Assembly (NCBI RefSeq): GCF_003987475.1
Contig: NZ_PIQH01000001.1
Coordinates: 248,001 to 312,000 of the forward strand
Direction of reading: 5' to 3'
DNA: 64,000 bases
From: Idiomarina tyrosinivorans
GTDB lineage: Bacteria > Pseudomonadota > Gammaproteobacteria > Enterobacterales > Alteromonadaceae
Shown one piece after another: positions 1 through 64,000 of this stretch; the stretch's first letter is position 1; every line of letters starts with the position of its first letter. Below the pieces are notes generated by a model, which was not told the origin of the DNA, made no database searches, and worked only from the letters and a program-made list of their open reading frames with translations. The position numbers and the translations under genes were made by a program.

Positions 1-59
1 CCGTCGAAACGCACGGTATCCCCTAGTAAACAAGCGCTGATCCCAACTTGTATTTTCAT
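1..59 (-). CDS. DUF523 family protein, N-terminal fragment
   Basis: Only the first 19 codons are in the window. The reverse strand from an ATG at 59 reads MKIQVGISACLLGDTVRFDG. The ISACLLG..VR.DG pattern is the opening of DUF523 proteins, which are often fused or linked to DUF1722 (YbgA). The function of the family is not firmly known; the cysteine in SACLLG is conserved. In several gammaproteobacteria such genes sit near photolyase genes and ECF sigma/ChrR genes, which fits the neighbours here. The gene runs off the left edge, so nothing beyond the N-terminus can be judged. Confidence 0.7.
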   Translation of the reverse strand, partial: MKIQVGISACLLGDTVRFD

Positions 60-117
60 TCGTTATTATGACCTCACTGCGTTATTTAGCCCTGATACGC
101 CGCGATTCGTAAATTAG

Positions 118-130
118 ATTGCAGCAATCG
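118..130. promoter_or_regulatory. Short perfect inverted repeat GATTGC-A-GCAATC
   Basis: A 13-base palindrome lies between the divergent DUF523 and LON-domain genes, just upstream of the putative ECF-type promoter at 139-167. It could be an operator. A stem of five pairs with a three-base loop followed by GGTTTTTTT could also be a weak terminator. Nothing else in the sequence separates these readings. Confidence 0.25.
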
Positions 131-138
131 GTTTTTTT

Positions 139-167
139 AGATCCAATTTGCTTTGCTGTCTCGTAAT
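139..167 (+). promoter_or_regulatory. Putative ECF (RpoE/ChrR-type) promoter of the LON-domain gene
   Basis: GATCCAATT at 140-148 and CGTAAT at 162-167 repeat the two elements found upstream of the sigma factor gene (824-832 and 845-850), with one base more between them. TGATCC is the known -35 type of ChrR-controlled sigma factors of the Rhodobacter sphaeroides kind; here the first base is A, giving AGATCC. The predicted transcript would start about 25-30 bases before the ATG at 203. This is inference from sequence match only. Confidence 0.45.
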
Positions 168-202
168 GACACTAGCAATACCCTAGTTTTACGTTGGAGA
201 TT

Positions 203-781
203 ATGTCATTTAGCCAAGAAATCCCTTTGTTTCCGCTGACTGCGCAAGTTTTGCCAGGCGGCAAAATGAAGCTTCGAATATTTGAGGCTCGCTACACGCG
301 CATGGTTAAAGAAGCGTTGCGCAATGCCAGCCCTTTCGCTATTTGCATGATCAATCAAAGCGTCGACAAAGACCATGATAACTATATTTTGCCTCTTGCG
401 ACATTAGTACAAGTTATTGATTTTGAACCCTTAAACGACGGCTTCTTAGGAATTACGGTGGAAGGTACGGAGCGCTGTCGGGTGACTCCATTGAGAATAG
501 AGAAAGACGGTCTGCGGATCGGCAACGTCGAGCCGTTGGGGCAATGGCAAGAGCTGCCGTGCAGCGATAAAGACCAAAGCTTACAGCAGCGTCTTAAAGA
601 GATTTACCGCGTCTACCCTGAGCTTGGCGAGCTTTATCCCGAGCCGGAACTCAACAGTGCGACCTGGGTTTGCCAGCGTTGGCTTGAAATTTTGCCGCTG
701 GAGCCCGAAGTTAAACAGCAGCTTCTTGATCACGATAGCTGCCAGTCAGCTCGTGAATATTTGCAACAACTGGTACAATGA
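203..781 (+). CDS. LON peptidase substrate-binding domain protein
   Basis: The 192-residue product is a stand-alone Lon N-terminal (substrate-binding) domain of the COG2802 type, without ATPase or protease parts. The opening IPLFPLTAQVLPGGKMKLRIFEARYTRM is typical: hydrophobic LFPL, a PGG turn and IFE.RY. It is cytoplasmic and its exact role is unknown. The ATG at 203 is preferred over the in-frame TTG at 194 because GGAG lies at 196-199, five to seven bases upstream. A putative ECF sigma promoter precedes it and the sigma gene follows, so it may be part of the same stress regulon. Confidence 0.85.
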   Translation: MSFSQEIPLFPLTAQVLPGGKMKLRIFEARYTRMVKEALRNASPFAICMINQSVDKDHDNYILPLATLVQVIDFEPLNDGFLGITVEGTERCRVTPLRIEKDGLRIGNVEPLGQWQELPCSDKDQSLQQRLKEIYRVYPELGELYPEPELNSATWVCQRWLEILPLEPEVKQQLLDHDSCQSAREYLQQLVQ

Positions 782-822
782 AATCACATTCATCGACTAA
801 GGGCTGTCTGGGCCTCCACAAG

Positions 823-850
823 TGATCCAATTAGCTAACGTATCCGTAAT
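823..850 (+). promoter_or_regulatory. Putative autoregulatory ECF promoter of the sigma/anti-sigma operon
   Basis: TGATCC at 823-828 is followed after 18 bases by TAAT at 847-850, within CGTAATCG. This agrees with the -35/-10 arrangement known for singlet-oxygen-responsive RpoE-ChrR systems. It lies about 40 bases before the first possible start codon of the sigma gene, as expected for autoregulation. The copy at 139-167 shares GATCCAATT and CGTAAT. Confidence 0.55.
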
Positions 851-891
851 CGTTTTTACAACAGGCTAATAAGCAATAATAGGGCTACACT

Positions 892-1512
892 ATGGAAACC
901 GTGTCAGGACACGCATCGCAACGGAAAGTTATGAAACGTGCTCAGCAAGACACTGCCGAAAGAGCGGCAGAGCTGCTCGCCACTGTGGCCGAAAAACGCA
1001 GTCGTGCAGCATTTAGTGAGTTGTTCAGCCATTTTGCGCCAAAGCTCCAAGCGTACGGCACGCGTCAGTTTGGCAACGAGCAAACAGCAATGGACTTGGT
1101 TCAAGAAACCATGACCAACGTTTGGCACAAAGCACACCTTTTTAAGCCGGATCGCGGCTCCCCATCTACGTGGATTTTTACTATCGCTCGAAACATTCGT
1201 TTCGACTTGTTGCGTAAAAATAAACGTCGTAAAGACGAAATCAGTGCAGATGAGTTGTGGCCGATTTTGTCAGAACAAAACGATAATTTGGATGATGACT
1301 ACGCGTTAGATCATGATGTGCTAATGCAAGAAATCAAACACTATTATCATCAGCTTCCTGATGCGCAGCGCATCGTTGTAGAGAAGATATATGTGGAAGG
1401 GAAATCTCAGCAAGAAGTCTCGGACTCGCTGAATATTCCTCTAGGTACGGTTAAATCCCGTACCCGTTTAGCGCTAAAGAAATTGAAAGAGTTGATTGTA
1501 GAACATGATTAA
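892..1512 (+). CDS. ECF RNA polymerase sigma factor, RpoE/ChrR-group
   Basis: The 206-residue protein has sigma region 2 (about residues 45-115, with DLVQETMTNVWHKAHLF and TWIFTIARNIRFDLLRK) and region 4 (about 145-205, ending GTVKSRTRLALKKLKE, the helix-turn-helix). It directs RNA polymerase to stress promoters and is released when its anti-sigma partner is inactivated. In homologs the trigger is singlet oxygen or organic peroxide. It overlaps the anti-sigma gene by 8 bases. Start is uncertain: ATG at 892 has AGGG seven bases upstream, while ATG at 931 has GGAAAG at good spacing and would give a product closer to the usual length. Confidence 0.92.
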   Translation: METVSGHASQRKVMKRAQQDTAERAAELLATVAEKRSRAAFSELFSHFAPKLQAYGTRQFGNEQTAMDLVQETMTNVWHKAHLFKPDRGSPSTWIFTIARNIRFDLLRKNKRRKDEISADELWPILSEQNDNLDDDYALDHDVLMQEIKHYYHQLPDAQRIVVEKIYVEGKSQQEVSDSLNIPLGTVKSRTRLALKKLKELIVEHD

Positions 1513-2170
1513 AGCACATCCTTCTGAAGCACTGCTCTACCAATACTCGTCGGGCGAATTGAGTTGCGCGATGTCGTTAATGGTGGCAACCCACATTGAT
1601 ATGTGCCCGAGTTGCCAAAGAGTGAGTGCCGAAATTGAACAGCATTTGTGCGAGAAGCACTTTGATGAAATTGCCGCTAAGTGGGATCAAAAGCAATGTG
1701 ATGACATGCTGGCAGCCATTTTTTCGTCAGAGTCTAGCCACCCGCTGATTCATAATGACCCGAACAATATGATTTGCTTGCAAGGTCGACGATTTAATTT
1801 GCCGCCAACGCTAGCGAACAATGCCTACCGCATTGGTGATTGGAATCATATGTTAGGAAAGTTATGGCGTGCCCCGGTCTCTATTGGTGGTGTTGAGAAT
1901 ACGAATCTCATTTACATGGAGCCCGGCGCCACAGTGCCAGAACATACGCACAAAGGTGTAGAGGCCACATTGGTCGTCAATGGCACCTTCAGTGATGAAT
2001 ACGATAGCTATGAAGATGGCGACTTTATTATGTTGGACGCGTCACGCAAGCATTCTCCGCGCACTGTACAGGAAGATTGTTTAACCTTGGCAACACTGGA
2101 TGCGCCACTACATTTTACTTCGGGTATTAGCCGCCTTCTAAACCCATTTAGCAGCTTATTTTTTAAGTAA
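1505..2170 (+). CDS. ChrR-type zinc-binding anti-sigma factor with C-terminal cupin
   Basis: The 221-residue protein has an N-terminal zinc anti-sigma domain with the H-x3-C-x2-C motif HIDMCPSC (about residues 32-39), followed by a cupin fold from about residue 100 with PGATVPEHTHKGVEATLVVNG, the metal-binding cupin motif. In R. sphaeroides ChrR the N-terminal domain holds the sigma factor and the cupin senses singlet oxygen. The gene overlaps the sigma gene by 8 bases, so the two are translationally coupled. It ends at a strong bidirectional terminator. Confidence 0.9.
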   Translation: MIKAHPSEALLYQYSSGELSCAMSLMVATHIDMCPSCQRVSAEIEQHLCEKHFDEIAAKWDQKQCDDMLAAIFSSESSHPLIHNDPNNMICLQGRRFNLPPTLANNAYRIGDWNHMLGKLWRAPVSIGGVENTNLIYMEPGATVPEHTHKGVEATLVVNGTFSDEYDSYEDGDFIMLDASRKHSPRTVQEDCLTLATLDAPLHFTSGISRLLNPFSSLFFK

Positions 2171-2196
2171 GCCAAGGGGTTGTACAAAACGCCATC

Positions 2197-2225
2197 AAAA
2201 AAGCCGACATTACGTCGGCTTTTTT
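2197..2225. terminator. Bidirectional terminator between chrR and ihfA
   Basis: AAAAAAGCCGAC at 2197-2208 pairs perfectly with GTCGGCTTTTTT at 2214-2225 around a five-base loop. The A and T runs make it an intrinsic terminator on both strands, serving the convergent anti-sigma and ihfA transcripts. Confidence 0.9.
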
Positions 2226-2244
2226 ATTGGCTAAATTGACTGAC

Positions 2245-2544
2245 TTAATCGTCTTTTGGGGTTGAGCCCTCAACGCGGCTTTTGAATTTCTGACCCGGCC
2301 GAAAAGTTACCACTCGACGCGCCGAAATGGGAATGTCTTCACCCGTTTTCGGATTACGCCCTGGGCGCTGATTTTTCGTCCGCAATTCAAAATTACCAAA
2401 GCCGGAGAGTTTTACTTCTTCACCACTCTCTAGCGTCGCCCGAATTTCTTCAAAGAAGTCTTCGACAAGTTGTTTCGCGTCTGCTTTATTAATTCCAAAC
2501 TTATCAAACAATTGCTCTGCTAACTCGGCTTTGGTTAGTGCCAT
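2245..2544 (-). CDS. ihfA: Integration host factor subunit alpha
   Basis: The 99-residue protein is a full-length IHF-alpha. It has the HU/IHF fold with [17 protein letters not shown] at the start, GFGNFELR in the middle and the DNA-intercalating arm [22 protein letters not shown] with the conserved proline (NPKT). With IhfB it bends DNA at WATCAANNNNTTR sites for recombination, transcription and replication. It begins one base after the pheT stop, the order found across gammaproteobacteria, and is co-transcribed with pheST. Confidence 0.97.
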
Positions 2545-2545
2545 A

Positions 2546-4939
2546 TCATGAATCCCTTAACGTTGCGTCAAACTCGGCTTGCAAGGTATTAATTAACGTC
2601 GCCATGATGTTATTAATATCTTGCTCTTCCAGCGTTCGTTCGTTGTCTTGTAACGTTACCGACAACGCGAGGCTTTGGCGCCCTTCTGGCACTCCCTCAC
2701 CACGATAAACGTCAAACAAGTTTAGGCTAACAAGTTGTTTTACGCCAACATTTTCGAGAGAGGCAAGAACTTCACCGGCTGCAATATTGGCATCTACAAT
2801 GACCGCAAGGTCACGGCGTATGGCTGGGTACTTAGACACCGCTTGCGCCTGAGCAATATGGCGTTGGCTGACTAACGTTAAATCTAACTCAAATACGTAA
2901 GCACGGCCATTTAAGCCAAGCGCTTTCTCGAACTTAGGATGGATAGCACCTACGACACCGACTTTTTGACTACCGAGGTAAACGGCAGCCGTTTGCCCTG
3001 GATGCAGCGCATCGTGTTGGTCAGCAACAAAACGGAATTCAGCGGCGCGCCCGGTGCGCGCTAACAACGCTTCTACGTCGCCTTTAATGTCGTAGAAATC
3101 GACTTGGCGATCACCATCTGACCAGTGCTCTTGGTGCGCTTTACCATAACGAACGCCAGCAATAACCGGGGTTTGTTTCACCCCTGAAGCTTCACTGTCG
3201 TCAGGAACGAAACGTAAACCAGTTTCTACAAACGCCAGCATCGACTGTTGGCGTTTTTGGTTGTGTGCCACAGCACCCAATAGTCCTGGCCACAGACTAA
3301 CTCGCATCGATGACATATCCACCGAGATCGGGTTTGGCAGTGTCAGTGCTGCGATATCGTTAAACAGTAACGCTTGATGCTTTGGATCGACGAAACTATA
3401 AGTAATGGCCTCTTGATAGCCGCGCATCACCATGGCGTCGACTAATTGATGACGCGATAGCTGTGCTTCGCGGTGCTCACTCATGCGCAATTGCGCCGCA
3501 GGAGCTGCCGCTTGAATAGTGTTATAACCGTAGACCCGCGCAACTTCTTCAATCACATCTTCTTCTATCGCAATGTCGAACCGGTAAGACGGCGCTTGAA
3601 TCACCCAACGCGTTGCGTCCTGTTCAACAATCGTCAAACCAAGGCGAGTAAGAATATCCGTGACTTTTTTGGCATCAATACTGGTTCCAAGCACTTTCGC
3701 TAACCGCGCTGCGCGTAATTCGACTTTGCTACGTTGTGGTAATTCCGCTTCATTGACCGCTTCCACGATAGGTCCAACCTTACCACCACAGATATCAACC
3801 AATAGCGCAGTAGCACGCTCCATCGCTTGGCGCTGCAAAGCGGGGTCAACACCGCGCTCATAACGGTGCGAAGCATCGGTATGCAGACCAAAACGGCGTG
3901 CTTTACCCAAAATCGCTTCAGGGGCAAAAAAGGCACTTTCTAAGAAAATATTCTGTGTTGCAGCGGTGACACCTGATGCCTTACCACCGTACACACCGGC
4001 CATAGCCAGTGCCTTGTCTTCATCGGCAATAACCAACACATCGTCATCTAAGCTGACTTCTTGCTCGTCTAACAATGTGAGCTTTTCACCTTGTTTCGCA
4101 TGGCGGACATGAATATCGCCACTCAGGGTATCAAGGTCAAAGGCGTGCAGTGGATGGCCCAGTTCCAGTAATACGTAGTTAGTCACATCTACCACTGGGT
4201 CAATACTGCGAATGCCGCTACGGCGCAGACGTTCTGTCATCCAGATTGGGCTTTTCGCGTCGAGGTTAATGCCTTCGATCACTCGGCCTAGATAACGCGG
4301 GCAGTCACTGGCGGCGTCCAAATGAATCGCTTTTTGGGTGTCTGAACTGACGCTTACTGGAGCAATTTCTGGCTCGTTAACAGGAAGCTGGTTCAACACC
4401 CCGACTTCGCGAGCGATGCCGCGAATGCTTAAGCAATCACCACGGTTTGGGGTTAAATCGATGTCGACAGTAACGTCGTTAAGCCCTAAGTATTCGCGAT
4501 AATCGGTTCCTACCGGCGCGTTTTCTGGTAATTCGATAATCCCTTCGTGTTCATCAATCAGGCCTAACTCTTTAAACGAGCACAACATGCCATGAGAAGG
4601 CTGACCGCGAAGTTTGGCTTTTTTAATTTTGAAGTCGCCAGGCAGCACTGCACCGACAACTGCAACGGCGACTTTAAGCCCTTTGCGACAGTTTGGTGCG
4701 CCACAAACGATATCAAGTAACTCGCCGGTACCGGCTTCGACCTTCGTTACCTGCAATTTATCAGCGTCAGGATGCGGCCCGCATTCAACCACTTCACCCA
4801 CCACAACACCGCTAAATTCGTCTGCAACCGGCAATAAATCGTCGACTTCAAGCCCAGCCATACTCAGCTGCTCGGCCAATGCGTCGCTGTCGATTGCAGG
4901 ATTAACCCATTCCCGTAACCATTTTTCACTGAATTTCAT
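2546..4939 (-). CDS. pheT: Phenylalanyl-tRNA synthetase beta subunit
   Basis: The 797-residue protein matches bacterial PheT in length and layout: an N-terminal EMAPII-like tRNA-binding domain (about 40-150, with [22 protein letters not shown]), the B3/B4 editing region, the B5 domain, and a C-terminal ferredoxin-fold anticodon-binding domain (about 700-797, with [15 protein letters not shown]). It forms the alpha2-beta2 enzyme with PheS that charges tRNA-Phe and edits Tyr-tRNA-Phe. It lies 13 bases downstream of pheS. Confidence 0.98.
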
Positions 4940-4952
4940 ACTGGACTGCCTA

Positions 4953-5951
<999 letters not shown>

Positions 5952-6000
5952 TCACAATCGGGTAAAGATAAAGCCGCTATCATACCGAAAAGCCAACAAA

Positions 6001-6024
6001 AAAGGGAGCCATTTGGCTCCCCTT
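6001..6024 (-). terminator. Hairpin with T run between rplT and pheS (attenuator or terminator)
   Basis: GGGAGCC at 6004-6010 pairs with GGCTCCC at 6015-6021 around a four-base loop. On the minus strand the stem is followed by TTTTTTG, an intrinsic-terminator shape. It sits where E. coli has the pheST attenuator, but I find no Phe-rich leader peptide with a normal start codon here. It may simply reduce read-through from the ribosomal protein genes into pheST. Confidence 0.7.
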
Positions 6025-6055
6025 TTACCGCTTTTCCTCGTTTAAGAAGAAAAAC

Positions 6056-6409
6056 TTATAAAGCGCCTTTCGCCTTCTCTACCAACGCAGCGAAGCCACT
6101 TTGGTCGTGAACAGCGATATCCGCTAGGATTTTGCGATCGATTTCTACTGACGCTTTTTTCAAACCGTTGATAAAACGGCTGTATGACAAACCATTTTGG
6201 CGAGCGGCCGCATTGATACGCACAATCCACAATTGACGGAATTGACGTTTCTTGTTGCGACGGTCGCGGTATGCATACTGACCCGCTTTAGTGACAGCTT
6301 GTACCGCAACGCGATATACGCGACTGCGAGCACCATAATAACCTTTCGCCTGCTTCAGGACTTTTTTGTGACGCGCGCGTGCGATCACTCCACGTTTTAC
6401 TCGTGCCAT
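6056..6409 (-). CDS. rplT: Ribosomal protein L20
   Basis: The 117-residue basic protein is full-length bL20. It starts [20 protein letters not shown] and contains the RNA-binding N-terminal tail and globular C-terminal domain. It is needed for early 50S assembly, and in E. coli it represses its own operon. It follows rpmI by 15 bases and belongs to the infC-rpmI-rplT transcript. Confidence 0.98.
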
Positions 6410-6424
6410 CTGCTAATTCCTCCC

Positions 6425-6622
6425 TTATGCGTACGGTAACATACGAGCGACTAATTGAACGTCGGCCTCATGGACCATGTTCTTAGCGCGCAGCTGACGC
6501 TTACGCTTAGGGCTCTTCTTAGTCAGAATGTGACGCAAGTGCGATTGTTTACACTTAAAGCCACCCGAGGCAGTTTTCTTAAAGCGCTTTGACGCGCCCT
6601 TGTTTGATTTCATTTTTGGCAT
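6425..6622 (-). CDS. rpmI: Ribosomal protein L35
   Basis: The 65-residue basic protein begins [20 protein letters not shown] and carries the [15 protein letters not shown] stretch typical of bL35. It is a 50S component. It lies 77 bases downstream of infC and 15 bases upstream of rplT. Confidence 0.97.
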
Positions 6623-6699
6623 GAAATTAAACTCCGCATTGTTGATTAAAAGTGTGACAGGGTGAGACCGACTTACGCCGACCTACTTGTGTACCACAA

Positions 6700-7242
6700 T
6701 CACTTCTTAGCAGGCGCCAGAACCATAATCATCTGGCGACCTTCAGCCCGTTTTGGGAACGACTCAACAGTTGAGATTTCTTGCAAATCGTCTTTAACAC
6801 GATTCAACAATTCAATCCCAAGCTCTTGGTGCGCCATTTCTCGGCCACGGAAACGAACGGTGACTTTCGCTTTGTCACCTCCCTCTAGAAAGCGAGTCAG
6901 GTTGCGCAGTTTTACCTGATAATCGCCTTCATCAGTGCCAGGACGGAATTTGACTTCCTTAACCTGAATCTGTTTCTGTTTTTTCTTCTGTTCCTTTTGA
7001 TCTTTACTTTTTTCGTAGAGGAACTTCCCATAATCCATCAAGCGACAAACTGGTGGCTCTGCATTAGGACTGATTTCTACCAAGTCCACACCGGCTTCTG
7101 CAGCCTTATCCAGTGCCTCTGCTAAACTGACAATACCAGCCTGCTCGCCGTCCGTGTCGATTAAGCGTACTTCATCGGCACGAATTTGGTCGTTGATACG
7201 GTTTTTATCAACAGCTTTCTGAGATTTTCTTCCGCCTTTAAT
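6700..7242 (-). CDS. infC: Translation initiation factor IF-3 with a non-canonical AUU start
   Basis: No ATG, GTG or TTG gives a complete IF-3; the first canonical start would lose about 51 residues. Reading from ATT at 7242-7240 gives 180 residues beginning (M)[18 protein letters not shown], the same length as E. coli IF-3, whose start is also AUU. GGAGG at 7255-7251 is eight bases upstream of the ATT. IF-3 discriminates against non-canonical starts, so the AUU gives negative autoregulation in E. coli; the same is inferred here. The N- and C-terminal domains and lysine-rich linker are intact. Confidence 0.95.
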
Positions 7243-7259
7243 GGTTCATTCCTCCAAAA

Positions 7260-9179
7260 TTATTGATCAATGGTGCGCTCAGCCACTTGTTTTTCCACGC
7301 TTGCGATAAAGTCATCTAGGCTAAGTTTTCCTAGGTCTTCACCCTTGCGTGTGCGCACGGCCACCTCGTTTGCCTCGACTTCTTTATCGCCGACAACGAG
7401 TAAATAAGGAACACGTTTAAGAGTGTGCTCGCGGATTTTAAAGCCTATTTTCTCATTTCTCAAGTCGGCTGTCGCGCGAATTCCCTTTTTATTCAGGGTT
7501 TTCGTGATATTTTTTACATAATCGGCCTGATTATCGGTAATATTCATCAAAACCACTTGCGTTGGCGCCAGCCACAATGGGAAGTGCCCTGCATATTCTT
7601 CGATCAAAATTCCGATAAACCGTTCTAACGAACCGACAATGGCACGGTGAATCATCACCGGCGTGTGACGTTCGTTATCTTCACCTACGTATGTGGCGCC
7701 CAAACGGTTCGGTAACACGAAGTCTAATTGCACGGTACCGCACTGCCACGCCCGGCCTAAGCAGTCATACAAGGTGAATTCAATCTTCGGCCCGTAGAAA
7801 GCACCCTCGCCCGGCAAATATTCAAATTCAATGTCATGGCTCTTTAATGCTTCTGCAAGGGCCTTTTCCGTGCGATCCCAAGTTGCATCGTCGCCTAAGC
7901 GCTTCTCTGGACGCGTCGACAACTTAACATCGACTTTATCGAAGCCAAATGTGCGGTAGGTGTCGTACACCATCGAGATACAGCTCGAGACTTCTTCCTG
8001 CACTTGCTCTTCGGTACAGAAAATATGGGCATCGTCTTGGGTGAAGCCACGCACACGCATCAACCCGTGTAATGCACCCGATGGCTCGTTACGGTGGCAA
8101 CAGCCAAACTCTGCCATTCGCAATGGCAAGTCGCGATAAGACTTCAAACCTTGGTTAAAAATCTGCACGTGCCCTGGGCAGTTCATCGGCTTAATTGCAT
8201 ACTCGCGTTTTTCCGATTCTGTAGTGAACATGGCATCGGCATATTTATCCCAATGGCCTGAGCGTTCCCACAGGGTGCGGTCCATCATCAATGGGCCTTT
8301 CACCTCTTCGTATTCGTATTCGTTCAGCTTTTCCCGAACAAAGTCTTCCAACTCGCGGAAAATTGTCCAACCGTTATGGTGCCAGAACACCATACCTGGG
8401 GCTTCTTCCTGCCAATGGAATAAATCTTGTGCTTTACCAATTTTACGGTGGTCGCGCTTTTCAGCTTCTTCCAAGCGTTGTAAATACGCTTTTAATGCCT
8501 TTTTGTCGGTCCACGCAGTACCGTAAATACGCTGCAACATTTTGTTTTCTGAGTTGCCACGCCAATACGCACCCGCCACCTTCATCAGTTTAAAGTGCTG
8601 GCAGAATTTCATGTGAGGCACGTGCGGGCCACGACACATATCAATGTATTCTTCGTGGTGGTAAAGTCCTGGGGTCGCATCTTTTGGAATATCTTCATCC
8701 AAGATCGCGACTTTGTAAGGTTCATGACGTTCAACAAAGGTTTCCCGTGCCTGCTCCCAGCTCACCACTTTTTTGACCACCTGATACTCGGTTTTAGCCA
8801 GCGCTTTCATCCGCTGTTCAAGCTTATCGAGATCTTCTTGGCTGATGGTGTGGTCTAAATCGATGTCGTAGTAAAAGCCATTATCGATAACCGGGCCAAT
8901 CGCCATTTTCGCATCCGGAAATAGCTGCTTCAGTGCGTGCCCCAATAAATGGGCGCATGAGTGGCGAATAATGTGCAGGCCATCAGCATCTTTTGGGGTG
9001 ACAATCTCAACGGCAGCGTCTTCTTGAATAAGCTCACAAGCATCGACTAATTCGCCATGAATGCGCCCCGCCACTGTTGCTTTAGCAAGGCCAGGGCCGA
9101 TATCTTCGGCAACTTGCATAATAGTGACAGGTTTATCGAATTGGCGTTGGCTACCATCGGGGAGAGTAATTAACGGCAT
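7260..9179 (-). CDS. thrS: Threonyl-tRNA synthetase
   Basis: The 639-residue class II synthetase has a TGS domain (about 1-62), the SAD editing domain ([11 protein letters not shown] near residue 73), the catalytic core with zinc ligands in MNCPGH and the later [14 protein letters not shown], and the C-terminal anticodon-binding domain. It charges tRNA-Thr. The ATG at 9179 matches the family start MPLITLPDG and has AAAGGGA upstream. A longer in-frame extension to 9335 is the untranslated leader. That leader holds hairpins mimicking the tRNA-Thr anticodon arm (see the regulatory entry). Confidence 0.98.
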
Positions 9180-9200
9180 GAAATATCCCTTTGTACAGTG

Positions 9201-9302
9201 GTGACACCTACCAAGTGCCACGTGCGAAAAAACTTTGCAGCTCAGGCAGTTAGAAATAAGGCCTGAGAACAACGAAAATCTGACGTTCGGTACCATCGAA
9301 CG
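9201..9302 (-). promoter_or_regulatory. thrS leader with two tRNA-Thr anticodon-arm mimics (candidate ThrRS operator)
   Basis: Two hairpins on the minus strand have exactly seven-base loops with the anticodon GGU framed as in tRNA. At 9302-9284, CGTTCG/CGAACG encloses ATGGTAC. At 9221-9201, GTGGCAC/GTGTCAC (one G-U pair) encloses TTGGTAG. Both loops read N-U-GGU-A-N, with U33 and A37 equivalents. A third hairpin, CTCAGGC/GCCTGAG at 9267-9241, lies between them. The second mimic ends 22 bases before the ATG, beside the ribosome site. E. coli ThrRS represses its own mRNA through two such anticodon-like domains; this leader appears to use the GGU isoacceptor. Confidence 0.75.
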
Positions 9303-9311
9303 GAAAACGCT

Positions 9312-9340
9312 ACTATAATCGACCGCCTCAATCACCGCAA
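9312..9340 (-). promoter_or_regulatory. Sigma-70 promoter of thrS operon
   Basis: On the minus strand, TTGCGG at 9340-9335 and TATAGT at 9317-9312 are separated by 17 bases. The predicted start near 9305 would place the first anticodon-like hairpin at the 5' end of the transcript. Confidence 0.7.
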
Positions 9341-9354
9341 CCCTAGGGCTGTAG

Positions 9355-10248
9355 ATGGAAAACCTCGTGGGCCAACTGGCAGCGCTGTGTGCTGCTGGCT
9401 TTTGGGCTGTCGCTACATTGTTGTACCACCGCGCTGGACACCACTTTTCGCCAGTGCAGTTAAACTTGGTTAAAGGCGTGATCGCGACACCGCTGCTATT
9501 ACTGTTCGCCTACTTTGGCGGCAGCGCGTTGGTCGCGTTCGACAATACCCCTGGGGTACTCCTCCTGATCAGTGGCGTAATCGGCATTACCATTGGTGAT
9601 AGCTGTTATTTTGCCGCACTCCGGCGCTTAGGGCCGTGGTATGCGATGTTACTGGAATACTTGGCGCCGCCCCTTGCGGCTGCCCTAGCTTGGATTGCCC
9701 TAGGCGACACCTTGGGTCCATGGCAGCTTATCGGCTCTACGGTAACCTTAATGGGGGTGCTCACCGTGGTAATCGAAAAGCCCAATGGTGAACGCCAACG
9801 GCTATCATTATCCGGCGTACTATTCGGTATATCCGCTGCCGCTTGCCAAGCGGTGGGCTTGGTGATGTCGTTTCACGCCCTGCAAAGTTTCGAAGTGAGT
9901 GCCGCCAACGCGGCATTGTTACGATTGTTTGCTGGCACAGCGGCACTGAGCATCATGATTATTGCTTGGCGGCCGCGCTTGCTGCCGGAAACCTTGCACG
10001 CGTTTCGTAAGGTCAGTGTGCTGCCGTTACTGTTAGCGGTGATATTCGGCACTTTCTTGGCCATTTGGCTACAGCAGCAAGCGATTGCACGAATAAACCC
10101 GGGTCTTGCTCAAACCTTACTCGCCACGGCTCCGTTGTTTATGTTGCCGATAGCCTGGTGGCAACAGCAAACGCCGTCGCTACGTTCAATCAGCGGCGCA
10201 ATAATTGCCTTAGCAGGCATCGGCTTACTGTTTTTAACGCCCTCGTGA
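9355..10248 (+). CDS. EamA/DMT family transporter
   Basis: The 297-residue protein is an integral membrane protein with about ten hydrophobic segments arranged as two EamA repeats (about 5-140 and 150-295). This is the drug/metabolite transporter layout. It probably exports a small metabolite; the substrate cannot be told from sequence. The gene is divergent from thrS and starts 14 bases from the thrS -35 element. Confidence 0.9.
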
Positions 10249-10311
10249 GTGGCAAATTAGCCTAGAGCAACCATACTCAAAGCATCATTGAATGAACACG
10301 AGGAGTCGGTG

Positions 10312-10521
10312 ATGCAAAACGACAACATCAAGAACACCACCGTTAAGTGTCCGCACTGCGGGCACCACACGCATTTGGTGTTAGACCCAACAGAGGGCGA
10401 TCAAGATTACCAAGATGAGTGCGCAGCCTGCGGTGAACTCATCCACGTACACATGGAAGTTGACCAGCTACGCGAGAAAATTCGGGTCAAACTCGACGGC
10501 AACGACGAGCAGTTTTATTGA
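10312..10521 (+). CDS. CPXCG-motif cysteine-rich protein
   Basis: The 69-residue protein has two zinc-knuckle pairs, CPHCG (about residue 12) and CAACG (about residue 36), and belongs to the small CPXCG family (PF14255) of unknown function. The ATG at 10312 is chosen because GAGGAG lies six bases upstream; an in-frame TTG at 10288 is less likely. The last bases overlap the end of the convergent riboflavin synthase gene by 7 bases. Confidence 0.85.
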   Translation: MQNDNIKNTTVKCPHCGHHTHLVLDPTEGDQDYQDECAACGELIHVHMEVDQLREKIRVKLDGNDEQFY

Positions 10522-11129
10522 AGTCCATCGCGTTGCAGCATCCGTTTTACCGTGGCAACAATCGTCATGGTTTGCTGATCCATCTCTATATTCAGTGCAC
10601 TGCCCGGCTGTGCTTGCGCCAAGTTGGTTAGCCGCAGGGTTTCTGGAATAAGGTGCAAACTAAAGCGGTTTCCATCGACTTCTCCCACCGTTAAGCTTGC
10701 GCCGTTTACGGCAATAAAGCCTTTACTGAACAAATACTCTTGGTGCGGCTCAGGAAGTTCTATCCAAATCGCCCAATTGTCTTCGCTTTTACGCACATCT
10801 ACGACCTTACCCACGGTATGAATATGCCCTGACACATGGTGGCCACCGATCTCGTCGCCGACTTTTAATGAGCGTTCGAAATTGACGTTATCGCCCTGCT
10901 GCAACTGGCCCAGATTGGTTAACCGCAAGGTTTCATCAATAACATCGAATTGCACATGGCTATCGTCGAATGCTACCGCCGTTAAACAACAGCCGTTAAT
11001 GGCAATGCTTGCGCCTTTTTCCAGCGCAATGAGGAACTGGGGTTCCACCTTTAACGTCAATTGCCTAAACTCGTGCTTATCGGTAATCGCATGAACAGTG
11101 GCTTGGGTTTGAACAATACCAGTAAACAT
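10515..11129 (-). CDS. ribE: Riboflavin synthase alpha chain
   Basis: The 204-residue protein consists of two similar lumazine-binding repeats (about 1-97 and 98-195), beginning with the diagnostic MFTGIVQ. It dismutates two 6,7-dimethyl-8-ribityllumazine molecules to riboflavin in the cytoplasm. GCCLTAV and NGASLTV mark the paired substrate-binding loops. No FMN riboswitch is visible in front of it; the upstream sequence is inside the divergent DUF3080 frame. Confidence 0.96.
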   Translation of the reverse strand: MFTGIVQTQATVHAITDKHEFRQLTLKVEPQFLIALEKGASIAINGCCLTAVAFDDSHVQFDVIDETLRLTNLGQLQQGDNVNFERSLKVGDEIGGHHVSGHIHTVGKVVDVRKSEDNWAIWIELPEPHQEYLFSKGFIAVNGASLTVGEVDGNRFSLHLIPETLRLTNLAQAQPGSALNIEMDQQTMTIVATVKRMLQRDGLQ

Positions 11130-12221
11130 AACTACAGAACTTTTGGCGAGTTAATCATAGCCCGTAGTTTACGTGTTTTTACGCGTTATGACTACGGCTG
11201 CTGGCTAGCAACGCTGCTGCTGGCGATTGCTTTGACTGGCTGCCAGCCCAACCGTGAAATTAGCGAGACGTGGCAAACTTATCAAAGCCGCTTAGCCAAT
11301 ACCCTAGCCATTACCACTCCGCCCTCCACTGAATTTAACCAAAATCGTTGGCGTTACCCCGCGCGGCGCGAGCTATTCCAAGCGCTGCCGCCTGTGACCA
11401 TGAATTTTCTTGATAGCTTTCGCTTAGGTCACTGCCGCGCCGCACAATTACTCGCTAAACGCAACAGTGCCCTTGGTAAGTTGCAACAAGGCGTTGATGG
11501 CTACTTACACAGCGTGCAACTGATCGAGTCGCTGGCAGCTTGTGTTGCTGAGGGTGATTTAGATCGAGACGTTGCAAGCGATTTACGTGCAGTGATAGCA
11601 GCCAAACGGCAGCAACGTGAGCAGGCTTTGGCGAATGCATTAGCAACAGATGATGCGCTGCGTTATGCACTTACCCCCGCAACAACGGGGTTAGTGCAAT
11701 TAGACCGCGCGGCGCTACAGCCCGAAGCCGCAGCGCTAAAAAACATTGTTAGCCAATTGCAGGCTAGCCTGCGCGGCGATGTTGCTGACGATGCCGAGCA
11801 ATGGAACCAGCGCTTAAAAACCCTCGCACAACAGCGTTACCTGCCGCAACTCTGGCATAGCGCTATTGTTTTGACCGAACGCATTAACGCACTCACCCCA
11901 CAATTAACGCAGATCAGTGAACTTGCTGGCTGCACGCACAAGGGACAACCCAAACGCGCGACGGTCGCAAGAACCCTATTCCTTAAATTCTTCAGTGCTG
12001 GCGTGCAAAAACAGTCGGCTGAATTGGTGTACCAGCTTAACGTTATTGCTCCAAGCCTGGCGCAACTCCAGCAATTGAGCAATCAACCAAAGCTAATGCA
12101 GCACATACAGCGCCTACAACACCTTGCTGAAGCACTGACCGCCGCGAACCGCGCGCATGTGCAACCTTGGCAACAGTTCTTTGCCGACTGTGGCTTCACT
12201 CCTGGGCAATCTGGCGCCTGA
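11091..12221 (+). CDS. DUF3080 family lipoprotein
   Basis: The product is a predicted lipoprotein of about 350-376 residues. A hydrophobic segment ends in the lipobox LTGC (about 50 residues into this frame), followed by a long helical region. It resembles DUF3080 proteins of marine gammaproteobacteria, whose function is unknown. The start is uncertain. ATG at 11091 is the only ATG upstream of the signal sequence and lies inside the divergent ribE, giving a 39-base overlap. TTG codons at about 11103 and 11109 are alternatives. No clear ribosome site decides it. Confidence 0.75.
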   Translation: MNSGLGLNNTSKHNYRTFGELIIARSLRVFTRYDYGCWLATLLLAIALTGCQPNREISETWQTYQSRLANTLAITTPPSTEFNQNRWRYPARRELFQALPPVTMNFLDSFRLGHCRAAQLLAKRNSALGKLQQGVDGYLHSVQLIESLAACVAEGDLDRDVASDLRAVIAAKRQQREQALANALATDDALRYALTPATTGLVQLDRAALQPEAAALKNIVSQLQASLRGDVADDAEQWNQRLKTLAQQRYLPQLWHSAIVLTERINALTPQLTQISELAGCTHKGQPKRATVARTLFLKFFSAGVQKQSAELVYQLNVIAPSLAQLQQLSNQPKLMQHIQRLQHLAEALTAANRAHVQPWQQFFADCGFTPGQSGA

Positions 12222-12275
12222 ACGAGGCAAATAGATGAAGAAATAGGCAAACGCACAGGCAGCCTAAAAAAAGAC

Positions 12276-12304
12276 TTGCGTGGCGGCGGCTGAATCACTA
12301 ATAT
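12276..12304 (+). promoter_or_regulatory. Promoter of tRNA-Val gene
   Basis: TTGCGT at 12276-12281 and TAATAT at 12299-12304 are 17 bases apart and lie 35 bases before the tRNA. The GC-rich stretch ACCGCCCG after the -10 element resembles the discriminator of stringently controlled stable-RNA promoters. Confidence 0.7.
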
Positions 12305-12339
12305 ACCGCCCGTTCCAAACGCTTACTCAAGCGCATTGT

Positions 12340-12416
<77 letters not shown>

Positions 12417-12584
12417 CTTTCTCCTGTTTTTATCCTTTCCTTTTGTTTTTTCTCGAAATTAAAAAAAACCATAGTTAACAAATGTCACTATAATTGCTCG
12501 TGGCAATCGAGCGTGTCAGAGACCACCGAAAAGCTGGCAACGGTGTTGCAGCGCTTTGCGATTTAGCACTTTAGGTAGGTAGCA

Positions 12585-13097
12585 GTGGAAACAGCCAAGG
12601 CGAAAATGCCGAGTAAGCGCGCGTGGTGGATTCTGGCCATTTGGCTGTTGGCCACTACGATATTTTTATTCTGGTGGCGGTTAATCAATTACGGGGTGTT
12701 TGATCCACATTCGGCGTGGTTGGATAATGCGCCACTGACGGTTAGCGGAGAACAAACACCGTTAACCGGCAAGCATATCTACCATGTGCGCTCAGGGTGC
12801 TATTGCGACGTGTTAGCAAACCGCCATGTGGATTTAATGGCGGCCTACCCAGACTACCAACAGCACCGTGTCAGCGCGACAGACATGCGAAAAATGGGTA
12901 TTCCAGTGCCGTCAACGCCAATGTTAGTGGTGGTTGAGCAAGGCAACGTGATTTATGCCGGGCCTTACGCGGCGGGGCCGAATTGCAGCCCCTCCGCCAG
13001 TTTTATTCCACAAATCATTGGCCCGGAAAGAAACATCACCACACCTTGGTATAACGGTAATGTCAGTGCCTGCCGTTGCGCAGAAACGGCTGGCTGA
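12585..13097 (+). CDS. DUF6436-like membrane-anchored thioredoxin-fold protein
   Basis: The 170-residue protein has one N-terminal membrane segment (about 13-32) and a periplasmic domain with RSGCYCDVLA (about residue 70), a Cys-x-Cys motif where thioredoxin-like folds carry CxxC. A cis-proline-like segment PVPSTPMLVVV follows. I place it with DUF6436 proteins of Alteromonadales. Its redox partner is unknown. The start is GTG at 12585, preceded by AGGTAGG; a TATAAT at 12489-12494 may be its -10 box. Confidence 0.7.
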   Translation: METAKAKMPSKRAWWILAIWLLATTIFLFWWRLINYGVFDPHSAWLDNAPLTVSGEQTPLTGKHIYHVRSGCYCDVLANRHVDLMAAYPDYQQHRVSATDMRKMGIPVPSTPMLVVVEQGNVIYAGPYAAGPNCSPSASFIPQIIGPERNITTPWYNGNVSACRCAETAG

Positions 13098-13212
13098 CAC
13101 AGATAATTAAGCGCTGCATAGTTCCCTAAAATTAACAATATTGCAACTTTTCTTGTATTAGAAAGATCAGAAGGTAAAATACCGTTTTTAACTTGGGTTA
13201 CAGGATGTAGCT

Positions 13213-14223
13213 GTGTTGTTTAAACGTATTTCGATGAGAATCATTTTGGGGTTAATGGGCAGTGTGCTGTTAACCGGTTGCGCTTCAACTACCGCGGACA
13301 TTGATAAAACCGCCGCGACGAAGACCAGCAACAGTGCACAACCATGGAACGGCCCGACGCTTGACGTTGCCCGCTACGGTCATGCTGCAGCCGCCGACAA
13401 TGAAAACATTTACGTATTCGGCGGCGCTAATAAAGATGGCTTTTTATCCAGCATCGAAATCATAGACCCCAAAACTAACCAGGCTACACTGCTGGAAGAT
13501 AAAATTATTCCACGCCGTTACTTTACTGCGGTTTGGGACGGCAAACAGTCAATTTACTTATTCGGTGGTATAAGTCTGCGTAATGGAAAAGTTCGCCAAG
13601 AACCCACCGTCTAAGTCTTTAATACCCACACCCATAAAGTGACCACAACCACACCGATGGTTCTACCACGGCGCACTAATAGTGGTGTTCGGATTGGCGA
13701 TAAAATTTATTTAGTCGGTGGTACAGCCTATTACCCGACCTACCATGAACGAGGCTTCAGACAACACGCGACGGCAGTATTAAGCGTATTCGATTTGCAC
13801 ACTAAGCAATGGGCCCCCTTGCAAAACCTACCGGCGTCGCTTGATACGCGTGCGGTAAAATTCAAGGGCATGGTCTGTGCCATGGGTGGCTACGATGGTT
13901 ACCACACATGGAAAACCTTCCAGTGTTATAACACCAGAACCGGACAATGGGGCTTAATGCCGGATGCGCCACTGCCCGCAAGTGCACACTCGCTCGCGGT
14001 GCATGAGGATAAACTCTATGCCTTTGGTGATTACACGCAGATGAGCCAAGTGGAAATGTACAATGCTGCAAACCATCAATGGTCACAACCAAGCATACCG
14101 TTTCAACCCGCTCGCCACGCCGCCGCGGTGACTTTTGGCAATGACATTTATGTGATCGGCGGCAACACTGGCAGCAACGGCCCGTACTTGGACAAGATAC
14201 AAGTGTTCTCCGTGGCAAACTAA
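13213..14223 (+). pseudogene. Kelch-repeat lipoprotein interrupted by an in-frame TAA
   Basis: The reading frame from GTG at 13213 encodes a lipoprotein signal (LLTGC) and kelch blades, then meets TAA at 13612-13614. The same frame continues without a shift to 14223 with more kelch repeats (IYLVGG, VCAMGGYDGY, LYAFG, IYVIGG). Reading a sense codon at the TAA gives PTV-x-VFNTHTHKV, a natural blade boundary; GAA (Glu) to TAA needs one base change. A whole gene would have 336 codons and form a six-bladed propeller. Either the gene is a recent nonsense mutant, the stop is read through, or this is a sequencing error. Confidence 0.85.
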
Positions 14224-14228
14224 AAACT

Positions 14229-14253
14229 GGGCACCTAGCTTGAGTGCCCTTTT
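14229..14253 (+). terminator. Terminator of the kelch gene
   Basis: GGGCAC at 14229-14234 pairs with GTGCCC at 14244-14249 and is followed by TTTTCCTTT. It lies just after the kelch stop codon and overlaps the last codons of the convergent helicase gene. Confidence 0.65.
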
Positions 14254-15485
14254 CCTTTCTTAACCGCCGAATCGCTGTTACGGGCTGGTCTGCGCCGTTG
14301 TTGCCGACGAGGCTGTTGGGTCTTTTTCGGTGGTGGCGTTTTGCCGTTCAGTTCAACCTCGGTAAATCCCGCCAACGAACGGCGCTGAATAGGTTGCCCG
14401 ATTAACTTTTCAATGGCTTTTAAGGTTTTGAACTCCTCATCCATCACTAATGAAATAGCATGCCCCACCTGCCCGGCGCGGCCCGTACGACCAATTCGGT
14501 GCACGTAGTCTTCAGCCACTTGCGGCAAATCGTAGTTAATCACATAGGGCAACTTATCGATATCCAAACCACGTGCGGCAATATCGGTAGCGACCAACAC
14601 TTGAACATCACCCGCTTTAAAATCCGCTAACGCTTTGGTTCTTGCACCCTGGCTTTTATTGCCGTGAATGGCTGCGGCTAAGAAGCCGTCGCCGTTAAGC
14701 TGCTTTACCAAACGGTTGGCACCGTGCTTGGTGCGCGAGAACACAATCACCTGCGGTAGTTTGAGATCACGCAATAACTGCATCAGCATGCGCGGCTTTT
14801 CGCTTTTCTGCGCTGGGTAAAGTTCTTGCTCGATACGTTCCGCAGTCGAATTCGGTGGCGTTACCGAAATTTCGACCGGATCATTCACTAAACCTTTTGC
14901 CAGCTTGCGAATACTGTCGGAGAACGTCGCTGAAAACATCAAGTTTTGACGCTTCGCCGGCAACAGCCGCACAATCTTTTTAATATCATGGATAAAGCCC
15001 ATATCTAACATGCGGTCGGCTTCATCCAGCACCAACACCTCAAGCTTGGGAAAACGCACCGCATTTTGTTGGTATAAATCCAATAACCGCCCTGGTGTCG
15101 CGACCAGAATATCGACCCCCTTACGCAGCTTCATCATTTGCGGGTTAATCTTTACCCCACCAAACACCACCGCGTAGTTTAAGCGTAATTCGGCGCCATA
15201 GGTTGCCACGCTCTCGCCCACCTGCGCAGCCAGCTCGCGCGTAGGCGTTAAAATAAGCACCCGTGCAGTGTTGGCTTTCGCCCGCTCACCGTCTTTAAGC
15301 TTCTCTAAAATCGGTAAGGTAAAGCCCGCCGTTTTGCCCGTGCCTGTTTGCGCCGCCGCCATCACGTCTTTACCGGCAAGCACCGGAGGAATGGCTTGTG
15401 CTTGAATGGGGGTTGGTTCGGTATAACCTTGGCGTGTAAGGGCGGTAAGGATTTCAGGGCAAAGCTGGAGTTCAGAAAATGTCAT
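14235..15485 (-). CDS. rhlE: DEAD-box RNA helicase, RhlE-like
   Basis: The 416-residue protein has all DEAD-box motifs in order: Q motif ([20 protein letters not shown]), AQTGTGKT (Walker A), PTRELA, DEAD (about residue 155), SAT, then RGLD and HRIGRTGR in the second RecA domain. A basic tail ([17 protein letters not shown]) follows. RhlE enzymes remodel RNA in ribosome maturation and mRNA decay and act in the cytoplasm. The symbol is a family-level assignment. Confidence 0.92.
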
Positions 15486-15675
15486 GTATAAAAGTGCAAC
15501 GTAATAATTATAAGAACCACCATTCTACCCTACCACAGCGTTAGACGCAGTTTATTTCCGCTAGGTGGCCATCTACGCACCGAAGATCTCGCTGTAATCG
15601 AAACTTTTTATGCAGTTGGCAGTCTTTAGGTATGCTTAATTACATTTTTTTAACATCACGTAAGGGAATACACCG

Positions 15676-16254
15676 ATGACAGCATTAAGATACCTAATGA
15701 CGGCGGTATTGCTCACCGCTCTGACCGCCTGCAGCAGTATACCGCTGACTACCATGGTTAAACTCATGAACCTTAACCCATTAACAACCAACCCGAAAAA
15801 GCTATTAGTCGCAGTAACTGGGGACGAAGACATTGAAATAACCAGCGGCGATGTGGTGCTTGATTTTAGTTTCCGTACCGATGACCCCAATGTGAGTTTT
15901 AATCATCACTTTCCTGTAGTGACCTACCCTAATTATACAGTCCCGAGCGAGTTACAGGATGAAATAGATAGCGGTGAACGTATTACCATAATGCACCTGT
16001 CCGATACTGATGCCGCAACCATGCTGGCCGACCAGCAAACGATAAAACGTTATCGAGAAAAGCACGAAAACGGCGGTGCCGGCAGCATTAACGTAAGACT
16101 GGTTTCTGCCTGCAAAAAAAGCCGAGAAACCCCAGAAAATTCGGAACTCAACGTTTATCTAAAAACCGAAAACGACACGGAATTTTTCTTATTCTTGGAA
16201 GACATCGATCTTGAAAGTCTTGATGAGGCGGCAGGTTGTGATGCTGGTCGATAA
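15676..16254 (+). CDS. Unknown lipoprotein
   Basis: The 192-residue product has a clear lipoprotein signal ending in LTACSS (cysteine about residue 19), a beta-rich middle and an acidic C-terminus. I do not recognise a family. ATG at 15676 has AAGGGA upstream. It lies just outside the left end of the integron-like cassette region but is on the opposite strand to the cassette genes and lacks an attC after it, so it is probably a resident gene. Confidence 0.65.
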   Translation: MTALRYLMTAVLLTALTACSSIPLTTMVKLMNLNPLTTNPKKLLVAVTGDEDIEITSGDVVLDFSFRTDDPNVSFNHHFPVVTYPNYTVPSELQDEIDSGERITIMHLSDTDAATMLADQQTIKRYREKHENGGAGSINVRLVSACKKSRETPENSELNVYLKTENDTEFFLFLEDIDLESLDEAAGCDAGR

Positions 16255-16275
16255 CATTCGATAGTCTGGTGAAAA

Positions 16276-16301
16276 CGTCTGTTTTGTGCCAATAGCGGAC
16301 G
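16276..16301. repeat. Imperfect inverted repeat at the left edge of the cassette region
   Basis: CGTCTG at 16276-16281 faces CGGACG at 16296-16301. The left half GTCTGTTTTGTGCCAA resembles GTCTGCTTTGAGCGAA on the minus strand at 18589-18574, on the other side of the cassette array. Similar short palindromic units are scattered between genes in many gammaproteobacteria. Confidence 0.35.
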
Positions 16302-16385
16302 TTAACGCCGCAAACAGTGGCAGTTTTGAGTGGCTTATAGCGTAACGACGGGACTCTTAAAACTGTCCGACCTCTTTGTTTTAAA
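16302..16385 (-). other. Possible decayed attC after the last cassette
   Basis: TTAACGCC at the left (plus strand, from about 16302) resembles the TAACGCC end of the three good attC sites. CAGTTTTGAGT and ACTCTTAAAACTG can form an internal stem, and TTTGTTTTAAA lies where TTTGTTAGG would be expected. Neither outer core matches GTTRRRY, and the expected partner of GTTACAT is missing. It may be a degenerate site. Confidence 0.3.
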
Positions 16386-16399
16386 ATGCAGCACCGGCA

Positions 16400-16615
16400 T
16401 TACAGGTTTCCGTTCTTTAACCATGACCCCACTACAACCTCAATTATTCGTTCGACCTGCACCGAATCTTTGGAGCTACCGCCGTGCGCCTCTAGGGCAT
16501 CGAGAGTTTTTATGGCTATATATCTCGCCTGAGATTTGGAGACCGCATACCTAGACTGGATCTTAGTAGCAGTTCTTTTAATCAACACGTTTCCGTACTT
16601 TTCTTCTGCGTTCAC
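16400..16615 (-). CDS. Small cassette-encoded protein, unknown
   Basis: From GTG at 16615, with GGGG five bases upstream, the frame encodes 71 residues starting (M)NAEEKYGNVLIKRTATKIQ. It is mostly helical, lysine- and serine-rich, with no recognised family. The frame extends further upstream to 16690, but that part is inside the attC site at 16631-16711 and is unlikely to be translated. As the last cassette gene it would depend on an upstream promoter or its own. Confidence 0.5.
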   Translation of the reverse strand: MNAEEKYGNVLIKRTATKIQSRYAVSKSQARYIAIKTLDALEAHGGSSKDSVQVERIIEVVVGSWLKNGNL

Positions 16616-16630
16616 TATTACCCCGATATC

Positions 16631-16711
16631 ATGTAACGCCCACCTAAACGGAGAGAAAGCTGTTGCGAGTCGAGCGGTCGCAGGAGGCAATATTTAAGGC
16701 GTTTGTTAGGT
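16631..16711 (-). other. attC site 3
   Basis: On the minus strand it begins with ACCTAAC (16711-16705) and AAACGCC and ends with GGGCGTTACAT (16640-16631). AACGCC pairs with GGCGTT near the ends. CTCTCCGTTTAGGTGG near the right end resembles CTCTCCGTTGGTGG in attC 1. The left core is the exact complement of GTTAGGT, which starts this cassette. The terminal core GTTACAT deviates from GTTRRRY at one position. Its first bases include the stop codon of the membrane protein gene. Confidence 0.75.
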
Positions 16712-17119
16712 TTTTGCAATGTACGCATATATAGCCAGTTCAGCTAGTAAATACCATAATACACATGCGAGCGAAATTCCGACGGATATAATTACTTCCT
16801 TTTTACCGTAATGTTCTTTTTCAAGTCGTCGACTAAAAATAATGAAGCCAACAATGAAAAAACAAATTAGATAAGGAGGAATGAAAACTCGGAAACCTTG
16901 TAGGTTTGACGCAATAGCCATTTGCGGTGCAGCAATAAGCGCTCGAACAACAAACGTAATTATTGCTGTCAGATAAATAGTACGAAATGGCTTATTTACC
17001 CTAAATAATCGATAACGCTTCCCTAACCACTTTAAAAAAATGACAGGTATCAAGGTAATAACAAGAAACCCAACGCAGATAACCAGCCCGATCAGAAAGA
17101 ATGTAGGAACAGAAGTCAT
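16706..17119 (-). CDS. Cassette-encoded membrane protein, unknown
   Basis: The 137-residue protein has four hydrophobic stretches (about 5-30, 48-70, 77-97 and 110-134) separated by short basic loops, so it is an integral inner-membrane protein. No family is recognised. The TAA stop lies inside the attC core ACCTAAC. The start ATG is 14 bases after the recombination point, and the core GTTAGGT itself supplies an AGG as a weak ribosome site. It lies downstream of the TIR cassette on the same strand. Confidence 0.7.
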   Translation of the reverse strand: MTSVPTFFLIGLVICVGFLVITLIPVIFLKWLGKRYRLFRVNKPFRTIYLTAIITFVVRALIAAPQMAIASNLQGFRVFIPPYLICFFIVGFIIFSRRLEKEHYGKKEVIISVGISLACVLWYLLAELAIYAYIAKT

Positions 17120-17126
17120 AATTGAG

Positions 17127-17197
17127 ACCTAACGCCAAGGTAATGGCCACCAACGGAGAGGAGCGTAGTTCGCGTCCCGTTGACCACCTTGTTAGCT
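17127..17197 (-). other. attC site 1
   Basis: Minus strand: AGCTAAC (17197-17191), AAGG, TGGTCAACGG, a central loop, CCGTTGGTGGCCA, CCTT, then GCGTTAGGT ending at 17127. Arms pair as CTAAC/GTTAG, AAGG/CCTT and CAACGG/CCGTTG with a bulge, as in attC hairpins. The end core GTTAGGT fits GTTRRRY. The left core complements GTTAGCT, the core that starts the TIR cassette. It is 71 bases long. Confidence 0.85.
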
Positions 17198-17635
17198 TTC
17201 GATTTGTTTAATTTTTTCAAATATAGACTCAGCTACTTCAAGGCTAGCAATATCAATGTTATCCCACGTCGAAATAGGCTTCCCATCTGTGGGCAGCGCC
17301 TGCAATTCTCCATAGGGTGAAGCTGTCCAAGCACAAGGCCTAAGAATGACTGGTATTACAACTGCTTCGCCACTCGCACTCCTCTTCAATGCCTCTTGGC
17401 CCTCAATTTCGTAGCAATAACGAGAATCAATAAAGTGCGGGCTGAGGAAAAGTAAAATGACCTTGGCGTCTCTTAAACGGTCATCAATCGTACCTTTCCA
17501 CTGATCTCCCGGAGGAATCATGCGATCGTACCACTTCAGCAAATATCCTTCCTGCTCATAAACGATCATCTGCCTTCTAACTTCATCCATAAGTTGTTCA
17601 TCTTCGTGTGCATACGAGAAGAATATTTCGATCAT
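17192..17635 (-). CDS. TIR-domain protein (cassette gene, candidate defence effector)
   Basis: The 147-residue protein is essentially one TIR domain. IEIFFSYAHEDE (2-13) is the first strand and box 1. WKGTIDDRLRDAKVILLFLSPHFIDSRYCYEIE follows (46-78), where SxYCYxIE resembles the S-x-[WY]-C-x-x-E region carrying the catalytic glutamate of NAD-cleaving TIRs (here E78). VIPVILRPC (93-101) is the next strand. Bacterial TIR proteins degrade or convert NAD during phage infection. The ATG at 17635 is chosen for AAAGGAT upstream and the family start. It follows the nuclease-like cassette. Confidence 0.88.
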   Translation of the reverse strand: MIEIFFSYAHEDEQLMDEVRRQMIVYEQEGYLLKWYDRMIPPGDQWKGTIDDRLRDAKVILLFLSPHFIDSRYCYEIEGQEALKRSASGEAVVIPVILRPCAWTASPYGELQALPTDGKPISTWDNIDIASLEVAESIFEKIKQIES

Positions 17636-17652
17636 GCCTGATCCTTTTTGAA

Positions 17653-17700
17653 AGCTAACGCCGCATTCAGCGGCTCGTCCGCTGCAATGCATTGTTAGGC
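17653..17700 (-). other. attC site 2
   Basis: Minus strand: GCCTAAC (17700-17694), AATGCATTG, CAGCGG-ACGAG-CCGCTG, AATGC, GGCGTTAGCT ending at 17653. It folds into a compact hairpin: CAGCGG/CCGCTG inner stem, GCATT/AATGC, and TAAC/GTTA outer. The left core complements GTTAGGC at 18352-18346, which starts this cassette. At 48 bases it is a short attC. The stop codon of the upstream gene is inside it, giving that protein the C-terminal tail NALQRTSR. Confidence 0.88.
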
Positions 17701-18341
17701 ATTTCTATGCCTGTTGTGATGACATGAAAGTCGCCACCGTCAATTTTGTATAGTTCCTTCACAGGGTCATAGAACAAGTTTAAAGTCCCAATCTCACACT
17801 CGAGAAAATCGTCGCCCAACAATTGCCCAAGTCGATGCAATTTACCATCCTCCTTGATTCTCGTTCGATCCCCTTCGGCCTGAATTACATCTTTCGCTCG
17901 GCAGGCTCCATAGCTCACGCTATTAAAGTCTATTACTATTCCTCCAGGTGTGTATTGCTCCATGTCCCTAACCTGATCGGAAAGTTTCCTATTTTTACCT
18001 TTCCAATTTTTCTTTGACTGAAAAGGCAAACCTTTAGAGCGAATCACGTTCCCATTTGCATCGTAAATACGAATCTGGAATATCCCATCCGAGCCATATA
18101 TGCGCTCAGGCGCGTTCTTACCCCTACCTCTTAATTTTGTGTATCCAATGTCAACCGTATAAAGCCCTTCCGGAGTGGAAAACTTCTGATTTCTCGGCAT
18201 CGCCACGGCCTGACCCAGCGCTCCAGTAAGGGCATCTTCATCTCCAGAGTTCATCCCGAAAGTGCTTTCCGCATCTGAAACAGCGGCCAAGTATCTATCT
18301 CGGAGTGATTCCATTATAAATTCTGGAAGGATGTCTCTCAT
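17667..18341 (-). CDS. Cassette-encoded protein with PD-(D/E)xK nuclease-like signature
   Basis: The 224-residue protein is not one I recognise by name. It carries an order of motifs typical of restriction-endonuclease-like domains: an acidic helix [10 protein letters not shown] (33-42), [11 protein letters not shown] (82-92, D85) and LPFQSKKNW (105-113, Q108-x-K110), followed by [14 protein letters not shown] (121-134). This suggests a nuclease domain, but it is inference from motif shape. The ATG is five bases after the GTTAGGC core, which supplies the only AGG near the start. The last eight residues are encoded by attC 2. The TIR gene follows directly. Confidence 0.7.
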
Positions 18342-18345
18342 ATTC

Positions 18346-18423
18346 GCCTAACACTTGTATATTGTGCATGCTCAATTAAATTCTAACGAGCGCATAATAC
18401 CTAACTTTGATTTTTAGTTATGT
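18346..18423 (-). other. Core site and possible degenerate attC at the head of the array
   Basis: GTTAGGC (18352-18346, minus) is the recombination core that begins the nuclease-like cassette. About 65 bases upstream ACATAAC (18423-18417) matches RYYYAAC at six of seven positions. Between them GCTC and GAGC could form a central stem. This would be the attC of an older, lost cassette, or an attI-like site; the evidence beyond the core itself is weak. Confidence 0.45.
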
Positions 18424-18570
18424 AATTGATAGTAAAAGACTTAAATACACAACACAATAACAAAACTTGCAATAACGCAGAGATAAGTGTGCTGTGCCTA
18501 ATTCGCCCCCAAACTTACTAATGACAGGAAGGCGAGTAACCAATTAAGTTCAACAAAATCCCAAGGGCCG

Positions 18571-18589
18571 GTCTTCGCTCAAAGCAGAC
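18571..18589. repeat. Short inverted repeat at the right side of the cassette region
   Basis: GTCTTCGCTCAAAGCAGAC contains the arms GTCT and AGAC. On the minus strand its start, GTCTGCTTTGAGCGAA, resembles the unit at 16276-16301 across the array. The intergenic stretch 18342-18613 otherwise holds only the core site and weak attC-like remnants. Confidence 0.35.
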
Positions 18590-18613
18590 TCTCAATGATC
18601 GCCACCAAAAGTC

Positions 18614-18928
18614 TTAAACCTGCCCCAACGTCTGCTTTCCGAACTGCCGTTTGATAACTTGATAGCAAAAATAAATAATAAATCCGGGGCCTAGAAAAAT
18701 CGACTTATAGGAGAAAGTTTGGACGTAGGTTGTTGGAAGTGTCTCACCTAATATCCAAGCAAAGGATAGTATTAACGCAGAAAGACCAAAAATAAAAAGC
18801 AGGCAAACAGATAAGGCTCTGGTTGCCGTTGGATAACGGCGTAACAAACCACCTTTTGCAACGCCTCTGTACAAAAGGATGTAAAAAGTGGCTATCAGAA
18901 TATTAGCGAAAAATAATGGGTCATCCAT
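18614..18928 (-). CDS. Small membrane protein, unknown
   Basis: The 104-residue protein has three hydrophobic segments (about 4-20, 37-60 and 76-92) and a basic C-terminus, so it is probably in the inner membrane. No family is recognised. ATG at 18928 has TAAGTGA upstream. It is on the same strand as the cassette genes, but no convincing attC follows it, so its membership in the array is open. Confidence 0.55.
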   Translation of the reverse strand: MDDPLFFANILIATFYILLYRGVAKGGLLRRYPTATRALSVCLLFIFGLSALILSFAWILGETLPTTYVQTFSYKSIFLGPGFIIYFCYQVIKRQFGKQTLGQV

Positions 18929-19003
18929 TCACTTAGCTTTGATATGATTAACTAATATCCCCATCATTTCAGACAATCTAAGCAAGCACAAGCAGGATAA
19001 AAC

Positions 19004-19261
19004 ATGCCTTTTACCATTCAGCAATTAAGCTGGCATAAGCGCCGCAAGGCGACGGTGGAGCCGCAACCTGTGGCTATTGAAGTGCCTGACTTTAAAAAGC
19101 AGGTGAACCATCTGTGTGATATTACGGTGCAATTCGATAATGGTGAGAGGTTGGTGCTTACTGGGCGCGTCACTCAACACCCGATTACTGGCGTGTGGTC
19201 GGTGAATGGCATCAATGGTAGCGGCCAAGCGGTGTCGGCGCGCTACCATGATGAGGGCTAA
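19004..19261 (+). CDS. Small hypothetical protein
   Basis: The 85-residue protein has a basic N-terminal part (SWHKRRKATVE) and a short predicted beta-rich C-terminal part (ITVQFDNGERLVLTGRV). I do not recognise it. ATG at 19004 has AGGAT upstream. It ends exactly where the convergent XRE regulator gene ends (19261/19262). Confidence 0.6.
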   Translation: MPFTIQQLSWHKRRKATVEPQPVAIEVPDFKKQVNHLCDITVQFDNGERLVLTGRVTQHPITGVWSVNGINGSGQAVSARYHDEG

Positions 19262-19459
19262 TTAATCCTCTTGGTCAGAGAAAATGTCTTCAATCGGTAG
19301 TTGGAACAACCGAGCGGCTTTAAACGCCAACGGTAAACTGGGATCAAACTTCCCGGTTTCTATGGCATTCACCGTCTGCCGCGATACTTCTAGCGCTTGT
19401 GCGAGATCGTTTTGGGTCCAATTACGCTCTGCCCGTAACACCTTTAAACGATTTTTCAT
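19262..19459 (-). CDS. XRE-family helix-turn-helix regulator
   Basis: The 65-residue protein is a single Cro/CI-type DNA-binding domain: LKVLRAERNWTQNDLAQALEVSRQTVNAIETGKFDPSL, with the recognition helix at SRQTVNAIE. Such YgzD-like minimal regulators usually follow a membrane protein gene, as here. Its ATG overlaps the stop of the upstream gene (ATGA), so the two are coupled. Two palindromes in the operon promoter are candidate operators for it. Confidence 0.92.
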   Translation of the reverse strand: MKNRLKVLRAERNWTQNDLAQALEVSRQTVNAIETGKFDPSLPLAFKAARLFQLPIEDIFSDQED

Positions 19460-19863
19460 TGGTACTTCCTCATGCCCAAAAGCAACGCCACAATATAAGT
19501 TACACCCAGCAATAACATAAGGTGGGAGATATCAAACTGAAAGCCGATAACGCCCTGCTGCTGCAATGTGGTCGCTGCTAAGCCTAACACCACGCTAATG
19601 CCTAAGGCTAAACTCATTGCTTCTAACTGCACTTTGCGTTGCAGTTCATCTTGGTTTCCCAAGTGGCGTTTATTGGCAATGATCATCGCCACGCCCAAAA
19701 TAATATTAATCACCACCGAAACAATGCTCAGCGCTGAAGAAGCCCACAAGTACGAAGGGTCAAAGGTGGCAAGCGCCAAACTGAGCACCCATAATCCAGT
19801 CCATAAAGCTAACGAGCGGTTCGATTGACATTGCTGTTGTTGCCAAGAGGTTTTGCTATTCAT
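19456..19863 (-). CDS. Four-helix membrane protein paired with an XRE regulator
   Basis: The 135-residue protein has about four membrane segments (about 18-35, 40-65, 82-103 and 112-131) and a hydrophilic loop with HLGNQDELQRKVQLEAMS. The pairing with a minimal XRE regulator is common, but the function is unknown. ATG at 19863 with GGATTTACCT upstream fits better than an upstream frame extension to 19944, which runs through the promoter palindromes. Confidence 0.8.
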   Translation of the reverse strand: MNSKTSWQQQQCQSNRSLALWTGLWVLSLALATFDPSYLWASSALSIVSVVINIILGVAMIIANKRHLGNQDELQRKVQLEAMSLALGISVVLGLAATTLQQQGVIGFQFDISHLMLLLGVTYIVALLLGMRKYQ

Positions 19864-19886
19864 AGGTAAATCCTTATTGTCATAAA

Positions 19887-19947
19887 GTAAAGTGTGCTTT
19901 ACCAAGATAGCGCAACCGAAATTTATGTCAAGCACATTTGACATAAA
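19887..19947 (-). promoter_or_regulatory. Promoter and two palindromic operators of the membrane protein/XRE operon
   Basis: TTTATGTCAA (19922-19931) and TTGACATAAA (19938-19947) form a perfect 10-base inverted repeat with a six-base spacer. GTAAAG (19887-19892) and CTTTAC (19897-19902) form a second one. On the minus strand, TTGACA at 19931-19926, inside the first palindrome, and TATCTT at 19909-19904 are 16 bases apart and make a plausible promoter. The operators therefore cover the -35 and the start region, a layout expected for autorepression by the XRE protein. Confidence 0.6.
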
Positions 19948-19985
19948 GTTAATAAAACTTTTCTTTTACCTTTACCAAACCCATA

Positions 19986-20014
19986 AAAAAGCCCCGGGGC
20001 ATAACCCCGGGGCT
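19986..20014 (-). terminator. Terminator of katG
   Basis: AGCCCCGGGG (19990-19999) pairs perfectly with CCCCGGGGCT (20005-20014) around a five-base loop. On the minus strand it is followed by TTTTTTATGG. It lies 19 bases after the katG stop. Confidence 0.92.
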
Positions 20015-20032
20015 GGTACTTTCCTACCGCGC

Positions 20033-22520
<2,488 letters not shown>

Positions 22521-23138
22521 ATGGAAAATGGATTCGAAAAACTCGCTCACTGCGTTTTTGCCTGCTTAGTATTGCTGCTTTTAGGCACAGCAAAGCCCGC
22601 AGTGGCGCAACAACAAAACTGGAATAATGTTGACCTTTCTTACCAGCGCGACAGCGTGAGTAGTAAGGGCAATAGCCAAGATTTTCAAGGTTTTGGTATT
22701 GGCGCAACCATGGCGCTAACCAATAATGTGTTGGTACTGGGCGATTATCATTCGCTCAGTAGCGATAAGCCAGCATCACTCGATTATCAAGAATGGTTAG
22801 TCGGCGTTGGTTACCGCCAAACTGTCAGCCCCAACACCGACGTTTATGCTGCGGTTCGTTACGACCGTCTCAACGCCGATGCGGGTAATAATTCTGCCGT
22901 CAATGACGGCATTGCCGTAGGTGCGGGAGTGCGCTCCAGTGCAAGCCCTGGCTTAACCTTGCAAGCACATGTGGACTATTCAATGATGGAATTAAGCAAC
23001 GCTTGGCGTGCTGGCGTTGGCGTATTGCTTAACCTTAGCCAGCAATTCTCTATAGGCATTGGTTATGAGCGCCTTGCCGCGAGTGACACCGATGAAACCA
23101 TAAACTCGCTTAACGCCACGGTGCGTTACCACTTTTAA
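22521..23138 (+). CDS. Outer-membrane beta-barrel protein
   Basis: The 205-residue product has a signal peptide (cleavage after AKPAVA, about residue 29) and then alternating amphipathic strands ending in VRYHF, with the terminal Phe typical of outer-membrane barrels. It is probably an eight-stranded barrel of the OmpA-like/OmpW-like size class. The role is unknown. ATG at 22521 has GGGAG upstream; a longer frame to 22404 would bury the signal peptide and is rejected. Confidence 0.75.
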   Translation: MENGFEKLAHCVFACLVLLLLGTAKPAVAQQQNWNNVDLSYQRDSVSSKGNSQDFQGFGIGATMALTNNVLVLGDYHSLSSDKPASLDYQEWLVGVGYRQTVSPNTDVYAAVRYDRLNADAGNNSAVNDGIAVGAGVRSSASPGLTLQAHVDYSMMELSNAWRAGVGVLLNLSQQFSIGIGYERLAASDTDETINSLNATVRYHF

Positions 23139-23162
23139 TGGCCTATAACGTGTTGAAACAGT

Positions 23163-23190
23163 GCGGCTTGTATTTGCACACAGGCCGCTT
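23163..23190 (+). terminator. Possible terminator after the barrel protein gene
   Basis: GCGGC (23163-23167) faces GCCGC (23184-23188), with TGT/ACA pairing inside. The T run after it is poor, so this is a weak candidate. Confidence 0.35.
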
Positions 23191-23241
23191 ATTCCCTTAT
23201 GCTGATAACTACACGACTTCTTTAACCTGCAGGTTAACAGC

Positions 23242-24189
23242 ATGTTCAGCCATCGTTTGTTTATTGTCGCCCTGTCATTGATTGTCAGTGGTTGCCAATT
23301 TGGCGAAGATTCCCAAGCTTTCGGTACGGTTGAGCGTGAACGTTTCACCTTATCCGCCACCGCCGACCAAGTGATTACCGAGGTCTATGCCGAACAAGGG
23401 CAAACACTGCAACAAGGCGACCCGATTCTGCAATTAGATCCGCAACTTCAGCAACCGCGGGTGGCACAAGCTCAAGCGCAGTTTCAGCAAGCGCAGGCAC
23501 GCCTGAGTGAATTACAGAACGGTAATCGCCAACAGCAAATCGCCAGCGCTAAAGCCGAGCAACAACAAGCGCAAATAGAACTCGCAGAAGCACAACGGCA
23601 ACTCCGCCGGCAGCAGGCGCTGGTTCAGCAACAACTGGTCTCAGAGCAGCAACTAGAACAGTACCAATTGGCGGTTGATGTTGCCGAGCAGCGTTTGGCC
23701 CGCGCAACGCAACAATACCAATTGCTCCGCGAAGGCAGCCGAACTGAAGTCCTTCGCCAAGCAGAGGCGGCGGTCGCAAACGCGCAAGCGGCTGTGACTG
23801 AACAACAGCGGCTGCTAGACCAGCTCACTGTGCGCGCCCCACGTGCGGCGTTGGTGGACGATATTCTTTATTACCGCGGAGAACGCGTGCACAGTGGCAC
23901 GCCAGTGGTGTCACTGCTAGCACCGGACTCAGCTTATGTGCGGGTCTACTTGCCGCAAGCATGGTTAAGCGATTACCAAGTGGGCGACCAGGTGCAGTTA
24001 ACGGTTGATGGTCGCCAGCAGCCACTCACTGGCACTATCCGTTGGATCAGCGCGGAAGCCAGCTTTACCCCGAATTTTGCCTTACATCAGCAAGAACGTG
24101 CGCGGTTGATGTATTTAGCCGAAATTACGTTGTCGGGAGACGTCACGCTGCCATCAGGCACACCTGTTCAGTTGCACCACAATGGCTGA
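23242..24189 (+). CDS. HlyD-family periplasmic adaptor, lipoprotein
   Basis: The 315-residue protein has a lipobox VSGC (Cys 18), a split lipoyl/barrel-sandwich domain (ADQVITEVYAEQGQTLQQGD, about 38-57; LTVRAPRAALVDDILYYRGERVHSG, about 195-220) and between them a long Gln-rich coiled-coil hairpin (about 75-185). It would link the ABC exporter encoded next to an outer-membrane channel. Most such adaptors use a membrane helix; here it appears lipid-anchored. It overlaps the ATPase gene by 8 bases. Confidence 0.9.
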   Translation: MFSHRLFIVALSLIVSGCQFGEDSQAFGTVERERFTLSATADQVITEVYAEQGQTLQQGDPILQLDPQLQQPRVAQAQAQFQQAQARLSELQNGNRQQQIASAKAEQQQAQIELAEAQRQLRRQQALVQQQLVSEQQLEQYQLAVDVAEQRLARATQQYQLLREGSRTEVLRQAEAAVANAQAAVTEQQRLLDQLTVRAPRAALVDDILYYRGERVHSGTPVVSLLAPDSAYVRVYLPQAWLSDYQVGDQVQLTVDGRQQPLTGTIRWISAEASFTPNFALHQQERARLMYLAEITLSGDVTLPSGTPVQLHHNG

Positions 24190-25111
24190 CGTGGTTATTC
24201 AAGCGTCGGGGTTAACCCGCAAATTTACCGACGTGACCGCCGTGAATGCATTGGACTTACGCGTCGAGCGTGGACAAATTTATGGCTTTCTAGGGCCTAA
24301 TGGATGCGGCAAGTCTACCACCATTCGTCTGCTCACAGGGCTGCTTACGCCGACCGAAGGCGAAGTTGAAGTATTGGGCTATGTGTTACCCAAGCAGGCC
24401 GAGGCGCTGCGCCAAAAAGTGGGTTATATGACCCAACAATTCTCACTGTATCAAGATCTCAGCGTGGTAGAGAATTTGCGTTTTGTTGCGCGCATCTATG
24501 GCATCACCGGTGCAGAACAACAGCAGCGTATTGAACAGCTACTGCAACAATACCATTTAGAAAATAAAGCAGAGAGGCGCGCTTCGGCATTGAGTGGTGG
24601 TCAACGCCAACGCTTAGCGTTAGCCGCCGCTGTGGTGCACAATCCCCAGCTACTGTTTCTCGATGAACCCACCGCAGCCGTGGATCCAGAAAACCGTCGC
24701 GATTTTTGGGAGCGGTTATTTGACCTTAGCGATGCCGGCACCACCATTTTGGTCTCTACCCACTACATGGACGAGGCCGAGCGCTGCCATCGCATTGATA
24801 TTTTAGAACAAGGCCACAAACGTGCCGAAGGTGCACCCGAGCAGCTTATGCAAGAGCTCCCCTGCGAGGTGTTTGAATTACGTGGTGATGGGCTGCGCAA
24901 TGTGCGTAAACAATTGATGCAAGAGCAAGCGGTACTCTCTACTGCCCAAATTGGGCAAAGCTTACGGGTGCTGGTTAACAAGCAACAACAGCAACCGCAG
25001 CAGTGGCTAGAACAACAACTATCCGGTGAAATAGACGTCCAAGCGGTAAGACCATCGCTAGAAGATGTGTTTGTTGCTAATACAGGAACCCGCCATGTTA
25101 GCCGCGATTAG
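24182..25111 (+). CDS. ABC transporter ATP-binding protein (ABC-2 exporter type)
   Basis: The 309-residue ATPase has Walker A GPNGCGKST (about 39-47), Q-loop in YMTQQFSLY, signature LSGGQRQRLALAAA (about 139) and Walker B LLFLDEPTAAVDP, followed by the H-loop STHYMDEAERC. A C-terminal DrrA/CcmA-like extension follows. It powers the permease encoded downstream, as in YbhF-type exporters, but has only one ATPase domain. It overlaps both neighbours. Confidence 0.95.
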   Translation: MADVVIQASGLTRKFTDVTAVNALDLRVERGQIYGFLGPNGCGKSTTIRLLTGLLTPTEGEVEVLGYVLPKQAEALRQKVGYMTQQFSLYQDLSVVENLRFVARIYGITGAEQQQRIEQLLQQYHLENKAERRASALSGGQRQRLALAAAVVHNPQLLFLDEPTAAVDPENRRDFWERLFDLSDAGTTILVSTHYMDEAERCHRIDILEQGHKRAEGAPEQLMQELPCEVFELRGDGLRNVRKQLMQEQAVLSTAQIGQSLRVLVNKQQQQPQQWLEQQLSGEIDVQAVRPSLEDVFVANTGTRHVSRD

Positions 25112-26210
25112 AACCTGGGCGATTGCGGTAAAAGAATTCCGCCAACTATCACGTGATCGCATTACCTTTGCGATGATTGTAATGATCCCGCTGATCCAGC
25201 TCATGCTATTTGGGTATGCCATCAATACCGAGGTTCGGCATGTGCCGAGTGGCGTTGTTAACCTTAGCCATAGCGCCGTTGCTCGGCATGTGATTGCCGA
25301 CCTGCAAGCATCTAAAACCGTTAACTTTATTAATAGTTACGATTCGGTTAAGCAAGCCGAAGATGCGCTCCGCCGCGGCGATGTGCACGCCATTTTATAT
25401 TTACCCAGCGACTTTCTGCGGCGCTTCGAAGAGTATCGCCTAGGCATTAGCCAACGCCCGGTGGCACAGTGGATAACCGATGCCTCCGACCCATTGCTCA
25501 GCAGTGCGATTGCCAGCCTGCGGCAGGTGCCGCTAGCAAAATCCGGATTACAGTCGAGCAATGGCTTCGCGACTCCATTTCGGGTGGTGCAGTTTTATAA
25601 TCCCGAGCGCCGTAACCCAGTGAATATTGTACCGGGATTAGTCGCCGTTATTCTTACAATGACGATGATTTTGTTTACTTCTGCGGCGATCGTCCGTGAA
25701 CGTGAACAAGGCAACATGGAATTTCTGATCAATACCCCAGTACAACCCATTGAGCTTATGCTGGGAAAAATCACCCCCTATGTGGTCATTGGCTTTATTC
25801 AGACCGCGATTATATTGAGCTTGGGCGCGCTGCTATTCGCGGTACCTTTGCCTGAGAATATCGGCTCTTTGCTGCTAATGACGCTACTCTTTATCACCGC
25901 CAGCCTAACCCTGGGGTTACTGATATCCACCCGTGCACAAACGCAATTGCAAGCGATGCAACTCACGGTGTTTATCCTGTTGCCGTCGATACTATTGTCG
26001 GGTTTCATGTTTCCGTACGATGCCATGCCAGTGCCAGCGCAGTGGATAGCAGAAGCCCTTCCGGCGACCCACTTTGTACGGAGTATTCGCGCCGTGGTAT
26101 TGCGTGATGCGTTATGGTGGGAACTGTGGCCAGATGTGGTATTTTTGGCCGGATTCACTTTATTGGGAATGTTAGTAGCAACATGGCGCTTCCAAAAACG
26201 CCTCGATTAG
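25095..26210 (+). CDS. ABC-2 type permease
   Basis: The 371-residue protein has one N-terminal membrane helix (about 22-45), a large periplasmic domain, then five helices from about residue 170, with FTSAAIVREREQGNMEFLINTPVQP, the typical ABC2 coupling segment. It resembles YbhS/YbhR permeases. ATG at 25095 has AGGA upstream and overlaps the ATPase gene by 17 bases. Only one permease gene is present, so it probably forms a homodimer. The substrate is unknown. Confidence 0.93.
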   Translation: MLAAIRTWAIAVKEFRQLSRDRITFAMIVMIPLIQLMLFGYAINTEVRHVPSGVVNLSHSAVARHVIADLQASKTVNFINSYDSVKQAEDALRRGDVHAILYLPSDFLRRFEEYRLGISQRPVAQWITDASDPLLSSAIASLRQVPLAKSGLQSSNGFATPFRVVQFYNPERRNPVNIVPGLVAVILTMTMILFTSAAIVREREQGNMEFLINTPVQPIELMLGKITPYVVIGFIQTAIILSLGALLFAVPLPENIGSLLLMTLLFITASLTLGLLISTRAQTQLQAMQLTVFILLPSILLSGFMFPYDAMPVPAQWIAEALPATHFVRSIRAVVLRDALWWELWPDVVFLAGFTLLGMLVATWRFQKRLD

Positions 26211-26220
26211 TTCGCCTCAA

Positions 26221-26607
26221 TTAAATGGCATCAACATACCACCAACGTTGGTCTTCGAACACGAATTGCGAACGTTCTTCAAGCATATCGACATCACCCC
26301 CGTTGTCGAAGAAGGCACGAAAATGTACGTATCCCTGCTCGCCACGTTGCCAATGCTCAACCAGTTGTAGCTGTAACCAGTGTGGATTGTCATCGCTGGC
26401 TAGTACTTGTGGCCGGGTGCTGGGGTGCCACGTCGCCAGCAAGTAATCGGTTAACTGTGGTTGCTGCGCCAGCAGAGCGTAAGCGGAATAGCGCGATCGC
26501 ATTAGTTGCTCTGGGGTAGAAGCTGTGGCCGCTCCACGATGGAAGCGGCCACAACATTTTGCGTATTTGCCGGCCAGTTTACCGATTCCGCAGGGGCATT
26601 TCGCCAT
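26221..26607 (-). CDS. ychJ: YchJ-family SEC-C motif protein
   Basis: The 128-residue protein starts with a zinc-binding SEC-C motif (CPCGIGKLAGKYAKCCGRFH, Cys 5, 7, 18 and 19 region) and continues with the YchJ core (MRSRYSAYAL, YLLATWHPSTRP). The function of the family is unknown. Its ATG overlaps the prpF stop by one base, so it is the last gene of the methylcitrate operon here by position rather than by known function. Confidence 0.88.
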   Translation of the reverse strand: MAKCPCGIGKLAGKYAKCCGRFHRGAATASTPEQLMRSRYSAYALLAQQPQLTDYLLATWHPSTRPQVLASDDNPHWLQLQLVEHWQRGEQGYVHFRAFFDNGGDVDMLEERSQFVFEDQRWWYVDAI

Positions 26608-27785
26608 TAAAAGCTATCCCCAGGAACCCGTACCCAACCTTCCATTAACACCCGCGCACTGCGGCTCATAATGGCTTGCTTGACCGTCCACTCACCATTC
26701 ACTTGCGCTGCTTGTGCGCCAACTTGGAGTGTCCCTGATGGGTGGCCAAACACGATTTGGGTGCGCTCACCGCCACCGGCAGCTTCACTGACTAAGGTGC
26801 CAGGCACTGCTGCTGCGGTCGCAATCGCTACTGCCGCGGTGCCCATCATGGCATGGTGCAGTTTACCCATCGACATCGCCCGCACTAACACGTCAATGTC
26901 ATTGGCGCCGACTTCTTTGCCACTGCTGGCAATATAAGATTTGGCAGGCGCAACAAACGCAATTTTCGGGGTATGTTGTCTTGCAGCCGCTTCTTCGACA
27001 TTACCAATTAAACCCATTTTCACCGCCCCATGCGCACGCAGCGTTTCAAACATCTGCAGTGCTTCTGGGTTGCCATTGATATCGTCTTGCAGCTCAGTGC
27101 CTTGGTAGCCAATATCTGCGGCGCGGACAAAGATGGTTGGAATACCCGCGTTAATAAAGGTCGCTTCCAAACTGCCAATACCGGGCACCTCAAAGCGGTC
27201 AACCACATTTCCCGTGGGGAACATTTGTTCGCCGTCGGCAGATGGGTCAACAAAAGCGACCGGAACTTCAGCGGCTGGGAAGATCACACCGTCCAGTTCA
27301 AAATCACCGGTTTCCTGAACTTCACCATTCACCATCGGCACTTTATTGATCAAGGTTTTGCCGATATTTGCTTGCCAGATGCGCACTTCACAGATGCCAT
27401 TTTGTGGAATTTTATCGGCATCGATCAGGCCGTTGGCAATCGCGAATGGGCCAACCGCAGACGATAAGTTGCCGCAGTTACCACTCCAATCAACAAATGG
27501 CTTATCAATAGAGACCTGGCCAAATAAGTAGTCAACGTCGTGGTCGGCACGTTCACTTTTCGACACAATCACGGTTTTACTGGTGCTCGAAGTGGCGCCA
27601 CCCATGCCATCGGTTTGTTTACCGTAAGGGTCTGGGCTACCAATCACGCGCAGCAGCAGGTTGTCCCGTGCCGCACCGGGTTGTTGTGCCCGCTCTGGCA
27701 AATCTTGAAGGCGGAAAAACACCCCTTTTGAGGTTCCGCCACGCATATACGTGGCGGGGATTTTTACTTGCGGAACTGCTGTCAT
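26607..27785 (-). CDS. prpF: 2-methylaconitate cis-trans isomerase
   Basis: The 392-residue protein belongs to the PrpF/DUF453 family (diaminopimelate-epimerase fold), opening IPATYMRGGTSKGVFFR. It converts the AcnD product into cis-2-methylaconitate for further hydration. prpF always accompanies acnD in organisms without prpD; both are adjacent here, 12 bases apart. Cytoplasmic. Confidence 0.96.
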   Translation of the reverse strand: MTAVPQVKIPATYMRGGTSKGVFFRLQDLPERAQQPGAARDNLLLRVIGSPDPYGKQTDGMGGATSSTSKTVIVSKSERADHDVDYLFGQVSIDKPFVDWSGNCGNLSSAVGPFAIANGLIDADKIPQNGICEVRIWQANIGKTLINKVPMVNGEVQETGDFELDGVIFPAAEVPVAFVDPSADGEQMFPTGNVVDRFEVPGIGSLEATFINAGIPTIFVRAADIGYQGTELQDDINGNPEALQMFETLRAHGAVKMGLIGNVEEAAARQHTPKIAFVAPAKSYIASSGKEVGANDIDVLVRAMSMGKLHHAMMGTAAVAIATAAAVPGTLVSEAAGGGERTQIVFGHPSGTLQVGAQAAQVNGEWTVKQAIMSRSARVLMEGWVRVPGDSF

Positions 27786-27797
27786 AACCTTCTCCGC

Positions 27798-30395
27798 TTA
27801 AGCAACGCTTTCATTAATGAAATCTTGCGCGAAACGTTGCAACACGCCACCTGCCTGATAAATTGAGACTTCTTCGGCGGTGTCGAGGCGGCATTTCACT
27901 GCGACCTTGTCGCTGTCACCATTGGCACGGTGAATCACCAAGGTCAAGGTTGCGCCGGCTTCTGGCTCGCCTTCAATATCAAAGGTTTCGGTACCATCAA
28001 TATTCAGCGACTTGCGGTTATCACCGCCAGTAAACTCGACCGGTAATACACCCATACCAATCAGGTTGGTGCGGTGGATGCGCTCGAAGCCTTCCGCAAC
28101 AATCACTTCTACACCCGCTAAGCGTACACCTTTGGCTGCCCAGTCACGTGAAGAACCTTGGCCATAATCCGCGCCAGCAACGATGATCAGAGGTTGCTTA
28201 CGTTCCATGTAGGTTTCAATTGCTTCCCACATGCGCAGGTTTTTGCCTTCAGGCTCTAACCGCGCCATCGACCCCTGAATCACTTCGCCGTTGTCGTCAC
28301 GAACCATTTCATTAAACAGTTTCGGGTTGGCGAACGTTGCACGTTGTGCCGTTAGGTGGTCACCACGGTGGGTCGCGTAAGAGTTAAAGTCCTCTTCCGG
28401 TACACCCATTTTGGCAAGGTATTCACCCGCTGCACTGGATGCCAAAATCGCATTCGATGGCGACAAGTGGTCAGTGGTGATGTTGTCACCCAATACCGCT
28501 AGTGGGCGCATGCCTTTCATTGTCCGCTCTGCCGCTAACGCGCCTTCCCAATATGGCGGACGGCGAATATAGGTACTTTGTAGACGCCACTGGTATAACG
28601 GATCGTTCTTTTCGCCGTAATCAACCGACAATGAGAACATTGGGTCATAAACGGTGCGGAACTGCTCCGGTTTAACCGATGACTTCACAATGGCATCGAT
28701 TTCTTCATCGCTTGGCCAAATATCTTTTAAGGTAATCGGATTACCTTGGTCATCGTAACCGAGCGGATCTTTTTCGATATCAAAGCGCATGGTTCCGGCA
28801 ATCGCATAAGCGACCACCAACGGTGGTGACGCTAGGAAGGCCTGCTTCGCGTAGGGGTGAATACGGCCATCGAAGTTGCGGTTACCCGACAACACCGCGG
28901 TCGAATAGAGGTCACGATCAATGATCTCTTGTTGGATTTTCGGATCCAACGCACCACTCATACCGTTACAGGTCGTACAGGCGAATGCCACAACACCAAA
29001 GCCAAGTTGTTCTAACTCTGGCAACAGCCCTGCTTCTTCTAAGTACATTTTTACCGTTTTAGAGCCCGGTGCCAGCGACGACTTAACCCACGGCTTACGC
29101 AATAGGCCTTTACGGTTGGCATTACGCGCAATCAGACCTGCGGCAATCATGTTGCGTGGGTTACTGGTATTGGTACAACTGGTAATCGCGGCAATAATGA
29201 CCGCGCCATCAGGCATTAGCCCCTCGGCTTCCGGCTCCACGTGCTTGGCAATACCGCGCGCCGCCAACTCTTCCGCAGGCAGTAACGCGTGTGGGTTTGA
29301 CGGCCCCGCCAAGTTACGTTTTACGCTAGATAGATCAAACGTCAGCACGCGCTCGTATTCTGCTGCGTTCAAGCTGTCAGCCCACAACCCGGTTTCTTTC
29401 GCGAATTGTTCAACCAATGCAACTTGTTCATCATCACGACCGGTCAATTTCAGGTAATCGATGGTTTGCTCATCAATGTAGAACATGGCCGCCGTAGCAC
29501 CATACTCTGGCGTCATATTAGAGATGGTTGCGCGGTCGCCAACGGTCAGCTTCGACGCGCCTTCGCCAAAGAACTCAAGGTACGCACCCACTACACGCTC
29601 TTTACGCAAAAACTCGGTCAATGCTAACACCAAGTCGGTACCGGTAATCCCCGGTTGTAGCTGGCCAGTCAGTTCTACCCCCACGATATCCGGCAAGCGA
29701 ATATAAGACGCACGGCCAAGCATGACGCTCTCAGCTTCTAAACCACCCACGCCAACAGAAATAACGCCTAATGCATCCACCATAGGTGTGTGGCTATCGG
29801 TACCCACGCAGGTATCTACAAACGCCACGTTATCGCGCACTTGCACCACCGGAGACATTTTCTCCAAATTAATTTGGTGCATAATGCCGTTGCCCGGAGG
29901 AATCACATCGACGTTTTTAAACGCCGTTTTGGTCCAATTAATAAAATGGAAACGGTCGTCGTTACGGCGGTCTTCAATCGCGCGGTTTTTCTCGAACGCG
30001 TCTTTTTCAAAACCCGCGTGTTCAACCGCTAACGAGTGGTCGACGATCAATTGCGTCGGCACCACTGGGTTCACTTTCGCTGGGTCACCGCCTTTATCTG
30101 CAATGGCGTCACGCAAACCGGCTAAATCCACTAATGCGGTTTGGCCAAGGATATCGTGACAAACCACCCGCGCAGGAAACCACGGTAAATCGCGTTCGCG
30201 CTTGCGCTCGATAAGCTGCATCAAACAGGCGTCGCGTTCTTCTGGCTCACAACGGCGTACTAAGTTTTCCGCCAATACGCGCGAGGTATATGGCAAGCCA
30301 TCGTAGGCTCCCGGCTTTAACTTTTCTACGGCTTCACGCGCGTCAAAATATTGCAGCGTGGTTCCCGTTAGGTTTTTCCGAAATTCAGTTTTCAT
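27798..30395 (-). CDS. acnD: Fe/S-dependent 2-methylisocitrate dehydratase
   Basis: The 865-residue aconitase-family enzyme has Fe-S ligands in AAITSCTNTSNPRNM and FACTTCNGMSG, and the C-terminal swivel domain with GADYGQGSSRDWAAKGVRL. It dehydrates 2-methylcitrate in the propionate pathway. Its place between prpC and prpF and its length identify AcnD rather than a general aconitase. A hairpin precedes it in the operon (30432-30454). Confidence 0.96.
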   Translation of the reverse strand: MKTEFRKNLTGTTLQYFDAREAVEKLKPGAYDGLPYTSRVLAENLVRRCEPEERDACLMQLIERKRERDLPWFPARVVCHDILGQTALVDLAGLRDAIADKGGDPAKVNPVVPTQLIVDHSLAVEHAGFEKDAFEKNRAIEDRRNDDRFHFINWTKTAFKNVDVIPPGNGIMHQINLEKMSPVVQVRDNVAFVDTCVGTDSHTPMVDALGVISVGVGGLEAESVMLGRASYIRLPDIVGVELTGQLQPGITGTDLVLALTEFLRKERVVGAYLEFFGEGASKLTVGDRATISNMTPEYGATAAMFYIDEQTIDYLKLTGRDDEQVALVEQFAKETGLWADSLNAAEYERVLTFDLSSVKRNLAGPSNPHALLPAEELAARGIAKHVEPEAEGLMPDGAVIIAAITSCTNTSNPRNMIAAGLIARNANRKGLLRKPWVKSSLAPGSKTVKMYLEEAGLLPELEQLGFGVVAFACTTCNGMSGALDPKIQQEIIDRDLYSTAVLSGNRNFDGRIHPYAKQAFLASPPLVVAYAIAGTMRFDIEKDPLGYDDQGNPITLKDIWPSDEEIDAIVKSSVKPEQFRTVYDPMFSLSVDYGEKNDPLYQWRLQSTYIRRPPYWEGALAAERTMKGMRPLAVLGDNITTDHLSPSNAILASSAAGEYLAKMGVPEEDFNSYATHRGDHLTAQRATFANPKLFNEMVRDDNGEVIQGSMARLEPEGKNLRMWEAIETYMERKQPLIIVAGADYGQGSSRDWAAKGVRLAGVEVIVAEGFERIHRTNLIGMGVLPVEFTGGDNRKSLNIDGTETFDIEGEPEAGATLTLVIHRANGDSDKVAVKCRLDTAEEVSIYQAGGVLQRFAQDFINESVA

Positions 30396-30431
30396 TTGCT
30401 AACCATGAAATTATTCAGTCGTTGAATCAAA

Positions 30432-30454
30432 AGGAGCAGCACCCGGCTGCTCCT
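30432..30454 (-). terminator. Hairpin inside the prp operon, between prpC and acnD
   Basis: AGGAGCAGC (30432-30440) pairs perfectly with GCTGCTCCT (30446-30454) around five bases. On the minus strand it is followed by TTTTGATTC. The T run is short, so it may be a partial terminator or an mRNA-stabilising structure lowering acnD-prpF expression relative to prpBC. Confidence 0.6.
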
Positions 30455-30481
30455 ATTTTACCCTATCTGCATTGGCGCAGT

Positions 30482-31609
30482 TTAGCCACGGTCTGCCATG
30501 GCTGGCACTGGGCGTGCTTCAGGGCCGGTATAATCCGCACTTGGACGAATAATCCGGTTATTAGCACGCTGCTCTTTCACGTGTGCTGTCCAACCCGTTA
30601 CCCGCGACATTACGAAAATTGGGGTAAACAATTTGGTTGGGATGCCCATGTAGTGATAAGCAGAGGCATGGAAGAAGTCAGCGTTCGGGAATAATTTCTT
30701 CTCCCGCCACATGACTTCTTCACAACGCTCAGACACGTCATACAGACGGCTGTCACCGACTTGATCTGCCAATTTCTTCGACCACGCTTTGATCACTTCA
30801 TTACGTGGGTCGAATTCGCGGTATATCGCGTGCCCGAAGCCCATGATTTTTTCTTTGCGCTCTAACATACCCATCAAGGTTTTCTCAGCGTCTTCTGGAT
30901 CTTTCATGTCTTCAATCAGATCCATCGCCGCTTCGTTTGCCCCACCGTGCAATGGACCACGTAGTGAACCAATGGCGCCGGTTACGCATGAATGGATGTC
31001 AGATAAAGTCGACGCACAAACCCGCGCAGTAAAGGTAGACGCGTTGAACTCGTGCTCTGCGTATAGAATCAATGAGGTATTCATTACCGCAGCGTGCAAC
31101 TCAGACGGTGGTTCGTCGTGCAACAACTTCAAGAAGTGCGCGCCAATCGAATCTTCGTCGGTTTCAGTGTCAATACGCACGCCGTCGTGAGAGAAGCGGT
31201 ACCAGTACAATACGATGCCTGGAAATAACGCCAACATACGTTCAATCGCGCTATCTGCTTGGTCAAAGCTCTCTTCTGTTTCTAAGTTACCCAACATCGA
31301 GCAACCAGTACGCATAACGTCCATCGGATGCGCTTCTTTCGGAATGCGCTCAAGCACGTCTTTCAACGCTTGTGGAATAGCGCGCATAGATTTCAAGCGT
31401 GCTTTATAGTCACTTAACTGTTGCGCGTTTGGCAACTCGCCTTTAGCCAGCAAGTACGCCACTTCTTCAAAGCTAACTTTTTCCGCTAATTCTTTGATGT
31501 CATAACCACGGTAAGTAAGGCCAGACCCGGTTTTACCCACGGTACAAAGTGCCGTTTCGCCAGCGACCTGACCACGCAATCCTGCGCCACCTAACTTCTT
31601 ATCGACCAT
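30482..31609 (-). CDS. prpC: 2-methylcitrate synthase
   Basis: The 375-residue citrate-synthase-family protein carries GPLHGGANEAAMD and GFGHAIYREFDPR with the catalytic His residues and the later Asp region. It condenses propionyl-CoA with oxaloacetate. The short N-terminus and operon context point to PrpC instead of GltA. It lies 30 bases after prpB. Confidence 0.96.
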   Translation of the reverse strand: MVDKKLGGAGLRGQVAGETALCTVGKTGSGLTYRGYDIKELAEKVSFEEVAYLLAKGELPNAQQLSDYKARLKSMRAIPQALKDVLERIPKEAHPMDVMRTGCSMLGNLETEESFDQADSAIERMLALFPGIVLYWYRFSHDGVRIDTETDEDSIGAHFLKLLHDEPPSELHAAVMNTSLILYAEHEFNASTFTARVCASTLSDIHSCVTGAIGSLRGPLHGGANEAAMDLIEDMKDPEDAEKTLMGMLERKEKIMGFGHAIYREFDPRNEVIKAWSKKLADQVGDSRLYDVSERCEEVMWREKKLFPNADFFHASAYHYMGIPTKLFTPIFVMSRVTGWTAHVKEQRANNRIIRPSADYTGPEARPVPAMADRG

Positions 31610-31639
31610 GTTCCTGCTCCTGGTTATTAAACTAATGAC

Positions 31640-32521
31640 TTATTTTTTTGAAAATAGGTTATCGAGCTTTTCTTCAAATGCGTGGTAGTTCAAGAAATCA
31701 TAAAGTTCTGCACGCGTTTGCATATCATCAACGACCGCTTTCTGGTCGCCGTTTTCTAAAATGCTATTGTAGACGTTTAATGCCGCTTTGTTCATCGCAC
31801 GGAAAGCACTCAGTGGATACAACACCATGTCCACACCCACTTCAGCCAGCTCTTGCTTGTTGAACAACGGCGTTTTACCAAATTCGGTAATGTTCGCCAA
31901 TACCGGCACGTTCAATGCGTCAGTAAAAGCTTTGTATTGGTCTAGCGTATGCACTGCTTCGGCAAAGATAGCATCGGCACCAGCTTCTACGCAGGCACGA
32001 GCACGGTCTAATGCCGCGTCCAATCCTTCCTGTTGCAGCGCATCGGTGCGTGCCATGATCACGAATTGCTCGTCCGTACGAGCATCGACCGCCGCTTTCA
32101 CCCGGTCAACCATTTCGCCTTTGGTCACAATTTCTTTATTTGGGCGGTGACCACAGCGCTTTTGTGCCACTTGGTCTTCAATATGGAAGCCCGCCGCGCC
32201 CGCTTTGGTCATGTCTTTTACCGTACGCGCGATATTGAAAGCGCCACCCCAACCCGTGTCTGCATCAACTAACAACGGCAGATCAGACGCACCGGTAATG
32301 CGGCGAATGTCTTCACATACGTCATTTAACGAGGTCATGCCCAAATCTGGAAAACCAAATGACGCATTGGCAACGCCTGCACCCGAGAGATATAACGCTT
32401 TATGACCAACGCGCTCGGCCATCATTGCCGTGTAAGCATTAACCGTTCCGACAATCTGTAATGGATTCTCTTGCTGAATTGCTTGGCGTAAACGTGCGCC
32501 TGCACTCGTTAATTGACTCAT
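31640..32521 (-). CDS. prpB: 2-methylisocitrate lyase
   Basis: The 293-residue protein of the isocitrate lyase/PEP mutase family has the KRCGH catalytic motif (about residue 120) and metal-binding DADTGWGG. It cleaves 2-methylisocitrate to succinate and pyruvate. ATG at 32521 has GAGGAAG upstream. An upstream frame extension runs into the regulator gene and is rejected. It begins one base after the GntR gene stop. Confidence 0.96.
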
Positions 32522-32522
32522 G

Positions 32523-33209
32523 TTACTTCCTCTCTTGCAATAATTGGCGTTCAATATTAGTTTTTGATGCCGCGATATGGCGGCGCATTAATAAATCGGC
32601 GAGTTCGCCATCACGGTTGGCAATGGCCTGCAAAATAGCACGATGTTCGTCGAAGGCGCGCGACACGCGTGGTCCTATCATGCCCATTTGCACACGGTAC
32701 ATGCGTACAAGGTAGTACAACTCGTTGCACAGCATGTTAATCAAATAAGGATTTTTACTGCCTTGGATAATGCGGTAGTGAAAGTCCACATCTCCGGCTT
32801 CTTGGTAATAGCTCTCACCCTCTTTCACCCGTTGGGTCGAAAGGTGCTGCTCAAGTAACTGCTGTAACTCAGCAATCTCGCTATCAGCCATTTGCTCTGC
32901 CGCCAGTCTACAGGCTAGGCCCTCAAGTTCTTCACGTAACTGATACAGCGACAGTAAGCCTTCAGGGCTGAGCGTCACCACCCGCACACCGGCATTGGGA
33001 ATCCGTTCGACTAAGTGACAACGCTCTAACCGCGCCAGCGCTTCGCGAACGGGTGCACGGCTAACGTTAAAACGGCGAGCTAACTCTTGCTCACTCATTT
33101 TGCTGCCAGCGGCGATGTCACCCTCAACTATCGCCCGTTGCATTTCTTGCAACAAGCGATCAGAACTGGTGATCGCTAGCGGTTGATTGGTTAATTGCGG
33201 TTGGCTCAT
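32523..33209 (-). CDS. GntR-family (FCD) regulator of the methylcitrate operon
   Basis: The 228-residue protein has an N-terminal winged helix (about 15-80, with [23 protein letters not shown]) and a C-terminal FCD ligand-binding domain. As first gene of the prp operon it is the likely propionate-pathway repressor, responding to a pathway acid. Two ATTGTCGACA-type palindromes lie at 33212-33223 and 33286-33297, upstream of its ATG. The ATG at 33209 is preferred because a longer frame would translate through both operators. Confidence 0.92.
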
Positions 33210-33211
33210 TA

Positions 33212-33297
33212 ATTGTCGACACTTTTTGTGATTTAGGTGGCAAATAATAGAGTAATCCGCGATTTTATGCAATTCCCTCGCTAGAATTGTCGACAAT
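33212..33297. promoter_or_regulatory. Pair of GntR-type operators
   Basis: ATTGTCGACAAT at 33286-33297 is a perfect 12-base palindrome. ATTGTCGACACT at 33212-33223 is a near copy only three bases before the regulator ATG. TTGTCGACAA is a common FCD-GntR operator form. The pair could control both the prp operon and the divergent MHYT gene. Confidence 0.65.
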
Positions 33298-33332
33298 GTA
33301 GCAGTGGTCGCCGTTACCGCATGAAAACCATT

Positions 33333-33351
33333 AGGATCTTTCAAAGATCCT
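33333..33351. promoter_or_regulatory. 19-base palindrome AGGATCTTT-C-AAAGATCCT
   Basis: Two nine-base arms face each other around a single C. It lies between the two candidate start codons (33321 and 33369) of the MHYT-domain gene and may be an operator or RNA hairpin in its leader, which favours the start at 33369. Confidence 0.4.
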
Positions 33352-33368
33352 TTGGTAAAGTGCTTACG

Positions 33369-35852
33369 ATGAACAGTTGGCTCTCGGCATTTTTTGATTT
33401 TGGTCAATTCGGGAATTTGCCCCTTCCCGCGCATTACCATTTTGGCTTGGTATTGTTGTCCTACCTGACCGCACTCACTGGCAGTTATACCGCACTGCGT
33501 ATGCTCGACCGTGCGCGCGCTTATACTGAAGTTGAAACCAAAACCATTTGGCTAGTAGTCACGGCAATGATCGGTGGAATCGCCGTATGGAGCATGCACT
33601 TCATCGGCATGATGGCGTACGAAGTGCCTATTCCGATGAGCTACAGCCTGAGCCTCACTTTGTTGTCTATTATTCCGGCGATGATCGGTGTAGGCATTAC
33701 CTTTGGCTTACAAATTTTTTATCCGCAACAACACGTGCCGAACTGGGTGTGTCAGCTTGGCGGCGCGGTACTGGGTGCAGGTATCGGCGCAATGCACTAC
33801 ATTGGCATGGCAGCTATGCTGATGCCCGCGGAGCTGCGTTACGACCCGTTACTGTTCGCCTTATCTATCGTCACGGCAGTCGGCTTAGGGATTGTTGCCG
33901 CCTATAGTTATCGAGCGTCCATTCAGCGTGCCCAAGATCGGGAAAAACCCTCTTCGCGCTCCAGCTTTTTCACCGCGATTGTTATTTCTGTGGCTATCAG
34001 TGGCATGCACTATATTGCCATGTTTGCGGCACGCTTATATGCGCCCTCCAGCGCCATAGCACCGAGCGCAGAAATGCACAGCGACTGGCTGCCAGTGGTT
34101 ATCGTTGTTGGCGTCTGCATTCTTGCCTTTTTTGGCTTTGTTGCCAGCCGCATCGATTTAAAAATGGTGCGTAATTTGCGCTTGCTACGAATGTCCGGCG
34201 CGCAGTTGTACGAAGTGATCGGCGCCATCGACGATGCGGTTATGCTATTTAACAGTGAGCGCAAATTGGTGTTATGCAATGACGCGGTAAGCAATATCCT
34301 CGGCTACTCACAAAAAGACATTGTTAACCGTCAGCTATTGCTTGACGATTACCTGGTGGATGGCGCAGCCATTATTTTAGAAATTCGGGAAACCTTGGTT
34401 TCAAAGCCTAGTTGGCGGGGCGAGGTAAACGTACGTCATAGCGATGGTCACCCAGTCCCTGTTCGGTTGAGTGTCTCTATTGTTCAGTACAACGATAGCA
34501 ATGAGCATCATTATGTTATTTTGATGACAGATCTCACTCAGCAAAAACAATCAGAAGCACATATTCGGCAACTCGCATTCGAGGATAGTGTAACCGCGCT
34601 GCCAAATCGACGAGCGCTGCTAGACGAGCTCGACCGACTCCTAAAGCGCCAACACTACGGCACCCTGCTACTCATCGACATCGATAAGTTCAAGGCCCTC
34701 AACAACACCATGGGAACCAAAGCTGGCGACGATTTCTTACGCCAATTTGGGGCGCGATTGCGGGCAAGCTTCGACGACGATTGCGTAGTCGCTCGGGTAG
34801 CCAGTAACGAGTTCGCAGTGGCGTGTTCTAAGCGATTTAGCTCTGCAGGGAGCGACGAACTTCATGAAATTCGTAATGCATGTAGAATGCTGCAAGCAGA
34901 GATTGCTGAACCGTTCCAGTTGCGTGATTATCAGCACAGCTGCTCGGTTACTATGGGCGTGACCCAACTGCGGCAAGGGGTTGATGCGAACCAATTGATG
35001 ATAGAAGCAAGTTTAGCCTTGTCGCAGGCGAAAAAAGAAGGTCCTGCCTCGGTGGTCATTTACTACCAAGGCCTAGCCACCGCAATCAGTGAACGCGTGG
35101 TACTCGAGCAAGAATTACGTGCTGCCATTAGCGACAATGAACTACGACTGTACTTGCAACCTCAAGTCGACACTGATGGAAAAATTATTGGCGCCGAGGG
35201 TTTACTGCGTTGGCCCCACCCCACCCGGGGTTGGATTTCACCGGGGCAATTTATTCCATTAGCAGAAGAATCCGGGCTGATAGTGGCGCTTGGCGATTGG
35301 GTCGCTGACCAAGCTCTGGAGATTCTCGAGCGTTGGCAAAGCCAGCCGCACTTGGCCAATCTCATCTTGTCGATTAATGTCAGTGCACCGCAATTTCAGC
35401 AACCCGACTTTACTAGCAAAATGCGCGGGCGAATGAATCAACACCCCGGTGTACAGTCACGGCTCAAATTAGAACTTACCGAAAGCGTATTGATGGAAAA
35501 CATCGACAGCACTATCGATACCCTGCACCAGTTAAAGCAACACGGCGTACTTTTTGCGCTGGATGATTTTGGTACCGGCTACTCGTCGCTTTCTTATTTA
35601 ATGAGAATTCCGTTCGATACCCTCAAAATTGACGTCGCATTTGTCCGCGATATGCATGAATCGGCACAAAAAGCCGCCATTGTTAGAACCATCACTGAGC
35701 TATCTCGGGTGTTATCCATGGATACCATTGCCGAGGGTGTAGAACGCCCAGAACAGCGTCATCAGTTAGAAAGTCTGGGTTGCCATATTTACCAAGGATT
35801 TTTATACAGCCCAGCGGTAAGCCTAGAAGAATTTGAAAAGTTAGTCGGTTAA
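33369..35852 (+). CDS. MHYT-PAS-GGDEF-EAL cyclic-di-GMP phosphodiesterase
   Basis: The 827-residue protein starts with an integral MHYT sensor domain (seven helices; motifs SMHFIGM, AMHYIGM and GMHYIAM). It then has a PAS domain, a degenerate GGDEF domain (VASNEF replaces GGDEF) and an EAL domain with EGLLRW, NVSAPQ, ELTESVLMEN, DDFGTGYSSLSYL, TIAEGVE and the final QGFLYS. Catalytic residues of the EAL domain are kept, so it should break down cyclic-di-GMP, while the cyclase is probably inactive. MHYT is thought to sense a diatomic gas through metal. An ATG at 33321 is an alternative start. Confidence 0.93.
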   Translation: MNSWLSAFFDFGQFGNLPLPAHYHFGLVLLSYLTALTGSYTALRMLDRARAYTEVETKTIWLVVTAMIGGIAVWSMHFIGMMAYEVPIPMSYSLSLTLLSIIPAMIGVGITFGLQIFYPQQHVPNWVCQLGGAVLGAGIGAMHYIGMAAMLMPAELRYDPLLFALSIVTAVGLGIVAAYSYRASIQRAQDREKPSSRSSFFTAIVISVAISGMHYIAMFAARLYAPSSAIAPSAEMHSDWLPVVIVVGVCILAFFGFVASRIDLKMVRNLRLLRMSGAQLYEVIGAIDDAVMLFNSERKLVLCNDAVSNILGYSQKDIVNRQLLLDDYLVDGAAIILEIRETLVSKPSWRGEVNVRHSDGHPVPVRLSVSIVQYNDSNEHHYVILMTDLTQQKQSEAHIRQLAFEDSVTALPNRRALLDELDRLLKRQHYGTLLLIDIDKFKALNNTMGTKAGDDFLRQFGARLRASFDDDCVVARVASNEFAVACSKRFSSAGSDELHEIRNACRMLQAEIAEPFQLRDYQHSCSVTMGVTQLRQGVDANQLMIEASLALSQAKKEGPASVVIYYQGLATAISERVVLEQELRAAISDNELRLYLQPQVDTDGKIIGAEGLLRWPHPTRGWISPGQFIPLAEESGLIVALGDWVADQALEILERWQSQPHLANLILSINVSAPQFQQPDFTSKMRGRMNQHPGVQSRLKLELTESVLMENIDSTIDTLHQLKQHGVLFALDDFGTGYSSLSYLMRIPFDTLKIDVAFVRDMHESAQKAAIVRTITELSRVLSMDTIAEGVERPEQRHQLESLGCHIYQGFLYSPAVSLEEFEKLVG

Positions 35853-35922
35853 AACCTACCATCAAGCGCTTTTGCTCTAGCGTTTAGTGCAAGATTATGC
35901 GAGTCTATCGGCTGTTTTTGCC

Positions 35923-35939
35923 ACGCCAACCGTTGGCGT
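35923..35939. promoter_or_regulatory. 17-base palindrome upstream of the POT transporter
   Basis: ACGCCAAC-C-GTTGGCGT lies 37 bases before the ATG of the peptide transporter gene. It may be an operator or leader hairpin. Confidence 0.35.
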
Positions 35940-35975
35940 TGAAGGTTTATTATTAGAAGAAAAGGCATAACATTA

Positions 35976-37481
35976 ATGACAACCAAACAATCAAGTAAAA
36001 GTGATAATAGCTTTTTCGGTCAGCCTGCTGGCCTGCAAACGCTATTCTTCACCGAAATGTGGGAGCGCATGAGTTACTACGGCATGCGCGCGCTATTAGT
36101 CCTGTTTATGACCGCGGCATTACAAGAGGGTGGCTTAGAAATTACTGTCGCGTCGGCAACAGCCATTTATGGTCTGTATACCGGAGCAGTCTATTTCATG
36201 GGCTTACCCGGCGGCTGGATGGCTGACCGCTTAATCGGTGGCCAAAAAGCTACTTGGTATGGCGGCATCATCATCATGTGTGGCCACATCGTATTGGCCA
36301 TTCCGTCTAACGACACCTTCTTTATTGGTTTGATTTTAGTGGTTCTTGGAACCGGACTATTAAAACCAAACATCAGTGCCATGGTTGGCCAGTTATACGA
36401 CAACGACGATGACCGTCGTGACGGTGGCTACACCCTGTATTACATGGGGATTAACCTCGGCTCGATCATCGGCTACCTAGTGTGTGGCTGGTTACAAGCC
36501 GATGCAGGCTGGCACTATGCGTTTGGCGCGGCCGCTGTGGGTATGGGTATTGGCCTTGTTCAATATCGCTTAACCCTACCCAAACTGAAAAGCGTTTCTG
36601 CAGAACCTGCGAAGCCACTATCACCAGCGGGTGCAAAGAAAGCTTGGGCAGTGATTATTGCGTTGCTGGCGCTGTTGGTCGTGGTGACCGGTTTAACGAT
36701 GAACGGTACCTTAGTTATAGACCCGGTAGCGATTGCAGAGAAAGTCGCTATTCTCTTTACCGCGATCTTCTTTATTTATTACTTAGCTATTTTCCTTTTC
36801 GGAAAATTGACCAAGCCTGAAGCTAAGCGATTAATTGCCCTATTCTTGGTTTGTATCGCATCATCGTGCTTTTGGGCAGGTTTCGAGCAAGCGGGTTCAT
36901 CGTTTAACTTATTTGCCCGTGACCTAACGGATCGTATGGTTGGTGACTTCGAAATTCCAACAGCATGGTTCCAAATGTTGAACTCGCTGTTCTTAGTTAC
37001 CCTGTCTCCATTCTTTGCCGCACTATGGATTAATCTGGGCAAACGTATGTTGAACCCATCTTATGGGTTTAAGAGTGCGCTCGGTTTAGTCATCATGTCA
37101 TCGGGCTTTATTGTCATGTTTATGGCATCGCAAATTGCCGCCAGTGGCATGAAAGTGGCTCCAACTTGGTTGGTCGCAGTCTACTTCATTCACACTGTTG
37201 GCGAGCTGTGCTTGAGCCCAGTCGCGTTAAGTGCGGTCAGTAAGTTGGCGCCAAAACGTATGGCGGGCCAAATGATGGGTGTATTCGTGCTTACCTATTC
37301 AATCGGTAACGTGGTTGCTGGATTGATGGCCGGTGGTATGGACCCAGACGAGCCATCTGCAATGGCAGACCTCTACTTACAAATCACCTACTTCGGTGTA
37401 GGCGTAGGCTTAGTGGTGTTCTTATTTGCCCTGAAAACACGCAAATGGGAAAAACTGGCAGACGCGTCAGATGCGAGCTAA
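35976..37481 (+). CDS. POT-family proton-coupled peptide transporter
   Basis: The 501-residue membrane protein has about 14 helices and the POT/PTR2 signature FFTEMWERMSYYGMRALL (ExxER type, about 27-45) plus GGWMADRLIGG. It imports di- and tripeptides with protons. The gene stands alone and ends at a strong bidirectional terminator. Confidence 0.95.
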   Translation: MTTKQSSKSDNSFFGQPAGLQTLFFTEMWERMSYYGMRALLVLFMTAALQEGGLEITVASATAIYGLYTGAVYFMGLPGGWMADRLIGGQKATWYGGIIIMCGHIVLAIPSNDTFFIGLILVVLGTGLLKPNISAMVGQLYDNDDDRRDGGYTLYYMGINLGSIIGYLVCGWLQADAGWHYAFGAAAVGMGIGLVQYRLTLPKLKSVSAEPAKPLSPAGAKKAWAVIIALLALLVVVTGLTMNGTLVIDPVAIAEKVAILFTAIFFIYYLAIFLFGKLTKPEAKRLIALFLVCIASSCFWAGFEQAGSSFNLFARDLTDRMVGDFEIPTAWFQMLNSLFLVTLSPFFAALWINLGKRMLNPSYGFKSALGLVIMSSGFIVMFMASQIAASGMKVAPTWLVAVYFIHTVGELCLSPVALSAVSKLAPKRMAGQMMGVFVLTYSIGNVVAGLMAGGMDPDEPSAMADLYLQITYFGVGVGLVVFLFALKTRKWEKLADASDAS

Positions 37482-37499
37482 CGCACTGCAGTGAATCGC

Positions 37500-37526
37500 A
37501 AAGGCCGCTAATCAGCGGCCTTTTTT
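37500..37526. terminator. Bidirectional terminator
   Basis: AAAGGCCGCT (37500-37509) pairs with AGCGGCCTTT (37514-37523), followed by TTT. It serves the POT gene and the convergent diguanylate cyclase gene. Confidence 0.9.
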
Positions 37527-38541
37527 ATGGGTTCGTAGTTTGCGCCGATTTTCGTGCCCGCTTTTGCTGATACATTCTGGCATCAGCGACCGCCAGCCAC
37601 TCCTCTATCGACGCACTGTTATCGCTGATAGCAACAATTCCGACGCTACCCGAACGGTAAACAATGGTATCTGCGGGCGTTTTCACATCACTATTAATCG
37701 CCGCAGTCAGTTGCCGTTGGAAATCTGCTTCACTATCTTCGGTTAGGGCTTCAACCTCACGAACAACAACAAATTCATCGCCGCCAATACGGGCAATGAT
37801 GTCGTTATCGTCGAGTTCATGCCGCAGGGTGTCAGCTATCGCTAGCAAAAATCTGTCGCCGATGTCATGGCCATACTGATCATTCAATTGTTTGAAATCG
37901 TCTAGGTCAATGTAGGCTAACAAATAGTGCTGTTTCTTTGCTGCCAGTTTCAACGCAATTTGCGCCAAACGGCTCATCAGTCCGCGCCGATTCAGCACGC
38001 CTGTTAACGGATCGATTTCTGCATCTTTATGCAGTTTCGCTTTCTCGGCTTTTAATTCAGCGATCAGGTTTTCGCGAGAAATTTCCTTACCGATAATACG
38101 CGAAAACATCACCAGCCACTGGGTGGTTTCTTCGTTCAACAACACTCGGCTGCGGCTGGCACCACAGAGCGTCCCAAACACATCACCAGCGCCATCGTAA
38201 ACCGGCTGGCTTACGTACGACTGCAACTGTAACTCACGTGCGGCATCCGACTCTGGCCAACACTTTGGCACATCATCGGTGGCGAAGGTTTCGCTTTCAA
38301 GCGCACGTTTACACAGGGTATCTTTCCATGGCACGGCAAGGTTTTCAGGAATGTTTAAGGCGCCGGTGTTTTTAGAAAAAATGATGGTTTGCTGCAGTTC
38401 GGCAAAGTCGATACGGGTTAAATACACCGAGTCTAATCCAGTAATCTCTGCCAACACATCAAGCAATGGTGGTACAAGGCCCTCAAGGTTTGGAGCCAAT
38501 AGTGCTTCGCTAATGCGTTTGACGATCGCTTTTTCGTCCAT
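37525..38541 (-). CDS. GAF-GGDEF diguanylate cyclase
   Basis: The 338-residue cytoplasmic protein has an N-terminal GAF domain (about 20-155) and a C-terminal GGDEF domain (about 175-330) with intact RIGGDEFVVV, and DPLTGVLNRRG at its start. It should make cyclic-di-GMP. The position of the inhibitory RxxD site reads DDND, so product inhibition through that site is unlikely. It is separated from icd by a terminator. Confidence 0.93.
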   Translation of the reverse strand: MDEKAIVKRISEALLAPNLEGLVPPLLDVLAEITGLDSVYLTRIDFAELQQTIIFSKNTGALNIPENLAVPWKDTLCKRALESETFATDDVPKCWPESDAARELQLQSYVSQPVYDGAGDVFGTLCGASRSRVLLNEETTQWLVMFSRIIGKEISRENLIAELKAEKAKLHKDAEIDPLTGVLNRRGLMSRLAQIALKLAAKKQHYLLAYIDLDDFKQLNDQYGHDIGDRFLLAIADTLRHELDDNDIIARIGGDEFVVVREVEALTEDSEADFQRQLTAAINSDVKTPADTIVYRSGSVGIVAISDNSASIEEWLAVADARMYQQKRARKSAQTTNP

Positions 38542-38605
38542 AACCTTACATTACGTTCGTTGGCGTTCTCTTAGCGTGAGCGTAAATAGGTGTAAAATCA
38601 AGCAA

Positions 38606-38638
38606 AAAAAGCCAGCGCTTTATCAGCGCCGGCTTTTT
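38606..38638 (-). terminator. Terminator downstream of icd
   Basis: AAAAAGCCAGCGCT and AGCGCCGGCTTTTT form a stem with one A-C mismatch around TTATC. The flanking A and T runs allow termination on both strands. It lies 21 bases after the icd stop. Confidence 0.85.
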
Positions 38639-38658
38639 GTTTTCTCTAGGACTGTAAC

Positions 38659-40974
<2,316 letters not shown>

Positions 40975-40977
40975 CTA

Positions 40978-41418
40978 TTACCAAGACCCCGTATTTTCCA
41001 TGCTTGCCCAAGGCTCTTGGGGTGCAAGCGCTTCGCCTTTTTGCAGCAACTCAATCGAGATGCCGTCAGGGCTGCGAACAAAGGCCATATGGCCGTCCCG
41101 TGGCGGCCGATTGATGGTCACGCCGTTACGCTGCAACTTCTCGCACAGTGCGTAAATGTCCTCTACTCGAAACGCCAAATGGCCAAAATTGCGACCACCA
41201 TCATAGCTTTCTGGGTCCCAATTATAGGTCAGCTCAACCATTGGCGCATCATCACGCTTGGCGCGCTCCAGATCTTGTTCAGCAGCTAAGTAGACCAAGG
41301 TAAAACGGCCCTTCTCAACGTCTTTTCGGTAAACTTCTTGCAACCCGAGCAAGTCGCAATAGAAATGCATCGATTGTTCTAAGTCTGCGACTCGAACCAT
41401 AGTGTGGAGGTACTGCAT
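40978..41418 (-). CDS. gloA: Lactoylglutathione lyase (glyoxalase I)
   Basis: The 146-residue VOC-fold protein has the four metal ligands of bacterial GloA: His5 (MQYLHTM), Glu in VELTYNWD, His in FGHLAFRV and Glu in SIELLQKG. It converts the glutathione-methylglyoxal hemithioacetal to lactoylglutathione. It is slightly longer than usual at the C-terminus. The 93 bases between it and icd hold no gene. Confidence 0.93.
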
Positions 41419-41486
41419 AACGTCTCCTTGTTGCTTGCATTGTTAAACTTAGCATGTCGCATCATTGCGCCAGGCTAAAAACAAAA

Positions 41487-41516
41487 CACCGACGCCAAAG
41501 GCATTGGCAGTCGGTG
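41487..41516 (-). terminator. Terminator of the alcohol dehydrogenase gene
   Basis: CACCGAC (41487-41493) pairs with GTCGGTG (41510-41516), extended by GCCA/TGGC inside. On the minus strand it is followed by TTTTGTTTTTAG. It lies 30 bases after the stop codon at 41546. Confidence 0.85.
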
Positions 41517-41545
41517 CTCTTTCATCGTTCAGCGTGATGCTGAGA

Positions 41546-42604
41546 TTAATCAGCGTTTTTCAACGACTGCATATCAATAACGAAGCGGTATTTTACATCA
41601 CCTTTCTTCATTCGCTCATAAGCGTCGTTGATGTTCTGAATATCCAGCATTTCTATGTCACAAGTAATGTCGTGCTCAGCACAAAAATCCAGTACTTCCT
41701 GAGTCTCTGGCATACCACCGATCAACGACCCTGCAACAACGCGGCGTTTCAACACCAATTGCCCCATTTCTAATGGTGGCTCTACAGACTCTAGAAGACC
41801 CACAACAATGTGCGTGCCATCGTACTTCAAGCAATTGATGTAGGGGTTAAGATCGTGTTTAACCGGCACGGTGTCGAGCAAGAAATCAAAGTAACCCGCA
41901 GCGTCTTGCATCTGCTTTTCATCGGTAGAGATGATCACTTTGTCGGCACCTTGCTTCTTCGCTTCCGCCACCTTGCTTTCTGAGCGTGTAAAAATAGTCA
42001 CTTCAGCGCCCATGGCTTTGGCAAATTTAACGCCCATGTGGCCTAATCCGCCCATGCCGATCACCCCAACTTTATCGCCCTTTTTCACACCATAGTGGCG
42101 CAATGGCGAGTAGGTAGTAATGCCAGCACAAAGCAATGGCGCTGCCGCAGCCTTATCAAGGCCGTCAGGCACTTTCACCACAAAACGGTCGCTGACCACA
42201 ACACGTTCTGAATAACCGCCGTAGGTCACCGAACCATCGTGACGGTCTTCACCGTTGTAGGTTGGTGTCATGCCATTCAAGCAAAACTGCTCTAAGCCAT
42301 CTTCGCAAGCAGCACATTCGCGGCATGAGTCGACCATACAGCCTACGCCAACGTTGTCACCGACTTTGAAATTTTTGACATTTTTCCCAACGGCAGTGAC
42401 ATGACCAACAATTTCATGCCCGGGTACAACCGGATAAATTGTGCCACCCCAGTCATTTTCTACATAATGGATGTCGGTGTGGCAGACGCCACAGTAATCG
42501 ATTTCAATAGCAACGTCGTCGTCGCGCAGTTCACGACGTTCAATATTATGGGGGGCTAGACCTGAATCTGCGGCTTGCGCAGCATAGGTTTTGGTTGCGC
42601 TCAT
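41546..42604 (-). CDS. Zinc-dependent NAD(P) alcohol dehydrogenase, YahK/CAD-like
   Basis: The 352-residue medium-chain dehydrogenase has catalytic zinc ligands in CGVCHTDIHYVENDWG and GHE, the structural zinc loop CRECAACEDGLEQFC, and the Rossmann motif GMGGLGHMG. It belongs to the cinnamyl-alcohol dehydrogenase-like group, with E. coli YahK the nearest type, and probably reduces aldehydes with NADPH. The natural substrate is uncertain. Confidence 0.93.
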   Translation of the reverse strand: MSATKTYAAQAADSGLAPHNIERRELRDDDVAIEIDYCGVCHTDIHYVENDWGGTIYPVVPGHEIVGHVTAVGKNVKNFKVGDNVGVGCMVDSCRECAACEDGLEQFCLNGMTPTYNGEDRHDGSVTYGGYSERVVVSDRFVVKVPDGLDKAAAAPLLCAGITTYSPLRHYGVKKGDKVGVIGMGGLGHMGVKFAKAMGAEVTIFTRSESKVAEAKKQGADKVIISTDEKQMQDAAGYFDFLLDTVPVKHDLNPYINCLKYDGTHIVVGLLESVEPPLEMGQLVLKRRVVAGSLIGGMPETQEVLDFCAEHDITCDIEMLDIQNINDAYERMKKGDVKYRFVIDMQSLKNAD

Positions 42605-42660
42605 TAGTGTCCTCCATTGAGCTATGGCATGGAAACGTGTTTTGCATCTACGGTTTTAGC

Positions 42661-42825
42661 CTAACGATTGGATTGCTGGCGCCGAAGTTTTTTTGCCGAA
42701 TGTGCACAAGCGCGTGAGCAATAGACTACTTCAGACCAGTTTTTTTCCCAGCGTTTGCGCCACGAAAACGGTCGCTTACACACTGGACAGATCTTTTCCG
42801 GAAGGTGTACTTTCTTATGTACCAT
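42661..42825 (-). CDS. DUF2256 zinc-binding protein
   Basis: The 54-residue protein has CPVCKRPFSWRKRWEKNW and CSRACA, the CxxC/CxxxC zinc motif of DUF2256. The function is unknown; such genes often adjoin photolyase/cryptochrome genes in marine bacteria, but none is seen here. ATG at 42825 starts the family sequence MVHKKVHLPEK. It is divergent from aidB with only 23 bases between. Confidence 0.88.
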   Translation of the reverse strand: MVHKKVHLPEKICPVCKRPFSWRKRWEKNWSEVVYCSRACAHSAKKLRRQQSNR

Positions 42826-42848
42826 AGCAACAACAGAGCTCCTAAGTA

Positions 42849-44474
42849 ATGTCTCAGCCCTATACACACGTTGTAGAAAATCAAGCCCAGCGCCTGCTTA
42901 ATTACAACAGTTGGGAGCAAGACCCCGCTTTACAGCAGGCCGTGCGACAGTTTGCCGGCTCTTGGGGAATACCCGAGTTGCAACATTTTGGTTCACAGTG
43001 TGGCAGTGCTGAGCGCATTGCTTTGGGCTTTGCCGCCAACCGTTATCTTCCAGAATTTCAAAGCCATGATGAAAGGGGTTTTCCCTTACAACGGGTCAAT
43101 TTTCACCCCAGTTATCACCAATTAATGACGATTGCTATGCAACAACAATTGCACTCGGCGCCATGGGCTCAACCGCGTGCTGGTGCGCATGTTGTCCGCG
43201 CCGCTAAATACTATTTGCATAGCCAGGTTGAAGCCGGCCATGGCTGTCCTATCACCATGACCTTTGCTGCTATTCCGGTGATTGAAAAATATGCCAAGCA
43301 CTTGCCCGTGTGGCTGCAAAAAGCGCTACAGTCAGATTATGATGCAACTGACCGACCGGTCACGGCAAAATCCGCGGTAACCTTTGGCATGGCCATGACC
43401 GAGAAACAAGGCGGATCCGATGTGCGAGCAAACACTACAGTTGCCAAGGCGGACGGCGACCGCTATCGATTGACCGGACATAAATGGTTTATGTCAGCGC
43501 CAATGAGCGATGCCTTTTTAACCCTAGCGCAAACCGAAGCCGGACTGAGCTGCTTTTTGGTACCGCGCCGGCTGGATAATGGCGAATTGAATGGCATTGT
43601 TATCCAACGCCTAAAAGATAAGGTCGGCAATCGCTCAAATGCCTCTAGCGAAGTCGAATTTAACCGCGCCCAAGGTTGGTTATTAGGCGAACAAGGTAAA
43701 GGTGTGAATACCATTATCGAAATGGTCGCTATTACCCGTTACGACTGCATGATTGGTTCCGCCGCAGGCATGCGCCAAGCGGTTTCCCAGGCGATTCATC
43801 ACTGCCGCCAACGGCGCGCGTTTGGCGAGCTTTTGGTTAACCAACCGTTAATGCTAAATGTCCTCGCCGATTTAGCCTTAGAGAGCGAAGCCGCAATGGC
43901 TCTGAGTATGCGGATGGCGTATGCCTTTGACCAACGAGAGGACAAACAGCAACAGTTACTGATTCGTATTGCCACCGCTATTGGTAAGTATTGGATTTGT
44001 AAGCAAGCGCCGCAGCACGCCTATGAAGCGATGGAATGTTTAGGGGGTAACGGTGTGGTGGAATTGGATATCCTGGCGCGTATCTACCGCGAAGCGCCCA
44101 TCAACGCCATCTGGGAAGGTAGTGGCAACATTCAATGCCTAGATGTGATGCGCGCGCTGCATAAGTCACCAGAGACCGTAACCGCGTTATTTGACGAGCT
44201 CGACGGTGTCGACAATAACCAGCACTACACAGATGCAGTCAATGCCGCTAAACAGCAACTACAGCAGGCGCCTGACGCTTCGCAATTACGCCGTACGCTA
44301 GAACTGTTGGCGAAGCTGTTGCAAGCGAGACAACTCGCGCGAACCAGTCCAGATTGGTTATTTCAGGCGTTTTGCAATAGCCGTTTAGCCCCTGCAGGTT
44401 TCCAACAGTACGGCTGTTTACCCGAGTCGACACCGCTAAAGGCTATTGTTGAACGGGCTTTTGCTGCACTGTAG
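42849..44474 (+). CDS. aidB: AidB-like acyl-CoA dehydrogenase
   Basis: The 541-residue flavoprotein matches AidB in length and key segments: FGMAMTEKQGGSDVRANTT (FAD contact), HKWFMSAPMSD and YEAMECLGGNGVVE with a C-terminal extension. E. coli AidB binds DNA and protects against alkylation. The enzymatic substrate is unclear. It stands alone, convergent with the VWA gene. Confidence 0.92.
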   Translation: MSQPYTHVVENQAQRLLNYNSWEQDPALQQAVRQFAGSWGIPELQHFGSQCGSAERIALGFAANRYLPEFQSHDERGFPLQRVNFHPSYHQLMTIAMQQQLHSAPWAQPRAGAHVVRAAKYYLHSQVEAGHGCPITMTFAAIPVIEKYAKHLPVWLQKALQSDYDATDRPVTAKSAVTFGMAMTEKQGGSDVRANTTVAKADGDRYRLTGHKWFMSAPMSDAFLTLAQTEAGLSCFLVPRRLDNGELNGIVIQRLKDKVGNRSNASSEVEFNRAQGWLLGEQGKGVNTIIEMVAITRYDCMIGSAAGMRQAVSQAIHHCRQRRAFGELLVNQPLMLNVLADLALESEAAMALSMRMAYAFDQREDKQQQLLIRIATAIGKYWICKQAPQHAYEAMECLGGNGVVELDILARIYREAPINAIWEGSGNIQCLDVMRALHKSPETVTALFDELDGVDNNQHYTDAVNAAKQQLQQAPDASQLRRTLELLAKLLQARQLARTSPDWLFQAFCNSRLAPAGFQQYGCLPESTPLKAIVERAFAAL

Positions 44475-44480
44475 TGGTTG

Positions 44481-45647
44481 TTAGAGTTTTTCGATGGCCT
44501 GTTCAATACCATTCAACGTCAGCGGAAACATGCGTTCCTGCATCAGTTCCTGAATAATGTTGATGCTGGGGTAATAGCGCCACCGTTGCTGCGGCTGAGG
44601 ATTAAGCCACACCGCTTTGCTGAAGTGGTGTGTTAAGCGGTTTAGCCATTCTGCACCAGGTTCTTCGTTCCAGTGCTCTACACTGCCGCCGGGATATAGA
44701 ATTTCGTAAGGCCCCATGGTCGCATCACCGACGAAAATTAATTTGTAATCACTACCAAACCGTTGCACCAAATCGCCGGTTGGAATCGCTACTTCACCTC
44801 GGCGCGCCGCACTCGGCCATACCGCCTCATACACACAGTTATGAAAATAAAAGGTTTGCAAGTTCTTAAACTCATCGCTGGCCGCACTGAACAATTGCTC
44901 AACCTGCTCAATATAACTATCCATTGAACCGCCAACGTCAAACAAAATCAGTACATTGGTGGCATTGTGGCGCTCCGGCCGCCATTGCAGATCCAACAGT
45001 CCGCCTTGTTTACCCGTCGCTTTGATGGTGGCGTCTAAATCCAACTCCGTTGCCGCGCCACTGCGGGCAAACGCGCGCAGCTTTCGTAAAGCAACTTGAA
45101 ATCCTCGTTGTTGTAGCGGCGCATCACGGTCTAAATCGGCAAATTGGCGTTTATCTAGCACCTTAGAAGCGCTGAACTGGCGATTACTCGCCTGCCCTAA
45201 ACGAATACCTCCTGGATGGTAACCATAGGCGCCAAATGGTGAGGTCCCTCCGGTTCCGATCCATTTACTGCCGCCCTGGTGGCGTTCTTGTTGCTCCTCC
45301 AGGCGCTGTTTAAACTGTTCTAATAGCTGCTCCAAACTCTCATATTGTTTGAGCACCTCTTCATCGAGTTGGCCCAGCTGACGGACGAGCGGATCACTGA
45401 GCCACTCATTAGGAATCCGCTCGCTAATATCCACCTCATCTAACGCCTGCAGATAGGCGTAAAAGGCCTGATCAAAACGGTCAAAAAGGCCCTCGTCTTT
45501 TACCAATATTGTCCGCGCTAAATAATAAAACGACTCAATGGAGTAGCCCGCTAGCCCTTTATTCACAGCCGCGAGCAAATCCAGCAGCTCGGTAATCGAC
45601 ACTGCCACGCCATAGCGTTTCAATAACTGCAGTAAGCCAATAAACAT
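44481..45647 (-). CDS. VWA-domain protein, CoxE-like
   Basis: The 388-residue protein has a helical N-terminal half and a C-terminal von Willebrand A domain. The metal site reads DVGGS (about residue 235) rather than DxSxS, as in this subgroup. It works with the MoxR ATPase encoded just upstream (one base gap). Such pairs are metal-insertion or protein-assembly chaperones; the client is not visible in the neighbourhood. Confidence 0.88.
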   Translation of the reverse strand: MFIGLLQLLKRYGVAVSITELLDLLAAVNKGLAGYSIESFYYLARTILVKDEGLFDRFDQAFYAYLQALDEVDISERIPNEWLSDPLVRQLGQLDEEVLKQYESLEQLLEQFKQRLEEQQERHQGGSKWIGTGGTSPFGAYGYHPGGIRLGQASNRQFSASKVLDKRQFADLDRDAPLQQRGFQVALRKLRAFARSGAATELDLDATIKATGKQGGLLDLQWRPERHNATNVLILFDVGGSMDSYIEQVEQLFSAASDEFKNLQTFYFHNCVYEAVWPSAARRGEVAIPTGDLVQRFGSDYKLIFVGDATMGPYEILYPGGSVEHWNEEPGAEWLNRLTHHFSKAVWLNPQPQQRWRYYPSINIIQELMQERMFPLTLNGIEQAIEKL

Positions 45648-45648
45648 G

Positions 45649-46476
45649 TTAGCCCTGGCGCAAATAACGTAACTGCGGAAAATCTTCTTCGTGTTTTAAT
45701 AATGCGCCGTATAGAGACTGGCGTTGTTCGTCACTCATCCATTCTCTCAACTGCCCCGGCTTCGGGGGGTCTAGTAACAACAACTTCAACCAATCAAGCA
45801 ACTCAGAGGTGGATGGCTTTTTCTTCAAACGCGGCAACTCCCGGATTTGCACAAATAGGTCCAACGCCTCAGTCACAAGTTGCTGTTGAATATTGGGATA
45901 ATGCACCTCAATAATTTGCCGCAGCGTTTGTTCGTCTGGAAATTCAATAAAGTGAAAGAAACACCGCCGCAAGAACGCATCCGGTAACGCTTTTTCGTTA
46001 TTAGAGGTGATAATGACGATAGGCCGTTGCTGAGCGGTAACCGTTTCTCCAGTCTCGTAGACATGAAACGCCATTTGATCGAGCTCATGCAGCAAATCAT
46101 TGGGGAACTCAATATCAGCTTTGTCGACTTCGTCGATCAGCAATACCGGCCGCTGCTTTGCCGTGAACGCCTGCCATAACTTACCGGGCTTAATGTAGTT
46201 AGCGATATCATGAACCTTATCGCTACCCAGTTGGCTATCGCGCAGGCGAGAGACCGCATCATACTCGTACAACCCTTGTTGCGCTTTAGTGGTAGATTTT
46301 ATTGACCAGTGCAGTAACTCAGTGTCCATCGACCGCGCTAACTCCTGCGCCAAACGGGTTTTACCCGTGCCCGGCTCGCCTTTCAATAATAACGGCTTCT
46401 CAAGCGCGACGGCTGCATCCACGGCTAACTGCAGAGCGTTAGAGACAATGTAGGTATCAGTACTGGAAAACGACAT
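45649..46476 (-). CDS. MoxR-family AAA ATPase
   Basis: The 275-residue AAA+ protein has Walker A GEPGTGKT (about 37-44), Walker B LLIDEVDKAD (about 116), sensor 1 ITSNNEKALPDAFLRRC and the arginine finger RR. It forms a remodelling pair with the downstream VWA protein, as for CoxD/CoxE. Confidence 0.92.
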   Translation of the reverse strand: MSFSSTDTYIVSNALQLAVDAAVALEKPLLLKGEPGTGKTRLAQELARSMDTELLHWSIKSTTKAQQGLYEYDAVSRLRDSQLGSDKVHDIANYIKPGKLWQAFTAKQRPVLLIDEVDKADIEFPNDLLHELDQMAFHVYETGETVTAQQRPIVIITSNNEKALPDAFLRRCFFHFIEFPDEQTLRQIIEVHYPNIQQQLVTEALDLFVQIRELPRLKKKPSTSELLDWLKLLLLDPPKPGQLREWMSDEQRQSLYGALLKHEEDFPQLRYLRQG

Positions 46477-46538
46477 ATCACCACTCCTTATATTGCGAGC
46501 GGCTTATGATGCCTGAAAAGCCGGTCTAGCCCAAGCCC

Positions 46539-47405
46539 CTATTGTTGGCTAAGACTAAACCACCAAGGTTGGGTAGTCTGTTTTGCGTCGAGGTTTAGTG
46601 AGGGGTCTGACAACTCAATCACGTGCCGGTCTGCAAGTCGTAATCGTTGGAGCCGTTGACGATAGAACTGCTCAAACAAACGTTCATACTCACCGTTTGC
46701 ATATAAGCCGAGTAAACCCTTTTTTATCCGTTGCGCGAGTTCTGGATTGCCAGCGTTTACGTAAAACCAATCGGCTAGCGGGTAATGAACAATAATTTGG
46801 CTAGCATCAACAATGCCTAAGTTCGGAAACTCTTGACGTTCAGCCCCTACTTCCATCACCGAGCGACTCAACACATCAAAACGGCCATTGGCAAGCATTT
46901 GATAAAGGCTTTTGTAGTCGGCGGCAGACTCTACGGCAGCAAAGTAACGCTCCATCAACGGACGCTCAACCCAATCGCTGCCAAACCCAGTAGAGAACTG
47001 GCGCAATTGGTTGGCTGTCCTTACCTTATTTAAAGCGGCTACGTGTTCTTGACGGGTCAACAAAATACGCCAACCTAACAACCCCTTGCGAATTGGAAAG
47101 TCGATCGCAAACAACCCATTCTCATGGCGATAAGCGGAGGCCATGACCGCTACGTCAATGGTATTTTCCCGCAATGCTCGCAATAATCTGGATTGGGTCA
47201 TACGCACGGGAAAACGCTCGACCTTTATCACATCGTTAGTAGCTGCTGAGTGGCGCAGCGCAGCGTCCAACAAAGTATAGGCAAAGTCGCGTTGTAGTGT
47301 GTCAGTTGACGAGGTGAGATTTATGGTAACGCGTAACGACTCAGCGGCCGCAGTCGGTAGCCATACCCAAGCGAATAAAATGCCTATCATCAAATAGTTA
47401 CGCAT
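46539..47405 (-). CDS. Periplasmic solute-binding family 3 protein
   Basis: The 288-residue protein has a signal peptide (cleaved after PTAAAE, about residue 22) and a family-3 substrate-binding fold (SRSVMEVGAERQEFPNLGIV, YANGEYERLFEQFYR). There is no transporter gene next to it; a hybrid kinase gene lies 63 bases upstream on the same strand, so it may act as a sensor input or be an orphan binding protein. Confidence 0.8.
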   Translation of the reverse strand: MRNYLMIGILFAWVWLPTAAAESLRVTINLTSSTDTLQRDFAYTLLDAALRHSAATNDVIKVERFPVRMTQSRLLRALRENTIDVAVMASAYRHENGLFAIDFPIRKGLLGWRILLTRQEHVAALNKVRTANQLRQFSTGFGSDWVERPLMERYFAAVESAADYKSLYQMLANGRFDVLSRSVMEVGAERQEFPNLGIVDASQIIVHYPLADWFYVNAGNPELAQRIKKGLLGLYANGEYERLFEQFYRQRLQRLRLADRHVIELSDPSLNLDAKQTTQPWWFSLSQQ

Positions 47406-47467
47406 TTACTTTACTCCCAGCGCGTTTCTTTAAAGCTGGCATAGCCGACGCAAAAGTCAATTTTTAT

Positions 47468-49408
47468 TTACTGGTCACCCTTTTGTTGGTTGGCGTCGAG
47501 CGCGTCCGCTGCTTGGATTAATATCCGTGCAATATCCTCTCGCACAAACGGTTTTGTCACATAGTTATCCATTCCCGCTCGCAGCGCTTGGGTTTTGGTT
47601 TCAACAAACGCATTGGCAGTCAAGGCAACGATATAGGGCTGTTTCAGCGGCATGTCACGAATCATTTTGGTTGCCTGCAAACCATCGAGCTCAGGCATGT
47701 GAATGTCCATAAACACCACATCAAACGGTCTTTGCTGCAATAGCTCAAGCGCTTCTGTCGCGTTATTTGCAAGCTCACATTGCTGCTGCAACGTTTTCAA
47801 CATTTCACTAATAATCAAGCGATTCACTGAGTTATCATCAACCACTAGGCAGCGCATAGGTGGTAGCCTTTCCAGCCCGACAAACGTTGGATCAGCCAGT
47901 TCGTTTTCCGCCATCGCTGAGCTCGGAAGCGTGACGGTGAATGTTGACCCTTCACCTAGGCGACTATCAACACGAACCGTTCCATTCATTAGTTGCACCA
48001 AATGGCGGACAATTGCGAGCCCCAGACCGGTGCCAGATTGCGCTTGATCGATACCAGAGCGTTCTTGCTCGAACAGCTGCCAAATGCGGCGCGTATCCTC
48101 AATGCCAACACCACTGTCTTTAACCGTAACAACCAACTCACCTTTCTTATGGTTGTTATCCTTTTGCCACCCTGCAACAACCTCAACTTCACCGTTCTCG
48201 GTAAATTTAATCGCGTTGTTAATGAGATTACTCAACACCTGCAATACCCTTGCTTTATCCAGCAATAGTATTTTAGGCACTTCAGTGTTGACTCTAATAC
48301 TCAGCTTGATGTCTTTGGTTACTGCAGTTTGCGCGAAAAGTGTTTGCAAATGGTCGAATATGGCTACAACATCGCTGCGCCCGCGATGAATCCGCAATTG
48401 CCCTTCCTCCGCCCGAGTGAGGTCGAGCACATCATTTAAGGTATTCAATAAGTAACCGCCGCTCTCCTTAATGGTAGCAACCAAGTTTCGCTGGTTAGCA
48501 TCGAGGTCGGTATCCTTCAGCACTGAAGCAATACCTAAAATACCGTGCAATGGGGTACGAATTTCATGCGACATGTTCGCGAGAAACACGCTTTTCGCAT
48601 GGGCCGCTCTTCGCGCTTCCATTTCAGAATGCTTTTGCGCACTAATATCGGTCAAGGTGCCAGCAAAGCGCGTAGCTTTGCCACTGCTGTCCCGCTCTAT
48701 CACCTTGCCACGGTCCAATACATATAGGTAATGGCCATCACGGTGGCGAAGACGATGCATGCTCTCATAAAAGGGCGTTTCGCCATCTCGATGCGCCCTG
48801 ACTAATTCCCACACTCTGTCATAGTCATCTGGGTGCAAGCGACTCGACCAAGAATCCACGTGATCGCCTAGCTCGGCAGTGCTGTAGCCGAACATCTGTG
48901 CCCAACGTTCATTAAACAGTACCTGCCCTGACTGAGGGTTCCACTCCCATGTCCCCAGTCGCGTTGCATCTAGCAGAAGTTTGAGGCGATTACGTTCTAG
49001 TTCGAGCGCCAACTCAAGTGATTTACGTTCAGTAATATCAATAAGGTAGCCAAACATATTGCGGCGGGAACCGTCTTCGTAACGGTCAATTAACGTGGTG
49101 TCAGAAACCCACACCCAGTGTCCGTCAGCATGACGAATACGATAGTCGCTGTGATTAACCGATTCACGGGTTAAGTCGGCAACTGCATCGGCCGCCTCAG
49201 CTCGAATCCTGTCATAATCGTCTGGATGCACTAAACGTTTATAGTCGACTCGCTGTGATTCAAAGTCTTCTTTACTGTAACCAATCAGCTCTACCACGTT
49301 CGGCGAGGTATAGCTTACCGGCCAGTTCGGTCCGTCCGCCCAAACCATCAGTGACATCTTACTGCCGACTGAAAACAGTCGTGTTATATCAATTTCTGAG
49401 AGCTTCAT
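47468..49408 (-). CDS. PAS-PAS hybrid histidine kinase with receiver domain
   Basis: The 646-residue protein has two PAS/PAC units (about 12-130 and 140-262), a dimerisation domain with phospho-accepting His281 in NMSHEIRTPLHG, the ATPase domain (N-box NLINNAIKFTENGEV, G-box GTGLGLAIV) and a C-terminal receiver domain with DVVFMDIHMPELDG. It has no membrane segment, so it senses a cytoplasmic signal. It lacks an Hpt domain; the phosphorelay partner is elsewhere. It is likely co-transcribed with the binding protein gene. Confidence 0.95.
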   Translation of the reverse strand: MKLSEIDITRLFSVGSKMSLMVWADGPNWPVSYTSPNVVELIGYSKEDFESQRVDYKRLVHPDDYDRIRAEAADAVADLTRESVNHSDYRIRHADGHWVWVSDTTLIDRYEDGSRRNMFGYLIDITERKSLELALELERNRLKLLLDATRLGTWEWNPQSGQVLFNERWAQMFGYSTAELGDHVDSWSSRLHPDDYDRVWELVRAHRDGETPFYESMHRLRHRDGHYLYVLDRGKVIERDSSGKATRFAGTLTDISAQKHSEMEARRAAHAKSVFLANMSHEIRTPLHGILGIASVLKDTDLDANQRNLVATIKESGGYLLNTLNDVLDLTRAEEGQLRIHRGRSDVVAIFDHLQTLFAQTAVTKDIKLSIRVNTEVPKILLLDKARVLQVLSNLINNAIKFTENGEVEVVAGWQKDNNHKKGELVVTVKDSGVGIEDTRRIWQLFEQERSGIDQAQSGTGLGLAIVRHLVQLMNGTVRVDSRLGEGSTFTVTLPSSAMAENELADPTFVGLERLPPMRCLVVDDNSVNRLIISEMLKTLQQQCELANNATEALELLQQRPFDVVFMDIHMPELDGLQATKMIRDMPLKQPYIVALTANAFVETKTQALRAGMDNYVTKPFVREDIARILIQAADALDANQQKGDQ

Positions 49409-49508
49409 AACGTGTATCTATTTGCCGATTGAAGAAAATAGTGACAACAGTTTGCCCTCTACGGAGCTTGATGTACACTGGCAATAATCTGGGTCATTTT
49501 ATTGGATT

Positions 49509-49988
49509 ATGACGGAAACTCAGCAGCCTAAAAAAATGGACGTTAGCCGTTGGCAGGAAGCACTCCTGACCCAGCTTGAGCAACTTGAGCAGCAAGTTGA
49601 AAAGTGGCGCGCCGCTCCAACAAAAACAGTCAGAGGCCCTAACTTCTGGCACAAGGTGGCTGTGCACTATTACTTGCAGGCGGCGGAAAAACTCAAGCAA
49701 CAGCAAATGTTCGAGGCTGCAAAATACTTCCGCCGAGCCGCCATGCTCGGGCATCCAAAAGCGATGAGTTATTTAGGGCAAATGTTCTTACAAGGCGAAC
49801 ATCTGCCACACAGCCCGTTCCATGCCTATTGTTGGCTAACCTTAGCGAAATTGGCCGGTGAGCAAAGCGCTGCAAGCGCGCTCGACAAACTCACACCGCA
49901 ACTCACCGCACATGAGATCAATGCAGCATCTCGGCTCGCAGCAGATCGTTTCGAATTGATTGCAGACGCAAGCTTCCAAATGCTCTAA
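49509..49988 (+). CDS. SEL1-like repeat protein
   Basis: The 159-residue protein has an N-terminal coiled-coil stretch (LEQLEQQVEKW) and SEL1-type repeats (FEAAKYFRRAAMLGHPKAMSYLGQMFLQG and AYCWLTLAKLAGEQSA). These are protein-protein interaction repeats. The partner is unknown. It is divergent from the hybrid kinase gene. Confidence 0.8.
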   Translation: MTETQQPKKMDVSRWQEALLTQLEQLEQQVEKWRAAPTKTVRGPNFWHKVAVHYYLQAAEKLKQQQMFEAAKYFRRAAMLGHPKAMSYLGQMFLQGEHLPHSPFHAYCWLTLAKLAGEQSAASALDKLTPQLTAHEINAASRLAADRFELIADASFQML

Positions 49989-51059
49989 CTACGCCGTCCA
50001 TTGTTCGACGCGATGACGAATTGTTCCGCTTTCTACTGCCTCGGCAAACTCATCCGCTAACCGTTGTCCTTGCTCGACGGCTTGTTTCCAATAACGTTTA
50101 CGCTCAGCCACAGGCAGCTGTGCAAAATCTTTGCGATCTGGAATTTTGCCGTAAGGTAAGCTCGCTAGGAATTCGTCGGTCGGCGTCAACAGCACTACAT
50201 TCGGCCACCGCTCGCCGTAGGTGCGACGCCAACGCAAGTGCTTATCGAACCAACCGGGCACAACCTGCTGAGAAAAGTGTGGGTACAACACGAGGCCGTT
50301 AACCTTAGAGAGGTCGACATCAAAGTGGTAGTCGGTAATGCCGCCATCCCGATAAAGTCCCGCCGGTGCCCCAGGAATATTTTTCACACCATCAAGTACC
50401 AGTGGAATAGCGCCGGTTGCTAATAGTGCCGAGCGAAAATTTTCATGGGTTAAGCTAACAAACTGGGTGTTAAACTCTGTCCAGCCGCGCATAAACCCGC
50501 AATCTGATGCCGGGTGATGGAAAATCACTCGTTGGTAAAACGCTTTTAACCACTGCCGGTTAACGCTGTTTAGCGAGGCAGCGGCCAACAACCCCAATGC
50601 CTGGCGTCGGTCTTCATGAGCTGACCAGCCGCGGCTTCGAGCAACAATCATATGCTGCCGCACTGCGGTTTGTCCGAGAATTTGACTGACGGCATGCTGC
50701 GGCACATATTTCTCTAATAACGCGACCGCTTCAGCGGTAATTTCATGGCGGTCGGGGTTAGCGCTGTATTCTTGGGTCCGATAGAGCTGACAAAATCGTT
50801 CACTGGCTTCAACCGGATCATCCTGCCCTAGTGAGGCAAAACGCCAAGCGCCCGCCGACGTTCCAAGCGTATCAAGTGGTGTTTGCCGTTGCGCGAACCA
50901 ATCACCAAATAAGTAGCGGTCGAGGCGCTGTAAAACAAACCATTTGGGGCCGCCTGAGGCACCTAAAAGCAGTTTTACATCGTCTGCTTGTAGGCCTTGT
51001 TCTTTAATCTGCTGGTAAGCCTGCTTACCCGCGCGAATGCTCAGCATTGTTCCTTTCAT
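49989..51059 (-). CDS. Patatin-like phospholipase
   Basis: The 356-residue protein has the patatin oxyanion segment GASGGPKW, the nucleophile motif GTSAG (about residue 70) and the catalytic Asp in DGGITD. It is a cytoplasmic Ser-Asp lipid hydrolase. ATG at 51059 has GGGAA eight bases upstream; ATG at 51047 is possible, and a frame extension to 51101 would run through an operator. Two palindromic operators lie upstream (51088-51123). Confidence 0.88.
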   Translation of the reverse strand: MKGTMLSIRAGKQAYQQIKEQGLQADDVKLLLGASGGPKWFVLQRLDRYLFGDWFAQRQTPLDTLGTSAGAWRFASLGQDDPVEASERFCQLYRTQEYSANPDRHEITAEAVALLEKYVPQHAVSQILGQTAVRQHMIVARSRGWSAHEDRRQALGLLAAASLNSVNRQWLKAFYQRVIFHHPASDCGFMRGWTEFNTQFVSLTHENFRSALLATGAIPLVLDGVKNIPGAPAGLYRDGGITDYHFDVDLSKVNGLVLYPHFSQQVVPGWFDKHLRWRRTYGERWPNVVLLTPTDEFLASLPYGKIPDRKDFAQLPVAERKRYWKQAVEQGQRLADEFAEAVESGTIRHRVEQWTA

Positions 51060-51087
51060 CAATGAGTTCCCTTTCACAAACACATAA

Positions 51088-51123
51088 TGACCCTTGGTCA
51101 ACTATATAAATGACCCATGGTCA
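51088..51123. promoter_or_regulatory. Tandem palindromic operators TGACC-N3-GGTCA
   Basis: TGACCCTTGGTCA (51088-51100) and TGACCCATGGTCA (51111-51123) are two 13-base palindromes 23 bases apart, about two helical turns, with TATATAA between them. They lie upstream of the patatin gene. This form suits a dimeric regulator of the TetR or similar class, but no such regulator gene is adjacent. Confidence 0.7.
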
Positions 51124-51444
51124 CATTTGTTTTTTGCGTTCTGCTAGCCAGCCTAACAGCAGAAAAATACCAACCACGACAAAGCCAAGGTAAATACTTG
51201 GAATCTTTGTCAGTGCACTGGCGACAACGGGAGTCAGTGCAACCAATAATAAACCGTAACCAAAGGCACACACCAACACAAATATGATTGTTCGCACAAT
51301 AAACGCAGCGTTCGCCACTTGTTTGCGAACAAACGCATTAACGTCATTGCCGTAAATCACCAGAAGTGTCGCCAAAATCATCATCGAAATATTGTGAATA
51401 TAAGGTTTTAACCACGCGGCAAAACTTAACGCAAACTGCTCCAT
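51121..51444 (-). CDS. DUF3392 family membrane protein
   Basis: The 107-residue protein has three hydrophobic segments (about 18-32, 48-72 and 80-100) and a basic end. It resembles DUF3392 proteins of marine gammaproteobacteria, function unknown. Its stop codon overlaps one of the operators in front of the patatin gene. Confidence 0.8.
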
Positions 51445-51574
51445 TAACTTGGCTCCATGGAATTTTCAGAGTGGCAGTATACGAACTTTCGAACGCGCTC
51501 GCATCCCTCGCATAGCACCGCAGATGGTGTTAGCATTAAAAGCCATAGTTAAAAGCCGAAATTGGAACCCACTG

Positions 51575-52387
51575 ATGAAAGTTATTTCATTCAATATCAA
51601 CGGCATTCGTGCCCGTCTCCACCAATTACAAGCATTGATCGATAAACACCAACCAGACGTGATTGGGTTACAAGAAACAAAAGTTCACGATGACCAATTT
51701 CCCATTGAAGACGTTGAAGCCATGGGCTATCACGTTGCGTTTCATGGGCAAAAAGGTCATTACGGCGTAGCTTTACTCAGTAAGACGCCGCTGCAAAATA
51801 TTACACGCGGCTTTCCCAGCGATGAAGAAGATGCGCAACGGCGAATGATTATGGGTGATTTTGCCATGGAAAATGGCGAAACCGTGCGCGTTCTCAATGG
51901 CTATTTCCCGCAAGGCGAAAGCCGAGACCACCCAACCAAGTTTCCCGCAAAAGAGCGCTTCTATCAGGACTTAATGAAGTATTTAGAAAACGATTTAAGC
52001 CCTAAGCAGCCGGTCATCATTATGGGCGATATGAATATTTCCCATACCGACGATGATATTGGTATTGGTGAGAGTAATGCTAAGCGCTGGTTACGCACCG
52101 GTAAATGTTCTTTCTTACCAGAAGAACGAGATTGGCTGAACCGCCTGATAGATTGGGGTTTGGTCGATACTTTCCGGCAACAAAATCCTGAGATCACCGA
52201 CCAATATAGCTGGTTTGATTATCGATCGCGCGGATTTGACGACAACCGCGGCTTACGCATCGACCTCATTCTAGCAACGAAGACCTTGGCTGAACAATGC
52301 AATGACAGCGGTATTGATTACCCGTTACGAGGCATTGAAAAGCCGTCCGACCATGCGCCTATATGGTCGTCTTTTGCGGTGAAGTAA
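51575..52387 (+). CDS. xthA: Exodeoxyribonuclease III
   Basis: The 270-residue AP endonuclease/exonuclease has the family motifs [11 protein letters not shown] (metal Glu), [27 protein letters not shown] and the terminal SDHAPIW catalytic His. It removes abasic sites and 3' blocking groups. ATG at 51575 gives the standard start [14 protein letters not shown]; an extension upstream to 51449 has no similarity to the family. Confidence 0.97.
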
Positions 52388-52388
52388 A

Positions 52389-53030
52389 ATGCTATTCGCT
52401 TCCGCACTGCCTTGGATAGTTGCTGCTTGCATTATTATGCTGGCAGTGCGGAAGGCGTTTTTCCCTTGGCTACGAAATAGTCGGCTATTTCAACACCTGT
52501 TTTTTGGCACGACGGCGGTTACCGCCTTTATCTGGAGCTTCCACGCCAGCATTGCCAACGGATTAGCGTTTCACTTCTTATTGCTAACCAGCATTACCTT
52601 AATGCTCGGGTTCAGGGCGGCGCTGCTTGTAGGTGCTCTGGTGGTAACGCTTTATGCATTGTTTATTGGTTTCGAACACGGTGATTGGGCACAACATTTT
52701 CTGGCCTTAGCCGTTATACCGGCCGCCGTTACCTACGTTGCTTACGCCTGGATTTACCACCATTTACCACGCCATCCGTTCGTTTACATTTTTCTTAACG
52801 CTTTTATTGCCGCGGCAATAAGCCTGCTAATGGCTCAAGTTGCACTAGCACTGTTAATTTTTTGGCAAGGCGCGTTAAATTGGGAACAACTGTGGCAGAA
52901 TTACCTATCAATTACCCCGTTGCTAATGTTTCCGGAAGCCTTACTTAACGGCATGGCAGTCACATTAATGGTGGTCTATCGTCCCAATTGGTTAGCCACG
53001 TTTAGCGACAATACCTATCTAAACGATTAA
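52389..53030 (+). CDS. CbiM-like energy-coupling-factor family membrane protein
   Basis: The 213-residue protein has about six membrane segments and ends in the NGMAVTLMVVYRPNWL stretch typical of the CbiM/NikM-like permease family. It has no partner ATPase nearby, and its N-terminus lacks the metal-binding His, so a transport function is uncertain. It starts one base after xthA. Confidence 0.7.
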   Translation: MLFASALPWIVAACIIMLAVRKAFFPWLRNSRLFQHLFFGTTAVTAFIWSFHASIANGLAFHFLLLTSITLMLGFRAALLVGALVVTLYALFIGFEHGDWAQHFLALAVIPAAVTYVAYAWIYHHLPRHPFVYIFLNAFIAAAISLLMAQVALALLIFWQGALNWEQLWQNYLSITPLLMFPEALLNGMAVTLMVVYRPNWLATFSDNTYLND

Positions 53031-53449
53031 TGTTCGTGTGGCGGCAGCGTATCTAACGCTCGCCGCAGTATACGCGCTAAATCCATATAGGTTGGCTTAG
53101 CTTGTTGTGGTTGCGGAACCTCGCCACCACTGCTTCGCAGCTTTTGCTGCAGCTCTTTGTACCAACGGATTAAGTGTGGTTGTAACGGTTGCTTCGACCG
53201 CCAACCTAACCAGACTAAACCTTGCAAAGGTAAACTCAGCATCACTAAAGACATTATCAAGCCTTGTGAAAGCTGCTCTTTAGGCAACCACTCTAGGTAA
53301 GCAAAAACATTCATCACCGCAATGGCGGGGATCCACTTTATCCCCAACTGGGTCGCTGGAACCACCCGAGATTCGGTCATTGTCGCCACCACCGAATGCT
53401 GCGGCCATTGTGTTAAGTAACGTGAGCCATCACGCAGAAGTTTCCACAT
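53027..53449 (-). CDS. yfbV: YfbV-family protein (UPF0208)
   Basis: The 140-residue protein has two membrane helices (about 38-55 and 65-83) and opens with GSRYLTQWPQHSVVATMTESRVVPATQLGIKWIPAIAVM, matching YfbV/DUF412. In E. coli YfbV limits MatP-mediated constraint of the chromosome terminus. Its stop overlaps the end of the convergent CbiM-like gene by 4 bases. Confidence 0.92.
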   Translation of the reverse strand: MWKLLRDGSRYLTQWPQHSVVATMTESRVVPATQLGIKWIPAIAVMNVFAYLEWLPKEQLSQGLIMSLVMLSLPLQGLVWLGWRSKQPLQPHLIRWYKELQQKLRSSGGEVPQPQQAKPTYMDLARILRRALDTLPPHEH

Positions 53450-53668
53450 AAACTCATAACCTGCCTAAAAAAACGCCGTTATGATCATAAAATAGACCAT
53501 TGTACGTTATTCGAACTAAACCAATAAAGCTTATAAAAACAAACGGTTACAGTCTTATTTTCGGCTAGTTCACAAACATATCCACAGATAATGTGGATAC
53601 TGTTGAAAGCTTACCAAAGCTTTGCCACTATAGCTCAAGATTTCTGACCGTTTTTGGCATTCATCGTC

Positions 53669-54118
53669 ATGCAATTGTTCGCTCCCGTTAACGGCCGCCT
53701 TTGTCCGCCGACATCTCACCCTAGCGCCATTATTCGTCATGGTTTTGCTGGGCAAGGCATTACTCTAACGGTTACCGGCAATGAGATTTTCGCCCCCTGT
53801 GACGCGACCATCATACAGAGCTCTGCTGCTGGTCACTATTGGCTATTGCAAACTCCACAAGGAGACAGCGTAACGCTGCTCCTGGGGCAGGTAGAACAAT
53901 TGCATCCCGCTTGCCAACGGCGTGAAAGCACTCGTAACGTCGAACATATCGCTCAGGGTGAATTGCTTGCTCGCGTCAACACCAGTGTTTTGCGGAGCCT
54001 TCCGGCAGCCGCACAGTGTTTAGCAATCTATTGCGATAATCCTCATTGGCAATGGCAAAATATTAGCCGAATTAGGGTCGGAGAAAAGGTTGCACAATTT
54101 GAAGATGGAGTGGTTTAA
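53669..54118 (+). CDS. Degenerate PTS EIIA-Glc-like protein
   Basis: The 149-residue protein follows the EIIA-Glc fold (FAPVNGRL, GQGITLTVTGNEIFAPCDATI, VGEKVAQF) but where EIIA has the phospho-accepting HxGIDT it reads LLLGQVEQL. The auxiliary His of NHAF is kept as GHYW. It therefore cannot be phosphorylated in the usual way and may be a regulator or binding protein. ATG at 53669 is chosen over TTG at 53654. No other PTS gene is in the window. Confidence 0.75.
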   Translation: MQLFAPVNGRLCPPTSHPSAIIRHGFAGQGITLTVTGNEIFAPCDATIIQSSAAGHYWLLQTPQGDSVTLLLGQVEQLHPACQRRESTRNVEHIAQGELLARVNTSVLRSLPAAAQCLAIYCDNPHWQWQNISRIRVGEKVAQFEDGVV

Positions 54119-54466
54119 ATGATTACGATGTATGGTATTGCTAACTGCGACACCGTTAAAAAGGCACAAAAATGGCTAACGGCTAACGACATCGCGTTTG
54201 CGTTCGTTTCCTTCCGTGAACAACCGTTAACGTCTGAAAAGGTCAATCATTGGTTAACGACACTTGGCGTGGAGAAACTTATCAATAAGCGCAGTACTAG
54301 CTGGCGCCAGTTGAGTGAAGAACAAAAACAACAAACCGATGCTTCCGCGTGGGTAGATACCATCATTGCTCAACCCACATTGATTAAGCGGCCGCTGCTC
54401 GAGTTGGAAGATGCTACCCTAATCAATGGATTTTCGGAATCAGTATGGCAACAGCAACTGAAATGA
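54119..54466 (+). CDS. yffB: ArsC/Spx-family reductase YffB
   Basis: The 115-residue protein has [12 protein letters not shown] with the single Cys at the thioredoxin-fold position and KRPLLE near the end. YffB is a thioredoxin-fold protein of unclear substrate, placed before dapE across gammaproteobacteria as here. It overlaps dapE. Confidence 0.93.
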
Positions 54467-55605
54467 CACAACATCCGACACTGCGCTTAGCCCACGAACT
54501 GTTGGCTCGCGCATCGATTACGCCTGCCGATGAAGGCTGCCAAACCGTCATCGCTGAACGCTTACGTGCGTTGGGTTTTAGTACTGAAACGATGGTATTT
54601 GAAGATACCACCAACTTATGGGCACGCACCCAATCAGACAAACCCGTTTTCTGCTTTGCTGGCCATACCGACGTTGTACCAACAGGCGATCCGCTTAGCT
54701 GGCGATTTCCACCGTTTCAACCGACCGAGCATGACGGATATTTATATGCCCGTGGCGCCGCGGACATGAAAGGAAGCCTTGCGGCGATGATTGTCGCCAC
54801 AGAGCGTTTTATGGCCGAACATACTGCATTGCCTTTCGATATTGCCTATTTGATTACGAGCGATGAAGAAGGACCGTTTATTAATGGCACCAAACGGGTT
54901 ATCGAAACCCTGCAGCAACGGCAACAAAACATTGACTGGTGTATTGTTGGCGAGCCCTCTTCTACCCACACTATTGGTGATATCGTCAAGAACGGGCGCC
55001 GTGGTTCATTATCGCTGTCATTAACCATTATCGGCCAGCAAGGTCACGTCGCATATCCGCATTTGGCGGATAATCCAGTGCATCGCTTTGCGCCCTTGTT
55101 GCAACGGTTGGTGTCTGAGCATTGGGATAATGGCAACGCATTTTTTCCAGCCACCACCTTTCAGATCTCCAATATTCATGCTGGCACAGGCGCCGGCAAC
55201 GTTATTCCGGGGGAGCTCCAAGTTGAGGCAAACTTCCGCTTCTCCACCGAAGTGACCGCAGAACAGCTCCAGCAGCGCGTCGAAGCGTTGATTGCCGAGG
55301 CGGGTATAACGGCGAAATGTCAGTGGAAACTGAATGGTGAAGCTTTTGTTACTGAAGCTGGGGTGCTGCTGGACATCGTTCAGCAGAGCATTAGTCACTG
55401 CACCGGTCAGCTACCGCAGCTGTCCACAGCGGGTGGCACCTCAGACGGACGCTTTATTGCCCCAACTGGCGCTCAGGTTGTGGAGCTGGGTCCAGTAAAT
55501 GCCACCATACACAAAGTGAATGAGTGCGTTAAGATAACCGATCTTATTGCCTTAACCGATATCTATTATCAGGTATTAAAAGGGTTCTATGCTCAACTTC
55601 GATGA
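54445..55605 (+). CDS. dapE: Succinyl-diaminopimelate desuccinylase
   Basis: The M20 metallopeptidase-family protein (386 residues from ATG 54445, 380 from ATG 54463 in an ATGA overlap) has [26 protein letters not shown] and the later GGTSDGRF segments with zinc ligands. It makes LL-diaminopimelate for lysine and cell wall. CGGA six bases before 54445 favours the longer form. Confidence 0.96.
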
Positions 55606-56308
55606 ACGCTATGGTTTAGCAACCACCCATCTGCAGCCCGTGACGGGTGATCAGCAATTGCACTCAGCGGCCATTGAAGCCTGGCAGCAGATGCAGCGTG
55701 ATGCTCAGCAACAAGGTGTTGAGCTCGCAATAGCGAGCGGTTACCGGAGTTTTCAACGGCAGGCACAAATTTGGAACGCCAAGTGGCAAGGGCAGCGCAC
55801 CTTGCTCGACCAACAGGGCAAACCACTTGTTAACGAGCAACTGAGTGTTGGTGAAAAATTAGCGGCAATTCTGCATTGGTCTGCCTTACCAGGGCTTAGC
55901 AGACATCATTGGGGTAGTGATTTTGATGTTTACGACCCACGCCCATTTGCCGACGAAACGCGGCAATTGCAATTGGTACCGTCAGAGTACGTTGATGATA
56001 ACGGCCCCTGCTACCAAGCTTGGTGTTGGTTGCGGCAACATGCTAAGCACTACGGTTTTTTCTTCCCTTATGCGCGTTATCAAGGCGGTGTTGCAAGCGA
56101 ACCTTGGCACCTGAGTTACCGAGCGGTATCAGTGCCAACGTTGAAGCAATTATCAGTAGCGGATTATCGTCAGGTTTTAGCGGCTCAGCCGATTGCCGGA
56201 ATGGCAATTATTGTTGAGCAACTGCCAGAAATTTTCGAAAAGTACGTTAACAATATATGTGAGGACGACGGATGGACCGATATTTGGTGTGGCTACTCGT
56301 CGCCTTAG
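55589..56308 (+). CDS. M15-family D-alanyl-D-alanine carboxypeptidase-like protein
   Basis: The 239-residue protein has the M15 zinc motif [10 protein letters not shown] (about residue 108) and EPWHLSY (about 170), with the family segment [13 protein letters not shown]. It probably cleaves peptidoglycan peptides, but no signal peptide is seen, so its location is unclear. It overlaps dapE by 17 bases. Confidence 0.88.
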
Positions 56309-56424
56309 TGGTCGGCGTGGTGGTAAGTAATATTATGGTACTGAAATACGCGGCCAAATTTAAATGGCCCGGGCAACAGAAGTCTCAGTCGCCCGAGCAG
56401 AAAGATTCAAAGGTCGAGGATTAA
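56272..56424 (+). CDS. DUF2897 small membrane protein
   Basis: This is a 50-residue protein ([20 protein letters not shown] start) with one membrane helix and a hydrophilic tail. It overlaps the M15 gene by 37 bases and has GAGG seven bases upstream of its ATG at 56272. It overlaps the purC stop by 4 bases in convergent orientation. The helix followed by IMVLKYAAK fits DUF2897. Function is unknown. Confidence 0.75.
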
Positions 56425-57131
56425 AGCGATACGCCGAGGCGTTTTGCCACCTCTTCGTAGGCCTCGACTACACCACCAAGGCCTTGACGGAAGCGATCCT
56501 TATCGAGCTTTTCACGGGTTTCTTTATCCCATAAACGGCAGCCATCGGGGGTGAACTCATCACCCAAGACGATATCGCCGTTGAATACGCCAAACTCTAG
56601 CTTGTAATCGACCAGCAATAAACCTGCATCTTCAAACAGCTTTTTCAATACGTCGTTAACTTTGAACGTGAGCTGTTTCATGGTCGCGATTTGTTCAGCG
56701 GTCGCCCAACCAAATGCCTGAATGTGGTATTCATTCACCATTGGATCGTGCAGTGCGTCGTTTTTCAAGAAAAACTCAAACGTTGGTGGATTCAACGTTT
56801 TACCTTCTTCGACACCCAAACGGCGCACCAAAGAGCCCGCCGCAATATTACGCACAACGCATTCAACTGGAATCATATCGAGCTTTTTCACTAACGACTC
56901 AGTGTCGCTCAGCAATTCGTCAAGCTGCGTTGGAATACCCGCCTGCTCCAGTTTAGTCATAATAAAATGATTAAACTTATTGTTGACCATTCCTTTACGG
57001 TCTAATTGTTCAACTTTCTCACCGTCAAACGCTGAAGTGTCGTTGCGGAACGCTAACACTAGGCGTTGTGGATCGTCAGTTGTATAAACCGTTTTTGCTT
57101 TACCTCGATACAGCTCGTCACGTTTTTGCAT
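56421..57131 (-). CDS. purC: SAICAR synthase
   Basis: The 236-residue protein has [36 protein letters not shown] and DYKLEFG, the substrate- and ATP-binding motifs of PurC. It joins aspartate to CAIR in purine synthesis. ATG at 57131 matches the E. coli start [11 protein letters not shown]; a GTG at 57146 is a weaker alternative. It follows bamC, the conserved order. Confidence 0.97.
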
Positions 57132-57149
57132 AGGGCTCTCACTCACCAG

Positions 57150-58241
57150 TTACATCTTGCTTTGCGCTTTAATTGCCGTCGATAGACCTTGGAATACTTT
57201 ATTAATCCAAGCGCTATCTACCACTTTGTCGTTATACCAAACAGTTACCGAGACCCGCGTACCTTGCTCAATCATACGGAACTCATACTCACCTTCAGCG
57301 ATACCATAATCGGCGTAGTCGTCGCTGCCAAAGGATAAGAATCCTGAATCTGGCTCGGCATAGTCCGTGTAGTAGACACCCGTTTCACGGTTTAAGTCAG
57401 AAACCACAAAGCCACTTTGATTCAATGCAGGCTCCAACACCGACCAGGCGCTATCGAAATCAGAGTCGATAATGTACGCGGGTTCGCCGTCTGCGTTAAA
57501 GCCACGTTCAACATCTAAACCATTTTTTAAGCGCGTTTTTAAGTTTAACTGATGCTCGCGGTTAACTTCTGAAATAATATCATTCAATAACGTCGCGGCA
57601 GCATTGTGCTTAACATATTCGTCAGCTACAGCCTGCGGCCCGTGGTGCTGAAAATTCTCTGCACTAATGACGATCTCGGTCGACCGACCATGCGCCGCTG
57701 TGTCGAACTGGATAACAAAGTTCATCGTTGAACTATTTGGAAAGCTTGACGCATCTTTAACAAAGGTGAAGTACGGTTGATTGTCATCGGCAATTCGCGA
57801 GATATAAGTCGCTCGCCCAGTACGAATCTGTTTAAGCATTTGCTGTTCATCAACCGCAATATCAAGCCGATCCAACACGGTTTCCGTTGCGCCCCAAACG
57901 AATCCCGCAATTGAATCACCCATTCCATCGACTAAGTCAAAACTGGCATCAACTGCTCCGTCTGTCTCGCTCGTTTGCGAACCTAAGGCTAAAGGACGCA
58001 CTTGGACTGGTGCCATAACGTTCACGTCATCACCAATGGGTGCGTTGTTATTCGAAGGTTTAGGAATGTTGTAGTCGTCACGAGTATTTGGAGCGGCTAA
58101 GCCTTTGGCAATCTTAAGGTCTGGCAGTTGTTGTTCCGTTACGTAATCGGCTTTTCCTTGCACCTGCTGTAGGTCGGTACTACTACACGCGCCAACTATA
58201 GCGCTTAAGGCTACAATAACCGCCACTTTACTCAACTTCAT
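57150..58241 (-). CDS. bamC: Outer-membrane assembly lipoprotein BamC
   Basis: The 363-residue lipoprotein (lipobox VGACSS) has the unstructured N-terminal region that contacts BamD and two helix-grip domains (about 110-230 and 255-360). It is part of the BAM complex. The ATG overlaps the dapA stop by 4 bases. Confidence 0.95.
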   Translation of the reverse strand: MKLSKVAVIVALSAIVGACSSTDLQQVQGKADYVTEQQLPDLKIAKGLAAPNTRDDYNIPKPSNNNAPIGDDVNVMAPVQVRPLALGSQTSETDGAVDASFDLVDGMGDSIAGFVWGATETVLDRLDIAVDEQQMLKQIRTGRATYISRIADDNQPYFTFVKDASSFPNSSTMNFVIQFDTAAHGRSTEIVISAENFQHHGPQAVADEYVKHNAAATLLNDIISEVNREHQLNLKTRLKNGLDVERGFNADGEPAYIIDSDFDSAWSVLEPALNQSGFVVSDLNRETGVYYTDYAEPDSGFLSFGSDDYADYGIAEGEYEFRMIEQGTRVSVTVWYNDKVVDSAWINKVFQGLSTAIKAQSKM

Positions 58242-59131
58242 GATTGCTCCTGGACATCAATTAAATGCGCTCGCTCTAACACTCTACGGATTTCTGCTTG
58301 GTGTCCTTCCGTTGGCGCGGTTAGTGGAAGCCGATAATTCGCTTGTAACCACCCCATCAGTGCAAGGGCCCATTTTACGGGGATAGGATTAGATTCGATA
58401 AATAACATTTGGTGCAACGGCACTAATTGTTTATCAATGGCTGCAGCGCGCTCAGCGTCACCGGCACAAGCTGCATCGACTAATGCCTTCATTTGCTCAG
58501 GTGCAATATTAGCCGTGACACTGATAACACCATCGCCACCAGCCAACATAAAATCTTTACTGGTAGGATCGTCGCCACTCAGGAGAATGAACGACTCTCC
58601 ACAACGCTGGCGCAATTGCTGAACGCGTTCAACATCACCGGTCGCCTCTTTTATGCCCACAATATTGTCGATTTCAGCAAGACGTTCGACGATATCGGGT
58701 GTCATATCTGATGCCGTTCGGCCGGGAACGTTATACAGGATTTGCGGCTTATCTGAAGCGGCGGCACAAGCACTATAGTGCGCCAGTAAACCATCAGGCA
58801 TGGGCTTGTTGTAGTAAGGCGTAACATTCAAAAAGCCGTCGATGGGGAGTATGCCCATGCGCTCGGTAAGCTGCACCGCTTCAGCGGTAGAATTTGAGCC
58901 ATTACCAGCAATCACACCGATCCGCCCGGCGCTAATTTCTGTCACAGCTCGAACAACATCGATATGCTCATCATGGGTTAGGGTCGTTGATTCGCCAGTC
59001 GTGCCCACGGCAACGATAGCATCGGTACCAGCTCTTATATGTTGCTCGACCAGAAACTCAAGTTCGCTGTAATCGATATTTCCATATTTCGTAAAAGGGG
59101 TAACTAGTGCAACTATGCTGCCCTTAAGCAT
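58238..59131 (-). CDS. dapA: 4-hydroxy-tetrahydrodipicolinate synthase
   Basis: The 297-residue aldolase-class protein has GTTGES, ILYNVPGRT (Tyr) and the Schiff-base lysine in GIKEATGD. It makes the lysine/DAP precursor. ATG at 59131 gives MLKGSIVALVTPF with GGAG five bases upstream; an upstream frame extension is rejected. It is the first gene of dapA-bamC-purC and is divergent from the gcvR-like gene. Confidence 0.97.
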   Translation of the reverse strand: MLKGSIVALVTPFTKYGNIDYSELEFLVEQHIRAGTDAIVAVGTTGESTTLTHDEHIDVVRAVTEISAGRIGVIAGNGSNSTAEAVQLTERMGILPIDGFLNVTPYYNKPMPDGLLAHYSACAAASDKPQILYNVPGRTASDMTPDIVERLAEIDNIVGIKEATGDVERVQQLRQRCGESFILLSGDDPTSKDFMLAGGDGVISVTANIAPEQMKALVDAACAGDAERAAAIDKQLVPLHQMLFIESNPIPVKWALALMGWLQANYRLPLTAPTEGHQAEIRRVLERAHLIDVQEQS

Positions 59132-59285
59132 ACAGACTCCGCTATTATTTTTGGCTGACAATGGTAAAGCTAGGCACTGATAAACACAAGTGTCAGAGCA
59201 CAAACTGACGAAAAGGTTCACGGTTTTTTATTATTCATTTCTCCGCTATTATACCACCGCTTTATCACTAACTAAGGCAGGCCTT

Positions 59286-59840
59286 GTGAACCAGCAACTA
59301 ATTGTGACTGCGATGGGCGAAAATCGCGCCGGTTTGGTGAGCGACCTTACCCAGTTGATCCACCAACAAGGTGGTAATATCGTTGATAGCCGCATGGCTC
59401 AGTTTGGCGAAGAGTTTCTGATCACGCTGTTGCTGGCGGGCGATCCTGCCATTATCGATCGTCTAGAGGTCATCTTACCCGGTGCTGCCGCAGAGATGCA
59501 GCTACTCACCATGACTAAGCGTACCAGACCACGCGCGCCAGTAAATTTAGCGCATATCGTCCACGTTAAATTGCAAGGTAACGATGCACCGGGCGTTCTC
59601 GCGGGCGTGAGCGCGCTACTGGCGGAAAGAGACGTAAACATCGTGACGTTGCGGAGTGATAGTATCGGCAAAGACAGTCAGCATCCGCTGCACATATCAA
59701 TGAACCTTGACGTTCCAGAACGTACTAGCACTAACGATCTAAAACAGGCTCTGCAAGCGTATTGTGCGGAACAACAGATTCAATGTCGCTTTATCGAGAC
59801 GGACAGTAGCGATAGCGACCACCCGAAGCGTTATCTTTAA
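59286..59840 (+). CDS. GcvR-like ACT-domain regulator
   Basis: The 184-residue protein consists of two ACT domains (about 5-75 and 90-170): IVTAMGENRAGLVSDLTQLI and HVKLQGNDAPGVLAGVSALL. It resembles GcvR, which represses the glycine cleavage operon by binding GcvA. GTG at 59286, or TTG at 59283, with AGG upstream, is the likely start. The position next to bcp and dapA is conserved. Confidence 0.88.
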   Translation: MNQQLIVTAMGENRAGLVSDLTQLIHQQGGNIVDSRMAQFGEEFLITLLLAGDPAIIDRLEVILPGAAAEMQLLTMTKRTRPRAPVNLAHIVHVKLQGNDAPGVLAGVSALLAERDVNIVTLRSDSIGKDSQHPLHISMNLDVPERTSTNDLKQALQAYCAEQQIQCRFIETDSSDSDHPKRYL

Positions 59841-59849
59841 GGAGTGTCT

Positions 59850-60320
59850 ATGAATACTTTGCAGGCGGGCGACAAAGCCCCAAATTTCAAACTATTGGAC
59901 GCCGAGGAAAACAGCGTCGAATTAGTCGAGTTGCTAAAACAACACCGCGTGCTGGTGTACTTCTATCCGAAAGCCATGACGCCCGGTTGCACCGTACAAG
60001 CGCAAAATCTGCGTGACCAAAAAGCGGCATTGGCTAAACACAACGTGGTATCGGTTGGCATTAGTCCTGATGCGCCTAAACGTTTGGCAAAATTCACTGA
60101 ACGCGATGATTTGAATTTCACCTTGTTGAGCGACGAAGACCACAAAGTCGCGGAAGATTTCGGTGTTTGGGGATTAAAGAAATTTATGGGCAAAGAATAC
60201 GATGGTATTCACCGCATCAGCTTTTTAGTTGATCAAGACGGCACCATCAGTCACGTATTCGATAAGTTCAAAACCAAGGACCACCATCAAGTTGTGTTAG
60301 ACCATTTAGCTGACAACTAA
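59850..60320 (+). CDS. bcp: Thiol peroxidase Bcp (peroxiredoxin Q)
   Basis: The 156-residue peroxiredoxin has the active-site motif MTPGCTVQAQNLRD: the peroxidatic Cys is kept but the nearby resolving Cys of E. coli Bcp is Gln. It should act as a one-Cys enzyme or use another thiol. ATG at 59850 has AGGAG upstream; GTG at 59844 is less likely. Confidence 0.95.
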   Translation: MNTLQAGDKAPNFKLLDAEENSVELVELLKQHRVLVYFYPKAMTPGCTVQAQNLRDQKAALAKHNVVSVGISPDAPKRLAKFTERDDLNFTLLSDEDHKVAEDFGVWGLKKFMGKEYDGIHRISFLVDQDGTISHVFDKFKTKDHHQVVLDHLADN

Positions 60321-60329
60321 GCCCAGCAA

Positions 60330-60361
60330 GCGCCCACAGTTGTTAAAAAACGCGTGGGCGC
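60330..60361. terminator. Inverted repeat between bcp and the AI-2E family gene
   Basis: GCGCCCAC (60330-60337) faces GTGGGCGC (60354-60361) with a 16-base loop. Neither strand has a clear T run after it, so a terminator role for the convergent genes is only possible. Confidence 0.4.
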
Positions 60362-60369
60362 GCAGTCAT

Positions 60370-61446
60370 TTAGTTTACCGCGCCTGAATCCACAGGCAGT
60401 GCTCTGCCAGCCCACGCCGTAATAATGGCCTTAACCAAGCTCGCTAACGGAATCGCGAAGAACACGCCCCAAAATCCCCAAATACCGCCAAACAATATCA
60501 CCGCAGCAATAATGTATACCGGATTCAGGTTTACCGCTTCGGAAAATAGTAACGGCACAAGTAGGTTGCCATCTAACGCCTGAACCACTAAATACGCTAA
60601 CACCACATACACAAAGTCACTGGTTAAGCCGAATTGAAACAGTGCAACTAATACAACTGGCAAGGTCACCACTGCTGCGCCAATGTAGGGGATCAACACA
60701 GACAAGCCAACCAACACTGAAAGCAACGCCGCGTATCGCAAGTCAAAGCTGATCAACACGATGAAAGTAGCAACCCCAACCACAGCAACTTCAAGTGCTT
60801 TACCGCGAATATAATTCATAATTTGAATGTTCATTTCGCTGCCGACCTGGGCGATCAGTTGTCGGTTTTTAGGTAATAGGTAGCTCATGTGGCGAAGCAG
60901 TACAGCCCTATCCTTCAACATAAAAAACAGCAGTAACGGCACCACAATCAAATATACCAATAATGCCATAACCGACACCAAGGAGCTTAGCGACGATTTG
61001 AGTATGCCCTCACCTAAGCCCATGACTCTGCGCTTAACAGCAAGCAGTAGTTCATTAATTTGACCTTGGTCAACAAAACCTGGAAACATTTCCGGCAACT
61101 TATGCAGCCACACTTGTAAGTCGGCAAACATATCCGGTAATTCGGCAATTAAATTGACACTTTGCTGCCAGACCACTGGCACGAGAAACAGCATCAAGGC
61201 AATCGCCACACCAATAAACAAGGTGAACGTGATAACCACCGCCGAAAACCGTGGAATCCCTACTTGCATTAATCGTAATACCGGCCATTCCAATAAATAA
61301 GCCAAAGCGACAGCGACAAGAATGGGAGCCAGCAATCCGCCAAAAAATACAATCAACAGGACGCCAACTATCACTAACAACAATAGCGTGTTTGCATTAG
61401 GATCTGAGAACTTACGCCTACACCAAGTTTTAAGTGCGTCCCACAT
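60370..61446 (-). CDS. AI-2E/PerM family permease
   Basis: The 358-residue membrane protein has about eight helices, with LIVVPLLLFFMLKDR (about 160-175) and the family stretch LIPYIGAAVVTLPVV near 260. It is a PerM-type permease. The substrate is uncertain; the AI-2E label is a family name, not evidence of autoinducer export. ATG at 61446 gives the usual length; an extension to 61551 is unlikely. It lies next to bcp and bepA as in E. coli. Confidence 0.9.
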   Translation of the reverse strand: MWDALKTWCRRKFSDPNANTLLLLVIVGVLLIVFFGGLLAPILVAVALAYLLEWPVLRLMQVGIPRFSAVVITFTLFIGVAIALMLFLVPVVWQQSVNLIAELPDMFADLQVWLHKLPEMFPGFVDQGQINELLLAVKRRVMGLGEGILKSSLSSLVSVMALLVYLIVVPLLLFFMLKDRAVLLRHMSYLLPKNRQLIAQVGSEMNIQIMNYIRGKALEVAVVGVATFIVLISFDLRYAALLSVLVGLSVLIPYIGAAVVTLPVVLVALFQFGLTSDFVYVVLAYLVVQALDGNLLVPLLFSEAVNLNPVYIIAAVILFGGIWGFWGVFFAIPLASLVKAIITAWAGRALPVDSGAVN

Positions 61447-61592
61447 AGCGGCTGTCCATTTTAAAAAAAGTATGCTGGCATAATACCAGCGCCATTTCCA
61501 AGAAACAGTAAAGAACGAGAAAAAGGAACTCTTTTTTACCTTGCTGTTCAAAATGCTATGCTAAAACGCAATAAATGACTGATTGGCTGTTC

Positions 61593-63035
61593 ATGAACAC
61601 AACTCGACTCTTACTTATCCTGTTTTGCTGCTCATCGTATGTACTGGTTTCAAGCCCTAGCAATGCGCAGCAACGTCAACAACTTCCTGAAATAGGAACG
61701 ACTGCCGCAGCAGTTATGTCAATCGAAAAAGAGAAACGTGTTGGCGAAATCTACATGCGGCAAATCAGGTTAGCTGCGCCATTGATCTCAGATCCTGTAT
61801 TACAAGAGTATGTCTCTGGGATCGGCCAGCAGTTGGTTCGAAACACCGATGGTGTAAAATTTCCATTTGAATTTTTCCTTATCAATCAGTCGTCCATCAA
61901 TGCTTTCGCATTCTTTGGTGGCCATATTGGCGTGCATACCGGCTTAATTGCAGCGGCACAAACAGAGTCGGAACTTGCCGCCGTTCTAGGCCACGAAATA
62001 GCTCACATTACACAACGTCACATGATTCGACGTATGCAAGAACAACAACGGTCAACACCGCTAACTATCGCCAGTATGATTGGTGCTATTCTTCTGGGAA
62101 TAGCAAACCCTGAAGCGGGGGCAGCGGGCCTTTACACGGCAGTTGGCGCATCTGCCCAGTCGCAAATTAATTATACCCGTGCTTACGAGCAAGAGGCTGA
62201 TCGCATCGGTATGCAAACCTTATATCATGCTGGGTTTGACCCTAAAGCGGCGCCCAACTTTTTCGCCCGCTTAGCTGAGCAGTATCGTTATACTTCTAAG
62301 CCGCCGGAAATGTTGCTGACCCACCCGTTACCCGAGTCGCGTATTGCGGATACTCGCTCTAGGGCGGCGGCACTACCATCAGTAGACGTAGCGCCCAGCC
62401 TAAATTTTATGCTCGCTAAAGCCCGCGTCCAAGCACGTTATACGCACGACAAAAGCGCGTCTGAGTTTGCTCAAATGGCACAGTCGACACAATTATTTCA
62501 GCAGCGTGCTGGGCGTTATGGCCTTGCGATCATTGCGTTAGATAAGGGCAACCCACAACAAGCACAGGACTATCTTAAGCCGCTGTTAGACGATGACCCA
62601 CAAAACGTTTTCTATCTTGACGTGGAAACTGACATATTGCTCGGATTGGGAGATGCGCAAGCGGCCCAAGATATGCTGCGCACCGCCTATGAACGACGCC
62701 CTAATGAACAGACCATTACCATGAATTTGGCCAATGCTGCGCTCAAAAACCATAACCCGCAACTGGCTATTGCAGTGCTACGGGACTATTTATTACACCA
62801 TTCAGACAGCTATCTGGCGCAACAAATGCTGGTAGACGCTTATGGTAAAGCAGGGAATCTTGCCGCAATGTATGAGTCGCGCGCAGAGGTGATGGTCATG
62901 CAAGGACGGTATGACATTGCTATCGACCAACTACAAACCGCACATAACCATACCGACAACGATACCACCCACAACCGTTTGGATGGTCGTATTGAACAAA
63001 TACGCGAACTGCGCCACCAAGCAGAGCAGCTTTAG
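61593..63035 (+). CDS. bepA: Periplasmic M48 metalloprotease/chaperone BepA
   Basis: The 480-residue protein has a signal peptide (cleaved near SNAQ), the zinc motif HEIAH (LGHEIAHITQRHM) with the third ligand in EQEADRIG, and a C-terminal TPR region from about 290. BepA degrades or folds BAM substrates such as LptD. ATG at 61593 gives a normal signal peptide; ATG at 61575 would add six residues. Order perM-bepA-arsC is conserved. Confidence 0.95.
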   Translation: MNTTRLLLILFCCSSYVLVSSPSNAQQRQQLPEIGTTAAAVMSIEKEKRVGEIYMRQIRLAAPLISDPVLQEYVSGIGQQLVRNTDGVKFPFEFFLINQSSINAFAFFGGHIGVHTGLIAAAQTESELAAVLGHEIAHITQRHMIRRMQEQQRSTPLTIASMIGAILLGIANPEAGAAGLYTAVGASAQSQINYTRAYEQEADRIGMQTLYHAGFDPKAAPNFFARLAEQYRYTSKPPEMLLTHPLPESRIADTRSRAAALPSVDVAPSLNFMLAKARVQARYTHDKSASEFAQMAQSTQLFQQRAGRYGLAIIALDKGNPQQAQDYLKPLLDDDPQNVFYLDVETDILLGLGDAQAAQDMLRTAYERRPNEQTITMNLANAALKNHNPQLAIAVLRDYLLHHSDSYLAQQMLVDAYGKAGNLAAMYESRAEVMVMQGRYDIAIDQLQTAHNHTDNDTTHNRLDGRIEQIRELRHQAEQL

Positions 63036-63037
63036 GG

Positions 63038-63484
63038 CTATTTGCGTAGCGCCTGATTTAGTGATTCCACGGTTTGCTCACCCAGTAGTGGCCCAGTGAC
63101 ACTGCCATCGGAATGGACAATATAGGTCGCAGGTAGCATTTTGGGCCGTTCGAATGGGAATTTTGGCGCAGGATTCGGTAGCACCAGAGGGTAACCAATG
63201 TGGTGCTTGGATTTTAGCGCTGCAAGTTGTTGATTCGACATCGGGTCGAAGCTAACGCCAAAAAGCTTCACATCATCGCCCTTTTGTTGGTAAAAACGAT
63301 TAAGCTCGGGAACCTCACGTAAACAAGGCGCACACCACTCCGCGAAAAAATTGACCACCACCGTTTTTCCTTGTAACTGTTGCCACTGATAGCTTTGTTG
63401 GTCATCAGAATGAAAGTCGGCTTGCGGCTGACAGCCGCTAATTAACAGCAGAAAACACAGCGCAATTGTTTTGTTAAGGTTCAT
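63038..63484 (-). CDS. TlpA-like thioredoxin lipoprotein
   Basis: The 148-residue lipoprotein (lipobox LISGC) has the thioredoxin motif WCAPC (about residue 52) and cis-Pro segment LPATYIV. It is a periplasmic membrane-anchored disulfide reductase, for example for cytochrome maturation. The partner is unknown. Confidence 0.9.
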   Translation of the reverse strand: MNLNKTIALCFLLLISGCQPQADFHSDDQQSYQWQQLQGKTVVVNFFAEWCAPCLREVPELNRFYQQKGDDVKLFGVSFDPMSNQQLAALKSKHHIGYPLVLPNPAPKFPFERPKMLPATYIVHSDGSVTGPLLGEQTVESLNQALRK

Positions 63485-63541
63485 GTTATTCCTCGGCTAA
63501 GGTAAGCTATAGGCTTTCCCCATGGTAAAAGGAATTGATCA

Positions 63542-63889
63542 ATGAACCAAGTCGTCATTTACCACAACCCGCGCTGCTCAAAAAGTCGCCAGACGTTGGC
63601 GTTATTAGAAAAAAAAGGTATTCAGCCAGAAGTGGTCGAGTATTTGAAAACGCCATTGGACGAAAGCCAAATTCGCGCATTACTCGCTAAGCTGGACCGC
63701 TCCGCGAGCGAGATAGTGCGGCGCAAAGAAGCAGAATATAAAGAAGCCGGTTTAACCGCAGACAGTTCCGAGCAACAACTCATTAGCGCCATCGCAAGCT
63801 ATCCTAAGCTGCTGGAACGGCCAATTGTGGTTAACGGTGATAAAGCAGAAGTGGGACGTCCCCCTGAAGCGGTGCTAAATATCCTATGA
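63542..63889 (+). CDS. arsC: Arsenate reductase, glutaredoxin type
   Basis: The 115-residue protein has the catalytic Cys in YHNPRCSKSRQTL and the Arg residues in LLERPIVV and VGRPPE. It reduces arsenate with glutathione/glutaredoxin (the YfgD/ArsC group). Its stop overlaps the next ATG (ATGA). Confidence 0.94.
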   Translation: MNQVVIYHNPRCSKSRQTLALLEKKGIQPEVVEYLKTPLDESQIRALLAKLDRSASEIVRRKEAEYKEAGLTADSSEQQLISAIASYPKLLERPIVVNGDKAEVGRPPEAVLNIL

Positions 63890-64000
63890 GTTGCCGCATT
63901 GTCATTTTCTATTTCAGTCGCCATGGTGCCACTCAGCAACTTGCTGACGCAATAGCCGAAGGGGTAAGCAAGGCCGGCGCTGAACCGCTAATGCGCACCG
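63886..64000 (+). CDS. WrbA-like NAD(P)H:quinone oxidoreductase, N-terminal fragment
   Basis: The frame runs off the right edge after 38 codons: IVIFYFSRHGATQQLADAIAEG is a flavodoxin-like FMN phosphate-binding start, as in WrbA proteins. It is coupled to arsC by ATGA, the order seen in related genomes. No further judgement is possible from the fragment. Confidence 0.75.
   Translation, partial: MSCRIVIFYFSRHGATQQLADAIAEGVSKAGAEPLMRT

Follow-up and report, generated by a model that had tools for sequence, protein, structure and literature searches.

Defence genes carried as integron cassettes have been described by Darracq, Littner et al. and by Kieffer et al. 2025 (as cited in PMC12409362). 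Passages of PMC12409362 describe small defence-type attC cassettes of chromosomal and mobile integrons near the head of the array, report size reduction or streamlining of such genes, and state that the first cassette position is usually the best expressed. Arrays of attC sites without a nearby integrase are defined in a passage of PMC7923331. At the level of proteins, the closest comparisons for the locus studied here are the ThsB-type TIR proteins of Thoeris, two-domain stand-alone TIR proteins encoded on plasmids and chromosomes, and the Mrr-type PD-(D/E)xK nucleases (PF04471).

The locus lies in a 64-kb stretch of Idiomarina tyrosinivorans DNA, hereafter the window. Its small defence-type genes stand near the head of an array and end on attC sites, as in the integron defence cassettes covered by those passages of PMC12409362; it differs from them in lacking an integrase of its own and in that its cassettes are known from sequence. 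The array also fits the category outlined in PMC7923331, although it keeps, beyond what that passage sets out, an attI-like head with copies at many places in each of the examined genomes of the genus. We consider it likely that the two genes at this head are independent integron cassettes, occupying the first two positions in a short array headed by the attI-like site of a genus-specific integron that has lost its own integrase.

A short cassette array on the minus strand

The array runs from an attI-like leader through cassettes and attC sites in the order given in Table 1, with no full integrase near it. No integrase ORF was seen among those listed for the window, and the leader lacks the functional intI that adjoins attI in a complete integron. 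The ORF list places the 224-aa frame and a 166-aa frame (17192-17692) on the minus strand. The common strand and cassette context proposed for the two genes in an earlier, sequence-only reading both hold; one attC separates the genes, and another follows the TIR gene.

Table 1. Features of the array, from its head to its 3' boundary (positions within the window).
Feature	Positions	Strand	Basis
attI-like leader at array head, ends G/TTAGGC (GTTAGGC 18346-18352)	18346..18590 (about)	-	genus-wide homologues
cassette 1, 224-aa protein without family	17667..18341	-	ORF; two relatives; NG86 dN, dS
attC 1, R'' GCCTAAC, R' GTTAGCT, 48 nt	17653..17700	-	expected hairpin fold
cassette 2, TIR-only protein, 147 aa	17192..17635	-	TIR_2, PDLC00420 and AbTIR matches; E78
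attC 2, R'' AGCTAAC, R' GTTAGGT	17127..17197	-	hairpin, ends paired
cassette 3, 137-aa protein, no family	16706..17119	-	ORF
attC 3, R'' ACCTAAC, R' GTTACAT	16631..16711	-	weaker, less regular site
possible cassette 4, 71-aa ORF, GTG start	16400..16615	-	read from sequence
array 3' boundary motif GTTAACGTCCGCTATTGGCAC	16286..16306	-	sole match in 64-kb window

The site between the two genes, attC 1, has the textbook form and overlaps the 3' end of cassette 1, its DNA supplying the codons for the C-terminal residues of the 224-aa protein as well as for what appears as the N-terminus in the 166-aa frame. Because the first 19 residues of that frame come from read-through of attC and spacer DNA, and because the E78 of the sequence-only reading fits the numbering of a 147-aa product, the TIR gene likely starts at ATG 17635 (MIEIFF...) rather than at the start of the longer frame. 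The R'' box of attC 2, a site missed by the stricter attC detector, contains the stop codon of the TIR gene. With R''/R' boxes and a hairpin in both attC 1 and attC 2, the first two genes have the make-up of integron gene cassettes, and cassette 1 was also found on its own, with its own attC, in Alcanivorax and Oceanobacter.

Further down the array, attC 3 is weaker and less regular than attC 1 and attC 2. The protein of cassette 3 looks membrane-spanning by eye; family searches returned nothing above cut-off for it, and no plasmid match was obtained. The DNA of possible cassette 4 (16396-16639) is 79% identical to a segment from another species of the genus (G759:C4:134804-135047).

The proteins of cassettes 1 and 2

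No family in Pfam, NCBIfam, PHROGs or the defence collection PADLOC matched the 224-aa protein at or near the cut-off (best Pfam match FlgD_ig, E 0.059), and no relative of solved structure was found. Scanning the contigs of 84,980 species with this protein yielded three loci, one of them spurious. Its relatives lie in Alcanivorax sp. S6407 (78% in the best segment) and in Oceanobacter mangrovi (68%), where the ORF is split by a frameshift (L010:6001-6674); the latter copy may be inactive, or the frameshift may be a sequencing error. A Thiotrichales locus (L011, 7e-5) was rejected, its match being a 50-residue stretch in a different 227-aa ORF. At E<=0.01, neither the 72,556 plasmid records nor the 50,697 phage records contained a relative (one plasmid match, at E 0.3, is unconvincing), and only the protein itself was recovered from overlapping samples of 369 class, 394 order and 398 phylum genomes. 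Viral contigs held no usable relative, one stretch scoring as related without a locus, and DNA comparison with 18 other genomes of the genus gave no match to either gene beyond attC.

Cassette 1 encodes an orphan protein under strong purifying selection. Its differences from the Alcanivorax copy number 37, 21 and 116 at codon positions 1, 2 and 3, with an NG86 dN of 0.138 and a dS of 3.24, the latter near saturation; the ORF therefore encodes a genuine protein that purifying selection maintains. In both relatives the gene has a near-identical attC on its 3' side and a GTTAGGC start. The Alcanivorax copy resembles a lone cassette, and the Oceanobacter copy is flanked on both sides by other ORFs.

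For cassette 2, the assignment to TIR proteins holds with one correction, namely that the TIR domain is present alone. The protein matches Pfam TIR_2 at 3e-17, the PADLOC ThsB model PDLC00420 at 3e-46 and, at 2.1e-5, AbTIR in the PDB, whose title names a solved NAD hydrolase; the TIR_2 match goes beyond chance. The YCYEIE segment is present as claimed, and in an alignment of the window protein with five plasmid relatives E78 is invariant (6/6) while E76 varies, which bears out the earlier choice of residue. Profile and catalytic glutamate together identify a TIR domain at the level of sequence.

The likeness to ThsB extends over positions 1-145 of the 319 in PDLC00420 and includes the conserved E78, but the second domain is absent. 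By eye, no ThsA-type partner was seen among the ORFs of the array or the window, and the neighbouring 224-aa and 137-aa ORFs matched neither ThsA nor another PADLOC family, unlike Thoeris, where ThsA is adjacent. The TIR gene has no close relative that we could find; more distant ones occur in 44 of the 72,556 plasmid records, the best matches showing 40-46% identity across nearly all of the 147 aa. Seven relatives were measured: five of the 44 plasmid records (317-323 aa) and two chromosomal proteins of the same order (326 and 322 aa), the remaining matches of the order search sitting within longer open frames. None of these two-domain stand-alone proteins was seen as an integron cassette, and no annotated neighbour named ThsA or SIR2 lies beside the five plasmid relatives. 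Since the conserved C-terminal domain of the seven measured relatives is entirely missing from the window protein, the latter is a TIR-only form.

One system or two cassettes, and what each may do

The sequence-only reading had proposed the two genes as a candidate two-gene defence unit; in such a unit the 224-aa protein would be a nuclease-like sensor or effector working with the TIR protein. The genes are indeed adjacent, lie on a common strand and hold the first two places in a single array, co-selection of the two cassettes is possible, and the PD-(D/E)xK motif order of the 224-aa protein falls on matching predicted strands and helices in both of the structure models described below. Each gene, however, comes with a separate attC, and neither the Alcanivorax nor the Oceanobacter genome, both carriers of cassette 1, contains a match to the TIR protein; co-occurrence of the two cassettes elsewhere was thus seen in neither of two genomes, which is a small sample. 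The motif order is moreover common by chance, and the 224-aa protein has no family, fold or profile support. On account of the separate attC sites and of the two relatives without a TIR gene we reject the two-gene unit, which we now regard as highly improbable. In the preferred reading, as independent cassettes, the genes owe their adjacency to the stacking of cassettes at attI and not to membership of one system, and successive cassette insertions would be the simplest account of their pairing.

For cassette 1 the most specific guess, a tentative one, is a PD-(D/E)xK-type nuclease with E35, D85 and Q108xK110. As a restriction-like nuclease acting alone, the protein would make up a single-gene anti-phage cassette. 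The residues named in the sequence-only reading (E35, D36, D85, Q108 and K110) are all in place, and all five recur in the Alcanivorax copy and across the two Oceanobacter pieces, each of which was read separately; this conservation says little, since the relatives are about 79% identical. The order of the motif is frequent by chance: its loose form, E..D..[DEQ]xK, turned up in 1286 of 2000 shuffled versions of the protein, and 19 of the 50 window ORFs of 150+ aa contain it; the strict QxK form arose in 296 of 2000 shuffles and is found in 9 of the 50 ORFs. Two AlphaFold2 models, with mean pLDDT of 40.3 (pTM 0.44) and 36.6 (pTM 0.32), are nearly alike in their order of helices and strands, with a helix at 7-27 and another from 35 (35-47 in the first model) in the N-terminal part, strands at 52-56, 59-69, 86-93 and 99-107/109, a helix at 120-130 and a short strand at about 135-138. 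In both of these low-confidence models D85 stands just before one strand and Q108xK110 ends the next. The modelled order would be that of a PD-(D/E)xK core, which is suggestive only. Foldseek returned no match to the models at E<=0.001, and the best ones (E 0.11-0.12) are not nucleases. The protein shares with Mrr-type nucleases the D...QxK order and, by eye, a similar-looking QxKK context, but the spacing differs, and hhalign against 18 Mrr_cat sequences gave a probability of 0.1%, equal to that of a TIR family control, in a comparison made nearly blind by a Neff of 1.16. Pfam PF04471 (Mrr_cat) matched neither this protein nor any other in the genome. Of the nuclease claim, the named residues stood, the family and solved-structure searches gave it no support, and Foldseek and the profile comparison were uninformative; a nuclease acting alone is a possible reading of cassette 1, and a doubtful one. 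For cassette 2, the alternative to a working enzyme is a dead fragment: cassette formation would have severed the first domain from a 320-aa TIR protein and left it functionless. The length of the seven relatives (317-326 aa), the complete absence of their second domain and the position of the stop codon inside attC 2 all agree with such an origin. Against it, the frame is open and the invariant TIR positions, E78 among them, are intact; a TIR domain can be enzymatically active by itself, and AbTIR is titled an NAD hydrolase. We consider a dead fragment unlikely, though of more than negligible probability. Judging from its sequence, the TIR protein is probably a streamlined NAD-processing defence effector, which would most likely cleave or cyclise NAD+ via E78, either upon infection or unchecked, and which may be a small effector or signal maker that has lost its second domain.

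Leaders and arrays across the genus

Homologues of the leader were detected in all 19 genomes examined from the genus, most of which have it in several places, with 1-6 per genome among the 52 matches listed, of which the weakest are short and one is a second piece of another. Across the wider order, a weak 51-nt match in 1 of 294 other genomes was the only one; this near-absence is less certain than the presence in the genus because at most two candidates per genome were scored. In an alignment of 33 rows, a few of which are the same copy twice, the end motif is found in 25 rows and a GTT end in 22; the window's own copy fell outside the search range and, on inspection by eye, ends ACAATATACAAGTGTTAGGC. 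Columns before GTTA have conservation values of 0.79-1.0 and those right after it 0.29-0.54, and this sharp edge at G/TTA is the one expected of attI. In one genome of the genus (G760), a leader copy directly adjoins a truncated integron-integrase gene (contig C21, L055:1417-2239), the fragment scoring 133.5 bits to TIGR02249 over positions 15-142 of 315. This layout, with intI beside attI, indicates that the leader is the attI region of a genus integron whose integrase has decayed there. By eye, the ORF downstream of the fragment starts like an ATPase, with a nucleotide-binding loop.

A TIGR02249 match over the cut-off was obtained in 1 of the 19 genomes, the window's own, where the sole such match (508.4 bits) lies on another contig, C12. 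Judged by their sequences, the ORFs around this full integrase (L012:7084-11927) look like those of class 1 resistance integrons. A scan for sigma-70-like promoters brought out no distinct candidate in the leader (4 sites vs 5.2 expected in shuffles), and a literature search on attI without integrase found nothing on point.

The 3' boundary motif GTTAACGTCCGCTATTGGCAC, with at most two mismatches, is found downstream of 13 of the 27 leader copies, on the leader's own strand and no more than 8 kb away, compared to 1 copy with the motif on the opposite strand downstream and 3 with it on the same strand upstream. The other 14 copies have no such motif within 8 kb in the sequence covered, which for some of them does not leave enough room. 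On contig C1 of genome G761 (L039:1941-19653), three tandem leader-headed units lie on one strand, each with the 3' motif after 2.6-5.8 kb. Among 45 ORFs from 12 other leader-to-motif units, 13 PADLOC families were matched at E<=0.001, with one ORF each, a count of families behind which there may be fewer distinct ORFs; the strongest matches were to PDC-S51 (2.5e-135) and PD-T7-4 (1.3e-76). Some of the many genes in comparable arrays of the genus are thus of defence type, in line with the earlier expectation that defence genes gather in such arrays. A home-made and unspecific attC detector gave 0.46 sites per kb downstream of leaders vs 0.67 in the background.

In genome G773 (L048), from another species, a near-duplicate of the window's attC 1 is found about 2.2 kb downstream of a leader at 3837, hinting at an exchange of attC types within the genus. 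Next to the array, a gene for a 192-aa lipoprotein has relatives in six other genomes examined; no other tested gene of the window was matched beside these relatives, and no clean empty site was found among them.

A broader picture, improbable as a whole, would be that each genome carries many dispersed attI-headed platforms, lacking integrases of their own, served by an integrase in trans and acting as small defence stores, the one in the window holding a TIR-only NAD enzyme and, at the best-expressed first position, a new family of small stand-alone nucleases. The integrase, formerly the genus's own and now perhaps mobile, would then fill and reshuffle the platforms.

The family of the 224-aa protein adds a conserved and mobile protein to those without annotation. 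The TIR-only cassette, if active, would be a minimal TIR effector with which to ask what the second domain does in two-domain proteins. For the genus itself, the leader raises the problem of how genomes came to hold several platforms and how these are filled without an integrase, and its recurrence allows the detection of cassette arrays beyond the reach of integrase-based searches.
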